A stretch of DNA of 64,000 nt from Anseongella ginsenosidimutans (GTDB lineage: Bacteria > Bacteroidota > Bacteroidia > Sphingobacteriales > Sphingobacteriaceae), in contig NZ_CP042432.1 in the NCBI RefSeq assembly GCF_008033235.1, positions 372,001 to 436,000 of the forward strand, read 5' to 3'. This document shows, one piece after another, positions 1 to 64,000 of the stretch. Position 1 is the first letter of the stretch; each line of letters starts with the position of its first letter. The notes under the pieces were generated by a model that ran no database searches, was not told where the DNA came from, and was given only the letters and a program-made list of their open reading frames with translations. Both the position numbers and the translations under genes were made by a program.

Positions 1-2238
1 GTTCAGGTTAATGCTGGAATCGGACGGAAGCGGGAAATCTTCTTTCGATACTTCAAGCGTCGTATCCTTATAGACTTTTTGCATGAACCTTCCCCATACG
101 GGAAGCGCCATATTAGCGCCCTGCCCCAGCCGGGTATCGCGGAAATGAACGGTTTGATCATCTCCTCCTGTCCAGACACCCGCCACCAGGTTAGGCACCG
201 CCCCAAGGAACCAGCCGTCCACATTATTCTGGGTAGTACCGGTTTTTGCCGCGATCGGATTGGTAAAACCGTAGGTTCCTCTGAGGCGCATGGCCGTGCC
301 GCCGCTGACCTCGGAAGTTCCTTTGAGCATATGCAGCATGGTATAAGCCGTTTGTTCGCTCATGGCCTCAATAGGCACATTGATCTTATTATAAATGATA
401 TTGCCGTTGCGGTCTTCAATATGCGTAATGAAAACAGGCGGTTTTCGCATCCCCCTGTTGGCGAAAGCGCTGAATGCGCTTACCATATCGTAGAGGGTGG
501 TCTCGAAAACGCCCAACCCAATGGAGGGATAAGGTTCCATGTCGGCCGAGATTCCCATCTTTTCCGCCCGGTCTACGACGCTGGCCGGCCCGATATGCTT
601 GATCAGGTACATCGTGACCACGTTCAGCGATTTCGCCAGGCCCTCCCGCAGCGTATATACGCCCCCGAACGAGTAATCGGAGTTTTGCGGCTTGTAGGGC
701 TTGCCGTCCACGAGGAAATCGGGGAATTCCACCGGGATGTTCGGCACCGGGAAACAGGGCTTATAGCCAAAATCTTCAATCGCTTCGGTATAAACAATGG
801 GTTTAAAGGTGGAACCTACCTGCCTTTTTCCCAGCTTTACCATATCAAACTTAAAATACCGGTAATCCGGGCCACCCACCCAGGCCTTTATATGCCCGGT
901 TTGGGGGTCAAGCGCCATGAAAGCGGAGCGGAGGAACCATTTATAATAAATGATGGAATCGAGCGGGCTCATGACCGTATCTTTGGAATAGTCCGGGGAA
1001 TCCCAGGAAAACACCTTCATCCGGACCGGACGAGTAAACCCGGCCTTGATGGAATCTTCCGGTAAATCATTCAGCAGCATTTTCCGGTATCTTTCAGAAC
1101 GTTTGATGGCCGTATTGATGGTAATTGCCTTATCGTCGAAAACCGGGTTAGGCCCCGAAGACAAGCCCTTCCAGGGAATCCTTCCCTTCCAGTGCCGTTT
1201 AAAATCGGCCTGGAGGCCGGTAAGATGCTCTCTCACCGCTTCTTCGGCGTAGCGCTGCATACGGGTGTTGATCGTGGTATGGATCTTTAAACCGTCGCGG
1301 TACACATCGTACTCTTCACCGTTCTCTTTTCGTTTTACTTCCCCATCATTAATAAGCCGGGTCACTTCCAGCCGCAGGAATTCCCTGAAGTAAGGCGCCA
1401 GGCCGCGGTCATGCTGGGTTGGCTGCAGGTCAAGCACAATCGGTTCCTTTGTAAAGGCCGCGTACTGCTCGGCTGATATTTCGCCGTGCTTTCGCATAAG
1501 TCCTAAGACCGTGTTCCGCCGTGCCTTCGCTCTTTCTTCATTATTCAGGGGAGAAAACCTGGAAGTCCCTTTCAGAAGGCCTACCAGCAGCGCGGACTGG
1601 TTTACGGTAAGTTTATCCGGCGTGGTATCAAAATAGGAACGCGCAGCCATCTTAATGCCATAGGAATTATTTCCGAAATCAACCGTATTCAGGTACATGG
1701 TAATGATCTCCTGCTTGGTATAACGCCGTTCAAGCCTTACCGCCGTAACCCATTCCCGCAGTTTCTGCATCACCCTCACCATAAAGTTGTCCGCTCTTCC
1801 CGAACCGTACAGGTTAAGGGCCAGCTGCTGGGAGATTGTACTCCCTCCCTGTTTATCACCGAAGAGGGTAAAAATGGCGCTGGCCACGGTCCGTTTAAAG
1901 TCTATTCCCGAATGCTGGTAAAACCGTTCGTCTTCCGTGGAAACCAGGGCCTTTATTAAATTGGGCGAGATCTGGTCATAATTTACGTAGGACCGGTTCT
2001 CGTCGTAAAAGGTTCCCAGGATGGTGCCGTCGGAAGAAAGTACTTCCGCCGCGTAATTATTGTCGGGGTTTTCAAGGGAAGCCAGAGAGGGCAGTTTTCC
2101 AAATACTCCAAGCCCCACCGCCATCAGTAACAAAAACACGAAGGCCACGCAGCCAAAAATGACCTTCCAGAAAGTCCTTGTAAAACGGCCGACTTCTTCC
2201 GGGCTCAATTGTTGTTTGTTCTTCCTGTTCTTACTCAT
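1..2238 (-). CDS. Class A penicillin-binding protein 1A (bifunctional transglycosylase/transpeptidase), 3' end outside window
   Basis: Bifunctional peptidoglycan synthase that polymerises glycan strands and cross-links peptides on the outer face of the inner membrane. Translating the minus strand from the ATG at 2238 gives a short basic cytoplasmic tail, one N-terminal membrane segment, then a GT51 transglycosylase domain (STEDERFYQHSGID, GGSTISQQLALNLY, RRYTKQEIITMYLN). The transpeptidase motifs follow: STFK (GSTFKP), SLN (AKSLNVV) and KTG (AAKTGTT). The frame is open to the left edge, so the C-terminus is missing. The start overlaps the stop of porW by 8 nt (ATGAGTAA), which suggests coupled translation. 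The family call is seen in the sequence; co-transcription with porW is inferred. Confidence 0.93.
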   Translation of the reverse strand, partial: MSKNRKNKQQLSPEEVGRFTRTFWKVIFGCVAFVFLLLMAVGLGVFGKLPSLASLENPDNNYAAEVLSSDGTILGTFYDENRSYVNYDQISPNLIKALVSTEDERFYQHSGIDFKRTVASAIFTLFGDKQGGSTISQQLALNLYGSGRADNFMVRVMQKLREWVTAVRLERRYTKQEIITMYLNTVDFGNNSYGIKMAARSYFDTTPDKLTVNQSALLVGLLKGTSRFSPLNNEERAKARRNTVLGLMRKHGEISAEQYAAFTKEPIVLDLQPTQHDRGLAPYFREFLRLEVTRLINDGEVKRKENGEEYDVYRDGLKIHTTINTRMQRYAEEAVREHLTGLQADFKRHWKGRIPWKGLSSGPNPVFDDKAITINTAIKRSERYRKMLLNDLPEDSIKAGFTRPVRMKVFSWDSPDYSKDTVMSPLDSIIYYKWFLRSAFMALDPQTGHIKAWVGGPDYRYFKFDMVKLGKRQVGSTFKPIVYTEAIEDFGYKPCFPVPNIPVEFPDFLVDGKPYKPQNSDYSFGGVYTLREGLAKSLNVVTMYLIKHIGPASVVDRAEKMGISADMEPYPSIGLGVFETTLYDMVSAFSAFANRGMRKPPVFITHIEDRNGNIIYNKINVPIEAMSEQTAYTMLHMLKGTSEVSGGTAMRLRGTYGFTNPIAAKTGTTQNNVDGWFLGAVPNLVAGVWTGGDDQTVHFRDTRLGQGANMALPVWGRFMQKVYKDTTLEVSKEDFPLPSDSSINLN

Positions 2239-5200
2239 CCGCTCTCCGGTAATTATTATTGAAATAGTTAACGTATTCATTTACGATCTGTTGCGAGTCA
2301 AGCAACAGAAAATTGTCCCTGGTGATCAGGAAAATATCGGTCTTCGCATCGGGCGCCTTCACGATCTGTTCCCTCCTGTTCATAAAGGCCTGGTAATAGG
2401 CTTCCGCTTCTTGCCGGCTGCTGAAAATAGTCACGGAGATGAGCTGCGTCTCATTGTTCACCTTCTTGGAATTATGCTTGTAATCCATCCGGTTATAATA
2501 TCCCCGGTTGAAAAGCCCGATACCTAAACGGGTACTGTTCAGGTTCATCTCCGCATCGTTCACCGCGACAACCAGCAGGTATTTTGCATCTTCCGCTTCC
2601 GGGCTGAACCGGCTGCTGACCGCCCCTGCGGCAGGGGTTTCAGCAGGCGTTTCCTCAGCAGCTTCCGCCAGCGCCTCTTTAACAGCCTCAGCCGGCGTTT
2701 CTTCAGGAGCGTTCCCGGCAGGAACGGCTTCTTCTGACGGAACGGCGCCGGACGGGGATGCCGCCAGGGAATCAGTCCCAGGCTCTTTGTCAGCTTCCGG
2801 CAAGCTACCCTCTTCCGGCAGACCAGCTTCCTCAGCAGCAGATGTTACCGGGGGAGCGGCTGCCAGGGAATCCGCGCCCGGCAAGCTGCTTGCTTCCGGC
2901 AGCCCGGCTTCTTCAGCCGCCAGAGAATCCGCTCCCGGCGCGGTGCTTTCTTCCGGCAATGTGCGGGTTTCCGCGGCAGCCTGTCTTCCGGCCTTGCCGG
3001 ACAGGAAGTTTACGCGGAAATAGTACCGGTAATCTCTGACCGTTCCCGCATTTACCAGGCGCTCGAAATTACTCGCCGTCAGGTAGAATACGGATGTTTT
3101 TTCTTCCGGCGCCTTAATAAGGGCGCCGCGGTGCTGCAATAGTGTTTCATAATAGTCCCGGGCAGCCTGCATATCCGCAAAAGAACCTACCGACAGAAGC
3201 TGGGTCTCATTATTGACCGTTTTTACCTGGTGCTGGTAATTCTTTCCTTCATAAAGGCGGCGGTTCAGCTGGCCGAGGCCGAAACGGGTACTGTTGAGGT
3301 TGAGCGAGGGATCGTTGACGGCAATTACCACCACAAAAGGTTCGGAAGGGCCGGGTATCTTAAAATAACTATTGCGTTCGGCTTCTTCCCTGGCCCTTGC
3401 AAGAGCAGCCGCTTCCCGGCGCGCCCTTTCAGCCATCCGCCGCTGGATCGCGTCGAAGTCAGTGAGCCAGCTTCCGCCTTCCAGTAATGCAGGCATTCTT
3501 CCCGAAAATTCATCCGGATGAGTTTGCACATAGGTGAGCCATGCACGCGCCCGCCGGCCGGGTTCTTCTTCGGAAAAAGAGGTGGAAACACGTTCCAGGC
3601 TGGCGGTAAATTGCGGAATGCTGTCCGTACGCCCGACTGCCAGTGCATGAAGCAAAGCGAACTTAGCGGCCAGGGTGGGTGTGGTACGGCTTACTTCCGG
3701 CGCCTGGCAGCGTGAGATTACTTCTGCATATTGCCCTTCCTGGAATAAGCGGTAGGTTTCTTCGTAAAACGGGCCCAGCCTGCTGTCTGTTTGCTCCGCG
3801 CGGGCCAGGACCGAGCCGGGGTTATTGATCACCAGCGCATAATCCGATTCCGGGTATTCTGTCAGGACAATATTTTTATAGGTTTCGGATTTTGCAGGAT
3901 CAATCCCCTGGTATAATTTATATAAACTGTAATAAACGGATGGGGAGTGCTTATTACCGGGATAACGCTCCATCAGTTCTTCATAATAGCGAATAGCCTC
4001 AGCGGGTGAAAGAAGGTCGTTCTCATAAATTCCGGCCATTTCATAATAAGCCGATATTATCCGGTAATTGGAAGAATCCAGCTGATCCGGTTCAAAAGGT
4101 ATTCCCGCAAGCAAGGCTTCCCGGAGGGCTTCCGGATCATTGGCCGCTGCGCGTTCCTGTTCTCCCGGTGATACGCTGACGTCCGGCTCGACGCCGGCCA
4201 GCGATTGTTTATTGCTTCGCCGCCAGTTACTCTCATTCGGACGGTTAGACCAGCGCCTCAGGAACTCACTGTATCCCTGGCTGAGCGCGGTCGTATTATA
4301 GAAATACCAGCTGCCAGCCCCAACCCTGCCAACCAGGCTGCTGCCCTGGCCCCGGGAAAACCCGCTGCTCAGCGCCTGCGTGGCCAGCTTTTGCTCTTCG
4401 GCCTTTTTTGCGAGCAGTTCTTTTACCAGGCGGTCCACTATTTTCATCCGCTCTCCTGCGGGAATAAGGGCAAGCCGCTGCAGGCTGTCTTCCCGCTGAA
4501 TGATCCGGGTATTTTCAGAAAGTGCTTTCAGCTTTCCGGATTTATATAATACCTGGTCATAACCGGGATAATTTGCCGAAAGGGAGGTCATGGTACTGTC
4601 ATAATACTGCCTCGCCTTGTCATAATCCCCTGCCCTGAACCAGATCTCCGCGATTCCCAGGTAGGCAACCCCTTTTTGATTCTTATTTAGCGTGGAGGTG
4701 CGGGCGGAAAGGGTGTAATAGTTGATCGCTTCGGGAATATTGCCTTTTTTTTCAGCAATGGTGCCCAGCACATAATATAGCTGGTCGATATAATCCTTGT
4801 TCTTTTCATCCTCCATCATTTCCCACAGCTCCTGTTCAATCCCCTCCCCGCCGGGGGCAGTCACGTTGTACAGGCGGGCGATACTCAGCCGGGTATTGAA
4901 AATGATCTCGTAATCAGGTTTTAATTCAATTACCCTGCTATAATAGGTAACGGCGCTGTCAGGCTGGCCCATTCTTTCATATAGCTGTCCGGTAATATAG
5001 GCGTACCGTATGGCGGCCTCTCTTTCCCTGACGGTTTCCCCGGCTTTCTTTAAGAGGGGAACCGCCAGATTCAGGTTATCCCGCTGTATATTAAACCATG
5101 CCGCGGCTGCGTAAACAAAAGGCGCAGCGCTCGCTGAACTGTCAATATTGCTCAGGGCAATATCAAAGGCTGTTTCGGCATCCTGGTATCTTTCTTTTAA

Positions 5201-5689
5201 CAGGTTGCTTAAACCTATCCAGGCCAGCGCTTCCTGACGTATGTCATTGTCTTCGTATTCGTTGTAAACATATTGAAGGCTTAGCAGCGCATTGTCAAGG
5301 TCGTACCTGTAAAAGTTCGCCTTCCCTATCAGCAGATAAGCGTCATCCGTCCAGCGGCTTATTTCATGGCGGTCGATCATTTCCGACGCCTTGGAAATAA
5401 CGCTTCCCATGCTTGCCGCAAGGTCCTGGCTCTGGCTTTCGCCAGGGACCCTTATCACAGGCAGGAGCTGGTCGTAACTGTCAATGTAGCCCTGTTCAAA
5501 GGCATTGATCGTTTCCCCGTAGAGCTGTTTCGCATTGAAATAGCCATTGTACCGGGCGGTGATATTATGGTAAGCCCGCTTGAAAAACCCGGCGTCATTG
5601 GTCCTGGACGACCGGCAGGAGCTGACAAGCACCAGCAGGGCCACCGGCAGAATAATACCAGCAAATCGCTTTAAGTCAGTTAGTTGCAA
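2231..5689 (-). CDS. porW: PorW/SprE-like type IX secretion TPR lipoprotein with duplicated C-terminal domain
   Basis: Predicted periplasm-facing lipoprotein of the type IX secretion/gliding machinery. After a hydrophobic signal with lipobox VSSC comes the family signature ARYNGYFNAK, then many TPR-like helical repeats over roughly residues 80-800. The C-terminus has two copies of a domain of about 105 residues that begins VVAVND.. and contains VNNETQL and FNR; they are separated by an Ala/Glu/Pro-rich linker carrying repeats of LPGADSLAA. The open frame extends to 5860 but would overlap the opposite-strand peptidase. The only start that directly precedes the signal peptide is TTG at 5689 (MQLTDLKRF), giving about 1152 aa. 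The TTG start is inferred. The family call is firm at Bacteroidota PorW/SprE level. Confidence 0.82.
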   Translation of the reverse strand: MQLTDLKRFAGIILPVALLVLVSSCRSSRTNDAGFFKRAYHNITARYNGYFNAKQLYGETINAFEQGYIDSYDQLLPVIRVPGESQSQDLAASMGSVISKASEMIDRHEISRWTDDAYLLIGKANFYRYDLDNALLSLQYVYNEYEDNDIRQEALAWIGLSNLLKERYQDAETAFDIALSNIDSSASAAPFVYAAAAWFNIQRDNLNLAVPLLKKAGETVREREAAIRYAYITGQLYERMGQPDSAVTYYSRVIELKPDYEIIFNTRLSIARLYNVTAPGGEGIEQELWEMMEDEKNKDYIDQLYYVLGTIAEKKGNIPEAINYYTLSARTSTLNKNQKGVAYLGIAEIWFRAGDYDKARQYYDSTMTSLSANYPGYDQVLYKSGKLKALSENTRIIQREDSLQRLALIPAGERMKIVDRLVKELLAKKAEEQKLATQALSSGFSRGQGSSLVGRVGAGSWYFYNTTALSQGYSEFLRRWSNRPNESNWRRSNKQSLAGVEPDVSVSPGEQERAAANDPEALREALLAGIPFEPDQLDSSNYRIISAYYEMAGIYENDLLSPAEAIRYYEELMERYPGNKHSPSVYYSLYKLYQGIDPAKSETYKNIVLTEYPESDYALVINNPGSVLARAEQTDSRLGPFYEETYRLFQEGQYAEVISRCQAPEVSRTTPTLAAKFALLHALAVGRTDSIPQFTASLERVSTSFSEEEPGRRARAWLTYVQTHPDEFSGRMPALLEGGSWLTDFDAIQRRMAERARREAAALARAREEAERNSYFKIPGPSEPFVVVIAVNDPSLNLNSTRFGLGQLNRRLYEGKNYQHQVKTVNNETQLLSVGSFADMQAARDYYETLLQHRGALIKAPEEKTSVFYLTASNFERLVNAGTVRDYRYYFRVNFLSGKAGRQAAAETRTLPEESTAPGADSLAAEEAGLPEASSLPGADSLAAAPPVTSAAEEAGLPEEGSLPEADKEPGTDSLAASPSGAVPSEEAVPAGNAPEETPAEAVKEALAEAAEETPAETPAAGAVSSRFSPEAEDAKYLLVVAVNDAEMNLNSTRLGIGLFNRGYYNRMDYKHNSKKVNNETQLISVTIFSSRQEAEAYYQAFMNRREQIVKAPDAKTDIFLITRDNFLLLDSQQIVNEYVNYFNNNYRRADE

Positions 5690-5727
5690 GGCAAGAATGC
5701 TAAGTTCATAATACAACTCATTGATTG

Positions 5728-5735
5728 CAAAAATA
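5728..5735 (-). promoter_or_regulatory. Candidate -7 element for porW
   Basis: On the minus strand this reads TATTTTTG, an exact match to the Bacteroidota -7 consensus TAnnTTTG. It lies about 40 nt upstream of the proposed TTG start of porW and supports that start. No clear TTTG -33 box is seen at 19-20 nt, so the call is tentative. Confidence 0.35.
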
Positions 5736-5865
5736 CCGTTTTTTTCCGGACGGAGAAATCCGGGTTTTCCGCGCCGCTCCCGCTCAGGTATTCCCGGAGA
5801 GCAGCTGCAATGAATTAAAAATAACCTTAACTTTACCCCCGGCCTTTTTAGGGGTTGCACCGGGA

Positions 5866-6738
5866 ATGGTACAGAAGAAACGCAAGATAACCGAAAAATT
5901 AAAGGATAAGTACAAACTGGTTATCCTCAATAACGAAACGTTCGAAGAAAAAGCTTCCGTAACGCTGAATCGCATCAGTGTGCTGGTCGCTGCCAGCGTG
6001 ATCGTTATCGTGCTTATTTTGCTGACCACCGCCCTGCTCATCTTTACGCCGCTGAAAGAATATATTCCCGGGTATACAGACCTGACCCTGCGGAAAGAGA
6101 TCACAGAAACGGCCTATATGGCGGATTCGCTTGAAGCCGTTCTCATTGCGCAAAAGGCCTATATCGGGAATATCCAGGATATCATTAACGGAACGGCGGG
6201 AGATTCCTCCGCTTTGAATGAGATGGGTGAGTTTCAGACCCCGGGCACGGCGGGCGAAGTAGACCTGACGGTAAGCAGCGCCGATTCGGCCTTCAGGTCC
6301 TATATCGAAAACCAGGACAGGTATAGCCTGGAAGGAAGCACCATTGCCAGGGAAAAAACTTCGATCAGTGATCATACTTTTTTTACTCCCGTTAAAGGAA
6401 TGGTCACTCAGCACTTTGACGCCAGGGCCAGGCACTACGGCATTGACGTGGCCTGCCAAAAAGACGAGGGGATCAAAGCGGCCCTGGACGGCATGGTGAT
6501 TTTCTCCGGCTTCACCACGGAAACCGGAAATGTAATAGCCATTCAGCATGCCAATAACATTGTTTCCTTTTACAAACATTGTTCGGTAATCTTTAAAAAA
6601 GTTGGTAATTTTGTTAGGTCAGGGGAGGCCATTGGGGTTGTGGGAAATACAGGTGAATTCAGCTCAGGCCCTCATCTTCATTTCGAAATCTGGTATAACG
6701 GCAACCCCGTGAACCCGGCTGATTTTATACGATTTTAA
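5866..6738 (+). CDS. M23 family metallopeptidase (murein hydrolase), membrane anchored
   Basis: Predicted zinc endopeptidase acting on peptidoglycan cross-links. A basic N-terminus is followed by one membrane segment (about residues 30-55), a coiled linker, then a LytM/M23 domain with zinc ligands in HYGID and HLH (SSGPHLHFEIW). The frame is open from 5725, but ATG 5866 (MVQKKRKI) is preferred: it places the basic tail directly before the membrane helix and leaves room for the near-consensus -7 box TAACTTTA about 35 nt upstream. The next gene is a bactofilin; bactofilin/M23 pairs of this kind set cell shape in other bacteria, and the same role is inferred here. Confidence 0.9.
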   Translation: MVQKKRKITEKLKDKYKLVILNNETFEEKASVTLNRISVLVAASVIVIVLILLTTALLIFTPLKEYIPGYTDLTLRKEITETAYMADSLEAVLIAQKAYIGNIQDIINGTAGDSSALNEMGEFQTPGTAGEVDLTVSSADSAFRSYIENQDRYSLEGSTIAREKTSISDHTFFTPVKGMVTQHFDARARHYGIDVACQKDEGIKAALDGMVIFSGFTTETGNVIAIQHANNIVSFYKHCSVIFKKVGNFVRSGEAIGVVGNTGEFSSGPHLHFEIWYNGNPVNPADFIRF

Positions 6739-6794
6739 ACCAGTGCTGCGAGTTCATACTTAACACAGCACTTAACCATAAACAACCAAATTCT

Positions 6795-7256
6795 ATGTTA
6801 GGTAAAGACAAAAGGTCATTTGATAACGAAGAACCCTCCCTTAACGGGAATGGCAATGGTTCTGTAAACCTGATAAGCGCCGGAACCGTGATAGAGGGGG
6901 AAATCAATTGCCGCGGCGACCTCCGCGTGGACGGTAAAGTCACCGGCCGGATCACTTCGAAATCGAAAGTCGTGATCGGAACAACCGGTGAAGTGGAAGG
7001 GGATATTATTTGTCAGCATGCCGATATTTTCGGAAAGTACAACGGCAATATGCGCATCCACGAGATCCTGTTCATGAAATCCAGCTGCCACATAAAAGGC
7101 GATGTGCATGCAGGCAAACTGGTCGTGGAGGCCGGCGCTGTTTTCAGCGGTCATTGTCATATGGGGGAAGCGCCCGCCGCCGAAGTAATGCCAAGGAACG
7201 GGAAACATCATGAAGGAAACCCGGAAGCAGAAAAGAAAATCGGAGTCCCTGCGTAA
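6795..7256 (+). CDS. Bactofilin (polymer-forming cytoskeletal protein)
   Basis: Self-polymerising beta-helical scaffold protein of the bactofilin family. The 153 aa chain has a flexible N-terminus, then the right-handed beta-helix repeats typical of the family (GTVIEGEINCRGDLRVDG, GEVEGDIICQHADIFG), and a polar tail. It starts 56 nt after the M23 peptidase and overlaps the next gene (7210) by 47 nt, so the peptidase, bactofilin and ATP synthase genes look co-transcribed. It probably localises the neighbouring peptidase; this is inferred from characterised bactofilin/M23 pairs. Confidence 0.92.
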   Translation: MLGKDKRSFDNEEPSLNGNGNGSVNLISAGTVIEGEINCRGDLRVDGKVTGRITSKSKVVIGTTGEVEGDIICQHADIFGKYNGNMRIHEILFMKSSCHIKGDVHAGKLVVEAGAVFSGHCHMGEAPAAEVMPRNGKHHEGNPEAEKKIGVPA

Positions 7257-7431
7257 TTATGCCCGTTATTCAGCCATTGGTTTCCAGATGCTGGCGATCA
7301 TTGGCGGGCTTACCTGGCTGGGGGTAAAAATGGACGAATGGGTCGGGGCCTACCCCCTTTTTACTGTTTTACTATCGCTTTCATCAGTGGGCATAGCCCT
7401 TTACGCCGTTATTAAACAGCTTAAATCTTGA
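7210..7431 (+). CDS. AtpZ/AtpI-family ATP synthase accessory membrane protein
   Basis: Small protein of 73 aa with a Lys/Arg-rich N-terminus and two membrane helices (YSAIGFQMLAIIGGLTWLGVK and the C-terminal LLSLSSVGIALYAVI), matching the AtpZ/AtpI family. Family members assist c-ring assembly or ion supply to the F1Fo synthase. The position directly upstream of atp genes supports the call. It overlaps bactofilin by 47 nt, and its stop overlaps the next start as TTGA. Confidence 0.8.
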   Translation: MKETRKQKRKSESLRNYARYSAIGFQMLAIIGGLTWLGVKMDEWVGAYPLFTVLLSLSSVGIALYAVIKQLKS

Positions 7432-7814
7432 ACCTGCTACGCATTCTCACGTCATTCGGCGTTTTCTCCGGGCTGATGGCGATACTGACGGCCCTGCTGG
7501 TGTACCTGTTTGGTCCGCCCTGGCTGCATGAAAAAGTCTGGTTTATCTATCTTTTCCAGGTGGCGGCCGGGCTCCTGTTCTTTCTGGCCAATTATGCCGC
7601 CTGGCGCAAGGGTGACCAGGCCTACGTGGTGGGGTCTCTTGCCGCCCTGATGGGGAAGTTTCTTTTGTCCGGTGTTTTTGCCGCTTTTTTCATCCTTGGC
7701 GGCCTGGAAAACGAACTCTGGTTCGTGCTGGATTTTATGCTGCTTTATTTATTCTTTTCAGTATTTGAAATTACTGTTATTATTTCTAACTTGCGCGCTC
7801 AAAAAAACACGTAA
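7428..7814 (+). CDS. Small integral membrane protein, AtpI-like position in the atp operon
   Basis: A 128 aa protein with four predicted membrane helices and few polar stretches. It starts with TTG overlapping the previous stop (TTGA), a common coupling arrangement. Between the second and third helices lies the polar loop NYAAWRKGDQAYVVG. It occupies the slot often held by the ATP synthase I-type protein, but I see no diagnostic motif. Role in Fo assembly is inferred from context only. Confidence 0.6.
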   Translation: MNLLRILTSFGVFSGLMAILTALLVYLFGPPWLHEKVWFIYLFQVAAGLLFFLANYAAWRKGDQAYVVGSLAALMGKFLLSGVFAAFFILGGLENELWFVLDFMLLYLFFSVFEITVIISNLRAQKNT

Positions 7815-7828
7815 AAATCCACGAATAA

Positions 7829-8982
7829 ATGCATTTGAGCCGCATTTTCACTTTAAAAAATCTCCTTCCAGTTCTGGCATTTGGCGTTTTTCTGCTCCCG
7901 TCTGCCCCCGTAAAGGCATTCCAGGCACAGGAGGAACCGGCCGGCCATGAAGTTCAGCATGAACAGGAAGGCGTTCAGGAAGAAGAAGAATTTGATGCTG
8001 CCAGCGCCATTATGCATCATATCGCGGATGCGCATGAGTGGCATATTATTGGCCACACCGCTATTTACCTGCCCGTGATCCTGTATACCGAAGACGGGCT
8101 GCAAACATTCTCTTCCTCTCATTTTTATCACCATCCGCAGGAAGTTACCTATTCCGCGGAAGGCAAGGAAACAACGGAAACCTGGTACAAACACGAAGGA
8201 TTCGGGCTTTTCCATGAGAAGATCTATAAGCTGGACGAAAACGGCGCCCTGAACCTGGATGAAGCAGGCCACCCGTTGAATGAGCGCGTCCTGGACTTTT
8301 CCATTACGAAAAACGTCGCCGCTATGTTATTATCGGTGGCATTGCTGCTGCTGATCTTTTGTTCCATGGCGGGAGCCTATAAGAAACGAAAAGGGAAGGC
8401 GCCGAAAGGCCTGCAGTCTGCGTTGGAGCCGATCGTATTATTTGTAAGGGATGAAATTGCCCTGCCTAATATCGGTCACCAGTATGCGCGGTTCATGCCC
8501 TTCCTGCTGACGGTATTTTTCTTCATCTGGATCAATAATATAATGGGACTGATCCCTTTCTTCCCGGGGGAGCCAACGTGAGCGGCAATATCGCCTTTAC
8601 GTTTGTCATGGGGACCATCACGTTTTTAATTACCACCTTTAACGGGAACAGGAACTACTGGAAGCATATTTTTGCGCCACATGTCCCTGTCTGGCTTTAT
8701 CCCATCATGATCCCGGTAGAGATCATCAGTGTTTTTTCAAAGCCTTTCGCACTGATTATCCGTTTATTTGCCAACATTACTGCCGGCCATATCGTGGTAT
8801 TGAGCCTGGTATCGCTTATTTTCATTTTCAAAACAATTGCTGTATCGCCTGTATCGGTGATCTTTGTACTGTTCATGGACGTACTGGAATTGCTGGTAGG
8901 ATTTCTGCAGGCTTATATCTTCACGCTGCTTTCGGCGCTGTTCATCGGAATGGCTATTGCAGAACATGCGGAGGAACATTAA
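7829..8982 (+). CDS. atpB: ATP synthase Fo subunit a, reading frame interrupted by a one-base deletion
   Basis: Proton-channel subunit of the F1Fo ATP synthase. A signal-like N-terminus, a His/Glu-rich periplasmic segment and the first membrane helices lie in 7829-8581. The rest, including RLFANITAGH with the essential arginine, lies in 8578-8982 in another frame. The break is in a run of five G at 8566-8570 (CCCGGGGGAGCC); a sixth G restores IPFFPGGANVSGNIAF and a 384 aa protein of normal family layout. As written, the first part stops at TGA 8579-8581 and a GTG at 8578 overlaps it. A sequencing error, a programmed -1 shift or a truly split subunit are all possible; a base-call error is the default. 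Confidence 0.85.
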
Positions 8983-9025
8983 TAGTACAGCATCACAAAT
9001 AGGGTCTAATTTTTTTCATATATAA

Positions 9026-9253
<228 letters not shown>

Positions 9254-9276
9254 GGAACGGATGTTTCAAAAGACCG

Positions 9277-9328
9277 ACAGCCTGTCCGCGATTAGTGTCA
9301 TATCAAGGATATAATGGCGGCAGGCTGT
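9277..9328 (+). promoter_or_regulatory. Stem-loop between atpE and atpF
   Basis: ACAGCCTG-T-CCGC at 9277-9289 pairs with GCGGCAGGCTGT at 9317-9328. This gives a 12-bp stem with a single bulged T and a 27-nt loop, followed by TTTTAAAAC. It sits in the 115-nt gap after atpE, where many bacteria use RNA structure to make more c subunit than b subunit. It could be a partial terminator or a 3' stabiliser of the atpE mRNA. The structure is seen; the function is inferred. Confidence 0.6.
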
Positions 9329-9368
9329 TTTAAAACAAAGACGCTCATAATTACATAAAAATTATTCA

Positions 9369-9863
9369 ATGGATATCGTTACCCCCGAGATAGGAATGGT
9401 TTTCTGGACCACCGTAGCGTTCCTGCTGCTCCTGTTCATCCTTGGAAAGTTCGCATGGAAGCCCATCATGGCTGCGCTCCGCGAGCGGGAACAGTCAATC
9501 GAAGACGCCCTGCTGGCTGCCGAAAAGGCCAAGGAAGAAATGGTAAAGCTCAATACCGAAAGCGAACGCCTTATTAAGGAGGCCCGCTTTGAACGCGACA
9601 AGATCCTGAAGGAAGCCAAAGCTACCCGCGAAGGTATTGTGAACGAAGCAAAACAGCAGGCTCAGGCAGAAGGTGCGCGTATGATCGCCAAAGCAAAGGA
9701 AGAGATCAACACGCAGAAAGCCGCCGCCCTGGCAGAAGTAAAGAACCAGGTAGCGTTGCTTTCCCTTGAAATTGCGGAAAAAGTGATCGGAAAGCAATTT
9801 GAAGACCAGAAGAAACAGGAAACCCTGGTAGCTGACCTGCTCGAAAACATGAAATTGAACTAA
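9369..9863 (+). CDS. atpF: ATP synthase Fo subunit b
   Basis: Peripheral stalk subunit of 164 aa. One N-terminal membrane helix (TVAFLLLLFILGKFAW) is followed by KPIMAALREREQSIEDAL and a long charged coiled coil (AEKAKEEMVKLNTESERLIKEA) to the end, as expected for the dimeric stator. Its stop TAA shares its last base with the ATG of atpH (TAATG). Confidence 0.95.
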   Translation: MDIVTPEIGMVFWTTVAFLLLLFILGKFAWKPIMAALREREQSIEDALLAAEKAKEEMVKLNTESERLIKEARFERDKILKEAKATREGIVNEAKQQAQAEGARMIAKAKEEINTQKAAALAEVKNQVALLSLEIAEKVIGKQFEDQKKQETLVADLLENMKLN

Positions 9864-10420
9864 TGGCCGAATCAAAAGTCTCCGCCAGGTACGCCAAATC
9901 CTTACTTGATCTTGCCATCGAGCAAAACTCCCTGGAAGAGGTAAAGAAGGATATGAGCCTGTTCTATGATACCCTGGCAGCGCACCCGCAGCTGCGGGCC
10001 GTGCTTTCCAGTCCCGTGATAGACGGCGACGATAAGCAGGGGATCCTCCATAAATTGTTTGAAGGAAAGATCAACAAGCTTAGCCTTGCCTTTTTCGATA
10101 TAATGATCCGCAAAAACCGCGAGGTATTGCTCTACGACACGGCAAAGCAGTTTTTTGAACAGTATAACAAGTATAAAGGTATTGTAAAAGCCAGTGTGGT
10201 TTCCGCTTCGGCGCTTACCGGCGAACAGCTGGAAAAGATAGGTACGATCATCAAGCAGATCACGCCGGGCGAAGTACAGCTGGAAAATAAAATAGATACC
10301 TCCCTCATCGGAGGATTTATTCTGAACGTAGGCGACAAGCAGTACGATGCAAGTATTGCCCGCAAATTGGGAGTGCTGAAACAGGAACTCACCTCCCGTT
10401 TTTATGAATCAAAGATTTAA
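9863..10420 (+). CDS. atpH: ATP synthase F1 subunit delta
   Basis: Stator subunit (OSCP-like) linking b to the top of the alpha3beta3 head. The 185 aa chain shows the N-terminal helical motif ARYAKSLLDLA and the C-terminal GGFILNVGDKQYDASI motif typical of delta. The start overlaps the atpF stop by one base. Length and order (F-H-A) are those of standard operons. Confidence 0.94.
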   Translation: MAESKVSARYAKSLLDLAIEQNSLEEVKKDMSLFYDTLAAHPQLRAVLSSPVIDGDDKQGILHKLFEGKINKLSLAFFDIMIRKNREVLLYDTAKQFFEQYNKYKGIVKASVVSASALTGEQLEKIGTIIKQITPGEVQLENKIDTSLIGGFILNVGDKQYDASIARKLGVLKQELTSRFYESKI

Positions 10421-10434
10421 TTTAATAGAATATC

Positions 10435-12006
<1,572 letters not shown>

Positions 12007-12025
12007 TTGAAGATCAGCATAAGGA

Positions 12026-12922
12026 ATGGCTAATTTAAAAGAAGTTCGGGGCCGCATCAGCTCTATCGTATCCACCCAGCAGATCACCAAAGCCATGAAA
12101 ATGGTTTCGGCTGCCAGGTTCAGGAGAGCAACTGAAGCAATTGTCCAAATGCGGCCTTATGCTAATAAGCTGCGGGAAATTTTGGGCAATCTTTCAGCCA
12201 GTATGGAAGACAATTCCAGCGTGTTTGCGCAGGAAAGGGATGCCCGGAATGTCCTTCTGCTGGTGATCACCTCCAACAGGGGCCTGGCCGGCAGTTTCAA
12301 TATGAACGTAATCAAAACGGCCAACAATCTTATTTCTGCTGAATACGCTGCTCTCAAAAAAAGTGGTAACCTGCATATAATTGCGGTAGGTAAAAAAGGG
12401 CAGGATTATTACCAAAAGCACCGCTACCAGGTGACTGGCGATCATAATGAGCTGTTCAACAATCTGAGTTTTGCCAATGCATCGGCAATTGCCGAAGAAG
12501 TAATGGAAGGATATGTGGAAGGCAAATATGACAAAGTGGTCATGATCTATAACCAGTTCAGGAACGCCGCCGTACAGATCCCTACCACCGAGCAATTGCT
12601 TCCTATTCAGAAAGCCGGAGCCGAACAACAGCAAGCCTCCGCCGGTTCGCATAGGGTGGATTATATTCTGGAGCCCTCGCAGCAGGCTATCGTGGAAGAA
12701 CTGATCCCTAAATCGGTGAAAATGCAGTTCTATAAAGCCTTACTTGATTCGCATGCTTCCGAGCATGGCGCCCGTATGACAGCCATGGATAAAGCTACGG
12801 ACAACGCCGGTGATTTGCTGCGCAGCCTGCGCCTGCAATACAACCGCGCCCGCCAGGCCGCCATCACCAACGAGATCCTTGAGATCGTCAGCGGCGCTAA
12901 CGCTTTGTCTTCGGGAGATTAA
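12026..12922 (+). CDS. atpG: ATP synthase F1 subunit gamma
   Basis: Central rotor shaft, 298 aa. The conserved N-terminus (EVRGRISSIVSTQQITKAMKMVSA) and C-terminal coiled coil (DNAGDLLRSLRLQYNRARQAAITNEILEI) are both present. It is the last gene of the operon; atpD and atpC do not follow, which matches the usual Bacteroidota arrangement with beta and epsilon elsewhere. Confidence 0.96.
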   Translation: MANLKEVRGRISSIVSTQQITKAMKMVSAARFRRATEAIVQMRPYANKLREILGNLSASMEDNSSVFAQERDARNVLLLVITSNRGLAGSFNMNVIKTANNLISAEYAALKKSGNLHIIAVGKKGQDYYQKHRYQVTGDHNELFNNLSFANASAIAEEVMEGYVEGKYDKVVMIYNQFRNAAVQIPTTEQLLPIQKAGAEQQQASAGSHRVDYILEPSQQAIVEELIPKSVKMQFYKALLDSHASEHGARMTAMDKATDNAGDLLRSLRLQYNRARQAAITNEILEIVSGANALSSGD

Positions 12923-12972
12923 GGCATCTTCCATGCCGGCGCATCCCGGCGGGTGAACAAGGCCTCACGGGG

Positions 12973-13111
12973 GAGCTACCTTGCCTGAAGGTCCTGTAAG
13001 CTATTGCCAGAGTATTGAAAGGGGAACCGCCCAAAGGTTTTTCCAAAAGGAACGGCTTCCCTACCCGGCAACAGCACCACACCGCCCCCGGAAGTTCTCC
13101 GGTGCAAGCTC
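12973..13111 (+). ncRNA. Candidate rod-like structured RNA (6S-like architecture) downstream of atpG
   Basis: Four nested helices can be drawn by eye. GAGCTACC 12973-12980 pairs with GGT 13101-13103 and AGCTC 13107-13111, with a 3-nt bulge. GCTATTGCC 13000-13008 pairs with GGCAACAGC 13067-13075 (one mismatch). AGGGGAACCG 13020-13029 pairs with CGGCTTCCCT 13053-13062 (one mismatch, one GU). TTCC 13041-13044 closes an AAAA loop with GGAA 13049-13052. Between the first two helices is a large open bubble whose 3' strand can fold CCGGA-N5-TCCGG (13088-13102). A closing stem, central bubble and long apical stem are the layout of 6S RNA. An intrinsic terminator follows at 13135. The true ends may lie further out (about 12923 to 13166). 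No homology is claimed; it could instead be an atp 3' UTR structure. Confidence 0.45.
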
Positions 13112-13134
13112 AGCTAAGACTTTTAATCCTTTAA

Positions 13135-13166
13135 AATCCGAAGCATCAACCGCTTCGGATTTTTTT
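13135..13166 (+). terminator. Intrinsic terminator after atpG and the candidate ncRNA
   Basis: AATCCGAAGC (13135-13144) and GCTTCGGATT (13152-13161) form a 10-bp stem with a 7-nt loop. An uninterrupted T run to 13166 follows. It ends the plus-strand ATP synthase transcription unit, ahead of a convergent minus-strand gene. Confidence 0.9.
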
Positions 13167-13262
13167 ACTGCTAGACTCCTGGAAATTAAAGATAACCTTT
13201 AAATTTCTAAGAACTTTCATCTGCTTCTTTAGAGGGCGATAAGCCCGGTGAAGCGTTCCGGG

Positions 13263-13913
13263 TTACCGTCCCATTTTGGAAATAGCTCGATCCATCTCCC
13301 GGATCTGGCTCACCAGCTCCTTAGAAGTAGGTTTGAGGTTTTTAGCCTGGCGAAAATAATTTTTGGCGCCTCGGAAATCACGGCGGTTCATGGAAATCGA
13401 GGCGAGCGTCAAATAGGCTGTGGCCAGGTTCTCCTTATCCGGCAGTCCCAATTGTACGGATTTACGCAGGTTTTTAAAGGCTTCCGTTAGGTTATTCTTT
13501 TGATAAGCGATGTTCCCGAGCTGGAAATAAGGCATCCCCTCATAATCTTTGGAACCCACCCCTGATTTGATCGTCTGGCGAATCGTTGATTCGGCAGCAT
13601 CCAGGTCTTGGTTGGCCATCTGGAGATTGCTTTGCATAAAATAATAGGCCGAACGAATAGGTTTATAAAGCAATTTAGGGAAGGTAACTTTTTTCATCAT
13701 TCGCATCGCTTCCTCCACGTCTCCTTTTTCAACCGCTTCCTGTACCAGGCGCATAGGCCCAAGGAAGAGGTGCGTGAAAATAAATAAAGCGCCCAGCACC
13801 CAGCACGTGATGGCCCACCCCCAATCGCCGGTAAAAGCCAGTACGCCACCGCCAATTAATAAAAGGATCCCTGCGGGGAAACGATATAATTCAAATATTC
13901 TTAAAGCTCTCAT
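13263..13913 (-). CDS. Membrane-anchored tetratricopeptide repeat protein
   Basis: A 216 aa protein with two N-terminal membrane helices (about residues 12-52) and then TPR-like helical repeats on a soluble C-terminal domain (YFQLGNIAYQKNNLTEAFKNLRKSVQLG; YLTLASISMNRRDFRGAKNYFRQAKNLKP). This architecture is common for scaffolds in cell-envelope assembly. No specific role can be assigned. It is transcribed alone, convergent with the atp operon. Confidence 0.75.
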   Translation of the reverse strand: MRALRIFELYRFPAGILLLIGGGVLAFTGDWGWAITCWVLGALFIFTHLFLGPMRLVQEAVEKGDVEEAMRMMKKVTFPKLLYKPIRSAYYFMQSNLQMANQDLDAAESTIRQTIKSGVGSKDYEGMPYFQLGNIAYQKNNLTEAFKNLRKSVQLGLPDKENLATAYLTLASISMNRRDFRGAKNYFRQAKNLKPTSKELVSQIREMDRAISKMGR

Positions 13914-14033
13914 TTTCTTTGGACAGGATTTCAGTAAAGGCCCAAAGATACGAAAAGCGCGCCTGATTCCTAAGCGGCTCCCTGCCTCGATTGTAATTGG
14001 ACTTGTTTTTGTTAGGGTAAGAGAAAAATTGAT

Positions 14034-14264
14034 ATGAGAAAATTAGTATGCTTCCTTTTGCTGATCATGGGCAGCCTTGCAATGACTTCCTGCGTGACGA
14101 CCCGTCATGACAACGGTAAACATAAAGGATGGTATAAAAACCCCAATAATCCGCATCACCCTTTATCTGATAAAAAAAAGAAGAAAAAGAAACCCCGTAA
14201 GGATCATAAATTCGAGTTGAAAGATCAAACCTTCTTTAGCGGGGCTTATACCCCGATAACCTGA
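14034..14264 (+). CDS. Small Lys/His-rich lipoprotein
   Basis: A 76 aa protein with a signal peptide and lipobox (SLAMTSC), so the mature form is a lipid-anchored, very basic peptide. It has a KNPNNPHHP segment and a run of seven lysines. Similar short Asn-Pro-His-rich lipoproteins are frequent in Bacteroidota, sometimes labelled quinol oxidase subunit 4; I see no evidence for that function. Its 3' end overlaps the convergent gldB gene by 29 nt. Confidence 0.65.
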   Translation: MRKLVCFLLLIMGSLAMTSCVTTRHDNGKHKGWYKNPNNPHHPLSDKKKKKKKPRKDHKFELKDQTFFSGAYTPIT

Positions 14265-15243
14265 GTATTTTCTGGGCATCAGGATCGGCCATTAATTCGG
14301 CGGGGCTAACGGATTTATTTTCTTCCATGTATTTGCGGACGATCTGCCAACCGGTAAAGGCTCCTGCCCGGGGAGCCGAATTGGGGCCCAGGCCGGATGT
14401 AAAAGGCGCTTCATCAAGGTACTTGCTGTAATCCAGCGCAACAGTGGAATACAATAAGTTCTGCTCAATAAAATAAGCCCAGATATTTCGTTCGTAAGTG
14501 GTGGCCCATCCCATTTGCTCCCGGGTGTACCCTATTTTAAGCGAATCAGGGGTTTCAGGCAGCAGGCGGTCAAGCAGGTAAAGTACCTTTCCCTCGTAGA
14601 TCATACCTGCAAGAAATGTCGCCTGTTCCCCGCGGGGAGGAAAATGATATTGAATATAGCCTTTTATCGCGGTAGGTACCAGATGAGCGGGAGTAAACCG
14701 CCGGGTAACGTACCTGGGAAAGGAAGTGGTCTGATAGAAGTAATAATCAGCGCCCAGAAAGCAGTCCAGGCCAATGGCAAGCAGGCTGTCGGAATTCCAG
14801 ACGGCTGGCCGGAAGGCGGACAGGCTTGCCGGATAGGTGAACACCTGCGGGACAGGCTGCCCCGGGAAATATTCATGGTAACGCCCGAACGCGGCTGCCA
14901 GATCAGCGCTCAGACCTTCCAGGGAAGGGTAAACCGAGTCGATGTCCGCAGCTACCGCCCTGATATAGGGATTGGAGAGCATGTTCTTTAAACGTGTATG
15001 CCCTGCCGTGTCTGCGGGATCAATTCCCAGGACATTCCGGAAATGGGTAGGAAGAAAAGAAGGGTACTCTTCAGACAGCGCTTGTATGGACGTGCTGAAG
15101 TGCATGGTATCTAACGCAAACAAATCCTTCTCGGCGCGCTGGATGGAAAGCGGCGACGGAGAACCGTCCTTCCCCGCCCGCGTACAGGCGAACAAAATGC
15201 AGCAAAGGGGTAATATTTTTGTTAGCACGCTAAACTTTACCAT
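14236..15243 (-). CDS. gldB: Gliding motility lipoprotein GldB family
   Basis: A 335 aa predicted lipoprotein (lipobox LFAC at about residue 20). The features match the GldB family: an N-terminal RAEKDLFALD segment, the central TAIKGYIQYHFPPRGEQ region, and a C-terminal SAPRAGAFTGWQIVRKYMEEN signature. GldB is needed for gliding and type IX secretion in flavobacteria, although its biochemical role is unclear. The gene is divergent from a beta-barrel gene and near nadE, a neighbourhood seen with gldB in other Bacteroidota. Confidence 0.82.
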   Translation of the reverse strand: MVKFSVLTKILPLCCILFACTRAGKDGSPSPLSIQRAEKDLFALDTMHFSTSIQALSEEYPSFLPTHFRNVLGIDPADTAGHTRLKNMLSNPYIRAVAADIDSVYPSLEGLSADLAAAFGRYHEYFPGQPVPQVFTYPASLSAFRPAVWNSDSLLAIGLDCFLGADYYFYQTTSFPRYVTRRFTPAHLVPTAIKGYIQYHFPPRGEQATFLAGMIYEGKVLYLLDRLLPETPDSLKIGYTREQMGWATTYERNIWAYFIEQNLLYSTVALDYSKYLDEAPFTSGLGPNSAPRAGAFTGWQIVRKYMEENKSVSPAELMADPDAQKILRLSGYKPR

Positions 15244-15286
15244 GAATTTTTATTTTATTAGCAGACGTCTTCAAAAGCTTAAAATT

Positions 15287-15931
15287 ATGAAAAAGTTGGC
15301 CATTCTAATAGTATTTGTTTCCGCCGCCTCACTCGCCTCGGCCCAGGAAGTGGAACTGGGGCTCCGGGCTCACCCGGTTTTTGGCTGGATCAAACCCAGT
15401 TCGGATAATATGGGCTCAGACGGGGGGCTTACCGGGTTTTCCTATGGTTTAATGGCAGACTTTTACATTTCCGACCGCTACACCTTCGGCACAGGACTGG
15501 AAATTACTTCCACAGGTGGAAAAACACGCGAACCCGACCAGGAGGGCAATACCGTATTATCCAAATACCGCCTCCAATACGTGGAAGTCCCGGTAACGCT
15601 TCGGCTGAAAACGGATCAAAACGGCCCGCTCGTATTCTACGGCTTGTTCGGACTGGAAGGCGGCGTTAACATTAAAGCCCGGGCTGACCGTACGATCCTG
15701 GACCTGGCCAATCCCGACCTGAAGACGGACCAGTCCAAGCTGGACGTCGACGATGAGATCAGCGCATTCCGCCTGGGGCTGGCCATTGGAGGCGGCGCAA
15801 TTTACGACCTCAGCGGCAATACGCGCCTGCTGGGCGGGATCACTTTTAATAACGGCTTTACCGATGTTTTTGAGGGCGGACGAAAGGGAACGGCTTCCTA
15901 TATTTCCCTGGATATCGGCGTATTCTTTTAA
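15287..15931 (+). CDS. Outer-membrane beta-barrel protein (porin-like)
   Basis: A 214 aa precursor. MKKLAILIVFVSAASLASAQ is a signal peptide cleaved after AQ; the rest is alternating beta-strands with Gly/aromatic turns (GLRAHPVFGWIKP, YRLQYVEVPVTLRLK) and a C-terminal strand ending in ISLDIGVFF, the usual aromatic end of an outer-membrane barrel. An in-frame ATG at 15242 would add residues before the signal peptide, so ATG 15287 is chosen. It lies 11 nt upstream of nadE and is probably co-transcribed. Confidence 0.8.
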   Translation: MKKLAILIVFVSAASLASAQEVELGLRAHPVFGWIKPSSDNMGSDGGLTGFSYGLMADFYISDRYTFGTGLEITSTGGKTREPDQEGNTVLSKYRLQYVEVPVTLRLKTDQNGPLVFYGLFGLEGGVNIKARADRTILDLANPDLKTDQSKLDVDDEISAFRLGLAIGGGAIYDLSGNTRLLGGITFNNGFTDVFEGGRKGTASYISLDIGVFF

Positions 15932-15942
15932 CACAGCTTTTC

Positions 15943-17694
15943 ATGAAGATCGCACTTGCACAACTGAATTATCATATCGGGAATTTCGAGGAGAATATTA
16001 CCAGGATCACCCGCGCCATCCATGAGGCAAGGGAAATGGGCGCCGACCTGGTTGTGTTCGCCGAACTGGCCGTCTGCGGCTATCCTCCCCGGGATTTCCT
16101 GGAGTGGGACGAATTCATTGACCGTTGTGAAGCATCCGTAGAAGCTATTGCAGCAGTATGCAAGGGAATAGCGGCCATTGTCGGGGCTCCCGCAAGGAAT
16201 CCTGTCCCGGAAGGGAAGAACCTGTACAATTCCGCGTATTTTCTGGAAGATGGCGCGGTAAAGGCCCGCGTGGACAAATCTTTGCTGCCTACCTATGATG
16301 TTTTCGATGAATACCGCTATTTTGAACATAACCGCAGCCATTCCGTTATCGAGTTCAAAGGACAGCGGATAGCCCTCACCATTTGCGAAGATCTTTGGAA
16401 TTCGGACGAGGATCCCATGTACGTGGCCTCACCCATGGATGAACTGATCAGGCAGAAGCCCTCCCTGATGATCAATATTGCCGCCTCTCCTTTTGATTAT
16501 GTTCACCGCGAAGCCCGGATTGCCGTACTGCGCGCCAACTGCCGCAAGTACCACCTTCCGCTGCTATATGTCAATCATACCGGCTCTCAGACGGAGTTGA
16601 TCTTCGACGGAGGTTCTCTGGCCTTTGACCGGCAGGGCAACCTGCTTGGCGAACTAAAATACTTCAAAGAAGACCTGCAGCTCTTCGAAATAAATGAAAC
16701 AGCCGCTCAGGAGGAAAATTCCCCGCCCGCCTTCGATCTTACACCGGCCGCCGGCTCCCCGGCATCCTCCGCCGCCGAACGGACTCCGGAGCAACTGGCT
16801 GCCGTTTATGCCCCGGCTCTTCCCTCCTCATACGATGACAGTATATCCGCAACGGCTATTTCCCGTATCCATCAGGCCTTGCTCACAGGGATCCGGGATT
16901 ACTTCCGGAAATCCGGTTTTGATAAGGCGATTCTTGGCATGTCCGGCGGAATAGATTCCGCGCTGGTACTGGCTTTGGCCTGTGAGGCGCTGGGTAAAGA
17001 AAATGTATTGGCGGTACTGATGCCCTCCGGCTTTTCTTCGGAACATTCCGTGAGCGATTCGCTGGAAATGATCAGCCTGCTGGGATGCAGGCACGAACTG
17101 ATACCTATTGCAAACGTGTATGAGTGCTTCCTGAGCGAACTCAAGCCCCAGTTCAGGGATCTCCCCTTTGGCCTGGCAGAAGAAAATCTGCAAGCCCGCG
17201 TAAGAGGGACGCTTCTGATGGCCTTGTCCAATAAATTCGGCTATATCCTGCTGAACACCTCCAATAAAAGCGAGAACGCGGTTGGTTACGGCACCCTTTA
17301 CGGGGACATGTGCGGGGGGCTGTCGGTGATCGGAGATGTTTATAAAATGCAGGTCTATGCGCTCGCGCGTTACCTTAACGAAAAAGCGGCGCGGATCCCT
17401 GTTAATATAATTGCTAAAGCGCCTTCCGCCGAGCTGCGTCCGAATCAGAAAGACAGCGATTCGCTTCCGGACTACGCGCTGCTTGACAAGGTATTATTCC
17501 AGTATATTGAAGGTAAAAAGACCACAGCCGAAATCGTGCAACAGGGATTCGAAGCAGATACGGTGGAAAGGATCATTCGCATGGTCAACCTTAACGAGTA
17601 TAAACGATACCAGGTCCCTCCCATTCTCAGGGTATCGCCCAAGGCCTTCGGCATGGGAAGGAGAATGCCCATAGTTGGCAAATATCTCTCATAA
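15943..17694 (+). CDS. nadE: Glutamine-dependent NAD+ synthetase
   Basis: Last step of NAD biosynthesis: ATP-dependent amidation of nicotinate adenine dinucleotide using ammonia from glutamine. The N-terminal nitrilase-like glutaminase has its triad at Glu41 (FAELAVCGYPPRD), Lys112 (VDKSLLPTYD) and Cys148 (TICEDLW). After a Pro/Ala-rich linker (about residues 260-285) comes the synthetase domain with the PP-loop SGGIDS. Length of 583 aa is normal for the fused form. A six-G run inside CGGLSVIGD is intact here, a useful contrast with the broken five-G runs in atpB and gltB. Confidence 0.96.
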   Translation: MKIALAQLNYHIGNFEENITRITRAIHEAREMGADLVVFAELAVCGYPPRDFLEWDEFIDRCEASVEAIAAVCKGIAAIVGAPARNPVPEGKNLYNSAYFLEDGAVKARVDKSLLPTYDVFDEYRYFEHNRSHSVIEFKGQRIALTICEDLWNSDEDPMYVASPMDELIRQKPSLMINIAASPFDYVHREARIAVLRANCRKYHLPLLYVNHTGSQTELIFDGGSLAFDRQGNLLGELKYFKEDLQLFEINETAAQEENSPPAFDLTPAAGSPASSAAERTPEQLAAVYAPALPSSYDDSISATAISRIHQALLTGIRDYFRKSGFDKAILGMSGGIDSALVLALACEALGKENVLAVLMPSGFSSEHSVSDSLEMISLLGCRHELIPIANVYECFLSELKPQFRDLPFGLAEENLQARVRGTLLMALSNKFGYILLNTSNKSENAVGYGTLYGDMCGGLSVIGDVYKMQVYALARYLNEKAARIPVNIIAKAPSAELRPNQKDSDSLPDYALLDKVLFQYIEGKKTTAEIVQQGFEADTVERIIRMVNLNEYKRYQVPPILRVSPKAFGMGRRMPIVGKYLS

Positions 17695-17730
17695 TCAGAT
17701 CTACATCTTTTACAGAAGAGCTTGCACAAT

Positions 17731-17758
17731 TTTTGCAGTAGCAGTCCTGTATCCTTTG
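17731..17758 (+). promoter_or_regulatory. Candidate promoter for the beta-barrel gene at 17772
   Basis: TTTTG at 17731-17735 and TATCCTTTG at 17750-17758 resemble the Bacteroidota -33/-7 pair, with one extra base inside the -7 box. The start codon is 13 nt after the -7 box, implying a very short leader. Confidence 0.45.
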
Positions 17759-17771
17759 TAAAACTAAAATA

Positions 17772-18338
17772 ATGATTATGAAAAAGCTATTCGCCTTAAC
17801 AGCTTTGCTGGCTGCTGTGACTTTTGCTCATGCACAAACCGAAGAAGGGAACTTGCTGGTTGGAGGAAATATCTCCAACTTCCGGCTGGACTTCCAGGAT
17901 GAAAGTACCACATTCCAGATGACGCTCACTCCCAAAATTGCGTATTTTGTCAGGGATAACATGGCCCTGGGCGGCTACGGTGAACTGGGTATAATCGCAT
18001 CAGAAGGCAACGACGCCATTGTTAACTATGGTATTGGCGCCCTGGGCCGGTATTATATCAGCGATGCCGACGTCGTCATCGTACGTGACTCCAGGTTTTT
18101 CCTGGAAGCCAATGCAGGTTTCCACGGGAATAACGGAGCCGCGAACACCAACGGGATCGGGATCGGCTTCGGCCCCGGATGGACCTATTTCATCACGGAA
18201 AATATCGGCCTGGAGGCCCTGCTGAAATACAACCTGACAGTTGGCCTGGGTAATTCCACCACCAACAACAATCTTAATCTTGGAGTAGGATTCCAGATAT
18301 ACCTGCCTACCAGGCGTTTAGCAGAAAGAATGGAATAA
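17772..18338 (+). CDS. Outer-membrane beta-barrel protein
   Basis: A 188 aa protein with a signal peptide ending in AHA-QT, then about ten amphipathic beta-strands rich in Gly/Asn turns (GGNISNFRLDF, MALGGYGELG). The last strand LNLGVGFQIYLP is followed by a short polar tail. It resembles small OmpW/porin-type barrels; substrate unknown. ATG at 17772 and 17778 (MIM) are both possible starts. A promoter-like sequence lies just upstream, and a hairpin follows the stop. Confidence 0.75.
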   Translation: MIMKKLFALTALLAAVTFAHAQTEEGNLLVGGNISNFRLDFQDESTTFQMTLTPKIAYFVRDNMALGGYGELGIIASEGNDAIVNYGIGALGRYYISDADVVIVRDSRFFLEANAGFHGNNGAANTNGIGIGFGPGWTYFITENIGLEALLKYNLTVGLGNSTTNNNLNLGVGFQIYLPTRRLAERME

Positions 18339-18339
18339 G

Positions 18340-18364
18340 TCCGGGCCGGGAGAACCGGACCGGA
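18340..18364. terminator. Hairpin between convergent genes
   Basis: TCCGGGCCGG (18340-18349) pairs with CCGGACCGGA (18355-18364) with one central mismatch and a 5-nt loop. There is no T run, so it may act as a weak bidirectional terminator or an mRNA 3' end between the barrel gene and the CAP-domain gene. Confidence 0.45.
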
Positions 18365-18377
18365 TGGGCAGCCCGGG

Positions 18378-18854
18378 TTACTTACTGTTATATTTTACTG
18401 CAATAAACAATTGCGTAAAGTAGAGATTCCCGTTGCGGGAACGGACGATTCCTACCCCTGTCAGGTCAAAGGCGCCAAGCATGTGTTTGCGGTGGCCGGG
18501 ACTCCTGATCCAGGCGTCAACCACTTCCCGGGCTGTCTTATAACCTTCCGCCACATTTTCACCTGAACGGCCTTTTACACCTGTTTTCTCCCGGACGTTC
18601 CGGATGCGGCCTTCAAACCCATTATGGCTTAAAGGAATGCGGCCGCGGGCCATATTCAGGCTGTGCCTTTCCGCCTCCTGCTGCATGGCCGGATCGGTCC
18701 GCAACGGAGAAAGGCCTTTGGAACGACGGTACTTGTTCACTAATTGTACCACCTGCTGCTCCATTTCATTTAGTGAAGGAGGAGGTGTTTCCTTCTTTCC
18801 GTAAGGAGAGCAGGTTACCAGGAGTAAAAGCGAAAAGGTTAGTTTTAAAAACAT
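18378..18854 (-). CDS. CAP/SCP-domain lipoprotein (YkwD-like)
   Basis: Predicted lipoprotein of 158 aa. MFLKLTFSLLLLVTC supplies a signal and lipobox; the frame is open further upstream, but ATG 18854 sits at the signal peptide. The CAP domain shows VNKYRRSKGLSPLRTDPAM, the HSLNMARGRIPLSHNGF segment, GENVAEGY, and WIRSPGHRKHML, which carry the usual His/Glu positions. Bacterial members of this family have no single agreed function. It lies 28 nt downstream of lnt and may be in that operon. Confidence 0.82.
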   Translation of the reverse strand: MFLKLTFSLLLLVTCSPYGKKETPPPSLNEMEQQVVQLVNKYRRSKGLSPLRTDPAMQQEAERHSLNMARGRIPLSHNGFEGRIRNVREKTGVKGRSGENVAEGYKTAREVVDAWIRSPGHRKHMLGAFDLTGVGIVRSRNGNLYFTQLFIAVKYNSK

Positions 18855-18882
18855 ACAAATTGCTAACGAAGATACGGTAGTT

Positions 18883-20619
18883 TTATGATCGCCCTCCCTG
18901 CTTTCCGGCATTTCGGGCTACGGAAAGGATCAACAGGCCTACGAGTGACAAAAGTGCGATACCGGTCGCTATCCGCGCCAGATAATTGCCGTGCTTCACA
19001 TAAAAAGTGAGATCGGCATTCAATTTCAGCTCTCCCCCGATGGCAGCGGGAACCCACCAGCTTGTCTGTTTCATTACGTCTCCGCGCTGGTTGATCAGCA
19101 TCGAAATGCCGGTATTCGCCGAACGCGCCACACTCCGGCGGCTTTCAATGGCTCTTAGCCGCGCATAGGCGGCATGCTGTTTATAGCCGGCTGTATTTCC
19201 CCACCAGCCGTCATTGGTAACAATACAGATCAGCTGGGCGCCTTTTTGAACGAAATCTGCGATAAAACCGCCAAACACCGATTCATAACAGATTGCAGGG
19301 ACCACGCCAATGCCATTCTGACTGTAAAATACCGTTTGTTCATCTTCATGGCCCAGCGTTCCTGAAGTTCCTCCCATATCCATCATCAGCTTATCCAGGA
19401 AGCCCAGGTATCTCCGGTAGGGAAACTGCTCCACGCCGGGCACCAGTTTGTTTTTATGATACACCTGTACCCGTCCGTTATTTTCGATCTGCAGGGCGGT
19501 ATTGTAATAATCGTAGTATTGCTCCGCATCCCTGAATTTCCGGGCGGTAGGAGAAGCGGGCGAATCGTAGATGCGCACGGTACTTGCTCCCGTTATTACG
19601 TTCCCATTCCGGTATTTTTCGAGGAAACCCTGGATCACTTTAATGGAGTATTCATCGTAAAGCCGGTTTTCTACCAAGGGCTGCCCGGTACCGATCGCGG
19701 TTTCCGGCCATATAAAATATTCGGTATTGGGCTGCCCAAGGGAATCGGAAAGCGTGACCAGCCTCAAAAGCTGCTCCTTTTCCGAAACACCATTGTATTT
19801 TTCCCCGTAAGGGTCCAGGTTAGGCTGCACAACCACTACGTTCACAGGACTCCCTTTTTCCTCGTAATTGAAATAGATCACGAGTGAGAAGATCATGGGG
19901 AATAGAAGTATAATGGTAAAAGGGAGGCACCTTTTCAGGTAGAACTCCCGCCGGCCTAGGCTCAGCTGCTGTGAGGCCATTAGCCGCGGAACGCCGGCAT
20001 CCGTCGCGGCGGTTCCTGGCGGCGTTTCTTCGGGAATGTCTTTTTTTGCGCGTTTCAAAGCAAGAAAGCCGGTCAGTAAACGATAGGCCAGGATATTCGC
20101 CAGCAATACCCAAAGTGTGCCGCCAAAGATCCCCGTGTATTCATACCATTGAACCAAGGAAGGGTAGTTGGCAAACCCATTTCCGAGCGAGAGCCAGGGA
20201 AAAGCAAAATCCCATTTGTGATGAAGGTATTCTGCAGCGATCCAGTAGGCGCAAAAAGCCGCCAGCCCTACGTTGGGCCCAGCGTACTTCCGTGTTTTGT
20301 GATAAAGAAAAAACGGCAGAGTCATTAATACCGTTCCAAACAAAATGGGCACCAGCACCACCGCGAGGCCCACGACGGCCCCTACTCCCGAAGCGACAAA
20401 ATAGATCCAATAGAGGGAAAGCGTATTCCATGCGGCAAATCCGAGCAATGCGCCTGTCAGAACAGTTCGCCCGGGATTGCGCGACCGCAATGCTTCATCC
20501 GCGAAATAAAAAAGCGGCACCAGGGCCACCAGCAACAGAGGCGCCAGGTGGGTGGGCGGCCAGGCCAGCCAGCAGAGTACCCCGCTCAACACAGGGAGAA
20601 GCAGTTTATTTTTCCTCAT
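18883..20619 (-). CDS. lnt: Apolipoprotein N-acyltransferase
   Basis: Adds the third acyl chain to lipoproteins at the inner membrane. Of the 578 aa, roughly the first 250 form six or more membrane helices. The nitrilase-type domain carries the triad Glu306 (WPETAIG), Lys389 (YHKNKLVPG) and Cys444 (PAICYES). A polar insert near residues 190-225 makes it longer than the enterobacterial enzyme. It overlaps rsmI by 14 nt. Together with lspA at 24047 it completes much of the lipoprotein maturation route in this window. Confidence 0.94.
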   Translation of the reverse strand: MRKNKLLLPVLSGVLCWLAWPPTHLAPLLLVALVPLFYFADEALRSRNPGRTVLTGALLGFAAWNTLSLYWIYFVASGVGAVVGLAVVLVPILFGTVLMTLPFFLYHKTRKYAGPNVGLAAFCAYWIAAEYLHHKWDFAFPWLSLGNGFANYPSLVQWYEYTGIFGGTLWVLLANILAYRLLTGFLALKRAKKDIPEETPPGTAATDAGVPRLMASQQLSLGRREFYLKRCLPFTIILLFPMIFSLVIYFNYEEKGSPVNVVVVQPNLDPYGEKYNGVSEKEQLLRLVTLSDSLGQPNTEYFIWPETAIGTGQPLVENRLYDEYSIKVIQGFLEKYRNGNVITGASTVRIYDSPASPTARKFRDAEQYYDYYNTALQIENNGRVQVYHKNKLVPGVEQFPYRRYLGFLDKLMMDMGGTSGTLGHEDEQTVFYSQNGIGVVPAICYESVFGGFIADFVQKGAQLICIVTNDGWWGNTAGYKQHAAYARLRAIESRRSVARSANTGISMLINQRGDVMKQTSWWVPAAIGGELKLNADLTFYVKHGNYLARIATGIALLSLVGLLILSVARNAGKQGGRS

Positions 20620-21292
20620 ATCTTTCTCCTGCCACGCAAATTACAAATTCTCCTTTTAACGCATTGTTCTCAAAATAGGTTTTTAGTTCTTCCAGGCTCC
20701 CCCGGACGGTTTCCTCGAATACCTTGGTCAGTTCCCTGGATACGGAAGCCTGGCGGACGGCGCCGAAAACAGCGATAAATTCATCCAGCGTTTTCAGCAG
20801 GCGATGGGGAGATTCGTAAAAGGCCATTGTCCGGTTTTCGCCCGAAAGGGCCTGCAGCCGTGTCTGCCGGCCTTTTTTTACGGGCAGAAAACCCTCGAAG
20901 CAAAATTTGTCGCAGGGAAGCCCTGAATTCACAAGCGCCGGAACAAAGGCAGTAGCCCCGGGCAGGGTTTCCACGGCAATCCCCTCCCGTATACATTCCC
21001 TGACCAAAAGAAAACCCGGATCCGATATTCCCGGCGTACCCGCGTCGCTTACCAGGGCCACCTGCTGGCCTTCCTGCAGGAGATGAATGACGCCCTTTAA
21101 GGCCTTATGTTCATTGTGCTGATGATGGGCATGCGTTTTCCGGTCAATACCCAGGTGTTTCAGCAAGCGGGCCGCGTGGCGGGTATCCTCCGCCAGCAGG
21201 GTATCGGCTTCTTTCAGGATGCGCACCGCCCGGTAAGTAATATCTTCCAGGTTGCCGATGGGCGTGGGGATCAGATAAAGTTTACCATTCAT
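20606..21292 (-). CDS. rsmI: 16S rRNA (cytidine1402-2'-O)-methyltransferase
   Basis: SAM-dependent 2'-O-methylation of C1402 in the ribosomal P site. The 228 aa protein has the hallmark N-terminus LYLIPTPIGNLEDIT, AEDTRHAARLLKH and SDAGTPGISDPG of the RsmI/tetrapyrrole-methylase fold, plus FYESPHRLLKTL and SRELTKVFEE. It is somewhat shorter than the E. coli enzyme at the C-terminus, as is common. It is the first gene of the rsmI-lnt-CAP operon and divergent from serS. Confidence 0.95.
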   Translation of the reverse strand: MNGKLYLIPTPIGNLEDITYRAVRILKEADTLLAEDTRHAARLLKHLGIDRKTHAHHQHNEHKALKGVIHLLQEGQQVALVSDAGTPGISDPGFLLVRECIREGIAVETLPGATAFVPALVNSGLPCDKFCFEGFLPVKKGRQTRLQALSGENRTMAFYESPHRLLKTLDEFIAVFGAVRQASVSRELTKVFEETVRGSLEELKTYFENNALKGEFVICVAGERYEEK

Positions 21293-21341
21293 ATCTTCAC
21301 AATTTATATCTTAGTGCCGTATTTTAACAAACATAAAACCG

Positions 21342-22616
21342 ATGCTGCAGATCAGCTATATACGCGAGCAGAAAGAGACCGTAAAAGAACGGCTAATTTT
21401 GAAGAATTTCAAGGAACCGGAACTTGTTGATGAAGTGATAAGGCTGGATGAGCTTCGCCGGCGCACCCAGAGCCAGCTGGATAATGTGCAGGCACAGGCC
21501 AATAATATGGCAAAAAGCATCGGGGAGCTGGTCAAGACAGGACAGCGGGACGAAATGGAAAAGGCGCGGCACACCTCTGTTTTATTAAAGGAAGATGCCA
21601 GGCAGCTGGCGGAAGAACTGGCCGAATACGAGCAGAAACTTGAAGATGCCCTGGTACAGCTTCCCAATTTACCCCATGATTCGGTTCCCCGCGGAAACAC
21701 GGCAGAAGACAACGAGGTCATGCTCAGCCAGGGAAGTAAGCCATCCCTTCCCGCCGGCGCCCTGCCCCATTGGGAGCTGGCAGCCAAATACGACATCATT
21801 GATTTTGAACTCGGCACCAAGATAACCGGCGCAGGTTTTCCTGTTTATAAAGGAAACGGGGCGAAATTGCAGCGCGCACTTATCAATTTTTTCCTGGATG
21901 AAGCCGGAAAGGCCGGCTACCGCGAAGTACAGCCGCCCGTACTGGTGAATGAACAGTCCGGCTTCGGAACCGGCCAGCTTCCGGACAAAGAAGGACAGAT
22001 GTACCATATAACAGGCGACAATCTTTACCTGGTCCCCACGGCGGAAGTACCTATTACGAACTTTTACCGGGATACGATCCTCTCCGAAGAAGAACTTCCG
22101 GCAAAGAACACGGCATATACCCCCTGTTTTCGCCGCGAGGCCGGATCTTACGGCGCCCATGTCCGCGGCCTGAACCGGCTCCATCAGTTTGACAAGGTGG
22201 AAATCGTTCAGGTGGTCCATCCGGATAACTCCTATAAAGTACTGGAATCCATGTGCGTGTACGTGCAGTCGCTGCTGGAAAAACTGGAACTTCCTTACCG
22301 GGTCTTAAAACTTTGCGGGGGTGACCTAGGCTTTGCCTCCGCTCTCACCTACGACCTGGAAGTGTTCAGCGCCGCCCAGGACCGCTGGCTGGAAGTAAGT
22401 TCCGTATCCAATTTCGAAACCTTCCAGGCAAACCGCCTCAAATTAAGATTCCGCCCCCGCGACGGAGGCAAACCTCAGCTGGTACATACGCTTAACGGCA
22501 GCGCGCTGGCCTTGCCGCGGATCGTTGCCGCCCTCCTGGAAAACAACCAAACCCCGGAAGGGATCCGTATGCCGGCCGCACTTGTCCCTTATACGGGCTT
22601 CGAAGTTCTCCGTTAG
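21342..22616 (+). CDS. serS: Seryl-tRNA synthetase
   Basis: Class II synthetase charging tRNA-Ser, 424 aa. The N-terminal arm forms a long antiparallel coiled coil (about residues 30-105). The catalytic core shows the motif 2 region TPCFRREAGSYG with GLNRLHQF, and motif 3 as NGSALALPRIVAALLENNQ. ATG 21342 (MLQISYIREQ) matches the family N-terminus. The gene is monocistronic and ends before a strong terminator. Confidence 0.96.
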   Translation: MLQISYIREQKETVKERLILKNFKEPELVDEVIRLDELRRRTQSQLDNVQAQANNMAKSIGELVKTGQRDEMEKARHTSVLLKEDARQLAEELAEYEQKLEDALVQLPNLPHDSVPRGNTAEDNEVMLSQGSKPSLPAGALPHWELAAKYDIIDFELGTKITGAGFPVYKGNGAKLQRALINFFLDEAGKAGYREVQPPVLVNEQSGFGTGQLPDKEGQMYHITGDNLYLVPTAEVPITNFYRDTILSEEELPAKNTAYTPCFRREAGSYGAHVRGLNRLHQFDKVEIVQVVHPDNSYKVLESMCVYVQSLLEKLELPYRVLKLCGGDLGFASALTYDLEVFSAAQDRWLEVSSVSNFETFQANRLKLRFRPRDGGKPQLVHTLNGSALALPRIVAALLENNQTPEGIRMPAALVPYTGFEVLR

Positions 22617-22626
22617 GACTTTTTCA

Positions 22627-22706
22627 GGTTTAAAGTTCAAGGTTTAAAGTTTAAAGTTCAAGGTTTAAAGTTCAAGGTTTAAAGTTTTTGGTTTTTGGTT
22701 TTTGGT
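22627..22706. repeat. Short tandem repeats after serS
   Basis: About four copies of a 14-nt unit GGTTTAAAGTTCAA, with some partial copies, are followed by three copies of a TTTTTGG-type unit. The tract is non-coding and lies directly before the terminator. Repeats of this composition occur between genes in several Bacteroidota genomes; a replication-slippage origin is likely. Confidence 0.75.
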
Positions 22707-22715
22707 GGGCGGCTG

Positions 22716-22771
22716 AAAAGATTACGCCCCGGGGGCTCCTGCTAAAGAGGGTTCCCGGGGCGTAATCTTTT
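22716..22771. terminator. Strong bidirectional terminator between serS and the SIMPL gene
   Basis: AAAAGATTACGCCCCGGG (22716-22733) is perfectly complementary to 22754-22771, an 18-bp stem with a 20-nt loop and A/T tails on both sides. It can end transcription of serS (plus) and of the ileS-to-SIMPL operon (minus). Confidence 0.9.
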
Positions 22772-22796
22772 TAAATGATTGAAAGGGCGGGTGATC

Positions 22797-23498
22797 TTAT
22801 TGGAGATAGAACTGGACGATCACCTGCGCTTTGATGGAGATCTCGCCGGGCGCGATGCTTGCGGCTGAGTCAGCGGCTTTTGCTTCCATGCGGTACATCA
22901 TGGGGCGGGGCTGATCATTATCGGACGTCTGATCGGTGATCTGGTAGGCTTTTCCTACTTTCTGGCCGAGAGGTTCGGCGAGCGTTTCGGCCTTTGCCTT
23001 TGCATCTACAACCGCCTTGGCTCTCGCCTCCGCCTGCAATTCTTTCATATTGGAGGCTTTGAATTCCACGTTCTCGATATTATTCACACCCAGGTCCACC
23101 AGGCCGGAAAGTATGCCCGACAGCTTATCCAGGTCTTCGAGGCGGAAGGTCACCGCTTGCTGTGCCATGTATAATTGTTTCCGCTCTTTATCGCTTACGT
23201 ATTCCGTATAAGGGTTCAGGCTCACGCGGGTAGTACGGATATCGCTTTTCGCTATCCCCTGCTTTGCCAGGTAAGCAAGCACCTTTGCCACAACCGCGTC
23301 GTTTGCCTTTTGTACTTCCGGGGCTTCCTTCAGTTTGCTGGATACCATAAAGCTCACTTCGGCTTCATCCGGCGCCACTTTAATAATGTGTTCTCCTCCG
23401 ACTGTTACCAATGCTGGTCCGGGCGCCTGCTGCGCCGTTGATGCGGTAGAAAATGCAGCGAATGCTGCTGTTGCTGCTGTAATAAGTAAAGTTTTCAT
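22797..23498 (-). CDS. SIMPL-domain (DUF541) secreted protein
   Basis: A 233 aa precursor with a signal peptide (AAFSTASTAQQ) and a SIMPL/DUF541 domain (GGEHIIKVAPDEAEVSF, IRTTRVSLNPYTEY, MKELQAEARAKAVVDAKAKAETLAE). Family members form periplasmic ring-like oligomers linked to envelope or oxidative stress; the exact function is not established. It is the last gene of the minus-strand ileS operon and ends just before the 18-bp terminator. Confidence 0.85.
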   Translation of the reverse strand: MKTLLITAATAAFAAFSTASTAQQAPGPALVTVGGEHIIKVAPDEAEVSFMVSSKLKEAPEVQKANDAVVAKVLAYLAKQGIAKSDIRTTRVSLNPYTEYVSDKERKQLYMAQQAVTFRLEDLDKLSGILSGLVDLGVNNIENVEFKASNMKELQAEARAKAVVDAKAKAETLAEPLGQKVGKAYQITDQTSDNDQPRPMMYRMEAKAADSAASIAPGEISIKAQVIVQFYLQ

Positions 23499-23533
23499 GT
23501 CAATGTAAATTTGTATTTGTATTAGAGATGCTT

Positions 23534-24034
23534 TCAGCTGAACAATTCCACAAGCCAGTTATAGACTTCCGGAAATGCATGGAAAAACCCGGAAATAATG
23601 ATGCCAATCAGGTACACCAGGGCAATGAACAGGCCCAGCAGCAAGATCAGGGCCCCTAAAACAAGGCCTTTCCCGCTTCCGGTATGTTTTTTCTCCAGGA
23701 TATGCTCCCGCAAAAGTTCCAGGTTTTTGGTATTTGATTTATAAAAGAAGTCAAAAATCGCCCCGATCAGGGGAATGCTTCCCCCAAGGGTATCTACCAG
23801 GATGTTCCCGATCATCATTACCACCAATTTCCCGCCTGCTCCGTTGCGAAGGGCGATGGCAACAAGTAGCAGAGACATGACCAGCGTAATGATATCGCCT
23901 ACGAAGGGAAAAAGCCCGATAAGGGGATCAAGGCCGAAACGAAAACGGGTTCCTGGCAAGCGGACGGATGTATCCAGCAGCTTTGCCAGCCGCTCGGCGA
24001 ATTGCAGGTCCCGTTCTGCCCTGGATATGGTCAT
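23534..24034 (-). CDS. DUF4112 membrane protein
   Basis: A 166 aa protein beginning with a charged helix (AERDLQFAERLAKLLDTSVRLPGTRFRFGLDPLIGL), the DUF4112 signature. Two or three membrane helices and the GSIPLIGAIFDFFYKSNTKN loop follow, and a last C-terminal helix. The function of the family is unknown. It lies 12 nt downstream of lspA, in the same operon. Confidence 0.8.
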   Translation of the reverse strand: MTISRAERDLQFAERLAKLLDTSVRLPGTRFRFGLDPLIGLFPFVGDIITLVMSLLLVAIALRNGAGGKLVVMMIGNILVDTLGGSIPLIGAIFDFFYKSNTKNLELLREHILEKKHTGSGKGLVLGALILLLGLFIALVYLIGIIISGFFHAFPEVYNWLVELFS

Positions 24035-24046
24035 ACCATTACTGGT

Positions 24047-24655
24047 TCACACTTCGATCACTTCCGACTGAAGATCCTCCTTCCCGGAGTGTTTCCTCTC
24101 GGACGCAAAAAACTTATTTTGGAATATCAGAATAAGGATAACGCCTACGCTGATCGCAGAATCGGCCACATTGAAGACCGGCCGGAAAAAGATAAAGGAT
24201 TCTCCGCCCCAGAAAGGAAACCAGTCCGGGTAATAGCCGCGTATGATCGGAAAATAGAACATATCCACGACTCTGCCATGCAGCAGCGGTGCATAATCGT
24301 AAATCACGCCGTAGAAAACACTGTCAATAATGTTTCCCATCGCCCCGGCCAGGATAAGGCTGATACAGTAAATAAAACCCCGGTGATAGCGGTTCCTGAT
24401 GGCGTAATGCAATCCGTATCCCAGCACGCCTACTGCCACCAGCCGGAATACGGTCAGGAAAAGCTTTCCGTATTCCCCGCTGAACTCCAGGCCAAAAGCC
24501 ATCCCGTTATTCTCGGTGAAATGAATAAGAAAAAAGTCCCCTAACACCCGGAACTCTTCTCCGAGCTGCATATTGGTCTTTATCCAGGTTTTACTAACCT
24601 GGTCGATCACCAGCACAATAACGATCAGCAGTATGGCTTTTACGCTTCTTTTCAT
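24047..24655 (-). CDS. lspA: Lipoprotein signal peptidase (signal peptidase II)
   Basis: Aspartyl protease that cleaves prolipoproteins before the lipidated cysteine. The 202 aa chain has four membrane helices. The catalytic aspartates are Asp111 (GNIIDS) and Asp165 (FNVADSAI); ENNGMAF at about residues 49-55 is also typical. The periplasmic loop between the last helices is extended (about residues 120-158), as in other Bacteroidota LspA. It follows the DksA-like gene by 9 nt. Confidence 0.95.
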   Translation of the reverse strand: MKRSVKAILLIVIVLVIDQVSKTWIKTNMQLGEEFRVLGDFFLIHFTENNGMAFGLEFSGEYGKLFLTVFRLVAVGVLGYGLHYAIRNRYHRGFIYCISLILAGAMGNIIDSVFYGVIYDYAPLLHGRVVDMFYFPIIRGYYPDWFPFWGGESFIFFRPVFNVADSAISVGVILILIFQNKFFASERKHSGKEDLQSEVIEV

Positions 24656-24664
24656 TTGTATATG

Positions 24665-25072
24665 TTAGCTCTGCTGCTTCAGCTTGGCTTCCATACTAAG
24701 TGTCGTATGGGGTACAGCGCGCAATCGCTCCTTGGGGATCAGCTTGCCGGTTTCCCTGCAAACGCCATACGTCTTGTTTTCAATTCGAACCAGCGCGGCC
24801 TCCAGGTTGGCAATGAATTTACGCTGCCGGACCGCCAGTTGGTTCACCTGTTCTTTTTCCAGGGTAGCAGAACCATCCTCCAGGGTTTTATACGTTCCGG
24901 CGGTGTCGTCCGTGCCATTGTCATTGGGGTTGCTTAGGGTAGCGGTCAGCAGTTGAAGCTCATGCTTTGCATTAGCCAGTTTGTCAAGAATAAGCTCCTT
25001 AAACTCTTGCAGTTCAGCGTCTGAGTACCTCGTCTTTTGTTCCTCTCCGTTTACTCCGTTTGTTTTACTCAT
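24665..25072 (-). CDS. TraR/DksA-family protein with degenerate zinc finger
   Basis: A 135 aa protein with the long N-terminal helical hairpin of DksA-type RNA polymerase secondary-channel binders and the C-terminal finger fold RLRAVPHTT. Of the four canonical zinc cysteines only the first remains (YGVCRETGKLIPKE); the second position is Thr and the last pair is absent. Related proteins without a full Cys4 set fold without zinc. The start overlaps the ileS stop by 8 nt (ATGAGTAA). It probably modulates transcription, by analogy with DksA. Confidence 0.85.
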   Translation of the reverse strand: MSKTNGVNGEEQKTRYSDAELQEFKELILDKLANAKHELQLLTATLSNPNDNGTDDTAGTYKTLEDGSATLEKEQVNQLAVRQRKFIANLEAALVRIENKTYGVCRETGKLIPKERLRAVPHTTLSMEAKLKQQS

Positions 25073-28000
25073 GGCTCTTTAATATTTCAATCCTTATATC
25101 CTGATCTTCCATCTCGATGGTATCACCATTGAGTTGTTCCTTCCGGGCCCATTCCAAAGAATCACCCAATATTTCGGCGCAAATATAAGCTAAATTATTC
25201 TTTACTGCAGTTTTCACCAATTCCGCTTCCTCCAGTTTCACAGTAATCCGGTCGGTTACTTCAAAGCCTTTTTCTTTCCGGAGATTCTGTATGCGGTTCA
25301 CCAGCTCCCTTGCAATTCCCTCATTTTTAAGCTCTTCGGTAATAGTGATGTCCAGCGCAACCGTCAGTCCTCCCGAAGAAGCAACCTGCCAGCCCGGGAT
25401 ATCTTCGGAAGATATTGTTACCTCGTCAAGGTCAACTGTGAAAGTCCGGTCGCTCAATACCAATTCGATATAACCATCGTTCTCCAGCCTGGAAATATCC
25501 TCCTTTGAAAAACTGCTGATCGCCTCCGCTACTTCCTTCATTTGCTTTCCGGCTTTCGGGCCCAGTTTCTTAAAATCGGGCCTGGCCTTCTTCACGAGAA
25601 TCCCGGTAGTATCATATACATATTCTATTTCCCGGACATTGGTTTCTGAAAGGATCAGGTCCTTTACCTTATCCGCCTGTTCGCGAAACGATTCGTTCAA
25701 AACCGGCAACAGCACCTTTCTCAAGGGTTGCCTCACCCTGATATCGGCCTTTTTCCTCAGCGACAGGATCATGGAAGAAATATCCTGCGCAAGCTGCATC
25801 CGCTCTTCCAGCGCTTCGTCTATCAATGCTGTGTTCGCAGGCGGGAACATAGTCAGATGTACCGAATTTACGTTCCGCCTTCCCGTTACTTCGTTGAGGT
25901 CCATAAACAACCGATCGCTGTAAAAGGGCGCGATGGGAGACATGAGCTGTGCAATGCTCTCCAGGCAGGTATACAGCGTCTGGTAAGCTGAGATCTTATC
26001 ATGCGTATAATCTCCTTTCCAGAAACGGCGCCGGCAAAGCCGTACGTACCAATTGCTGAGATGCTCATCCACGAATTCCTGGATAGCCCGCGCGGCTTTG
26101 GTAGGTTCGTAATCTTTGTAATACCCGTCTACCTTTTCCGTGAGGGAATTCAGGAGGGAAATGATCCACCGGTCTATTTCCGGGCGGTCAGCGGCGGGGA
26201 TCTCCTCTTCCTTGTACACAAAACCGTCTATATTGGCGTACAGTGCGAAGAAGGCATAGGTATTGAACAGCGTTCCGAAAAACTTTCGCTGTACCTCACC
26301 CAGGCCTTCCATATTGAATTTCAGATTGTCCCAGGGCGAAGCATTGGAGATCATGTACCAGCGCGTTACATCAGCGCCATACTTTTCTATCGTTTCAAAC
26401 GGATCCACGGCATTTCCATGACGCTTGGACATTTTGTTCCCTTTTTTGTCCAGGACCAGCCCGTTGGAGACTACGTTTTTAAAAGCCACTGAATCAAACA
26501 GCATGACGGCAATGGCATGCAGGGTAAAAAACCATCCGCGGGTCTGGTCCACCCCTTCGGCAATAAAGTCAGCCGGGAAATTCTTGCTGAAAAGCTCCTT
26601 ATTCTCAAAAGGATAATGCCATTGTGCATAGGGCATGGAACCGGAATCAAACCAAACGTCGATGAGGTCCGTTTCCCGGTACAGTTTATTCCCGCCTTCG
26701 CCTTTCAGCACGATCCCGTCTACATAAGGACGGTGAAGGTCGAAATCGCCGTTTCCCAGCTTTTGAAGGTACTCCTTATTTCTTTTTACTTCTTCTTCGT
26801 TCAGCAGCCCGCTTCCATTCGCTTTCTGCAATTCTTCCTTCAGTTCAGCTACTGAACCAATGCAAATTTCTTCGCTTTCGTCTTCGCTCCGCCAGATAGG
26901 CAGGGGCGTTCCCCAGAAACGGGAACGGGAAAGATTCCAGTCAACCAGGTTCTCCAGCCAGTTTCCGAAACGGCCGGTGCCTGTAGAAGCAGGTTTCCAG
27001 TTGATTTGCTTGTTCAGCTCCACCATACGCTCCCTGGAACCGGTGGTACGGATAAACCAGGAATCAAGAGGGTAATACAATACCGGCTTGTCAGTACGCC
27101 AGCAATGGGGATATGAGTGTTCGTATTTCTCTACCCGGAAGGCCTTGTTCTCTTCCTTTAATTTAATGGCGATCAATACATCCGTTGATTTGAAGCCGGG
27201 TGCGTGACGCTCCTCCGCGGTATAAAATTCTTCGCGAACGTACATCCCGGCGAAATCAACGACTTCCTTCACAAATTTCCCCTGCCTGGTTACCAGGGGA
27301 GCTTCTTTCCCGTTCTCATCCCGAACCATGACGGAAGGCACCCCGTTCTCACGGCATACCCGGAAGTCGTCGGCCCCGAAGACAGATGCCGTATGAACAA
27401 TGCCTGTCCCGTCTTCAGTAGTGACGAAATCGCCGGGAATCACCCTGAATGCATGTTCTTCCAGCTCAGGGGAGCTTACATAAGGCAGCAATTGTTCATA
27501 ATGAATACCCAGTAACTGTTCGCCGCTAAACCCGGCCGCTTGCTGCCAGGGTATATGCTTATCGCCGGGGCGGTATTCTTCGGGGACGCCTTCATCTTCT
27601 TTCCTGAAAAAGCTGCCCAGCAGGTCCCGGGCAAGGATCACGCTCACCGGGAGGTTGGTGTAGGGATTAACGGTCTTTACTTTTACATAACCGATCTTCC
27701 GGCCTACCGCCAGGGCGCAGTTGGATGGAAGCGTCCAGGGCGTGGTGGTCCATGCCAGAAAGTAAACAGGCTCCTCCGCCGATTCGAACAGCCAGGAGGA
27801 AATATCTTCATACTTCAGCTTGAACTGTGCCACAACCGTTGTGTCCTTTACCATTTTATAGGTGCCGGGCTGGTTCAATTCATGGGAGCTGAGGCCGGTG
27901 CCGGCAGCCGGAGAATAGGGCTGAACCGTATATCCCTTGTAGAGATAATTTTTCCGGTGCAGTTCTTTCAGCAAATACCAGAGCGTTTCAATGTATTTGT

Positions 28001-28457
28001 TTTCGTAGGTGATATAGGGATTATCCAGGTCCACCCAGTAGCCCATCTTCCGGGTAAGGTCATTCCAGACATCCGTATATTTCATGACTTCCTTGCGGCA
28101 GGCCTGGTTATACTCCTCCACGGAAAGTTTCACCCCAATATCTTCTTTGGTAATGCCCAGCGCCTTTTCAACAGCCAGCTCAATAGGAAGCCCGTGCGTA
28201 TCCCAGCCACCTTTGCGCTCCACACGGAATCCCCGGAGGGTTTTATACCGGCAAAAGATGTCTTTAATAGCGCGAGCCATTACATGGTGGATACCCGGAA
28301 TACCGTTGGCGGAAGGAGGGCCTTCATAAAAGGTGAACGATTTATCCTCCGGCCTCGAACGAATGCTTTGTTCGAAGATGCCGTTTTTTTCCCAATATGC
28401 TAATACTTCTTTTCCTACCCCAGGTAAATCTAGCAGTCTGTATTCTTTGTATGGCAA
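25065..28457 (-). CDS. ileS: Isoleucyl-tRNA synthetase
   Basis: Class I synthetase of 1130 aa, the long form typical of Bacteroidota. HIGH appears as GIHH at about residues 55-58 and KMSKS as KMSKRHGN. The CP1 editing domain lies between (TTPWTLPSNCALAVG). The C-terminus carries anticodon-binding helices and an extra domain. It is the first gene of an operon running ileS, dksA-like, lspA, DUF4112, SIMPL. No T-box-like leader is evident in the roughly 75-nt 5' UTR. Confidence 0.97.
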   Translation of the reverse strand: MPYKEYRLLDLPGVGKEVLAYWEKNGIFEQSIRSRPEDKSFTFYEGPPSANGIPGIHHVMARAIKDIFCRYKTLRGFRVERKGGWDTHGLPIELAVEKALGITKEDIGVKLSVEEYNQACRKEVMKYTDVWNDLTRKMGYWVDLDNPYITYENKYIETLWYLLKELHRKNYLYKGYTVQPYSPAAGTGLSSHELNQPGTYKMVKDTTVVAQFKLKYEDISSWLFESAEEPVYFLAWTTTPWTLPSNCALAVGRKIGYVKVKTVNPYTNLPVSVILARDLLGSFFRKEDEGVPEEYRPGDKHIPWQQAAGFSGEQLLGIHYEQLLPYVSSPELEEHAFRVIPGDFVTTEDGTGIVHTASVFGADDFRVCRENGVPSVMVRDENGKEAPLVTRQGKFVKEVVDFAGMYVREEFYTAEERHAPGFKSTDVLIAIKLKEENKAFRVEKYEHSYPHCWRTDKPVLYYPLDSWFIRTTGSRERMVELNKQINWKPASTGTGRFGNWLENLVDWNLSRSRFWGTPLPIWRSEDESEEICIGSVAELKEELQKANGSGLLNEEEVKRNKEYLQKLGNGDFDLHRPYVDGIVLKGEGGNKLYRETDLIDVWFDSGSMPYAQWHYPFENKELFSKNFPADFIAEGVDQTRGWFFTLHAIAVMLFDSVAFKNVVSNGLVLDKKGNKMSKRHGNAVDPFETIEKYGADVTRWYMISNASPWDNLKFNMEGLGEVQRKFFGTLFNTYAFFALYANIDGFVYKEEEIPAADRPEIDRWIISLLNSLTEKVDGYYKDYEPTKAARAIQEFVDEHLSNWYVRLCRRRFWKGDYTHDKISAYQTLYTCLESIAQLMSPIAPFYSDRLFMDLNEVTGRRNVNSVHLTMFPPANTALIDEALEERMQLAQDISSMILSLRKKADIRVRQPLRKVLLPVLNESFREQADKVKDLILSETNVREIEYVYDTTGILVKKARPDFKKLGPKAGKQMKEVAEAISSFSKEDISRLENDGYIELVLSDRTFTVDLDEVTISSEDIPGWQVASSGGLTVALDITITEELKNEGIARELVNRIQNLRKEKGFEVTDRITVKLEEAELVKTAVKNNLAYICAEILGDSLEWARKEQLNGDTIEMEDQDIRIEILKSHE

Positions 28458-28536
28458 TGGTCTGTATAATTAATAAAAGAAAAATAAGAAGAAAGACCCG
28501 GTGTTTCCCGCTCCGGGAGCTTCTTGTATTAAAATG

Positions 28537-28544
28537 CAAAGATA
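28537..28544 (-). promoter_or_regulatory. Candidate -7 element of the ileS operon
   Basis: The minus strand reads TATCTTTG, an exact TAnnTTTG match, about 80 nt before the ileS ATG. The expected -33 position is poorly conserved. The leader between it and ileS contains a small GC hairpin (GCTC-CCG-GAGC). Confidence 0.45.
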
Positions 28545-28661
28545 CAATTTGTTGTAGTTTTCTGCCAGTACCGGGCAATGTCCGGTCATATCCCGGGAAC
28601 ATATTTTTAAGGAAGAAGGGTTTCTACGGGTAACAAATTTGTAACTTTTGTTAAATTTCTA

Positions 28662-28692
28662 TTTGAGAATGTTTAAATTACTCTTAACTTTG
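28662..28692 (+). promoter_or_regulatory. Consensus promoter for the XRE regulator
   Basis: TTTG at 28662-28665, a 19-nt spacer, then TAACTTTG at 28685-28692 match both boxes of the Bacteroidota housekeeping promoter. Transcription should begin near 28699, only a few bases before ATG 28703, so the mRNA would be almost leaderless. Confidence 0.75.
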
Positions 28693-28702
28693 TTTTTGAA
28701 TC

Positions 28703-29077
28703 ATGAAAAATACGGACAATACAATCGGAAAAAACATCAAGGCTTTGCGTCAGACAAAGAATTGGAGCCAGGAGCAGGTCGCAACAAGGTTGGGAATCAC
28801 AGCTCCGGCGTTTTCAAAAATCGAGTGCGGTTTTACTGACATCAACTATTCAAGGTTGAAACAAATCGCTGACCTTTTCGGGCTTTCTGTGGTAGAACTG
28901 ATCACCTATCACAACCAGGAAGAACAAAAAAAGTATCAAAGCGAATTGCAGAAGCTCAAGGAAAAACTGTACGACAGTGAGGGCGAGATCATTACTCTTC
29001 AGAAAAAGATCATCGTTTTACTGGAAGAAAAGCAGCGGCTTGAAATGGAAAGAGATCGGGCCCAGGCCGCTCTTTAA
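28703..29077 (+). CDS. XRE-family HTH regulator with C-terminal coiled coil
   Basis: A 124 aa protein. Residues 8-65 form a Cro/C1-type helix-turn-helix (IGKNIKALRQTKNWSQEQVATRLGITAPAFSKIECG). The remainder (about 72-124) is a heptad-rich coiled coil that probably dimerises it (LQKLKEKLYDSEGEIITLQKKI). Targets are unknown. It is divergent from ileS and upstream of recO, with its own consensus promoter. Confidence 0.85.
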   Translation: MKNTDNTIGKNIKALRQTKNWSQEQVATRLGITAPAFSKIECGFTDINYSRLKQIADLFGLSVVELITYHNQEEQKKYQSELQKLKEKLYDSEGEIITLQKKIIVLLEEKQRLEMERDRAQAAL

Positions 29078-29197
29078 GTTGTTTCCGCGCTGAAATTCCT
29101 TATTGGTTCTGCCGTTCTCCTGTACCAGCAAACAGCAGGAGCAAACCATCCTATGTAAAATATAAAGCTACGGCAGAATCATTTGTATCTTCGTTCT

Positions 29198-29923
29198 ATG
29201 CTGCATAAAACCAGGGGTATTGTATTAAAAACCACCGGATATAAGAATAGCAGTATAATTGCCCAGGTATTTACCGAGAAGTTCGGATTGCAGTCTTATC
29301 TTGTAAACGGAGTACGAAGGCCCGGGAGCAGGATTCCTTTTAATGTGCTTCAGCCGCTTCACCTGCTGGACATGGTGGTTTACCATAAAAGCACGGTTTC
29401 CCTGCAGCGCGTAAAAGATATCAGGAACGAGCCTGTTTTCCTGAGCATACCCCTTGATATTGCTAAAAGTACCGTTTCGCTGTTTTTATGCGAGGTACTG
29501 TATAAGGTATTGCGGCGACAGTCGGGTGAAGACACCGCCCTGTTTCAGTACCTTTTCAATTCCCTGGAATGGCTGGATCATCACGAAGGGAAGATCGCAA
29601 ACTTTCACTTACTGTTCCTGATGGGCCTTAGCCGTTACCTGGGCTTCTTTCCCGATACGCGGAACCCGCAGGACGCCTATTTTGATCTGCAGAACGGACA
29701 TTTTCTGCAAAATGCTCCACTGCATCCCTGGTACATTGGCCCTTCGCTGGCGGGTCTCTGGAGACAGCTGAGCCAGGGCAGTTATGGCCAGCTTACCGGG
29801 TTAAAGATCAGCGGGGAAGAACGAAAGCTACTGCTTCGCAGCCTACTGGAATATTATGCTCTCCATCTGGAAGGCTTCGGGCAAGTTCGCTCCTATGAAA
29901 TATTACAGGAATTATTCGCCTGA
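29198..29923 (+). CDS. recO: DNA repair protein RecO
   Basis: Recombination mediator that works with RecR to load RecA at gaps. The 241 aa chain shows the N-terminal OB-fold start (MLHKTRGIVLKTTGYKNSSIIAQVFTEKFG) and the helical C-terminal half with LFLMGLSRYLGFFPD. The zinc-finger cysteines of some RecO proteins are absent, as usual in Bacteroidota. An ATG 15 nt earlier is in frame, but MLHKTRG matches the family start. A weak nested inverted repeat (TTCTGCCG/CGGCAGAA) lies upstream. Confidence 0.88.
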   Translation: MLHKTRGIVLKTTGYKNSSIIAQVFTEKFGLQSYLVNGVRRPGSRIPFNVLQPLHLLDMVVYHKSTVSLQRVKDIRNEPVFLSIPLDIAKSTVSLFLCEVLYKVLRRQSGEDTALFQYLFNSLEWLDHHEGKIANFHLLFLMGLSRYLGFFPDTRNPQDAYFDLQNGHFLQNAPLHPWYIGPSLAGLWRQLSQGSYGQLTGLKISGEERKLLLRSLLEYYALHLEGFGQVRSYEILQELFA

Positions 29924-29995
29924 GATTCCAATGCTGAGGTCGCCAGGCGCGTCCGCTCCGGCCTTCGTCAAATACCGATATCGCCGTTAAAAGCG

Positions 29996-30979
29996 TTAAA
30001 CCGCGGCCATCCGGTTGTATTTATTGCGGTACACCATGGGAGATAAGCCAGTTATTCTCCTGAAAATGGTCCTGAAAGCCTTCACGTCCGTGTAACCCAC
30101 TTCATACATTACTTCCGTCACATTCTTAGCGCTGTTTTCCAGCAATTTTTTGGCCGCTTCGATCTTTACCCGCTGAATGTATTCAACAGGGGTGTTATTG
30201 GTCGCTTTCTTGAATCTCCTTTCAAAGTGCCTTCGACCGATCGCATATTTCAGCGCCAGGTCTTCGACGGATATCCGCTCCCCTACATTATTTTCAATGA
30301 AATCCTGCGCCTGCTTTATTGGCTCGTCTTCATGTTTCTTCTGTCCCTGGAACATGATAAAGGGCGACTGGGTCTTGCGGTCTATTTCGATCGCGAAAAA
30401 TTTGGAGGCGCGGATAGCGATGGTCCGGTCGGTGTATTTTTCAATGATATGCAACAGCAGGTTCCAGTAAGAACTGGCGCCGCCGCTGGAATACAGCCCC
30501 TGTTCGTCCGAAATGATCCGGCCGTCCACGAGGCGCACCTCGGGAAACATGCGCCTGAATTCATCCGCGAATAACCAGTGGGTAGAACATTCCTTGCCGT
30601 TCAGCAAACCTGTAGCGGCCAGCAGGAAGGCCCCGAGGCACAGGCTGGCCACTTCAGCCCCATTCGCGTGTTGCCGTACGATCCAGGGAATAAAATCTTT
30701 GTTCAGTTCCAGGTTTGTTCCGATATCGCCGCTCAGGGCAGGTACGATCACCAGGTCGGTTTTTTCCACTTCATCGAGAAGGGCATCCGCGCGAACGCTA
30801 AAGGCTCCCCTGTTCAGGGGAACATCCCGGGAAAGCCCTACCAGCTGGATTTCGAAGGCGGGGCCTTTGCCAGCTTCCTTAAAGAACTGGTTTACGGCCG
30901 AAAACATATAAGAAGGGTCCACGATGCTCGCGGGGACCGCTTCATTAAGGACCAATATGGATATCTTCCTGGCGCTCAT
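29996..30979 (-). CDS. GlxA-type AraC-family transcriptional regulator (DJ-1/PfpI + HTH)
   Basis: A 327 aa regulator. Residues 1-190 are a DJ-1/PfpI-like domain (VPALSGDIGTNLELN, ASLCLGAFLLAATGLLNGKECSTHW, with the nucleophile-elbow cysteine kept). The C-terminal 100 residues are an AraC double HTH (RISVEDLALKYAIGRRHFERRFKKAT, NVTEVMYEVGYTDVKAFRTIFRRITG). The frame opens 42 nt earlier, but MSARKIS fits family starts. It is divergent from the reductase at 31118, which it may control. Confidence 0.88.
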   Translation of the reverse strand: MSARKISILVLNEAVPASIVDPSYMFSAVNQFFKEAGKGPAFEIQLVGLSRDVPLNRGAFSVRADALLDEVEKTDLVIVPALSGDIGTNLELNKDFIPWIVRQHANGAEVASLCLGAFLLAATGLLNGKECSTHWLFADEFRRMFPEVRLVDGRIISDEQGLYSSGGASSYWNLLLHIIEKYTDRTIAIRASKFFAIEIDRKTQSPFIMFQGQKKHEDEPIKQAQDFIENNVGERISVEDLALKYAIGRRHFERRFKKATNNTPVEYIQRVKIEAAKKLLENSAKNVTEVMYEVGYTDVKAFRTIFRRITGLSPMVYRNKYNRMAAV

Positions 30980-31088
30980 TGTTCGTGCTTTGGTATTATA
31001 CCATACTAAATTAACAAACATTCATAAAAGTCGCAATCCGCACCCTATTTAGTCTCATTTACACAGGCCATGGATTATCAAGGTGAAA

Positions 31089-31096
31089 TACCTTTG
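31089..31096 (+). promoter_or_regulatory. Candidate -7 element of the RibD/DHFR-like gene
   Basis: TACCTTTG matches TAnnTTTG exactly and lies 21 nt before ATG 31118, in the short divergent interval with the GlxA-type regulator. No good -33 box is present, which would suit a promoter that needs an activator. Confidence 0.45.
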
Positions 31097-31117
31097 TAAC
31101 AGGATAAGGCCAAAGAA

Positions 31118-31738
31118 ATGCGAAAATTAGTTGCATCGATAAATCTGACACTTGATGGTTTTATGGCAGGCCCGCGCTGCGAACTCGACTGGCATTTCCG
31201 CCACTGGACGGAAGATATGGCCGGGATCACCGGCCGGGAGCTGAGCAAAGCGGATACGATCTTACTGGGCAGGATCACTTATGAAGGAATGGCCGCTTAT
31301 TGGTCATCGGCCTTTGCGGACCTCTCCTTCCCGAGAGGAGACCTTGCCATCGCCGAAATGATGAATAATCATACAAAAGTTGTCTTCTCCAGGTCACTGG
31401 TTAAAACCGGCTGGAGGAATGCGCGCCTGGCCGGGAAAAATATACGCCGGGAAATTTCCATGCTAAAACGCTCCGGCGCCGCCGGAAATAAAAACATCAT
31501 CCTCTTCGGCAGCGGCACCCTGGCATCCACCCTGATGCAATTGGGCCTGATCGACGAATACCTGCTTTGGATCCACCCGGTGATCCTGGGCCAGGGCAAG
31601 CTCCTCTTCAAAGACTCCATTTCACAGCAACTCCGCCTGACCGCCTCGGAAACCTTTAGTTCCGGCGTCGTTCTGCTTCGCTATGAAATACAGCATCAGC
31701 CTGAACTCGTTTTTGATAATATGCCGCTCTCCGGCTGA
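31118..31738 (+). CDS. Dihydrofolate reductase family protein (RibD C-terminal domain)
   Basis: A 206 aa NADPH-dependent reductase fold of the YwjB/YyaP type. It has the N-terminal ASINLTLDGFMAGP, DTILLGRITYEGMAAYW, and C-terminal ILFGSGTLASTLMQLGLIDEYLLWIHPVILGQGKLLF motifs. It is a stand-alone protein, not fused to a deaminase, so it is unlikely to be the riboflavin enzyme; the substrate is unknown. The divergent AraC/GlxA regulator suggests inducible expression. It ends 3 nt from the convergent glycosyltransferase operon. Confidence 0.85.
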   Translation: MRKLVASINLTLDGFMAGPRCELDWHFRHWTEDMAGITGRELSKADTILLGRITYEGMAAYWSSAFADLSFPRGDLAIAEMMNNHTKVVFSRSLVKTGWRNARLAGKNIRREISMLKRSGAAGNKNIILFGSGTLASTLMQLGLIDEYLLWIHPVILGQGKLLFKDSISQQLRLTASETFSSGVVLLRYEIQHQPELVFDNMPLSG

Positions 31739-31741
31739 AGT

Positions 31742-32817
31742 TCATTCCTTCAACCTGTTCACAGGTACGGGTTCACTGTCAGCATTCCTTTCCTTTAACT
31801 TTTCAAAAAAACGAAGCGTCCTTTTCTTAAGAAACTTGTAGCCGATTAGCTTTTTTATGTAAAGCTTTAAAATAATATATATCGTATTTAGATTTCTACT
31901 CATTTTAAAAGCGGCCTTGGCCTGCAACAGGGCCGCATGGGTGGTCCCGTACTCATTATATAACTGATGAGATTTGTGAGCGATATAAATTGATTTATAT
32001 TTTCTCGCTGATCTTTTATATGACTTCCTTTTTTCCGGCGGAAGATAATGCTGAATGATATCGATCGCCTTATAGATATCCAGAATGTTCTGTCCGGATA
32101 AAAACGAACGGGTGGTAATGTTATTTGTATGGTACCTGTACCGGGCAAGCCGCTCGGGGAATAGGCCACCGGGTAATGAGCCGCGATCCGTACCCACATT
32201 TCCCAGTCTTCGTTAAAATGAAAGGCAAAAAATCCCCCCAGGTGTTCGTATACCAGTCGTTTTACGACGATGGCGGGAGGCTGAAGACGCTGGCGGCGGG
32301 CGATGGTACTCAACCAGTCGCTGAGGACGCCCGGCTTGTCCATCAGGCTTTGCCGGCTATATACTTGATTTCCGCATTCATCAATCACGATATGGCTGGT
32401 AAATGCGGCGCCCACCTGTGGATGCGCGTCAAAAAGCGCCCCGGTTACGCGGTAAAAACCAGGCAGCACAGCATCGTCACCATGCAATAAATGGACTAAA
32501 TGCCCTTTGGAACGGTTCAGGCAGGTCTCAAAATTCCGGAGACTGCCGCGATTATATGGCTGCCGATAATACCCAACGCGGCCTTTCCCTACTCTGGCGA
32601 CCAATGCGCGAACATCCCCGTCCGTACTATGATCATCCACAACTTCGATCTGCATGATTTCCGGACCGGGGTCCTGGATGAGTACGCTTTCGAGAGCGGT
32701 TTGAAGATACCCGATGCAATTATATGCGGGGATCATCACGGACCAACGGGGACGGCTTTCGCAATCTGTTACCGCTTTAATGATGGGTGGGGTTTGTGGA
32801 GTACGGTCTTCGTTCAT
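31742..32817 (-). CDS. Family 2 glycosyltransferase, frameshifted; paralogue of the preceding gene's C-terminal half
   Basis: GT-A fold glycosyltransferase. The first part (32817 to about 32160) carries RPRWSVMIPAYNCIGYL, VVDDHSTDG and HGDD. The C-terminal part continues in another frame as ERLARYRYHTNNITTRSFLSGQ to the stop at 31742. Comparison with the paralogous half of the gene at 32777-34891 shows continuity across the break if one base is added at the C/G run 32156-32159, giving 358 aa. It is either a base-call error or a recent inactivation. It overlaps the preceding gene by 41 nt and ends the operon. Confidence 0.8.
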
Positions 32818-34891
32818 CGGTTTGAGGAAGTTTTCTCAACATACTATATATATACCTGCCCGCAAGCTTTAACATGCTGGCGGAGGTAAGGGCGTTCGGG
32901 CTCATTATCCAGGCCCGCCAGGCCTGGGTAAAGGCAGCTTTGGGGTTGCGGAACTCCGTAAAGATCCTGTGGGAAGTATTGGCGAAATACGCGGCGTAGT
33001 TTCTTCTGGCAGCCTTTTGCAGGTGGCGCTGCTGATCGCGGGGCAGGTACTGCCGGACAATGCGGATGACGGTGTGAATGTCGCGGATACTTTGTCCGGA
33101 CAGGAAGGAACGGCTGGTAATGTTATTCCTGTGGTAACGGTATTTGGCCAGGTGCCTGGGCGAATAGGCAACGGGGTAATGCGCGGCTATGCGTACCCAC
33201 ATTTCCCAGTCTTCGCCAAAATGAACGGCAAAAAAACTTCCCAGATGCTCGTACACCCTGCGTTTCACAACCATAGCGGGAGGCTGCACATATTGCCGGC
33301 TCGCAATCCGGGCCAGCCAGTCCGGCAACAGTCCGGCGCTGCCGGCAAGGCTCCGGTAATAAGAGAGTTCACCGCCCGCCTCGTTTATAAAGATGTGATT
33401 GGTAAACGCGGCGCCGGCTTGCGGATACCTGGCAAACAAATTCCCGATCTCGCCGTAAAACCCTGGCTTTACCAGGTCGTCTCCGTGAAGCAGGTGGATC
33501 CACTCACCCTTTGCACGGTTCAGGCAGGTTTCAAAATTGCGCAGGCTGCCGCGGTTATACGGTTGCCGGTGGTAGCCTACGCGTCCTTGTCCTAAACGCG
33601 TCACCAGGGCAGCGACATCGCCGTCAGTACTGTGGTCATCTATTACTTCGATCTGCATGATGTCCGGGCCGGGATCCTGCAGAAGTACGCTCTGCAAGGT
33701 TTCTTCCAAATACCCGATGCAGTTGAATACGGGGATCATGACCGACCAGCGGGGGCGGGCTTCCCCTGCCGGCACCGGAAGGATCTCCGGAGGGTTATGT
33801 GGTATCCGGGGTATTGCTTTTGCAGTTTCTGGTGGTGTTTCCGCTGCCTCGCGGATCTTGCCGTTCCGGTGAGCGGCCACCGATCCCGGCTGGGAAAATT
33901 TAGCGCTCAACAGGAGCGCGGCCTTTTTCCAGCAGCCCAGGCTGATGAGCAGGAAAATCAGTTCAGGCCCGGAAAGCCTGCCTGCAAAAAAAGAAAGCAT
34001 CCACTCTTTCTTGAAATAGGCGGCTTCCCGGATAGCGGCTTCATCGCGATTGACATTTTCCATTGCCAGGATGTACCCGGTAATATGATCCAGCTTACGA
34101 AAGCAACGGGCAATGGCCATTATACCTTCCTTCAGGACAGGCTCGCAGTCCAGCATCAGGCAGCGAACTTCATGATGGCTGAGGCGAAATCCTTCCCCGG
34201 TATAATACCGGATATTGCGCAGAACCTGTGCATGCTGCGCCGCTTCATATTCTGCTTTCCGCGTAACCCGGCTCAGGCTTTCGTCGGCAAGGCGGTAATC
34301 CAGCAGAACTTCCGGCAAGTTATGGATCTTGTAATTGCGTGCCATTTGCCACCACAAATTGTGGTCTTCGGCGTAGCGGGTACTGTATTTACCGCTGGCT
34401 GTTACGGCGCTGCGCCGGTACATAACAGTAGGATGGTAGATCCAGCAGGCGAAATTGAGGTTGTAATAATAGTATTGGGATTTCCATTTCTCCGTCCGTA
34501 AAGGAGTTTTATCGGCTGCAACGACCCTTGCCCAGGTTGAAAGCAGTGCTATTTCGGGGTGTTCCCGGAAAAAGGCCACCTGTTTTTCGAGCCGCTCCGG
34601 ATAGCTGATATCATCGGCGTCCATGCGGGCGATAAGCCCGGAAGAGGCCAGGCCGATCCCCTGGTTAAGTACGGCCGAGACGCCCCGGTTTTCTTCGTTC
34701 CTGATAAACCGGATCCGCGGATCGGTGTACGAACAGACGATCTCCGGGGTAGCGTCTGTGGACCCGTCGTCAATGATCAGGAATTCAAATTCTGTATATG
34801 TCTGCCCTAATATGCTCTCAATAGCCTCCCGTACATGCTTCCGGGCATTGTAGACAGGCATTAAAACGGTTACAGAATGACAAGCTTCCAT
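32777..34891 (-). CDS. Bidomain family 2 glycosyltransferase (two GT-A domains)
   Basis: A 704 aa protein with two different GT2 domains. Domain 1 (about residues 1-240) has VTVLMPVYNARKHV, IIDDGSTD and the metal-binding MDADD. A helical region rich in Trp/Leu follows, then a Pro/Glu linker (about 345-375). Domain 2 (about 378-600) has RPRWSVMIPVFNCIGYL, VIDDHSTDG and HGDD. Such proteins can add two sugars alternately, but acceptors are unknown here. Domain 2 is very similar to the next gene, so a duplication has occurred. It lies 12 nt after the preceding glycosyltransferase. Confidence 0.9.
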   Translation of the reverse strand: MEACHSVTVLMPVYNARKHVREAIESILGQTYTEFEFLIIDDGSTDATPEIVCSYTDPRIRFIRNEENRGVSAVLNQGIGLASSGLIARMDADDISYPERLEKQVAFFREHPEIALLSTWARVVAADKTPLRTEKWKSQYYYYNLNFACWIYHPTVMYRRSAVTASGKYSTRYAEDHNLWWQMARNYKIHNLPEVLLDYRLADESLSRVTRKAEYEAAQHAQVLRNIRYYTGEGFRLSHHEVRCLMLDCEPVLKEGIMAIARCFRKLDHITGYILAMENVNRDEAAIREAAYFKKEWMLSFFAGRLSGPELIFLLISLGCWKKAALLLSAKFSQPGSVAAHRNGKIREAAETPPETAKAIPRIPHNPPEILPVPAGEARPRWSVMIPVFNCIGYLEETLQSVLLQDPGPDIMQIEVIDDHSTDGDVAALVTRLGQGRVGYHRQPYNRGSLRNFETCLNRAKGEWIHLLHGDDLVKPGFYGEIGNLFARYPQAGAAFTNHIFINEAGGELSYYRSLAGSAGLLPDWLARIASRQYVQPPAMVVKRRVYEHLGSFFAVHFGEDWEMWVRIAAHYPVAYSPRHLAKYRYHRNNITSRSFLSGQSIRDIHTVIRIVRQYLPRDQQRHLQKAARRNYAAYFANTSHRIFTEFRNPKAAFTQAWRAWIMSPNALTSASMLKLAGRYIYSMLRKLPQTDERRPYSTNPTHH

Positions 34892-34903
34892 CTTCCTCTT
34901 TCG

Positions 34904-35770
34904 CTAATAAAACAGCCGCGCCCACCATCGAACCACCGGATGCCGGTACCGGCACAGGGCTCTCCTTAATAAGTTGTCGATGCCGGGATACACTATTTTA
35001 TGTTCCGCCATATATTCCCGGAGCCATTGCAGGAAATACTGCCGTACCACATGATAATTCCCCTCCCCGGTTACCTGGCGTACCAGTGAGCCTGCCCGCT
35101 GGCGGTACCGGTTGTGGCATAGAGGAGATATGTAAACAGGCTCATTCAGGTATATTTTATGCAGGAAGGCCTGGTCTTCATAAAGCTGGTACTTCCCCGT
35201 AAAATGCGCTTCAAACCCCCGGTATTTCTCCAGGGCGGACCTGCGGACGATGATCCCGGAAGGACAGGGCGCCGCCCCGCCCGATAAGGGGTAAAGCAGG
35301 TTTATGAGCTCGGGAGGGTCAAACAGCCCTTCCCGTTTGACGCCTACCGGGATAATTACATCCTGCGCAGACGGTTTTTCCCAGCTATACCAGTACTCGG
35401 ATGCCTCGCATAACATGGCCGCTTGCGGGCAGGCATGCATGATCCCGGCCTGCACCTGTAATTTTTCCCGCCTCCAAACATCGTCTGCGTCCAGGAAGGC
35501 GATCAAAGCGCCGCGTGCCCTGGATATTCCCAGGTTCCGGCTGGCGCTCAAGCCTTTGTTTTCCCCGCGCTCATGTTGTACGCAGCTGATCTTCCCCGGA
35601 TACCGGGCTGCATACTCCTGCGCAATATCCGTGCTGCTGTCCGCCGAACCATCGTCGACCAGGATCAGCTCCCAGCTATCGTAATGCTGGCCGATCACAC
35701 TCTCTATAGCTTCGGCCAAAAAACGCTCCTCGTTAAAAAAAGCCGTTATCACGGAAATCTCCGGCATCAT
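34904..35770 (-). CDS. Family 2 glycosyltransferase
   Basis: A 288 aa GT-A enzyme with ISVITAFFNEERFLAEAIESV, LVDDGSADSS and the DxD-type FLDADDVW. The C-terminal helices are rich in Arg/Trp, suggesting membrane association. Two adjacent ATGs occur; the first, at 35770, overlaps the deacetylase stop as ATGA and is preferred over an ATG at 35788. Sugar donor and acceptor cannot be predicted. Confidence 0.9.
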   Translation of the reverse strand: MMPEISVITAFFNEERFLAEAIESVIGQHYDSWELILVDDGSADSSTDIAQEYAARYPGKISCVQHERGENKGLSASRNLGISRARGALIAFLDADDVWRREKLQVQAGIMHACPQAAMLCEASEYWYSWEKPSAQDVIIPVGVKREGLFDPPELINLLYPLSGGAAPCPSGIIVRRSALEKYRGFEAHFTGKYQLYEDQAFLHKIYLNEPVYISPLCHNRYRQRAGSLVRQVTGEGNYHVVRQYFLQWLREYMAEHKIVYPGIDNLLRRALCRYRHPVVRWWARLFY

Positions 35771-36789
35771 GCCTTTCCTCCCATCCATACGGAAAGCTGT
35801 TTTTCGAATGTTTCTCCATTCCAGTCCCCCACCTGGAAACGGCCCAGCCGGTAGGGATCCGACTTTCGGGTGATCGCTTGTTCCTCGGTGGTAAAGGCTG
35901 CCTCAAGCTGCTGTTCCTTTACCGTCCTGAGCGTATCCTTATTGTAGTGGCCGTGCGGATAGCTGATCACCGGAATAAAGCGGCTGGTGGCTCGCGCCAG
36001 GTATTTCCTGCAGCTTTCGATTTCGCGAAACTGCCGCTCAGGCGATTGACATCCCAAAGCCGGATGGCTATGGGTGTGCAAACCGATATCCAGCAGGGGA
36101 TGCCGGCTCATGCTCATTAGCTGCTCCGTATTTACAGGAAGCCGCTCCTCTTCGGAGGAGCCGCTGCTGTCTTCCCGCCAAAGCCTGATCTCCCGGGCGG
36201 CACGCTCCTGCGCTTCGGGTGGCAGGCTTTTCACGCGCTCATAAATATCCAGGTAAACAGCTGCTCTGCGGCCCGGCGGCGGGGCCGGATAACGCCATAA
36301 AAGGTATTTACGATGCAGCTCCCCACTGAGGACGACTTCCCCATTGAGGGGATAGGAACAGCGCTCGCCTTGCAGATCTACAGAAACCGCTTCGGGTAGT
36401 TCAGCGGTATTGAGCAACAGGTCTCCGAGGGTGTCCCACCAAAAGCTATGCTTCCGGTCAATACAGCGCGTCACAATAAAAAAAGTAGCCGGGCATTGGT
36501 ATTTTTCCAGCAAGGGGCGGGCTGTCAAATAATTGTCGGCGTAACCATCGTCAAAAGTCAGGCATACGCTGCCCGGCAAAAGCTTTCCCTCCTCTAATTG
36601 GCGCAGAAGCTCCGGTACCGGGATAACGCTGTAGCGTTTTCCCAGCACCTGTAACTGCTCCTCAAAATGCTCCGGCCGGACGGCCATCTGCCAGGGGTCG
36701 ACCGGCACATTGGCGACGCGGTGGTACATCAGCACAAGGGCCCGCCCTGCGGTCGGCTGCCTGCTTTTGTATATCCAGCCGAGCTTCAT
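35767..36789 (-). CDS. Polysaccharide deacetylase (NodB/CE4) family protein
   Basis: A 340 aa protein with a NodB homology domain: LVLMYHRV, the metal and catalytic motif TFDDGYADNY, a long insert, and HTHSHPALG for the second histidine motif. It probably removes N-acetyl groups from the surface polysaccharide made by this operon; some family members are lipid-linked-sugar deacetylases instead. No signal peptide is seen, so it acts in the cytoplasm or at the membrane face. It overlaps both neighbours by 4 nt (ATGA). Confidence 0.88.
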   Translation of the reverse strand: MKLGWIYKSRQPTAGRALVLMYHRVANVPVDPWQMAVRPEHFEEQLQVLGKRYSVIPVPELLRQLEEGKLLPGSVCLTFDDGYADNYLTARPLLEKYQCPATFFIVTRCIDRKHSFWWDTLGDLLLNTAELPEAVSVDLQGERCSYPLNGEVVLSGELHRKYLLWRYPAPPPGRRAAVYLDIYERVKSLPPEAQERAAREIRLWREDSSGSSEEERLPVNTEQLMSMSRHPLLDIGLHTHSHPALGCQSPERQFREIESCRKYLARATSRFIPVISYPHGHYNKDTLRTVKEQQLEAAFTTEEQAITRKSDPYRLGRFQVGDWNGETFEKQLSVWMGGKA

Positions 36790-38399
36790 GATAAACCGGG
36801 TTTGGCTGCCACAGCGGTGATGATCACCTGGTAATGGGGATCGTGAAAATCCATCTGTTCGCGTTTCAGTTCGGGCAGGCCCAGGCCGTATAAGAAGGCA
36901 GAAGCTACCAGCACGTTGCCATGGGTTTCAACAGCGGTTTCCGCCGGCGGGAAAACTTCCGCGAGCATTCTTGTGACCGAACGCGCCGTAAATGACCAGA
37001 ACCAGGTTCGCTCCCACTCCCCGTGGTCGATGGATGTTATCCCCGGCACGGTCAGCAACAGCTTGCCTCCGGGCTTTAAAATGCGATAACAGGTTTTCAG
37101 CGCATCCTGGTAGTGGTAGATCAGGTGCAGGGTCTGGGTCAGAACAATGCAGTCAAAGCTGTTATCAGGCACGTGCGGCGCATGGCTGAGGTCACCCGTC
37201 AGCGTTGCCTGCGGATGGTATTCATCCACATGCAGCACATCGCTTTTCTCCACGCGACCGCCGCCGAAACGCATTGTATAGGCATTGTCGCCGATCTCCA
37301 GCACGCTTCCCCGGATGTGCAACGCTTGTCTTTGCAGGAAATTCTCAATATAATACCGGTCTACCGGCCCGCCCCGGTCGTACCCGAACTCCGTGCTGTA
37401 GGGCTTGAGGCGGTCGGGCATCTTTACGGCATCGCCGGATTTTCTGCCGAAATATTTGCGGAGCCCTTTCAGCAGGGGCGCCGGGGCATTTTTCCTGACA
37501 AATGTTTTAATGTTCATTGTTAAGTATCTTTTCAGGTATTTCCCGTAAAGGTCCGGCCGGTATTTCCGGAGTGCTGCCAGCGCTTCGTGACCGTTTTCCG
37601 AACCCGCAGGCAAAGGGGCAGGCAACCGGCGGTAAAGGTTTTCACAATAGTAATTGATCCAGTTGCTCCGTCCGTTCTCCAGGCACTTTTTCTCCTCTTC
37701 CGTGTTTACCTGCTGCCTGTCCAACACGTTCAGGACAGCGCCAAGCATAAAGGGAATGCTCCCGGACATATTGGTATTATGGATCCGGTAAGCGGCAATA
37801 CAGGCAGCATGGTGGACAATGGGGTACTCCCGGGCTATTTTCAGGTACAAGTCGTAATCCTCGCAGGCTTTCAGGGATGTATCATAGCGAAAACGACCAA
37901 AAACCCAGCGCGGGTACATGACGGCCCCGTGCATTCCGATATAGTTTCCCTGAAGCAGCTCCAGGTAGGGATTTGCCCCGGGCAGCGCAGTCTCTTTTTC
38001 GATCACCTGGCCTGAAGCGTTTACCTTCCGGTGCGAGCCGGAAACAAATCCCGCCTCTTTATTCTGCGCAAGGAAAGCCAGATTGGCTGGTATTCCTCCG
38101 GGAAGCAGCCAGTCATCAGCATCAAGGAATACCAGGTATTTTCCGGAACTCAGGTCGATCCCCGTATTGCGGGCGGCCGAAAGGCCCTGGTTTGCCTGGT
38201 GTGCGTATTTTACGGTTGGATACCTGCCCGCAACGTCCCGCGTAAGGTCAGAGGATCCGTCGTCTACCACGATCACTTCCAGGTTGCGGTGATCCTGACC
38301 CAGCACGCTGTCGATCGCTTCTGCCAGGTAATGTCCCTGGTTAAAGCAAGGAATAATAACCGAAACCGGGATGGAGGATGTATCGGCAAAAGCGTTCAT
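36786..38399 (-). CDS. Glycosyltransferase family 2 - methyltransferase fusion
   Basis: A 537 aa fusion. The N-terminal GT-A domain (about residues 5-240) has PVSVIIPCFNQGHYL, VVDDGSSD and FLDADDWLLPGG. After a helical linker, residues about 330-537 form a class I SAM methyltransferase (VLEIGDNAYTMRFG, DNSFDCIVLTQTLHLI, RILKPGGKLLLTVPG). This could transfer a sugar and then O-methylate it or cap the chain. The open frame extends to 38768, but ATG 38399 overlaps the upstream stop as ATGA and precedes the GT motif, so the longer form is rejected. Confidence 0.9.
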   Translation of the reverse strand: MNAFADTSSIPVSVIIPCFNQGHYLAEAIDSVLGQDHRNLEVIVVDDGSSDLTRDVAGRYPTVKYAHQANQGLSAARNTGIDLSSGKYLVFLDADDWLLPGGIPANLAFLAQNKEAGFVSGSHRKVNASGQVIEKETALPGANPYLELLQGNYIGMHGAVMYPRWVFGRFRYDTSLKACEDYDLYLKIAREYPIVHHAACIAAYRIHNTNMSGSIPFMLGAVLNVLDRQQVNTEEEKKCLENGRSNWINYYCENLYRRLPAPLPAGSENGHEALAALRKYRPDLYGKYLKRYLTMNIKTFVRKNAPAPLLKGLRKYFGRKSGDAVKMPDRLKPYSTEFGYDRGGPVDRYYIENFLQRQALHIRGSVLEIGDNAYTMRFGGGRVEKSDVLHVDEYHPQATLTGDLSHAPHVPDNSFDCIVLTQTLHLIYHYQDALKTCYRILKPGGKLLLTVPGITSIDHGEWERTWFWSFTARSVTRMLAEVFPPAETAVETHGNVLVASAFLYGLGLPELKREQMDFHDPHYQVIITAVAAKPGLS

Positions 38400-39694
38400 G
38401 GCTGGCTGAATAGTGTTTGCGAAGGCTTGTGCCGGTTTTTCCGGAAGAACAGTACGCCCGATAAGATCCCTGATAGTTCGTTGACGATGGTCCGGTGCCG
38501 CCCGCGGTAGTGTGGCAAGCCTTCTTTCAGCAATCTCCAGTAATAAGGCGCCAGCACCCGGTAAAAATGCCTGCGGTAGCCTGCCTGGGGATTTTGCTTG
38601 TGCTGGATCAGCGCTGCCGCTGTAAACCCCCGCATATAATAAAAAAGTTGCTTGCGCAAGGCGCGCAGTTCCCCCCGGTGTTCGTGATACACGACCGCCC
38701 GGGGCGTATAAAGGATGCGCATCCCTGCGGAGAGAATACGAAACCAGATCTCGGAATCCCCGCTGCATCCGGCGGCGCCCACATCAAGGCGTTCATCAAA
38801 ATAGCCCACTTTTTCAAGCACCATTTTGCGAAATGCCATGTTGGCCCCCGCCCCGATCTCCCATACCGGCGGCCCTCCCCTCAGGTTTTGTTGAATAAAA
38901 AAAGTGTCGAAAAGTTTGTCCCGGTATCCCCGGTTAAAACTCCAGAACTTCTCAAATATCAGCTGGCTTTCTGTGTCCAGGGCGGAGGCAATGACCAAAC
39001 CCGTCATAGCGGCAATATCCGGGTCTTGAAATACTTCCCATACCCGGTATGTCCACTCCGGGTGGACGAGGACATCGTCATCGACGTAAGCCACCAAGGG
39101 TTGCCGTGCCAAGCGGGCGCCGGTGTTCCGGGCAATATCCAGGCCCGGCCTGGGCTCCGGATGATACCTTACTGCGGGATACCGCGCCGCCAGCTGTTCG
39201 GTACTGCGGTCTTCCGGCGCATTATCTACCACGATAATTTCGGCCGGCCGCCAACGCTGGCTCAACAACAGGTCGAGACAGCGCCGCAGCTGGCCAGCCC
39301 GGTTACGGGTACATATTATTACGGAAATATTCAAAGATTTCCCGCCGTCCGGAGGGCGGGGCGCCTCGTCAAACACCTTTTCCAGTACGGCGGCAAAGCC
39401 CGGATGATCACCGCCCAGGAAAGGCTCCCGGTAGTTCCCTGCATGGGCTGCGGACCTGGCTGTATGCCCGTTTCCGGCCGCATAAAAGTCGATAGCAGGC
39501 GACACTGCTTTCAGCACAGCTTTACGCAGGTCCGCGGCATCGGCATATTTTCCGGGAGCCAGGAAGAGATGGCCCAGCGGTATCTGCTGCCACCAGAACA
39601 GGCAGTAATAAGACTGATGAAGCAACTGGGAAAAGTCCTCGTCGTTCTTTTCAAGCTGTATATGGCGGATCGTACAGGGGACCATATTTTTCAT
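38396..39694 (-). CDS. Family 2 glycosyltransferase with N-terminal extension
   Basis: A 432 aa protein. About 120 N-terminal residues (LHQSYYCLFWWQQIPLGHLFL...) have no motif I recognise. The GT-A domain follows with ISVIICTRNRAGQLRRCLDLL, VVDNAPED and the DxD motif YVDDDV. Toward the C-terminus are GAGANMAFRK and DSEIWFRI, typical of GT2 acceptor regions. A start at 39685 (MVPCT) is possible. It follows wzt by 7 nt. Confidence 0.9.
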   Translation of the reverse strand: MKNMVPCTIRHIQLEKNDEDFSQLLHQSYYCLFWWQQIPLGHLFLAPGKYADAADLRKAVLKAVSPAIDFYAAGNGHTARSAAHAGNYREPFLGGDHPGFAAVLEKVFDEAPRPPDGGKSLNISVIICTRNRAGQLRRCLDLLLSQRWRPAEIIVVDNAPEDRSTEQLAARYPAVRYHPEPRPGLDIARNTGARLARQPLVAYVDDDVLVHPEWTYRVWEVFQDPDIAAMTGLVIASALDTESQLIFEKFWSFNRGYRDKLFDTFFIQQNLRGGPPVWEIGAGANMAFRKMVLEKVGYFDERLDVGAAGCSGDSEIWFRILSAGMRILYTPRAVVYHEHRGELRALRKQLFYYMRGFTAAALIQHKQNPQAGYRRHFYRVLAPYYWRLLKEGLPHYRGRHRTIVNELSGILSGVLFFRKNRHKPSQTLFSQP

Positions 39695-39701
39695 ATCACT
39701 A

Positions 39702-40934
39702 TCACAGTTGTGTTAACGTTACCGGGAATTGCGGCCGGACATACCCCATCCATTTGCCAAACCACGCCATGTTTTCCCGGTAGTCCTCCACTTCAAAAAA
39801 CAGGCATTCCTCGAAGTAAAACAAGGGCTGGGAAGTATCCTTTACCACTATAATGGAAAAGTAATAAGAGCCGTCATTCAGAAAATTTCCCGGGATGGTA
39901 CACTCCCCCTCCAGCACGCCCTTCCGGTAAACTGCCGGAGGGTGGGAAACGTCGAAAATACATTCGCCGCCAAGGGTAAACAGGTGTATGCCCACCGCCA
40001 GGTTCACCTCCTTGTTTAAATTGTAGAAGCGGAACTTTACAGTAATCGGCGTGCGTATATCAACCGGGCACATCGGATCCTCCAGGTGAGGGAGCAGCTC
40101 CACCGACATCATCCTTATATGTTCATTCCCCGGCGCTTGTCCCGGAACATCCCATTGTTGTTTCCAAAGCTTCCTCTGAAAGGCCGCCAGGTAATTATTG
40201 GTGATCGTCTGGGGTTCGCCGCTTGCGATGATCTTCCCCTTTTCGAGCCAGATAGCCCGGGTACACAGGTTATTGATTGCCTGCATATTATGCGTTACAA
40301 AAAGGACGGTTTTTCCCTCCACGCTCGAAGCCTCTTTCATTTTACCCAGGCACTTACGCTGGAACTCCGCATCTCCCACGGCCAGTACCTCATCCACCAG
40401 CAGGACCGCAGGCTCCAGGTGGGCAGCCACGGCGAAGGCCAAACGCACGTACATACCGCTGGAATACCGCTTAATGGGCGTATCAATAAAACGTTCCACC
40501 CCCGAAAAAGCCACGATCTCGTCAAAGCGGGCAGCGATCTCCCTTCTTTTCATGCCCAGGATATTTCCATTGAGAAATATATTCTCCCGGCCCGTCAGCT
40601 CCTCATGGAATCCGGTACCTACCTCCAGAAGGCTGGCCACCCTTCCCTTGCCCCTCACCCGCCCGGTAGTTGGCAGGCTTATGCGGGAAATGATTTTCAG
40701 CAGGGTGGATTTCCCGGCGCCGTTCTTACCTACAAAGCCCAGCACCTCTCCCTGAGGCACGTCGAAACTGATATCCTGCAGCGCCCAGATATGATCCCGG
40801 CTCTGATCGTCTTTAGCCGGCGCCTCCTTCCGGCCTTTCCACCAATCCAGCAGGTCCCTTTTCAGCGACCCCGATCCCAGCGCCCCCAACCGATAGTATT
40901 TTGAAACGTTTTCTACACTAATAACCGGATCCAT
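39702..40934 (-). CDS. wzt: Polysaccharide ABC exporter ATP-binding protein with C-terminal sugar-binding domain (Wzt-like)
   Basis: A 410 aa ATPase. Residues 1-250 are the nucleotide-binding domain: Walker A GKNGAGKSTLL, signature RYSSGMYVRLAFA, Walker B LLVDEVLAVGD, and a switch His in VTHNMQ. Residues about 270-400 form the beta-rich Wzt C-terminal domain (PITVKFRFYNLNKEVNLAVGIHLF) that, in O-antigen exporters, recognises the modified end of the chain. Together with the methyltransferase fusion this suggests a capped polymer; that link is inferred. It lies 9 nt after the permease. Confidence 0.93.
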   Translation of the reverse strand: MDPVISVENVSKYYRLGALGSGSLKRDLLDWWKGRKEAPAKDDQSRDHIWALQDISFDVPQGEVLGFVGKNGAGKSTLLKIISRISLPTTGRVRGKGRVASLLEVGTGFHEELTGRENIFLNGNILGMKRREIAARFDEIVAFSGVERFIDTPIKRYSSGMYVRLAFAVAAHLEPAVLLVDEVLAVGDAEFQRKCLGKMKEASSVEGKTVLFVTHNMQAINNLCTRAIWLEKGKIIASGEPQTITNNYLAAFQRKLWKQQWDVPGQAPGNEHIRMMSVELLPHLEDPMCPVDIRTPITVKFRFYNLNKEVNLAVGIHLFTLGGECIFDVSHPPAVYRKGVLEGECTIPGNFLNDGSYYFSIIVVKDTSQPLFYFEECLFFEVEDYRENMAWFGKWMGYVRPQFPVTLTQL

Positions 40935-40943
40935 TTATGAGGC

Positions 40944-41807
40944 TTAAATAATGTCCATTACTTTTATTTCCTGTTTTTTGAATAAATATATACCAGTCAG
41001 CAGAAGTGAGAATACCAGCAGCACCGCAGACAGCATATAACCGGCCGGTACAGCATCCTGCTTGAGGAAAGCCGCGCGGAAAGTTTCAATAGCCGGTGTC
41101 AGGGGGTTCAGCCAGAATAAGAACCGGTAGGGCGTTGATGCTACCAGTGAAGCGCCGTATACCACGGGCGTCATAAACATAAACAAGCGCAGTCCGAACT
41201 GCACTACATTATTCAGGTCGCGGTACTTTGCCGTAAGCACGCTCACGATCAGGCCTGCGCCGAGCGCAAACAACCCGGTCAGCGCCAGTATCAGCGGCAC
41301 CAGCCAAATCAGTACGGAAGGAGCAGCAACCTGGCGGGTGAACAGGAAATAGGCATACACGGCCAAAAAGACCAGCAGCTGAATACCCAGACGGATCGAC
41401 CGGGTCACCAGGGCGCTCAGCGCAACGATGAGCCTGGGAAAATACACCTTGCTGAAGATCCGGGCATTATGCAAAAAAATGTGCATGACGTCTGTGAAAC
41501 AATCTGAGAAATAATTCCAGATAATAATGCCGGACAGGTAAAACAGGATCGGGGGGATACCGTCCGTTGGGATGCCGGCGATCCGGCTGAAGATCAAACT
41601 ATACACCATCGTGGTCAGCAATGGCTGCAAAAGGATCCAGAAGGGCCCGATAATGGTTTGCTGGTAACTAACAAGCAAATCCCTTTTAACCAGCCTGAGC
41701 AAAAGGTCCTTATAATGAAAAATCTCTCCCAGCTCCCGAAAAAAATCCCGCTTTTCAGGATGCACCTCCCATTCCCAGTCATTCCGGTGAACCAATTTTT
41801 GGCGCAT
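40944..41807 (-). CDS. wzm: Polysaccharide ABC exporter permease (Wzm-like, ABC-2 type)
   Basis: Membrane half of the exporter, about 287 aa with six helices and the family motif RDLLVSYQQTIIGPFWILLQPLL, then FSKVYFPRLIVALSALV and LNPLTPAIETFRAAF. The frame opens at 41873 (MAGNH), but that ATG lies inside a perfect hairpin and the extra 22 residues are unlike the family; ATG 41807 (MRQKLVH) is preferred. It is the first gene of the eight-gene polysaccharide operon. Confidence 0.9.
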   Translation of the reverse strand: MRQKLVHRNDWEWEVHPEKRDFFRELGEIFHYKDLLLRLVKRDLLVSYQQTIIGPFWILLQPLLTTMVYSLIFSRIAGIPTDGIPPILFYLSGIIIWNYFSDCFTDVMHIFLHNARIFSKVYFPRLIVALSALVTRSIRLGIQLLVFLAVYAYFLFTRQVAAPSVLIWLVPLILALTGLFALGAGLIVSVLTAKYRDLNNVVQFGLRLFMFMTPVVYGASLVASTPYRFLFWLNPLTPAIETFRAAFLKQDAVPAGYMLSAVLLVFSLLLTGIYLFKKQEIKVMDII

Positions 41808-41861
41808 TTGTAAGAGTTTATTGCAGAGAATTTTATTACGATTCCACAATAAATTTACATG

Positions 41862-41886
41862 ATTCCCGGCCAATCAAGCCGGGAAT
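41862..41886. promoter_or_regulatory. Perfect 9-bp inverted repeat upstream of wzm
   Basis: ATTCCCGGC (41862-41870), a 7-nt spacer CAATCAA, then GCCGGGAAT (41878-41886). It lies about 55-80 nt upstream of the preferred wzm start. It could be an operator, a leader hairpin, or a terminator-like element. No T run follows on the minus strand. Confidence 0.5.
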
Positions 41887-42090
41887 TCCGGTTTTGTTCA
41901 CCCGGGTTCACACTATTGCACAGTATGCCACACTATCTTTTCGGAAAGTCTTTAGTGAAGATCCTATGCCGGGTTTTTCTGCCGGAAGAATTTCAAATAA
42001 TACAACTGCCGAACTTGTAACTCTTTGGGAGCAGCTATCAGCAGCCATTCTAGCGGCATTGAATACGAAAACGGAAGGTAAGCTATTGAA

Positions 42091-42807
42091 TCAATCGTCC
42101 TGTTTCAATATCTCAATCTGCTTTTCCCTGATATTTCTCCAGTCGTCGCTATTTTCGCTATTACTGATAAGTTGATTTAGTTCAGAGTTCTCAATTTGCT
42201 TACCTAACTGTTTTTGAATATCTGCCAGTACCAATAGGTATTTCGCTTTATCCAGTCCTTGCAAACTGCTGCCAATGGCGGAATACCGGGGAAGCATCCT
42301 TTCCGCAAGTTTTGGGTCTTCTTTGGAATACAAAACGTCATAAAGGACAGCGAACAATTTTGCATATTCCGGGTTTGCCAATGTTCTAAAAAACCTGTCT
42401 TCTTCTGTAGACTTTGTTCCGATAAAGAGCGTATTACCACCCGGGTCGGTCAAAGTGAATCTGCGGTCTGCAATCAAATTACGTACTTTTGTAATCTTTG
42501 GAAATCCAGTCCGCGGGATTTTACCGTAATACTTTTTCAATGCAGTGGTAAAAAGACGGTTGACCTCATCCACATCCTTGACCATTAAAAAGCACATGGT
42601 TGAATTTTCTGAAGCTGTAGGTACTACCTTACGGTTGCCATAGAAATGTAATTCAATACTATTCCATTTCAACGAAGCATACGGATTGGGTGATGTGTAT
42701 ACTCCCAAAACTTCAAATCCCAACTCTTGGTAAAATGCTACCTGTGGCCGTATATCCGGACAAGGCATAATTGGAATGACTTTTTCCTGATTTTGTTCTC
42801 CCATCAT
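42091..42807 (-). CDS. VOC-family (glyoxalase/bleomycin-resistance-like) protein with helical C-terminal extension
   Basis: A 238 aa protein. Residues 8-130 fit the vicinal-oxygen-chelate fold (IPIMPCPDIRPQVAFYQELGFEVLG, FTLTDPGGNTLFIG). About 100 further residues are helical and charged and are not part of the core fold. Substrate unknown. Composition is visibly AT-richer than the polysaccharide operon next to it. It follows the AraC regulator by 71 nt on the same strand, so the two probably form a small acquired unit. Confidence 0.8.
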   Translation of the reverse strand: MMGEQNQEKVIPIMPCPDIRPQVAFYQELGFEVLGVYTSPNPYASLKWNSIELHFYGNRKVVPTASENSTMCFLMVKDVDEVNRLFTTALKKYYGKIPRTGFPKITKVRNLIADRRFTLTDPGGNTLFIGTKSTEEDRFFRTLANPEYAKLFAVLYDVLYSKEDPKLAERMLPRYSAIGSSLQGLDKAKYLLVLADIQKQLGKQIENSELNQLISNSENSDDWRNIREKQIEILKQDD

Positions 42808-42878
42808 TCATTTTTTTCTTTAAAAAGCAAAACTAACCTAATGAGATAAGTTAAAATTGGAAAAAATGGACATCCGGC

Positions 42879-43676
42879 TTACGTTGAAATCGGGACGTAG
42901 TTACTTGGGCTAAAACCGGAAAATTCCTTGAAATCGTTGATAAAATGGGCCTGGTCATAGTATCCGAGATCCAGAGCCTTATTTGTAAAACCGGCATAGT
43001 GGTGGCACGGAAATAAAGAGCTTTCAAAACGAAGTATTCTGGAATACAATTTCGGATTAAAACCCGCGAAACTTCTAAACCTTCTTTCAAACTGCTTTTG
43101 CGATAATAAGCTCTCTTTTGCTAAGTTTTTGATATTTACCTGCCCACGCAATTCTCTCATCTTTTTTATAGCATTTATTATAGAAAGATCAGTTTTTCGG
43201 TTGGAGTCAAACTTAAGTTTCAGGTATTGGGTCATTATTTCAACCCGCTGATTGAATCGATTACTGTTTGCTAAACGGTGAGCAATCAGGTCAGCATCCG
43301 AACGCATAATTTCATGAAGGTCTATATATTGATTACCCAAATCGCTTGCTGAAACTTCGAAAAAATAAGGAATGGCATCGGAGTATAACGATACTCCAAA
43401 TATTTCGGAAAGCCCGCCCGTTTCTATGCAACTATAATTGGCGGTATGACCCTGTAAAACACTAAAAGCAGGCTGCGTTCCGGGATTAAAAGCAAAAACA
43501 AGTTCCGTATTGGTATTGGCTGTAGAATGATAGTTGCTGCGTTCCTGAACACCCGTGGTCCACCAGCCACACCAAAAATGGCTTACAAAATCCTTCAGCC
43601 CCTTATCAGGCAGAATGACTTCATAGGTAATTCCTCCAAAATGCTTCACATCGACTGATGGGCTTTTATCCAACAA
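42879..43676 (-). CDS. AraC-family transcriptional regulator, unusual 5' end
   Basis: A 265 aa regulator with an N-terminal sensory domain of the AraC-associated beta type and a C-terminal double HTH (QVNIKNLAKESLLSQKQFERRFRSFAGFNPK, LDLGYYDQAHFINDFKEFSGFSPSNYV). No ATG begins it: candidate starts are two consecutive TTG codons at 43676 and 43673, and the frame is open upstream into the tRNA-Val gene until a TAG. The start lies inside the tRNA terminator hairpin. AT-rich relative to the window. It may have been joined to the tRNA by integration. Confidence 0.82.
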   Translation of the reverse strand: MLDKSPSVDVKHFGGITYEVILPDKGLKDFVSHFWCGWWTTGVQERSNYHSTANTNTELVFAFNPGTQPAFSVLQGHTANYSCIETGGLSEIFGVSLYSDAIPYFFEVSASDLGNQYIDLHEIMRSDADLIAHRLANSNRFNQRVEIMTQYLKLKFDSNRKTDLSIINAIKKMRELRGQVNIKNLAKESLLSQKQFERRFRSFAGFNPKLYSRILRFESSLFPCHHYAGFTNKALDLGYYDQAHFINDFKEFSGFSPSNYVPIST

Positions 43677-43705
43677 AAAGCCGCTCTTCTTACGAAAAAC
43701 GGCTT
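43675..43705 (-). terminator. Terminator downstream of tRNA-Val
   Basis: On the minus strand AAGCCG and CGGCTT (43700-43705 and 43678-43683) form a 6-bp stem with a 16-nt loop followed by TTTTTG. It is located 11 nt after the tRNA 3' end and covers the start of the AraC gene. Confidence 0.65.
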
Positions 43706-43715
43706 CTTTATTTTG

Positions 43716-43790
43716 TGGGAGCTACTGGGTTCGAACCAGTGACCCCCTGCTTGTAAGGCAGGTGCTCTGAACCAGCTGAGCTAAGCTCCC
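43716..43790 (-). tRNA. tRNA-Val (anticodon TAC)
   Basis: The 75-nt minus-strand cloverleaf has acceptor arms GGGAGCT/AGCTCCC, a D arm with AGCTCAGCTGGTT, anticodon stem CCTGC/GCAGG with loop CTTACAA (anticodon TAC at plus 43753-43755), and T arm CTGGTTCGAACCAG. The discriminator is A; CCA is not encoded (the next bases are CAA). All stems pair. Confidence 0.97.
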
Positions 43791-43876
43791 AAATGGGAAT
43801 GCAAATATAGAGTTTACCGCGCTATTCCCCCAAATTATTTTAAAAAATTTGACATGGTTTTTGCATTGTTCCGGTT

Positions 43877-44842
43877 ATGCCAAAACGAAATTTGCTGAAG
43901 AAGATCCTTTTTCTATTTAAGGGCTCCGTTGCGGGCTTTGTGGATGACAAGGTAATGAAGCTCAGCGCGGCGCTCGCCTATTATACCGTTTTCTCCATCG
44001 GCCCCATGCTAATGGTCATCATTATGCTTTGCAGTATATTTTACGGCAAAGAGGCCATTGAGGGAACGATCTATAGTGAGATCAGCACGTTCGTGGGGAG
44101 TAAGGCAGCGCTGCAGATACAGGAGATCATCCGAAATGCGGCCATTTCAGATAATTCTACCCTGGCGGCGATCATAGGCATAGGAACATTGCTGTTCGGC
44201 GCGACCGGGGTGTTTGTAGAGATCCAGGACTCCATCAATTTCATTTGGGGGCTCAAGGCGAAGCCCCAAAAGGGCTGGCTAAAGATGCTGCTGAACCGGC
44301 TTCTGTCTTTTTCGCTGGTGATTGGCCTGGGCTTCGTACTCCTCGTGTCCCTGGTAGTGGACAGCCTCATCGAGTTTCTTAATGAAAAATTGCTTGCCAT
44401 GTTTCCGGAAGCAGCGGTGATCTGGGCCTATACGATCAATACCGCGCTTAACTTTGTCATCACGGCGCTGCTTTTCGGGATCATCTTTAAGGTACTGCCT
44501 GATGCCCGGATCAAATGGAAAGACGTGGGCGTAGGCGCCTGCTTTACCGCCCTGCTGTTTCTGCTTGGGAAGATGGCCATCGGGTATTATATGGGGCAGG
44601 TAGATACCGCCAGTTCTTACGGGGTAGCCGGTTCGCTGGTGGTGGTGCTGCTTTGGGTTTACTATTCGGCGGCTATCCTGTATTTCGGAGCAGAATTCAC
44701 CCTGCAATACGCTCAGGAATACGGAAAACATATTTACCCGGACACCTATGCCGTTTGGATTGAAAAGGTGGAGGTACAGCACAAGGAATCCCTGGAAAAA
44801 GTAAAGAAAGTCAGGGGCCCGGCGGCTAAATCATCACCGTAA
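43877..44842 (+). CDS. YihY/BrkB-family inner-membrane protein
   Basis: A 321 aa protein with six membrane helices and the YihY signature (KLSAALAYYTVFSIGPMLMVII; GATGVFVEIQDSINFIWG; SYGVAGSLVVVLLWVYYSAAILYFGAEFT). Older annotations name the family ribonuclease BN in error. A transport-like role is suggested but unproven. It ends with a charged cytoplasmic tail. Convergent with the repressor gene, overlapping it by 17 nt. Confidence 0.88.
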   Translation: MPKRNLLKKILFLFKGSVAGFVDDKVMKLSAALAYYTVFSIGPMLMVIIMLCSIFYGKEAIEGTIYSEISTFVGSKAALQIQEIIRNAAISDNSTLAAIIGIGTLLFGATGVFVEIQDSINFIWGLKAKPQKGWLKMLLNRLLSFSLVIGLGFVLLVSLVVDSLIEFLNEKLLAMFPEAAVIWAYTINTALNFVITALLFGIIFKVLPDARIKWKDVGVGACFTALLFLLGKMAIGYYMGQVDTASSYGVAGSLVVVLLWVYYSAAILYFGAEFTLQYAQEYGKHIYPDTYAVWIEKVEVQHKESLEKVKKVRGPAAKSSP

Positions 44843-45554
44843 TTTTTCCTTTCACCAGGTGAAGGGAAAGGATCGATCTTTTTTCAATAACGATATCCCC
44901 GCTGAAGGCAGGGTTCACGGCTCTCAGGATGACTTTCTTTTTATCCTTATGTTCTGCCAGAAGCCGGATCGTTTTAAGGCTGTTCGCATTCTCGTCCGTA
45001 ATTACCAGATACGCTTCTCCCCAGAGGATAATATCGGGGTTCTTAACTGCCTTAACGGCAATAATATCCCCATGAAGGTATCTAGGGTACATGCTCTCAC
45101 CATAATAAGGGAGGTAAGCGGTGCAATCATTGAAAGGCATAAAATCAATATAGTACTCCGGAGCTTCATTTACGAGGGAAAAGCCTTCCTCTCTGCCGTA
45201 TTCTCCCTCATGGAGCTTTGTACTGAAATAAGGGACTCCGGTACGGTTCTCTTCGCGGTTTCTTTCTTCTTCAGGGCTCCCCGCTCCTTCCTCGCTCTGC
45301 TGGCTGAGGCCGGCCTGAACTGCCTTCCCCGTCAGGGGCCCGCCGGGGAGAAACATGTCCCCTTCCCCGGTTTTCAGCCATTCAGGGTTAGCCTGGAAGG
45401 CAAGCTTCAGCAGATGAGTAACGCCGTCCACCGAATTACGCCCCCGTTCAATATCGGAAATGGACCCTTGCCGGCGGCCGATTGCCTTTGCCAGATCGCC
45501 CTGGGAAAGATTAAGTGCGCGGCGAAGGGCTTTCATTCGAAGATGTTCGTTCAT
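44826..45554 (-). CDS. LexA/CI-like repressor (XRE HTH + S24 peptidase-like domain)
   Basis: A 242 aa protein. Residues 5-65 are an HTH (LNLSQGDLAKAIGRRQGSISDIERGRNSVDG). A Glu/Arg-rich hinge follows, then an S24 domain with the nucleophile region YGESMYPRYLHGDIIAVK and a candidate general-base Lys in NSLKTIRL. No Ala-Gly or Cys-Gly autocleavage site is obvious in the hinge (EGAGSPEEE is one possibility), so it may bind a signal rather than cleave. A palindrome over its own promoter suggests autorepression. Phage-type and stress-type repressors share this layout. Confidence 0.85.
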   Translation of the reverse strand: MNEHLRMKALRRALNLSQGDLAKAIGRRQGSISDIERGRNSVDGVTHLLKLAFQANPEWLKTGEGDMFLPGGPLTGKAVQAGLSQQSEEGAGSPEEERNREENRTGVPYFSTKLHEGEYGREEGFSLVNEAPEYYIDFMPFNDCTAYLPYYGESMYPRYLHGDIIAVKAVKNPDIILWGEAYLVITDENANSLKTIRLLAEHKDKKKVILRAVNPAFSGDIVIEKRSILSLHLVKGKITVMI

Positions 45555-45583
45555 GTGTTGAAATTTTACAGGTAGAACTATAA

Positions 45584-45604
45584 AAAAATAGCAAAACTAT
45601 TTTT
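45584..45604 (-). promoter_or_regulatory. Operator palindrome over the S24 repressor promoter
   Basis: AAAAATAG (45584-45591), spacer CAAAA, CTATTTTT (45597-45604) is a perfect 8-bp inverted repeat. On the minus strand TAGTTTTG (45599-45592) inside it matches the -7 consensus TAnnTTTG. On the plus strand TACCTTTA (45605-45612) could be the -7 box for the gene at 45658. One bound repressor could therefore control both directions. Confidence 0.65.
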
Positions 45605-45657
45605 ACCTTTACATACCGGACGCTTGACCCACCCGGATATAACACATCTATAAAATT

Positions 45658-45912
45658 ATGAATTTATCAGAAAAAAACGGCTGTTCCATTAGCGAGCGCT
45701 TGGAAAAAAGCCTAAAAGACTTCCTGGAGTATCATTCCCCGGCTTTTCTGGGAAGGAACATCCGGAGAATGGCCTTTCTTTATTTAAGGCAGTCACTCCG
45801 CGAGGGCTTCCATGATGAAATGCCGGACTTCCTGGATCAGCTGGACACGCTCCTGGACTTCCTGGATATTGCCGAAGAGGAAACCGCGGCCTGGAGAACC
45901 GGGAAAGCCTAA
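45658..45912 (+). CDS. Small protein of unknown function divergent from the S24 repressor
   Basis: An 84 aa acidic, mostly helical protein (LEKSLKDFLEYHSPAFLGRNIRRMAFLYLRQSLREGF, then LDQLDTLLDFLDIAEEE). There is no signal peptide or membrane helix. I do not recognise the family. Its divergent placement from the repressor across a shared palindrome suggests joint control, similar to small genes opposite repressors in mobile elements. No other mobile-element genes are nearby. Confidence 0.6.
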   Translation: MNLSEKNGCSISERLEKSLKDFLEYHSPAFLGRNIRRMAFLYLRQSLREGFHDEMPDFLDQLDTLLDFLDIAEEETAAWRTGKA

Positions 45913-45921
45913 CGTGGGTTT

Positions 45922-45963
45922 ACCCGGCCGTTTTTCACCCGGCCGTTTCTGAAACGGCCGGGT
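45922..45963. repeat. Direct plus inverted repeats of ACCCGGCCGTTT
   Basis: ACCCGGCCGTTT occurs at 45922 and again at 45937, and an inverted copy GAAACGGCCGGGT ends at 45963. The second and third copies make a 13-bp arm hairpin with almost no loop; the first copy could pair with the third instead. The element lies between the convergent small gene and blaR1-like gene and may end transcription, although T runs are short. Confidence 0.6.
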
Positions 45964-46030
45964 GGGCGCGTGAGGTCCTTTATTAATATGGTTGCCCTTG
46001 TTACCCCGGCTGAGCGTCTTATGACCTCCT

Positions 46031-47932
46031 TCAGTTTTGTTCAGGCTCATTCTGCTGTTGCCTGTTCTCGCTCGCACGTTGTTGATTTTCCTTAGCGCGC
46101 TGCTGGTTTTCACGCACGCGTTGTTGGGTTTCAGCCGCGCGCTTCCGGCTCTCTTGAAGGTTCCGCTCTGCTTGTTCCTGATTCCGTTGTAGGTTTCGGT
46201 GGTATTCTTCCATTTTCCGCTCGTATTCTTCCAGCCGGGGTTTATTTTCCTTTTCCCAGTTTTTCATCTTAAGCTCAAATTCCTTCATTTTCGGCTCGTT
46301 GGCTTTGGCCCAGGCCTCCATCTGCTCTCCGTATTCTTCGCCCCATACTTCCATTCTCTTTCCAAACTCTTCCATAGAACGCTCGAATTCTTTCAAGCTC
46401 TCTTCGTCAAAATTGAACTCCGGGACCTTGCTGCTGTCGCCGCCCATCACAAAATTCATGGACCAGTTGGCGATCGCTGCGCCGAAATCTCCCATGCTTG
46501 CGCCGAATTGCGCCCAGCTTGCCGAATCAAGAACCGGTGGAGCCGGCGGCGTTGGTGGAACCGGAGCGGCGGACATGGACGGTAAGGGAGGAATAGCCGG
46601 AAGGGGAGGCATAGCAGGTACGGCAGGGGCAGCCGGTAAGGGCAGGGTATCCGATGCAAGGAACGGAAGTTCCCGGTTATTTTCCACGAAAACCGGGGAA
46701 GCATTGGCTGAAGGCGAGGGATAGGCTGAAGGGGAAGCCGCTGTGGTTCCGGTTTCAGCATTCACCTCCTCGCTATCCCCTCGCGGGTCGTTTGCGCGGC
46801 GGACTTCTACCGTATTTCCTCCTGATACAGGCAATGTATCGGCTCCGTCCGTTTGCCTTTGACCTGTTTCAATGGACAAAACCTGTGCATCTTCCTCTGT
46901 GGAAGAAGAAAATACGCGGCCTGAACCGGAAAGCAGTAAAAAGACGATCAATGCAGCTGCCAGCGTGCCGGCGGGAAGAAGGCCCGAAGGGCGGGCGGGT
47001 TCCTGGCCAAGCAAGCGCTTAACCCTTTCCAGGAGCGGTTGCTCGCGTTTTCCTGAAAAAGCCAGCAACAGCTTCCCGTTCTTTTCCGCCTGCATCCATT
47101 CTCCCATTTCAGAAAGAGCGAAAGCCAGCGTAACAGGATTGCATCCTTGCCGGGTGGCTACATCGTCACAGCATAACTCTCTTTCCCGGCGAACGACGCC
47201 ACTGATCCACCAGATGCCCGGGTGAAAGAAGTAAATGATCTCCGCCAGTGACTGAAGGAGATTTATCAGGAAGTCGCTTCGGCGGATATGGGCCAGTTCG
47301 TGGGCCAGAATAGCTTCTACCTGTTCCGCAGGAATAGCGGCCAGCATGCCGACCGGCACAAGGATCAGGGGTTTCAGGTGCCCGATCATCACGGGAGCGT
47401 TTACCATAGCTGACTCTGCGAGCCTGACAACCCGGCGTATCCCGTTCTCTTTTGCCATGCGGGCGAGCCTCAGCGTCCATTGCGCCGGCGCCGGAAGAGC
47501 GTGTGTTTTCAGTCGCTGCAGGAACCAGATACTTCCGGCAAAACGCAGGCTCAGCATCACCACACCTGCCATCCAGCCGGCCAGGAAAAGAAAGAGGTTA
47601 CGGTAAAAGAAAGCGGCAATGCTTTCAAAGTACCCCGGCGAGCCGGCTTCTTCCGTAAAGGCAGCCGGGAAGGCACCGGCGGCCCGGGCCGAAGCGCTGG
47701 TTCCAGAGAAATGCTCATAACAAACCAGGAAGGTACCGACAGACAAAACAGCGATGGCGGCTATCGCAGCCAGCGCTGCCCCGTAACGCAGTCTTGGAGA
47801 ATGCCTGCGCAACATGGCCAGGACCAGCATTAATAAAAGGGCAATTCCGGCAACCTGCCAGATAGCATGGACCAGCGTCCAGCCTAATGCCTGGATCATG
47901 TCCGATTGCAGCAATGATTCAATAGTTTTCAT
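46031..47932 (-). CDS. BlaR1-like M56 family membrane metallopeptidase with atypical C-terminus
   Basis: A 633 aa membrane zinc protease. Four membrane helices flank the M56 domain with HELAH at residues 211-215 and the downstream ERELCCDDVA glutamate ligand. Beyond a further membrane helix (about residue 320-340) the extracellular part is not a beta-lactam sensor. It is a Thr/Ser/Pro-rich stretch, a PLP-repeat region, and a long charged coiled coil ending in RAKENQQRASENRQQQ repeats. In this family the protease cleaves the partner repressor in response to an envelope signal; the signal here is unknown. It overlaps blaI by 4 nt. Confidence 0.88.
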   Translation of the reverse strand: MKTIESLLQSDMIQALGWTLVHAIWQVAGIALLLMLVLAMLRRHSPRLRYGAALAAIAAIAVLSVGTFLVCYEHFSGTSASARAAGAFPAAFTEEAGSPGYFESIAAFFYRNLFLFLAGWMAGVVMLSLRFAGSIWFLQRLKTHALPAPAQWTLRLARMAKENGIRRVVRLAESAMVNAPVMIGHLKPLILVPVGMLAAIPAEQVEAILAHELAHIRRSDFLINLLQSLAEIIYFFHPGIWWISGVVRRERELCCDDVATRQGCNPVTLAFALSEMGEWMQAEKNGKLLLAFSGKREQPLLERVKRLLGQEPARPSGLLPAGTLAAALIVFLLLSGSGRVFSSSTEEDAQVLSIETGQRQTDGADTLPVSGGNTVEVRRANDPRGDSEEVNAETGTTAASPSAYPSPSANASPVFVENNRELPFLASDTLPLPAAPAVPAMPPLPAIPPLPSMSAAPVPPTPPAPPVLDSASWAQFGASMGDFGAAIANWSMNFVMGGDSSKVPEFNFDEESLKEFERSMEEFGKRMEVWGEEYGEQMEAWAKANEPKMKEFELKMKNWEKENKPRLEEYERKMEEYHRNLQRNQEQAERNLQESRKRAAETQQRVRENQQRAKENQQRASENRQQQNEPEQN

Positions 47933-48321
47933 TTTTTTCCTCCTTCCAGTTGATCTAACAGCTGACGGATCTGCTTCAGCTCGTCTTTAGTTGTTTTTCC
48001 GTTTCCAAGGGCTTGCATAACCAGGCTGGCAGCCGAACCCCGGAAAGAAGTCTCCATAAATTTTTCCAGCAGGTGCTGCCGGGTCTCTTGTTCTTCCGCA
48101 AGCGGCGTATAAATATGTGTTCGCCCCTCTTCCCTCCTGCTCAGCATTTCTTTCGCATACATGATCTGGATGATCTTAAGGGTAGTGGTATATCCCGTTT
48201 CCCTTCGCTGGTTCACCAGGTCATTCACCTGGCGCACGGTAGCCGGGCCATGCTCCCATAATATTTCCAGTATTTCCAGCTCTGCTTCGGTTGGCTTTGG
48301 CCTGTGTTTCAGCTTGTTCAT
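47929..48321 (-). CDS. BlaI/MecI/CopY-family repressor
   Basis: A 130 aa winged-helix repressor: PTEAELEILEILWEHGPATVRQVNDLVNQRRETGYTTTLKIIQIMYAKEMLSRREEGRTHIYTPL is the DNA-binding half, and the C-terminal half dimerises (the cleavage site for the partner protease usually lies near residue 100). It is paired with the M56 protease gene directly downstream (ATGA overlap). Two palindromes flanking a consensus promoter upstream indicate autoregulation of the pair. Confidence 0.93.
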   Translation of the reverse strand: MNKLKHRPKPTEAELEILEILWEHGPATVRQVNDLVNQRRETGYTTTLKIIQIMYAKEMLSRREEGRTHIYTPLAEEQETRQHLLEKFMETSFRGSAASLVMQALGNGKTTKDELKQIRQLLDQLEGGKK

Positions 48322-48324
48322 AAT

Positions 48325-48375
48325 TACGAATAGTTTCGTAGTTCAAATGTATACGAAACGTTTCGTAGTTCCAAA
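48325..48375 (-). promoter_or_regulatory. blaI promoter with two palindromic operators
   Basis: On the minus strand TTTG (48375-48372), 20 nt, then TACATTTG (48351-48344) match the Bacteroidota -33/-7 boxes. Between them lies the perfect palindrome TACGAAACGTTTCGTA (48352-48367). A second copy, TACGAATAGTTTCGTA (48325-48340), sits between the -7 box and the start codon. Centre spacing is 27 nt. Binding at either site would block RNA polymerase, fitting BlaI-type repression. Confidence 0.85.
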
Positions 48376-48658
48376 TCCTCCATATTAAATTTCGGTAAAA
48401 AATTAATTACATTTAAAACAACCTTTCCGGATTTCCTTTGTTGTTGAATTTTTAGTAGTATTGAAAGAATGTTGATCAGCTTGTCATATAATCCCTCGTT
48501 TTCCCCTGCATGCTCCACCACGTGCAAGGGCGACGGTACAATGGCAACCGCCTTCAACACATTCACCCCGGACCTTTAATTCTACTTCGGTGCCGGGGTT
48601 ACCAACCGGCCGAACAGTTTTTCACTTATTTATTTAACGAAGATTAAAAAAGCATACA
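48376..48658. other. Intergenic stretch between blaI and the Rnk-like gene
   Basis: About 280 nt with no convincing gene. It is AT-rich near blaI and more balanced toward the right. A minus-strand open frame (48324-48566) runs through the operators and looks like chance. No clear terminator or consensus promoter for the plus-strand gene is visible. Confidence 0.5.
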
Positions 48659-49069
48659 ATGGAACACTCCATCACAGTAACAGATCATGACTACAAAAAG
48701 CTCCTGCAGTGTCTTCAGGATGCAAGGTATTCTTCCAATGTGCCCACCATGGCCATTACCAAGCTCGGCGAAGAATTAAAAAAAGCGGTTAAGGTGCCGT
48801 CAAAGAAAGTAACTACCAACGTGGTTACCATGAACAGCCGCGTGTCCATTGAAGACATGGAAACCAAACGGGAATTTGAATTGACTATCGTTTACCCGGC
48901 GAACGCGAATATTGCGGAAAAAAGGGTATCGGTACTGGCCCCGATCGGGACGGCGCTGCTGGGTTATACTGAAGGCAGTATCGTTGAGTGGGAAATGCCG
49001 AACGGCATGAAAAGACTCCTTATAAAGAAAATTCTTTACCAACCGGAAGCCCACGGAAACGTGGAGTAA
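48659..49069 (+). CDS. Rnk/GreA-GreB C-terminal domain transcription factor
   Basis: A 136 aa protein: a short N-terminal helical part (ITVTDHDYKKLLQCLQDAR) and a GreA/B-type FKBP-like C-terminal domain (VTMNSRVSIEDMETKREFELTIVYP, VLAPIGTALLGYTEGSIVEWEMPNGMKRLLIKKILYQPE). It matches the Rnk branch, which binds RNA polymerase but lacks the full coiled-coil needed for transcript cleavage. The gene stands alone, convergent with the fucose operon. Confidence 0.85.
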   Translation: MEHSITVTDHDYKKLLQCLQDARYSSNVPTMAITKLGEELKKAVKVPSKKVTTNVVTMNSRVSIEDMETKREFELTIVYPANANIAEKRVSVLAPIGTALLGYTEGSIVEWEMPNGMKRLLIKKILYQPEAHGNVE

Positions 49070-49129
49070 ACTCCGGGTTTTGTCATATTGAAGCAGGTTC
49101 CGGCGGCAAGCCGGGGCTGCTTTATTGTT

Positions 49130-49474
49130 TCACAATTCTTCCAGCCCGAAAATCTTCTCCATCAGCATCCATTTCTCGCCGGGTTTTGCCTGCGGAAGGG
49201 GTTGCTGGAACTGCCAGACAAATTGCTCCCATTCCTGTACTTCCGGATTATTGCGGTCCATTTCTTCCTTCCGGGCAAATGAAAAGCTTTCATTCACTTC
49301 CATGATCATGAACATCCGCGTTCCAAGCAGGTAAATATCCATTACCTCCACACCTGCATCCCGGATGCTTTTGATGATGGCGGGCCGCAGCCGGCGGTGC
49401 TGCCGCTTATACTCCGCTATCAGGGCCGGATCATCTTTCAAATCAAGCGTCAGGCAATAACGTCTCAGGCTCAT
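49130..49474 (-). CDS. L-rhamnose mutarotase family protein (probable L-fucose mutarotase role)
   Basis: A 114 aa protein of the RhaM/DUF718 family: RRYCLTLDLKDDPALIAEYKRQH, VEVMDIYLLGTRMFMIMEVNESF and a Trp-rich end (EWEQFVWQFQQPLPQAKPGEKW). It would interconvert sugar anomers. It overlaps fucP by ATGA, so L-fucose is the likely substrate here even though the family is named for rhamnose. It is the last gene of the operon. Confidence 0.85.
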   Translation of the reverse strand: MSLRRYCLTLDLKDDPALIAEYKRQHRRLRPAIIKSIRDAGVEVMDIYLLGTRMFMIMEVNESFSFARKEEMDRNNPEVQEWEQFVWQFQQPLPQAKPGEKWMLMEKIFGLEEL

Positions 49475-50736
49475 GCGGACACCTCCCTGATCTTATACCC
49501 GCTAAGGCCATAATACATGACCACCAGGAAGCAAAGCGCCGGAAGCCAGAAACAAGCCTGAATGCCTGCTGTGTCGCTTACTGCGCCGACAATAGGCGGA
49601 AGCGCCGCCCCGCCGACGATGGCCATTATAATGAACGATGATCCAAGCTTGGTATTCGTTCCCAGGTCTTTTACACCTAAGGCAAAAATGGTAGGGAACA
49701 TGATGGACATAAAGAAATTCAGGCCCAGAACGGCATACACAGCCACATACCCGCCGGCGTAAATTCCCACGAGGCAAAACAGGAAGGCGAAGAGCGCGAA
49801 TATCCAAAGTAAGCGCTGCTCCTTCACATAGCTCATAAGAAAGGTGCCAATAAAACGCCCGGCAACAAAGAGAAAGGTCCCTGCGGCAAGGAAGGTTCCC
49901 GAAGCGGCTTCCTTGGAAATCCCCGGAAGCAGGTGAGTCACGTAGTCAATGGTAATGCCCCAGATGCTGGCCTGGGCCCCTACGTAAAAAAACTGGGCGA
50001 TAATGCCCCTGGTCAGGTGTTTGTGCTGGAAAATAGAACGGTCAAATCTGAGCTTTCCGCTATTAGCCGGCTCCGGCATTTTTGTAAGCGAGAACAGGAA
50101 GGCCACGAAAAGTACCGCCACAGCGATACCGATATAGGGCACAATGACGGCATCGGCAGCTTTCTGTTTGCTGGCCTGGGTAAGCAGCTCGCCTTCGTTA
50201 CCCGCAAAGATCAGCTGGGAAGCGAGGACAGGCCCGACGATCAGCGCCACGCCGTTAAAAGACTGCGAAAGATTGAGCCGCTGGACGGCGGTCCGGGGGT
50301 TCCCGAGGATGGTCACGTAAGGATTGGCAGCGGTTTCAAGAAAAGCCAGCCCGCTGGCAATAATGAACAAAGCGCCCAGAAAAAAAGCAAATGTTAGCGT
50401 TTCCGCAGCCGGAATAAACAGCAGCGCCCCGGCGGCATAAAGCAGCAGGCCCAGGATAATGCCTCTTTTATACCCCTTCGTCTCCATAAAGAGGCCGGCG
50501 GGGATAGCGACCAGGAAATAACCAAAATAGAATGCGGTCTCCACCAGCAAGGCCATGGACCTGGAAATATTGAACAGTGGCTGAAAATGGGCGATCAGGG
50601 CGGAATTCAAAATATTCGCCAGCCCCCAGAGAAAAAATAAACTGGTTACCAGGATAAAGGGAATCAGGTATTTCTTTCCCATGCCATTGGACATTTCAGA
50701 TCCGGCAGGGTTAACGGGAGTAGCGGGTATTGCCAT
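49471..50736 (-). CDS. fucP: L-fucose:H+ symporter (FucP-like MFS permease)
   Basis: A 421 aa twelve-helix permease of the FucP group: FFLWGLANILNSALIAHFQPLF at the first helix, FYFGYFLVAIPAGLFMETKGYKRGI, FLETAANPYVTILG and LNLSQSFNGVALIVGP. Relatives carry fucose, glucose or galactose; the neighbours indicate fucose. It lies 10 nt after the lactonase gene. Confidence 0.88.
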   Translation of the reverse strand: MAIPATPVNPAGSEMSNGMGKKYLIPFILVTSLFFLWGLANILNSALIAHFQPLFNISRSMALLVETAFYFGYFLVAIPAGLFMETKGYKRGIILGLLLYAAGALLFIPAAETLTFAFFLGALFIIASGLAFLETAANPYVTILGNPRTAVQRLNLSQSFNGVALIVGPVLASQLIFAGNEGELLTQASKQKAADAVIVPYIGIAVAVLFVAFLFSLTKMPEPANSGKLRFDRSIFQHKHLTRGIIAQFFYVGAQASIWGITIDYVTHLLPGISKEAASGTFLAAGTFLFVAGRFIGTFLMSYVKEQRLLWIFALFAFLFCLVGIYAGGYVAVYAVLGLNFFMSIMFPTIFALGVKDLGTNTKLGSSFIIMAIVGGAALPPIVGAVSDTAGIQACFWLPALCFLVVMYYGLSGYKIREVSA

Positions 50737-50746
50737 TGATTAGGGT

Positions 50747-51577
50747 TTAGAGTTCCAGGTTATAAACATCTACTGCATTCTGATACCATACTTCATTTTC
50801 CTGCGCAAAGAGACGGTCTTGCAGGTAATGGGTAACCACCGCCTTCGTCCGGGCGTAATCCGCAGCCAGCAGGCAAACCGGCCAGTCAGAACCAAACAGC
50901 AGCCGGTAAGAACCAAAGGCGTCAAACACAACGTCCAGGTAAGGCTTAATATCTGCTTCCTTCCAGGACTTGTGATCGGCCTCGGTAACCAGCCCCGAAA
51001 CCTTGCAGTAAATATTGTCAAAACGAGCCAGGGCGCGGATTTTTTCATCCCAGGGATAAATGATCCCCTGCCTGATATAGGGTTTCGCTATGTGATCCAG
51101 TACAAACTTCTGATCCGGGAACTGCTTCACAAGCGCAATGGCATCGTCAAGTTGATTGGGATAGATGACGATATCATAGGTATAGCCGAACTTCTCCAGC
51201 TTTCCTATCCCATGAAGAAAAGCTTCCTGCAGCATAAAGCCTTCCGGCTCCGCCTGCACGATATGGCGGAAGCCCTTTAATTTTTTATACTGCGAAAAAT
51301 GGGCGAGCCGTTCTTCCACATCCGGAGCGAGCAGATCGATCCAGCCTACTACCCCTTTTATAAAATCATGCTCCTCAGCCAGCCTGAGCAGAAAACGCGT
51401 CTCCTCTTCGGACTGCGCGGCCTGCACGGCCACACAAGCATCAATCCCGTTCTCCCGGTAAACCGGCAGGAGGTCTTCGGGCAGAAAATCCTGCCGGATA
51501 GCCTGCATTTCGTCCGTTATCCAGCTGTCACGTACCGGGTCAAAATGCCAGAAGTGCTGATGGGAATCAATAATCAT
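50747..51577 (-). CDS. Amidohydrolase, probable L-fuconolactonase
   Basis: A 276 aa TIM-barrel hydrolase of the amidohydrolase 2 family: IDSHQHFWHFDP at the N-terminus (metal-binding HxH), FVLDHIAKPYI in the middle and LLFGSDWPVC near the end with the catalytic Asp. In the oxidative L-fucose route the enzyme opens L-fuconolactone to L-fuconate. Assignment rests on family and operon. Confidence 0.85.
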   Translation of the reverse strand: MIIDSHQHFWHFDPVRDSWITDEMQAIRQDFLPEDLLPVYRENGIDACVAVQAAQSEEETRFLLRLAEEHDFIKGVVGWIDLLAPDVEERLAHFSQYKKLKGFRHIVQAEPEGFMLQEAFLHGIGKLEKFGYTYDIVIYPNQLDDAIALVKQFPDQKFVLDHIAKPYIRQGIIYPWDEKIRALARFDNIYCKVSGLVTEADHKSWKEADIKPYLDVVFDAFGSYRLLFGSDWPVCLLAADYARTKAVVTHYLQDRLFAQENEVWYQNAVDVYNLEL

Positions 51578-51580
51578 TTT

Positions 51581-52459
51581 TTACACGGTCGTGGTTTTCC
51601 TTACTGCTTCATAAGCAACCGCTTCCTGGCGGGATTCTCCCAGTTTTTCAATGCCCAGCTCCACTACATCTCCCGGGCGGAGGTAACGCGGCGGGTTCAG
51701 GCCCAGGCCTACGCCTGAAGGTGTTCCGGTGGAGATCACGTCGCCGGGAAGCAGCGTCATAAAGCGGCTGATATAACTCACCAAAAAAGGGATTTTATAA
51801 ATAAGATCGGAAGTATTGGAGTCCTGCAGCTTTTCACCGTTCACTTTGAGCCAGAGATTGAGCTGATGGGGGTCTTCTACTTCATCTTTCGTTGCCAGGA
51901 AAGGCCCCAGCGGAGCAAAGGTGTCGGCGCTTTTTCCCTTTACCCATTGTCCGCCGCGTTCAATCTGGAATTCGCGCTCACTATAATCGTTAAGCAATGC
52001 GTAGCCCGCCACATAGTCCATGGCCTCCGCCTCTTCTACGTAAGCAGTTCTTTTTCCGATAATAACGGCCAGTTCCACTTCCCAGTCCGTTTTAACGGAG
52101 TCCTTAGGGATTATCAGGTTATCATTGGGCCCGCAAAGCGAAGAGGTAGCCTTAAAGAACAGAACCGGCTCCTTCGGAACATCCATGCCGCTTTCGGCCG
52201 CATGCTTTGCATAGTTGAGGCCTACGCAAATTATTTTGGAAGGATTTGCAATGCAGGGGCCTAAACGGACGTCGGCTGCCACATTCGGGCAGGCGGGCAT
52301 ATTTACCCGGAACCAGGCATCTAAACGCTGGATCCCATCGGTTTCGAGGAATTCCTGTGTATAATCTTCACCAAAAGCGCTTACGTCGTACCTTCTGTCT
52401 TCGTCGTCAATTAAACCGGGGCGTTCCTCTCCTGCGTCACCGAATCGAAATAATTTCAT
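51581..52459 (-). CDS. Fumarylacetoacetate hydrolase family, probable 2,4-diketo-3-deoxy-L-fuconate hydrolase
   Basis: A 292 aa enzyme with KIICVGLNYAKHAAESG, PVLFFKATSSLCGPND, DWEVELAVIIGKR (acidic metal ligands) and STGTPSGVGLG, the FAH-fold hallmarks. In bacteria that degrade L-fucose without phosphorylation, such an enzyme splits 2,4-diketo-3-deoxyfuconate to pyruvate and lactate. It is 3 nt from the lactonase gene. The exact substrate is inferred from the cluster. Confidence 0.85.
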   Translation of the reverse strand: MKLFRFGDAGEERPGLIDDEDRRYDVSAFGEDYTQEFLETDGIQRLDAWFRVNMPACPNVAADVRLGPCIANPSKIICVGLNYAKHAAESGMDVPKEPVLFFKATSSLCGPNDNLIIPKDSVKTDWEVELAVIIGKRTAYVEEAEAMDYVAGYALLNDYSEREFQIERGGQWVKGKSADTFAPLGPFLATKDEVEDPHQLNLWLKVNGEKLQDSNTSDLIYKIPFLVSYISRFMTLLPGDVISTGTPSGVGLGLNPPRYLRPGDVVELGIEKLGESRQEAVAYEAVRKTTTV

Positions 52460-52486
52460 AAAATATATCCTTGTTTGAACCGCAAG

Positions 52487-53266
52487 TTAAGTATTCAGTT
52501 TTATAAATCCACCGTCAATGGGATAATCGCAGCCGGTAATGAAACCTGCCTCGGCAGAACACAGGAACAAGGCAAGCGCAGCTATTTCTTCCGGGCTCGC
52601 CATGCGTCCGATGGGCTGGGTCTTCGCCAGCTGCTCAAACATTTCCTTCTCCCTGCCCGGGTAATTCTTTGCCAAAAAACCGTCCACGAAGGGAGTGTGT
52701 ACCCGCCCCGGGGAAATACAATTGCAGCGGATGCCATCGCGAACATAATCTTTTGCTACCGAATACGTCATGGTCAGGACGGCCCCTTTGCTCATGGAAT
52801 AGGCAAACCGGTCAGGAATACCCACCGAGGCTGCCACCGAGGCCATATTCAGGATCACGCCGCCGCCATTCGCCTTCATACTGCCAATCAATGCATGCAT
52901 GCAATTGTATACTCCCTTTACATTCACCCGGAAAATCCGGTCAAAATCACCTTCGGAAGTCCCTTCCAGGTTGCCTACGTGTGCGATACCGGCATTATTC
53001 ACCAGGATATCCACCGGTTGCCTGTCCAGGATAGCCGCCACCTGCTGCTTCACCTGTTCCTGGTCGGAAACATCGCAGCTAACCGCGGTGGCATCACCTC
53101 CTTCGGCCTGAATTTCTTTTGCCGTCCATTGTGCCTGCTCTGCATTCATTTCAAAGATATAGACCCTGGCCCCCTTGCGGGCAAATAATTTGGAGATAGC
53201 GAGTCCAATCCCGCTGCCTCCTCCCGTTACAATGGCTGTTTTGTTATTTAAATTGAAATCGGACAT
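52487..53266 (-). CDS. Short-chain dehydrogenase, probable 2-keto-3-deoxy-L-fuconate dehydrogenase
   Basis: A 259 aa classical SDR with the cofactor motif TGGGSGIG, NNAG, a catalytic Ser in NMASVAASVG and the YSMSK Tyr-Lys pair, then ISPGRVHTPF. It would oxidise C4 of 2-keto-3-deoxy-L-fuconate with NAD. It could instead be the first dehydrogenase of the pathway. It is the first gene of the operon, 41 nt downstream of the 33-bp motif shared with the gene at 53706. Confidence 0.85.
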   Translation of the reverse strand: MSDFNLNNKTAIVTGGGSGIGLAISKLFARKGARVYIFEMNAEQAQWTAKEIQAEGGDATAVSCDVSDQEQVKQQVAAILDRQPVDILVNNAGIAHVGNLEGTSEGDFDRIFRVNVKGVYNCMHALIGSMKANGGGVILNMASVAASVGIPDRFAYSMSKGAVLTMTYSVAKDYVRDGIRCNCISPGRVHTPFVDGFLAKNYPGREKEMFEQLAKTQPIGRMASPEEIAALALFLCSAEAGFITGCDYPIDGGFIKLNT

Positions 53267-53307
53267 ATTGATTATAGCTATATTTTCACCTGAGGATCAT
53301 TCTGCTC

Positions 53308-53340
53308 CGATATTCGATAAAAATATTCAAACCAGCAAAT
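53308..53340 (-). promoter_or_regulatory. 33-bp conserved upstream motif, copy 1 (fucose operon)
   Basis: 31 of 33 bases are identical to 55294-55326. The core contains ATATTC twice at a 13-nt period, around GATAAAA. On the minus strand it carries a TTTG box, followed by a poor -7 match, as expected of an activator-dependent promoter. It begins 41 nt upstream of the SDR start. Confidence 0.75.
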
Positions 53341-53438
53341 ACGCCAGAAAAATGCCGGTTCTAAGCATGGAAAAAACCCGCAAAATGACTATCTTTAAGC
53401 ATTTCATCATAATTAGCGGATAATTAAACACCAGCGCC

Positions 53439-53687
53439 ATGAACCGAATTTCTATACTGCAAGCAGCCTGTCTTTTGATTCTTTCTTCCTGTAACCCGGC
53501 CCAGGAACAGCGAACGCAGGAAACAGCCGATTCCCTTCAACGTGAAATGGAACAGGAAATGGATACGGCAACCCAGAAGATCGATAGCCTGGGGGACACC
53601 CTTAAAGATGCTACTAACGAATTCCTGGACGAAGCAGGAAAAACGCTTGAGAAAGCCGGGGAAAAGCTAAAAGAAGCGGGTAATTAA
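53439..53687 (+). CDS. Small helical lipoprotein
   Basis: An 82 aa protein with signal and lipobox (LLILSSC), then a fully charged amphipathic helix (DSLQREMEQEMDTATQKIDSL ... EAGKTLEKAGEKLKEAG) like LEA-type or YtxH-type repeats. The mature form is probably a short envelope-anchored coiled coil. Function unknown. It lies between two minus-strand units and is convergent with the propeller gene. Confidence 0.7.
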   Translation: MNRISILQAACLLILSSCNPAQEQRTQETADSLQREMEQEMDTATQKIDSLGDTLKDATNEFLDEAGKTLEKAGEKLKEAGN

Positions 53688-53705
53688 CCGCTTTCTTATA
53701 TTGCA

Positions 53706-55262
53706 TTAATGACCGTAATATAAATAGATGGCTCCATAAGTCCAGTTGGGCCCTTCAACACCCGGGTAATTATACCTGTCCATCATCAAAGCCACGTACC
53801 TGACCGGGTACCCGTCCGGGAGCTGGACCACATTGGGCCATATCCGTGTTCCTGCGTGTTCATCCCAGGGCGGCAAATCCATTTTCAGCGTACCCACCTC
53901 TTTTAAATCCGGGTAGGAGTAAATATAGACTTCCCGCTCACTGCTTCCGGAAAAGCAAAAAAACCTGCCGTCAATTTTCTGAATGGAGGTACCGGTGGCA
54001 TCCCGCGTACCCGGGCCGGCAATCTGGCTGTAGTCCCCGTTCCATTTTGCGGACTCAAGCATAATGCATTTAAATCCCGATATGTTCTCGCATGCCAGCA
54101 TCCGCCATTTATCCACGGCTTCATCATAAATAATGTGCGGGTCTTCAATATTCCCGACGATTCCCATGGGTGCCGCCTTCATTACTGAAAAGCCAAACCT
54201 TGGGTCTTTATCGCTCAAAACTGCCAGCAGCTGCTTTTTTTCGGTATCCTTATTCGCAAATGCACTGAATCCGGTGGTTATTCCTTTCCAGCTTTGGGAG
54301 TTCCTGTCATAAAAAATATGAGAGGCGACTTCATTTCGTAGCAAGCCGTCATTGCGGTCGAATACGATAATGCCTTCCAGCCTGAGGTCGAATACACCCG
54401 GGTTAAGGCTGAATACCCCCTGGACAGGATGCGGCAATCCTCTTCCGCGAATAGTCATGGTGTACCAAATCCTCCCCTGGTCCAGCAAGGGCTCACCGTT
54501 CTCATAAGTGATCGCCCGTATATCGGCCAGCCCTATGCCGGTTGTAAGCGCTGATTCAATCCTGCTTATCTCCACCTTTCCGGACTTCAGCGCTAAATGC
54601 AGCTGAGACTGGAATGATCGTATATGTTTTATCTCCCTTAAATCAAGGTATTGATTGAATTCACCCTGGCCGATCACCTGCGGCAAACCTTCGTCCTTTA
54701 CATAGACGCTTAATCCGCTGCCCAACATCTGAACGATAAGCTGGTTTCCTATCTTCAGATCTTTATCAGCGTTTTTAGCAATGGACCCGCTGAAAACCGT
54801 TGCGCCGCCGGACTTCACGGTCAGGCTCACATCTTTAACCGTATCTTCTATAAAGGCTACGGAAACGATAAATTGCTGCCGGCGCCCTGCATCGGAAAAT
54901 TCAAACCCTATTTCGCCTTCCCCCGTTATTGCTGAAATATCAATAAAATACGTGGAAAACGGATTAAACCCGCCGAACCAAATGCTTGTTTGGGTTTCTT
55001 TTTCCGACTGAATAACCAGCTTTTCATTGCGGACAGCGACCCCGGCCTTTTCAGGAAAATGATGCCCGACAGGATACATGGATGGCAACCCGACGATCTC
55101 CTTTGGGTTCAAACTTGCCAGGGAGATGGATTGAGCCGGGTCAAAGATCAGCCGTCTGACACTCTGTCGTACGAATTGGATCTCATCCGGGTTTGTTTGG
55201 GAAAACACTTTACCGGCATCAAAAAAGAGGATCGCCGGGAGCAGAAGATAGTGAAGTTTCAT
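53706..55262 (-). CDS. Secreted beta-propeller-like protein, possible glycoside hydrolase, co-regulated with fucose operon
   Basis: About 518 aa with a signal peptide (LLLPAILFFDAGKVFSQ). The N-terminal half (residues about 60-270) looks like a beta-sandwich (GEIGFEFSDAGRRQQFIVSVAF). The C-terminal half has propeller-type strands, as in GH43/GH32-like enzymes: GRIWYTMTIRGRG, ASHIFYDRNSQSWKGITTGFS, EDPHIIYDEAVDKWRMLACE, KIDGRFFCFSGSSE. I cannot assign a family or the catalytic residues with confidence. The frame extends upstream to 55415, but ATG 55262 fits the signal peptide. It shares a 33-bp upstream motif with the fucose operon, so it may release or sense fucosylated glycans. Confidence 0.65.
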   Translation of the reverse strand: MKLHYLLLPAILFFDAGKVFSQTNPDEIQFVRQSVRRLIFDPAQSISLASLNPKEIVGLPSMYPVGHHFPEKAGVAVRNEKLVIQSEKETQTSIWFGGFNPFSTYFIDISAITGEGEIGFEFSDAGRRQQFIVSVAFIEDTVKDVSLTVKSGGATVFSGSIAKNADKDLKIGNQLIVQMLGSGLSVYVKDEGLPQVIGQGEFNQYLDLREIKHIRSFQSQLHLALKSGKVEISRIESALTTGIGLADIRAITYENGEPLLDQGRIWYTMTIRGRGLPHPVQGVFSLNPGVFDLRLEGIIVFDRNDGLLRNEVASHIFYDRNSQSWKGITTGFSAFANKDTEKKQLLAVLSDKDPRFGFSVMKAAPMGIVGNIEDPHIIYDEAVDKWRMLACENISGFKCIMLESAKWNGDYSQIAGPGTRDATGTSIQKIDGRFFCFSGSSEREVYIYSYPDLKEVGTLKMDLPPWDEHAGTRIWPNVVQLPDGYPVRYVALMMDRYNYPGVEGPNWTYGAIYLYYGH

Positions 55263-55293
55263 GTAAAGGCTGGTTCGGGTATATTTATACCTT

Positions 55294-55326
55294 CGATATT
55301 CGATAAAAATATTTAAACCGGCAAAT
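55294..55326 (-). promoter_or_regulatory. 33-bp conserved upstream motif, copy 2 (propeller gene)
   Basis: Identical to copy 1 at 31 of 33 positions, in the same orientation, and 31 nt upstream of the ATG at 55262. The 10-nt difference in distance from copy 1 equals about one helical turn, so both sites face the start on the same side of the DNA. Confidence 0.75.
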
Positions 55327-55372
55327 TTCCGACGGGAATACCGCTTTAGTGATCGAACATTCGTGCGGTGAA

Positions 55373-56431
55373 TCAGGGATTTCCCTGCGTGGACCCTTTC
55401 TCCAGGCTCCACCACGCCGCCGACGGGTAATTGCCGCCAATCACTACCGGTTCCCCGATTTTGGGAGTAGCTACTTTTACGTTCATTTCATTTGCCTCTT
55501 TCACCAGGCGGATAACAGGGTCGTCCCAGGCATGGAGCGAGAGAGAAAACCGGCCCCAATGCACGGGCAGCAGCGCCTCGCCTTTCAAGTCAATGGCAGC
55601 CCGGACGGTTTCTTCCGGCATCATATGGATAAGCGGCCATTGAGGATTATACTGCCCGTTCTCCAGGATCACCATGTCAAAGGGGCCGTATTTCCGGCCT
55701 ATTTCCGCGAAATGTTTCCCGTATCCCGAATCTCCGCCCAGGTACAAGCGGCAGTCAGCGGTTTCCAATACGTAGGACGCCCACAACGTTTTATTCCGGA
55801 TAAAGCCTCTTCCCGAAAAATGCCTTGCCGGAGTGGCCGTCAGTTTCATTTCTCCCGGCAGTTCTGCAGACTCTTCCCAATCCAGTTCCGTGATCCGGCT
55901 TTCTTCAATTCCCCAAAACGCTAAATGCGACCCAACCCCCAATGGAGTATAAAAAGCCTTTACCGTTGAGCGAAGCTGCCGGATCGTCCGGTGATCAAGG
56001 TGATCGTAATGGTCATGGGTAAGGATAACGATGTCAATACGCGGCAGATCCTTCAGGGGAATATCGGTGGAAAAAGCGTATGCCTTCGGCCCCAGGTAAG
56101 AAGAAAAAGAGGCACGCTGGCTAAAGACCGGATCTACCAGCAGGTTTACGCTTTCGGTTTGAATTAGATAGGAGGAATGCCCGAACCAGGTGACAACAGG
56201 TTTGCCGCTAACCGCCGGGAAGCCGCTGGACACTACAGGAAGGCTTTCGGCCGGCGACCTCCGCGAATCTTTCCGCATCGACTCCCGGATCATCCGCAAA
56301 TAAGAAGCGTCTTCGCTAAGCATGGAGGTAACTTCCTGGTTCCGGAAGGCATTCTCCCGGTAATTCGGCGAGGCCTTTATACGCTCCAGCCGGTTACCGG
56401 CGGGCAATTTTCCTAATGAACGCAATCGCAT
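55373..56431 (-). CDS. Metallo-beta-lactamase fold hydrolase (UlaG/NAPE-PLD-like)
   Basis: A 352 aa protein with the MBL zinc motif THDHYDHLDH, GHSSYLIQTESVNLLVDPVFS, and downstream metal ligands in ATPARHFSGRG, GGDSGYGKHF and PVHWGRFSLSLH. The layout matches the group of UlaG and N-acyl-phosphatidylethanolamine phospholipase D-like enzymes. No signal peptide. It is upstream of the propeller gene on the same strand but separated by that gene's own motif. Substrate unknown. Confidence 0.85.
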   Translation of the reverse strand: MRLRSLGKLPAGNRLERIKASPNYRENAFRNQEVTSMLSEDASYLRMIRESMRKDSRRSPAESLPVVSSGFPAVSGKPVVTWFGHSSYLIQTESVNLLVDPVFSQRASFSSYLGPKAYAFSTDIPLKDLPRIDIVILTHDHYDHLDHRTIRQLRSTVKAFYTPLGVGSHLAFWGIEESRITELDWEESAELPGEMKLTATPARHFSGRGFIRNKTLWASYVLETADCRLYLGGDSGYGKHFAEIGRKYGPFDMVILENGQYNPQWPLIHMMPEETVRAAIDLKGEALLPVHWGRFSLSLHAWDDPVIRLVKEANEMNVKVATPKIGEPVVIGGNYPSAAWWSLEKGSTQGNP

Positions 56432-56487
56432 AACGGAATTTAATTGTTCAAATTTACACTATAAGTATTCAACCTGCCGGACCCAAA

Positions 56488-56509
56488 CAAAAAAGGCCCT
56501 TTCGGGCCT
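56488..56509 (-). terminator. Terminator of the lipoprotein gene
   Basis: On the minus strand AGGCCC-GAAA-GGGCCT followed by TTTTTG is a 6-bp stem with a GAAA tetraloop. It lies 20 nt after the stop at 56529. Confidence 0.85.
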
Positions 56510-56528
56510 GTGTTATCGTTTGTCAAAG

Positions 56529-57014
56529 CTATTGAACATTAAAAGTGCGTTCTACTTCCTTGAGTGTCATCTTTTTCAGGTCAACTTCGGGATGCGCCTT
56601 TAACGCTGCTCCTTCTATCAGTACAATCTTACACAGGATCTCTCCAGAGGGAGGATCAATTTCAATATTATTGATCCCTACCATTTGAATTTCCAGGCTG
56701 TACGGAAATGTATTGTATAAGATAGAAACATCATTGTATACCTGCGGCAAGGCATCAAACAGGCCTTCCCCGAAGTCAAGATATACCAAAACCGCCCCGT
56801 TATCATGGATGTTCTCTGTCAAATCCGGTACTTCAAACTCCGTCAGGTAGCCATACACGCCGCCATTTTCAAACGGCTCCCATGAATTGGCGCTAATAGA
56901 CACGTGGTCTGTAAAAGCGGCAGGCGGTATATAGATATCATCATCGTTATCATTACAGGCTACCAGGCCACCGGTTGCCATGGTCAGCATCAGCATATGT
57001 TTAATTAGTTTCAT
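56529..57014 (-). CDS. Lipoprotein of unknown function
   Basis: A 161 aa protein with a signal peptide and lipobox (GGLVAC) followed by an acidic NDNDDD spacer, typical of surface-exposed lipoproteins in Bacteroidota. The rest is beta-rich (DHVSISANSWEPFENGG, YLTEFEVPDLTENIHDNGAVLVYLDF). It resembles small lipoproteins seen in many Bacteroidota genomes, none with a proven role. It is a monocistronic unit between two terminators. Confidence 0.75.
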   Translation of the reverse strand: MKLIKHMLMLTMATGGLVACNDNDDDIYIPPAAFTDHVSISANSWEPFENGGVYGYLTEFEVPDLTENIHDNGAVLVYLDFGEGLFDALPQVYNDVSILYNTFPYSLEIQMVGINNIEIDPPSGEILCKIVLIEGAALKAHPEVDLKKMTLKEVERTFNVQ

Positions 57015-57057
57015 AACCTGTTTTTTTTAGTTAAACCATCTTTAAAGTGGAAATAAC

Positions 57058-57082
57058 AAAAAACGGGCCGCATTGCGACCCG
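57058..57082 (-). terminator. Terminator of the gltBD operon
   Basis: On the minus strand CGGGTCGC-AAT-GCGGCCCG (one GU pair) forms an 8-bp stem with a 3-nt loop, directly followed by TTTTTTG. It lies about 60 nt after the gltD stop. Confidence 0.9.
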
Positions 57083-57140
57083 AATTGTAATATTTGGATT
57101 ACCTTAAAATTGTGATCTTCTTTCGGGCTAAACCCGAACT

Positions 57141-58628
57141 TTAAACTTGTGTGACAGCATCCAGGTACACCTGCGATACGTCGCGGCATTCCAGCTTGGA
57201 CGCTCCCTGCAGGTATTTGTCCACCTGGTAAGCAGCCTCACGACCTTCGGAAATAGCCCATACTACCAGGGATTGGCCGCGGCGCATATCGCCTGCAGCA
57301 AACACCTTTTCGATGGAAGTCTGGTAATTGCTGGCTTTCACATTTCCGCGTTCGTCCAGTTCGGTTTCCAGCTCTTCAAGCATTCCATTGTGCTGGGGAT
57401 GAACAAAACCGGCGGCGATCAGGGCCAGCTCGCAGGGAAGTTCTTGTTCTGTACCCGGAATTTCTACCATTCGCATGGGTTTTCCCGGCTCAGTAGCTTT
57501 CCATTCTACCTGTACGATCTTCAGTGCCCGCAGGTTCCCTTCCGCATCGCCGATAAATTCCCTGGTATTGATGCACCATTCACGGGAGCAGCCTTCTTCA
57601 TGAGAAGTGGATGTCCGCAGGATCATGGGCCAGTTGGGCCAGGGCGTCGACGGGTTGCTTCCTTCGGGCGGCTTGGTCAGCAGTTCTACCTGGATCACAG
57701 ATTTCGCTCCGTGGCGGATAGACGTACCCACGCAGTCAGAGCCGGTATCGCCGCCTCCGATCACGATCACGTTCTTGCCGCCGGCAAGAATATCTTCCTC
57801 CTGGAAAGGCCGGCCGCTTACCCGCTTATTCTGCTGACGCAGAAAGTCCATCGCAAAATGAACGCCTTTGAGATCTCTGCCCGGTACGGGAAGATCGCGC
57901 GGAATAGTGGATCCCCCGGTAAGGACAATGGCGTCGTATTCGTACAGGAGATTGTTCACCTTTATATTCACACCTACATTGGCGTTGGTGCGAAATTGAA
58001 TTCCTTCTTCTTCCATCAGCTTCACACGTCGTTCCACCACCCATTTTTCCAGCTTGAAATCCGGGATCCCGTAGCGGAGGAGACCGCCAACTGCGTCGTC
58101 CCGTTCAAATACCGTGACCCAGTGGCCGGCGCTGTTCAATTGCGCGGCGGCAGCCAGCCCTGCCGGGCCTGAACCTACAACAGCGACCTTTTTACCGGTG
58201 CGTTCTTTCGGGACCCGCGGTTTCACCAGGTTGCGCGCCCAGGCAGTTTCAATGATGTTCTTTTCAATTTCTTCAATGGTCACGGCGGGCTGGTTAATGC
58301 CCAGCACGCAGGAAGCCTCGCAGGGAGCAGGACAGATCCTGCCTGTAAACTCCGGGAAATTATTCGTCGAAGAAAGCACTTCGTAGGCGGTTTCCCAGTC
58401 ACCCCGGTAAACAGCGTCGTTAAACTCCGGAATAATATTTCCCAGCGGACAGCCACTATGGCAGAAGGGCACTCCGCAATCCATGCAGCGCGAAGCCTGC
58501 TCCTGTACCTTGTCTTCTCCGTATTGATCATATACGTACAGCTCCCTGTAGTCGCGAATACGTTCTTCAGGATCTCTTTTACCCGGAAGCATTCTGGTAT
58601 GCTCCAGGAATCCGGTTGGTTTACCCAT
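57141..58628 (-). CDS. gltD: Glutamate synthase (NADPH) small subunit
   Basis: A 495 aa flavoprotein that feeds electrons from NAD(P)H to the large subunit. The N-terminus has iron-sulfur cysteines [17 protein letters not shown] and [12 protein letters not shown]- and NADPH-binding folds follow ([40 protein letters not shown]), and a final [23 protein letters not shown]. The ATG overlaps the gltB stop by 8 nt (ATGGGTAA). Confidence 0.96.
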
Positions 58629-61600
58629 TTATCACTTCCTCCTTCTCAGCTTGTGCAGCTGCCTCTTGTTTCATTTTTCTTTCCAGGACTGCTTTGTATT
58701 CGGTAGGCATTACCTTTACAAAGCTCCTCAGTTTATTCGTCCAATCTGCCAGGATGGCGGCTGCCACCTCCGAACCGGTATATTCATTATGATTGCGGAT
58801 CAGCTTGTTCAGCAGGTCAATATCGGCCTGGTCAAGGGGATCGAATTCAATCATGCCCATATTGCAGCGTGATTTGAATTTTCCGCTTGCATCAAATACA
58901 TAAGCAAGCCCGCCGCTCATTCCCGCGGCAAAATTGCGCCCTGTTTCTCCAAGTATTACCGCAACGCCTCCTGTCATGTACTCGCAGCCATGATCGCCTG
59001 TCCCTTCCACTACTACGGTAGCTCCCGAGTTACGAACGCAGAACCGTTCCCCGGCGAGGCCGCGGATATAGGCTTCTCCGGAAGTAGCTCCGTAAAACGC
59101 GACGTTCCCCGCGATTATATTTTCTTCCGCCTTAAAACTGGCTGTCCGGTCAGGGTAAAGAAGCAGCCTGGCACCGCACAGGCCCTTACCGAAATAGTCG
59201 TTTGCATCGCCTTCCAGTTCAAGTGTCAGGCCGCTCGTCGCAAATGCGCCAAAGCTCTGACCTGCGGATCCGCGGAATTTGTAATGGATCGTATCATCCG
59301 GCAGGCCGGGGCCTTTATATATTTTCGAAATTTCATTGGAAAGCATGGCGCCCACCGTCCGGTCATAATTATGGATCGGGAACTCGTCCTTTACACGCTC
59401 CGCTTGCTCCAGCGCCGGTTTTGCCCTTTCAATCAGCTTCCAGTCAAGGACTTCCTTCAGCCCGTGATCCTGCGGGATCTGCTTATACAGCCCTACCGAT
59501 TCACTTGCCGGTTCTTTATAAAGCATGGCTGAAAGGTCCAGGTTTTTGTATTTCCAGTGAGATGAATTGTCCCTTGCTTCCAGGCGGTCCGCTTGTCCTA
59601 CCATTTCATTAATGGTGCGGAAGCCCAGCTCGGCCATGATCTCGCGCAGCTCTGTGGCCAGGTAGGTAAAGAAATTGACCACGTGCTGCGGGTCGCCGGT
59701 AAAGCGTTTGCGCAATTCGGGATCCTGGGTCGCAATTCCTACCGGGCAGGTGTTCAGATGGCATTTGCGCATCATGATACAACCTTCCACGATGAGTGCC
59801 GCCGTAGCGATTCCCCATTCTTCCGCACCCAGCAGGGTGGCGATGGCCAGGTCGCGCCCCGTCCGTATTAAACCGTCCGTTTGCACCGTTACCCGGCTCC
59901 GGAGGTTATTCTTAACAAGCGTCTGATGCGTTTCAGCCAGCCCCAGTTCCCAGGGCATACCCGCATGGCGGATAGAACTGATGGGCGAAGCCCCTGTTCC
60001 CCCGTCATGGCCCGAGATCAGGATCACGTCCGCCTTCGCTTTGGCTACTCCGGCGGCAATGGTCCCCACTCCGGCTTCCGACACGAGTTTCACATTGATA
60101 CGGGCCTCTCTATTGGCATTTTTCAGGTCGAAAATCAATTGCGCGAGGTCCTCAATGGAATAAATATCATGGTGAGGCGGCGGTGAGATCAACCCTACGC
60201 CCGGTGTGGAATGCCGTACGCGGCCGATCCATTCATCCACTTTATGGCCGGGCAACTGTCCTCCTTCCCCGGGCTTTGCACCCTGGGCCATTTTTATCTG
60301 CAGCTCGCTGGCATTGCTTAAATAATAACTCGTAACGCCGAAACGGCCGGAAGCAACCTGCTTAATGGCAGAGCGTTCCCAATCACCGTTGGGCTTGCGT
60401 TCAAAGCGTATTTCATCCTCCCCTCCTTCGCCGGAATTGCTTTTTCCGCCGATACGGTTCATGGCAATGGCAAGGGTGGAATGCGCCTCGTGTGAAATGG
60501 ATCCGAAAGACATGGCGCCCGTGGCGAAACGCTTCAGGATATTTTCGATGGGTTCTACCTCTTCCAGGGGAACCGGCGTTCCCGGCTTGATCCGCAGCCG
60601 GCTGCGCAGTGTACATGCCCGCTTTTCCTGGTCGTTCACCACGCGGGTGTACTTCTTGAATACCTGGTAATTCCCGGTACGGGTAGAAAGTTGCAGTAAA
60701 TGAATGGACTCAGGGTTCATTAAATGAAACTCCCCGCGCCGCTTCCACTGGTAAACGCCCCCGGTTTCCAACTTGGGATTGGCTACGGGCGCCTCCGGGA
60801 AGGCTAATTTATGACGTACAAGCACTTCCCTGGCAATATCGTCCAGGCCCAGGCCGCCGATACGGGAAGTGGTGCCGGTAAAATATTTAGCGATCAGCTG
60901 TTTATTCAGGCCTACCGCTTCGAATATCTGGGCGCCGTTATAAGATTGAAGGGTTGAAATACCCATCTTCGACATGATCTTCAGCAAACCGTCGCCCACG
61001 GCCTTAATATAGTTCTGATGAAGCTCCTCTTCGCCCAGTGTCGTCTCAATAACGCCGTCCCGTTTCATGCTGCTGATGGTTTCCAGCGCCAGGTAAGGAT
61101 TGATGGCGGAGGCGCCGTAACCGATAAGCGTCGCAAAATGATGGGTTTCCCATACGTCGCCAGCTTCCACAACCAGGCCTATCTTGGCACGAAGCCCTTT
61201 CCGGATAAGATGATGGTGAACGGCGGCAACTGCGAGCAGCGAAGGAATAGGCGCGTGGTCGCTGTCGATACTGCGGTCAGAGAGCAGGATAAACTCATAA
61301 CCCTCCTCGATCACTTCGGCAGCGTAGCGGCAAACCCGGTTAAGCGCCCTTTCCAGTGACCCGGGTTTACCGTCGGCATGGAAGACGATGGGAATGGTAC
61401 GGGTTTGGAAATTCGCATGATCTATATAACGAAGCTTTTCAAGTCCTTTATTGGTCAGTACAGGCTGCCGGAGTGAAACCACATGGCATTGCCGGGGGTT
61501 TTCTTCCAGGATATTCAGCTGGCTTCCTACATAAGTCACCAGGGACATCACCAGCCGTTCCCTGATGGAATCAATGGGCGGGTTAGTAACCTGTGCAAAT

Positions 61601-63167
61601 AATTGCTTGAAATAATTGGCCAGGTGCTGGCTTTGATGGGAAAGTGCAGCCAGCGGCGTATCGTTCCCCATGGAACCAACCGGTTCCTTGCCGGCTCCCG
61701 CCATGGGTCCCAGGATCATTTTCAGATCCTCGGTGGTGTACCCGAAACTCTGCTGCCGCTTAAGGATCACTTCATTGTCCAGGAGAGGCAGGTAAGTACG
61801 GCGCGCCGCCGGAAGGTCTTTCAGCCGTATCTTGTATTTATCGATCCATTCCCGGTAGGGTTTACGGCTGCAAATATCTTTTTTCAGCTCGTCGTCACTG
61901 ATGATGCGCCCTTGTTCGATATCGGCTACGAACATCTTACCAGGCTGAAGGCGTCCTTTGAAAATCACTTTTGCCGGGTCAATGTCCAGCACGCCCGACT
62001 CGGAAGCCATCACCACGTAATCATCGTTGGTAACCAGGTAGCGGGAAGGGCGCAGTCCGTTCCTGTCAAGGGTAGCCCCGATGATCTTTCCATCGGTAAA
62101 GGTAATGGAGGCCGGGCCGTCCCAGGGCTCCATCAGGGCCGCATGGAACTCATAAAACGCTTTCTTGGCATCATCCATTTCCTCGTTGCCGGACCAGGCT
62201 TCGGGAATCAGCATCATCATTACCTGGGGCAGCGGGCGCCCTGCGAGCGTAAGCAGCTCCACCACATTGTCCAGGCTCGCAGAATCCGAATTCGTCGGAT
62301 CGCAAACCGGGAGGATCATATCCAGTTCTTCCTTCGTAAACACGGAAGATTCAAAGGTGGACTCGCCGGCCCTCAGCCAGTTCAGGTTACCCTTTACCGT
62401 ATTGATCTCGCCATTATGGGCGATGTACCGGAAGGGCTGCGCCAGTTTCCAGGAAGGGAATGTATTGGTCGAAAAGCGCGAATGCACTACCGCAAGGGCA
62501 GAAACCACCCGCTTATCCTGCAGATCGGGAAAGTAGGGAGCCACCTGCTCGGTAAGCAGCTGCCCCTTGTATACGATGGTTTTGTAGGAAGAAGTGGCTA
62601 TATAAAAATCTTCCGCTTTGGGAATCGCCTCCCGGATGATATGCGTGGAATGCTTCCGCCAGATAAACAGCTTCCGCTCAAATGCTTCGGGATCGCTGAT
62701 ATCGTCCGGAGACTGGATGAAAAGCTGTTCCATTACCGGCTCCCCTTCCAGGGCCATGCTGCCCAGGTCTTCGTTCGCCGTTGGCAGCGAGCGGTAACCC
62801 AGCTGCTTCATCCCCAACTCTTCCAGCTTGCGTTCCAGGGTTTCCTTGCATTCTTCACGCACCTTTTCGTTCCTGGGAAAGAACACGACGGCCACTCCGT
62901 ATTTCCCGAAAGAAGGGAGTTTAAAGCCCAGCTTCAGGCATTCATCATAAAGGAATTCATGGGGCATTTGTATCAGGATACCCGCACCATCCCCGGTATT
63001 CTCTTCACATCCGCAGGCTCCGCGATGGTTCATACGCTTTAACATATGAAGCGCATCATTCACCAGCTGGTGCGATTTACGTCCCTTTAAATGAGCAATA
63101 AACCCAACACCACACGCGTCATGCTCGAACTGAGGATCGTATAGTCCCCCGGCTGTCCCTTTTTCAT
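58621..63167 (-). CDS. gltB: Glutamate synthase large subunit, frame interrupted near the N-terminus by a one-base deletion
   Basis: Makes two glutamates from glutamine and 2-oxoglutarate. The intact frame from 63063 encodes 1480 aa: glutaminase domain ([19 protein letters not shown]), central and FMN domains ([22 protein letters not shown]), the 3Fe-4S motif [12 protein letters not shown], and the C-terminal beta-helix ([13 protein letters not shown]). The catalytic N-terminal cysteine ([10 protein letters not shown]) is at 63112-63114, upstream and in the same frame, but no start codon reaches it. Adding one G to the five-G run on the coding strand (plus C at 63146-63150) joins it to ATG 63167 ([19 protein letters not shown]; total 1515 aa), a normal short propeptide. 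Another ATG at 63185 is in the same frame. Confidence 0.92.
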
Positions 63168-63362
63168 TCTTTCCCTTTCTCTCATATAATCAATATAATC
63201 CTACCTTATTTATACTTTCTGCAACAAAAATTGTTTTAACAAGGTATTTTTTTAATGGAGCGTGAAATTAATTATAAAATTCGTAATTCTGAAATTATTC
63301 CTGAAGCACTTGAAAATCCTTGCAAAATTATTTATTTTCCGCATCAAATACAATATACAGCG

Positions 63363-64000
63363 CTACAGGAACACAATCTCCTTTTTTTCAAACGTCAGCA
63401 GCCCCGTTTCTGTTTCCACCAATAGTTTTCCTTCGTGAGTGATACCGGTGATGACCCCTTCGAAGGGCTCCATCTCACTTGTACCCGGCTTGCTTTCTCC
63501 CGGGCCCGGGAGCGGCCTTTCCACGGCAGACTGGGGCGCTGCCGGCTGACTGCCGGCCACCTGTTGCTCCCGGCCTGGGCCGGACCGGAACAACTGCTTT
63601 TTTCCATAGCCCAGAAGATGCCTGAGATAGCTTTCCTTCAGGTCCTTGCGGCCGCCACCCTTTAATTGAAGAAAGCGGGCCTCGATGCTTTGACAGAGTA
63701 GCCCCAGCAGGGGCTCCAGGGGTAAGGCTGTATTGGTTTCCCGCATTAAAGAAGTAGCGCGGGGCAAGCCGGGGAAGCGTTCCTGGTTCACATTTAGCCC
63801 TATGCCTATCACGGAGGTTTTGAGTGCAGCGCCTGCTAGTAAATTTTCTATAAGTATTCCCCCCAGCTTTTTCTTACCTGCATAAATATCATTCGGCCAC
63901 TTAATATGGCAATCGTTCCCAAGAACCGGCTTCAGGGTGTCGAGAATCCCAAGGCTTACGGCCATGCTCAGGTAGAACTGGTCGGCCGGAAGCAGGAAAC
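63363..64000 (-). CDS. birA: Biotin--[acetyl-CoA-carboxylase] ligase, 5' end outside window
   Basis: Attaches biotin to carboxyl carrier proteins. The visible part runs from the right edge: FLLPADQFYLSMAVSLGILDTL, KWPNDIYAGKKKLGGILIEN (the conserved KWPND and GGIL motifs), GIGLNVNQ, and a C-terminal domain with GVITGITHEGKLLVETETG. A Pro/Gly/Ser-rich insert near the C-terminus (GREQQVAGSQPAAPQSAVER) is not typical of the family. The N-terminal catalytic loop lies outside. No DNA-binding domain can be judged. Confidence 0.92.
   Translation of the reverse strand, partial: FLLPADQFYLSMAVSLGILDTLKPVLGNDCHIKWPNDIYAGKKKLGGILIENLLAGAALKTSVIGIGLNVNQERFPGLPRATSLMRETNTALPLEPLLGLLCQSIEARFLQLKGGGRKDLKESYLRHLLGYGKKQLFRSGPGREQQVAGSQPAAPQSAVERPLPGPGESKPGTSEMEPFEGVITGITHEGKLLVETETGLLTFEKKEIVFL

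Follow-up and report, generated by a model that had tools for sequence, protein, structure and literature searches.

Why is one 33-bp block carried almost unchanged in front of two quite different genes, one opening a sugar breakdown operon and the other encoding a secreted protein? The two copies (A and B) lie in a stretch of 64,000 nucleotides of the Anseongella ginsenosidimutans genome, referred to here as the window. Direct reading confirmed the initial annotation: 31 of the 33 bases are identical, the orientation is the same, and the block lies 41 nt upstream of one minus-strand start (SDR gene, ATG at 53266) and 31 nt upstream of another (secreted protein, ATG at 55262). Relative to the start codon, the two copies are placed on the same side, within the promoter region of their gene, and they form direct repeats 1986 bp apart (Table 1). 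A longer reading of the secreted-protein gene from a GTG at 55415 would put the block inside coding sequence; however, ATG 55262 opens a signal-peptide-like start (MKLHYLLLPAILFF) and is roughly where the alignment with most homologues sets in, and we therefore treat the block as intergenic. Chance likeness of AT-rich promoters was ruled out, as the two upstream regions share 31 bases in their best ungapped 33-nt alignment, compared to a maximum of 23 in 1000 first-order Markov shuffles. In the whole window, ∼3e-7 pairs at 31 or more of 33 are expected.

Table 1. Features of the locus, with the evidence for each assignment
Feature	Position	Strand	Sequence or basis
Copy A, full block	53308-53340	-	+ strand CGATATTCGATAAAAATATTCAAACCAGCAAAT; minus strand ATTTGCTGGTTTGAATATTTTTATCGAATATCG
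Copy B, full block	55294-55326	-	+ strand CGATATTCGATAAAAATATTTAAACCGGCAAAT; minus strand ATTTGCCGGTTTAAATATTTTTATCGAATATCG
Copy A, conserved core; putative fucose operon promoter/operator	53306..53327	-	TCCGATATTCGATAAAAATATT on +; kept in congener
Copy B, conserved core; putative secreted-protein gene promoter/operator	55292..55313	-	TTCGATATTCGATAAAAATATT
SDR dehydrogenase, probable L-2-keto-3-deoxyfuconate 4-dehydrogenase (FucF type), first gene of the operon	52487..53266	-	Pfam adh_short_C2
FAH-family hydrolase, probable 2,4-diketo-3-deoxy-L-fuconate hydrolase (FucG type)	51581..52459	-	Sub-cut-off match and gene order in relatives
Amidohydrolase, probable L-fucono-1,5-lactonase	50747..51577	-	NCBIfam FuconLaconase, 276.8 bits (cut-off 400 not reached); gene order in relatives
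FucP-type L-fucose:H+ symporter	49471..50736	-	TIGR00885, 375 bits, above curated cut-off
RhaM/FucU-type mutarotase	49130..49474	-	Pfam rhaM
Small divergent lipoprotein-like gene between the two units	53439..53687	+	Congener orthologue marks the same locus
Secreted protein, 518 residues, GH-like five-bladed propeller with inserted beta-sandwich	53706..55262	-	Predicted model

The block is not scattered over unrelated sites. A scan of the complete genome, a single contig of 4,322,684 bases, found the 33-mer, at up to 3 mismatches, only as copies A and B, which rules out a dispersed repeat or mobile element. An 18-bp core at up to 3 mismatches occurs 15 times (13 beyond A and B) compared to 13 for a reversed-pattern control, and the extra matches lie nearly all within ORFs. 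No match to the block was obtained in the viral contigs searched. An Rfam search of 52900-55900 gave no match to the known RNA families up to E=1, and a literature search found no published description of the site. Other 16-mer direct repeats in the window are limited to a short tandem repeat (22626-22690) and a near-identical pair (32189-33660) 1003 bp apart.

Further information came from the sole other genome of the genus (G001, hereafter the congener), which is incomplete (∼92% complete). There, the 22-bp core (TTCGATATTCGATAAAAATATT; L157:68-89) is preserved in front of the corresponding SDR start, on a contig that begins inside the SDR gene and continues with CTTCGATATTCGATAAAAATATTGAATTCAACAAAT, after which comes the small divergent gene's orthologue. 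The remainder of that intergenic region is unalignable and nearby coding DNA is 71–80% identical; at 71% per site, the probability of 22 preserved bases in a row is ∼5e-4. Since the core is intact where the surrounding intergenic DNA no longer aligns, we regard it as a phylogenetic footprint, based on one comparison of three copies from two species, in which the view of the congener stops inside the SDR gene and covers the fucose unit only. The distance from core to ATG varies, from ∼6 nt in the congener to ∼40 and ∼30 nt here.

In all three copies, ATTTG..G and AATATTTTTATCGAATATCG followed by RAG are constant on the transcribed strand. The exact 17-mer TATTCGATAAAAATATT is found only at these three places among 222 loci. 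The direct repeat ATATTC with a 13-nt period, reported in the initial annotation, is present in the fucose copy (A) but is not a conserved feature, since the second ATATTC has C as its sixth base in copy A, T in copy B (ATATTT) and G in the congener (ATATTG); copy B and the congener carry instead a TTCGATA tandem. An inverted repeat round the upstream half (AACCGGCA...TGCYGGTT) was also considered and rejected, being weak (7/8 and 6/8) and missing in the congener.

The core does not extend beyond the genus. Among 399 genomes of the family, it occurs at 0-1 mismatch only within the genus; outside it, three 2-mismatch matches were obtained, fewer than the reversed control gave, and all of them outside promoters: two inside ORFs (G042 and G392) and one just past the 3′ end of a gene (G185). 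In 100 relatives, a 23-mer matched at a level like that of the control. Conservation across Sphingobacteriaceae was therefore not found in either set, and the relatives' fuc loci examined are without the site. Preserved in the congener and absent beyond the genus, the site appears to be a genus-specific element.

The gene content of the first unit corresponds to L-fucose breakdown. Its SDR is 59–69% identical to the one that stands before FAH in the fuc operons of relatives, which typically run AraC (divergent), FucP, FucU, dehydratase, SDR, FAH, lactonase, SDR1. The remaining fucose steps are split over two other genome loci. An altronate-dehydratase-family protein encoded at 1793893-1795548 matches the relatives' operons; genes of the MR_MLE superfamily (L-fuconate dehydratase type) are also present in the genome, but it is the altronate-dehydratase-family protein that the relatives' operons match. 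A second fucose-related locus (L212:4900-9952, genome ∼2.9989-3.0040 Mb) carries genes for a mutarotase-like protein, lutB- and lutC-like proteins, a fucose-dehydrogenase-like SDR (60–72% identical to those of relatives), a lutA-like protein and, after these, an AraC regulator (3003079-3003930). The non-phosphorylating L-fucose route ends in pyruvate and L-lactate (PMC11199699), and LutABC at this locus would serve to oxidize the L-lactate. In these other fucose loci (L209, L212) the best core matches are 14–16/22, which is background level; a regulator common to all fucose genes is therefore disfavoured.

The product of the second unit has no family match in Pfam or NCBIfam, and its sequence gave only chance matches to the PDB. 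Its predicted model (mean pLDDT 90) matches the propeller glycoside hydrolases BT_0996 (5mt2), GH159, GH62, GH43 and GH117, with Z of 18–21 over ∼240–280 residues (top match: Z 21.0, rmsd 3.5, 269 residues). Invariant acids, candidates for a catalytic role, are D247, D292, E296, D302, D305, E311, D319, E341, D353, E373, D374, D380 and D495. Homologues 54–61% identical occur in many Bacteroidota. Their neighbourhoods (58 other loci) contain nothing conserved and no link to fucose, and the block was not found upstream of them. In several Chitinophagales (L067, L069, L074, L083, L094) the gene is preceded by a conserved series of genes for secreted, hydrolase-like proteins, a setting unlike the fucose one. 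The GH-like fold of the model would make the secreted protein a sensible partner for sugar uptake, and joint control of the two units is plausible.

The congener also informs on the history of the locus. There, the small divergent gene is directly followed by the orthologue of the 56529-57014 gene, and the secreted-protein and metallo-hydrolase genes are missing between these neighbours; a search of the congener genome (∼92% complete) for homologues of the secreted protein gave none. As the gene was found in 2 of 60 genomes searched (this one and a Parapedobacter genome) and absent at the sister's locus, its gain in this lineage is likelier than its loss in the sister, a judgement that involves two genomes only. 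The TTCGATA end of copy B is shared with the congener and the AAACCRGCAAAT end with copy A, which is what a copy derived from the fucose promoter of this lineage should look like. The fucose-operon copy would thus be the older and the secreted-protein copy the second.

What could read the block? No regulator gene adjoins either copy, as initially annotated, and this holds for the immediate neighbours. The nearest regulators are a BlaI/MecI-type repressor (47929-48321), past the far end of the operon, and an HTH_3/S24 protein (44826-45554). The former is paired with a BlaR1-type M56 peptidase (46031-48321), and ∼0.8 kb separates the pair from the operon's distal end. None of the LacI and GntR genes listed from the genome could be linked to the site. 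Among the AraC homologues of the genome, none is clearly orthologous to the fuc-linked ones (best 39–45% identical). In the relatives, an AraC gene is present in 17 of 37 fuc loci (a fragment in one of them), in many of them divergent beside fucP, and some relatives have an IclR-type gene in its place.

The explanation we favour, with a probability of roughly 0.64, is that the block is a genus-specific promoter/operator through which the two units would be switched together, as a two-member local regulon, by a putative trans-acting regulator. Such a DNA-binding protein would recognize the conserved core, composed of TATCGAATATCG and the adjoining AT-rich TATTTTTA; the RNA polymerase site and the start point probably overlap with this core. 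The SDR-FAH-lactonase-FucP-FucU operon and the secreted GH-like gene would respond together, the latter having joined the locus in this lineage, or been lost from the sister, and carrying the second copy. Protein binding, promoter overlap, co-expression and the order of events are what we infer from the DNA. Since A and B are otherwise unrelated outside the block, it can be argued that both copies are kept by selection. The dedicated regulator proposed in the initial annotation, joining sugar breakdown to an extracellular protein, is thereby retained in part: the conserved cis element and the GH-like fold are consistent with joint control, but the missing adjacent regulator and the siteless other fucose loci weaken the idea of a dedicated fucose regulator, though not that of shared control.

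How much of the block is simply promoter? The Bacteroidota -7 box is TAnnTTTG (PMC9723704), and a sigma-A promoter was searched for as this box with a TTG 17–23 nt upstream. Neither the block nor the DNA immediately below it contains an exact TAnnTTTG; TATTTTTA deviates by one base and has no TTG at 17–23 nt, and an alternative pairing, TTTG-N16-TATCGAAT, fits the -7 consensus poorly. With either pairing, the start point would fall within the conserved TATCGAATATCG or next to it, a placement that would fit a repressor site or a weak promoter needing an activator. Overlap with the start point is the usual place for a repressor. The block could instead be a strong or unusual core promoter, used by the main or an alternative sigma factor and copied once to the secreted-protein gene, with its conservation reflecting polymerase contacts only. 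Its position is indeed the one required of a promoter; read along the transcribed (minus) strand, it has ATTTG near the start, kept in the three copies, and the box that TATTTTTA nearly matches is enriched on the sense strand here, against a background from fetched stretches of the genome, by which the genome-wide promoter model was approximated. A class of sites recognized by a sigma factor should however recur, yet the core has two sites in 4.3 Mb; moreover, a -33/-7 pair would not require as many as 22 identical bases, and the kept TATCGAATATCG is located at the -7 position or past it. We therefore consider a promoter without further function unlikely. Some of the block may simply be promoter.

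Passive duplication is the least probable of the alternatives: DNA upstream of the operon would have been duplicated when the secreted-protein segment arrived, leaving a functionless second site not yet decayed. The direct-repeat arrangement is compatible with this, as are the absence of the secreted-protein and metallo-hydrolase genes from the congener and a weak similarity extending ∼10 bp past the block at unchanged spacing (the AATRCCGSTT likeness past the block is weak and missing in the congener). With flanks unrelated and the core identical, breakpoints would nevertheless be needed right at the conserved element, and copy B precedes its ATG at the distance and in the orientation normal for a promoter. 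Returning to the two-member regulon, its regulator could be a fucose-responsive AraC-type protein like those beside fucP in relatives. The frequency of AraC genes in the relatives' fuc loci points this way, as does the presence here of several homologues, one of them adjoining the fucose dehydrogenase and lutABC at ∼3.003 Mb. We find this special case distinctly doubtful, given that neither the ∼3.003-Mb locus, nor the dehydratase locus, nor the relatives' fuc loci carry the site, that some relatives have the IclR-type gene instead, and that the homologues here are so distant from the fuc-linked ones. A tentative possibility, to which we give somewhat more credit, is a remotely encoded regulator of undescribed type or specificity, reading a TTCGATA-tandem operator; it would link an extracellular sugar enzyme, newly gained and from an uncharacterized family, to fucose uptake, the gene having copied its neighbour's operator on arrival.

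The regulatory logic of the two-member regulon is ordinary, that of a small local switch of a known sort. If the units are indeed co-regulated, this would hint that a secreted family widespread in Bacteroidota and without a family model (58 loci) releases or handles fucose or a related sugar. The locus would in addition show, on a small and legible scale, how a gene can come under an established control circuit by bringing along a duplicate of the operator next door, and the sister genome retains the arrangement while lacking the added gene.

Comparison with known systems places the locus as follows. It resembles a Bacteroidota sigma-A promoter in its position before the ATG and in its ATTTG and TATTTTTA elements, and differs from it in having no exact -7 box, no rightly spaced -33 for it, conservation running past the -7 region and two genome sites only. 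The secreted protein shares the fold of BT_0996, GH159, GH62, GH43 and GH117 but is 7–13% identical to them, has a large inserted beta-sandwich and matches no family model. With route 3 (FucM-FucA-FucB-FucC-FucF-FucG; PMC11199699) the operon has in common FucF-, FucG- and FucB-type enzymes, in addition to the mutarotase and FucP; the fucose dehydrogenase and dehydratase are encoded at other loci of this genome. Sphingobacteriaceae fuc operons with an AraC gene divergent from fucP share family and pathway genes with the operon described here, which is split, reordered and without an AraC gene, whereas those relatives are without the site. Finally, the regulon of Bacteroides thetaiotaomicron FucR (GntR family), reconstructed as a single operon (PMC3878776), likewise has a dedicated site before a fucose uptake and breakdown operon. 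There, the route is phosphorylating (fucRIAKUP) and the regulator gene lies inside the operon, whereas here the route is non-phosphorylating, no regulator is adjacent and the site precedes two units.
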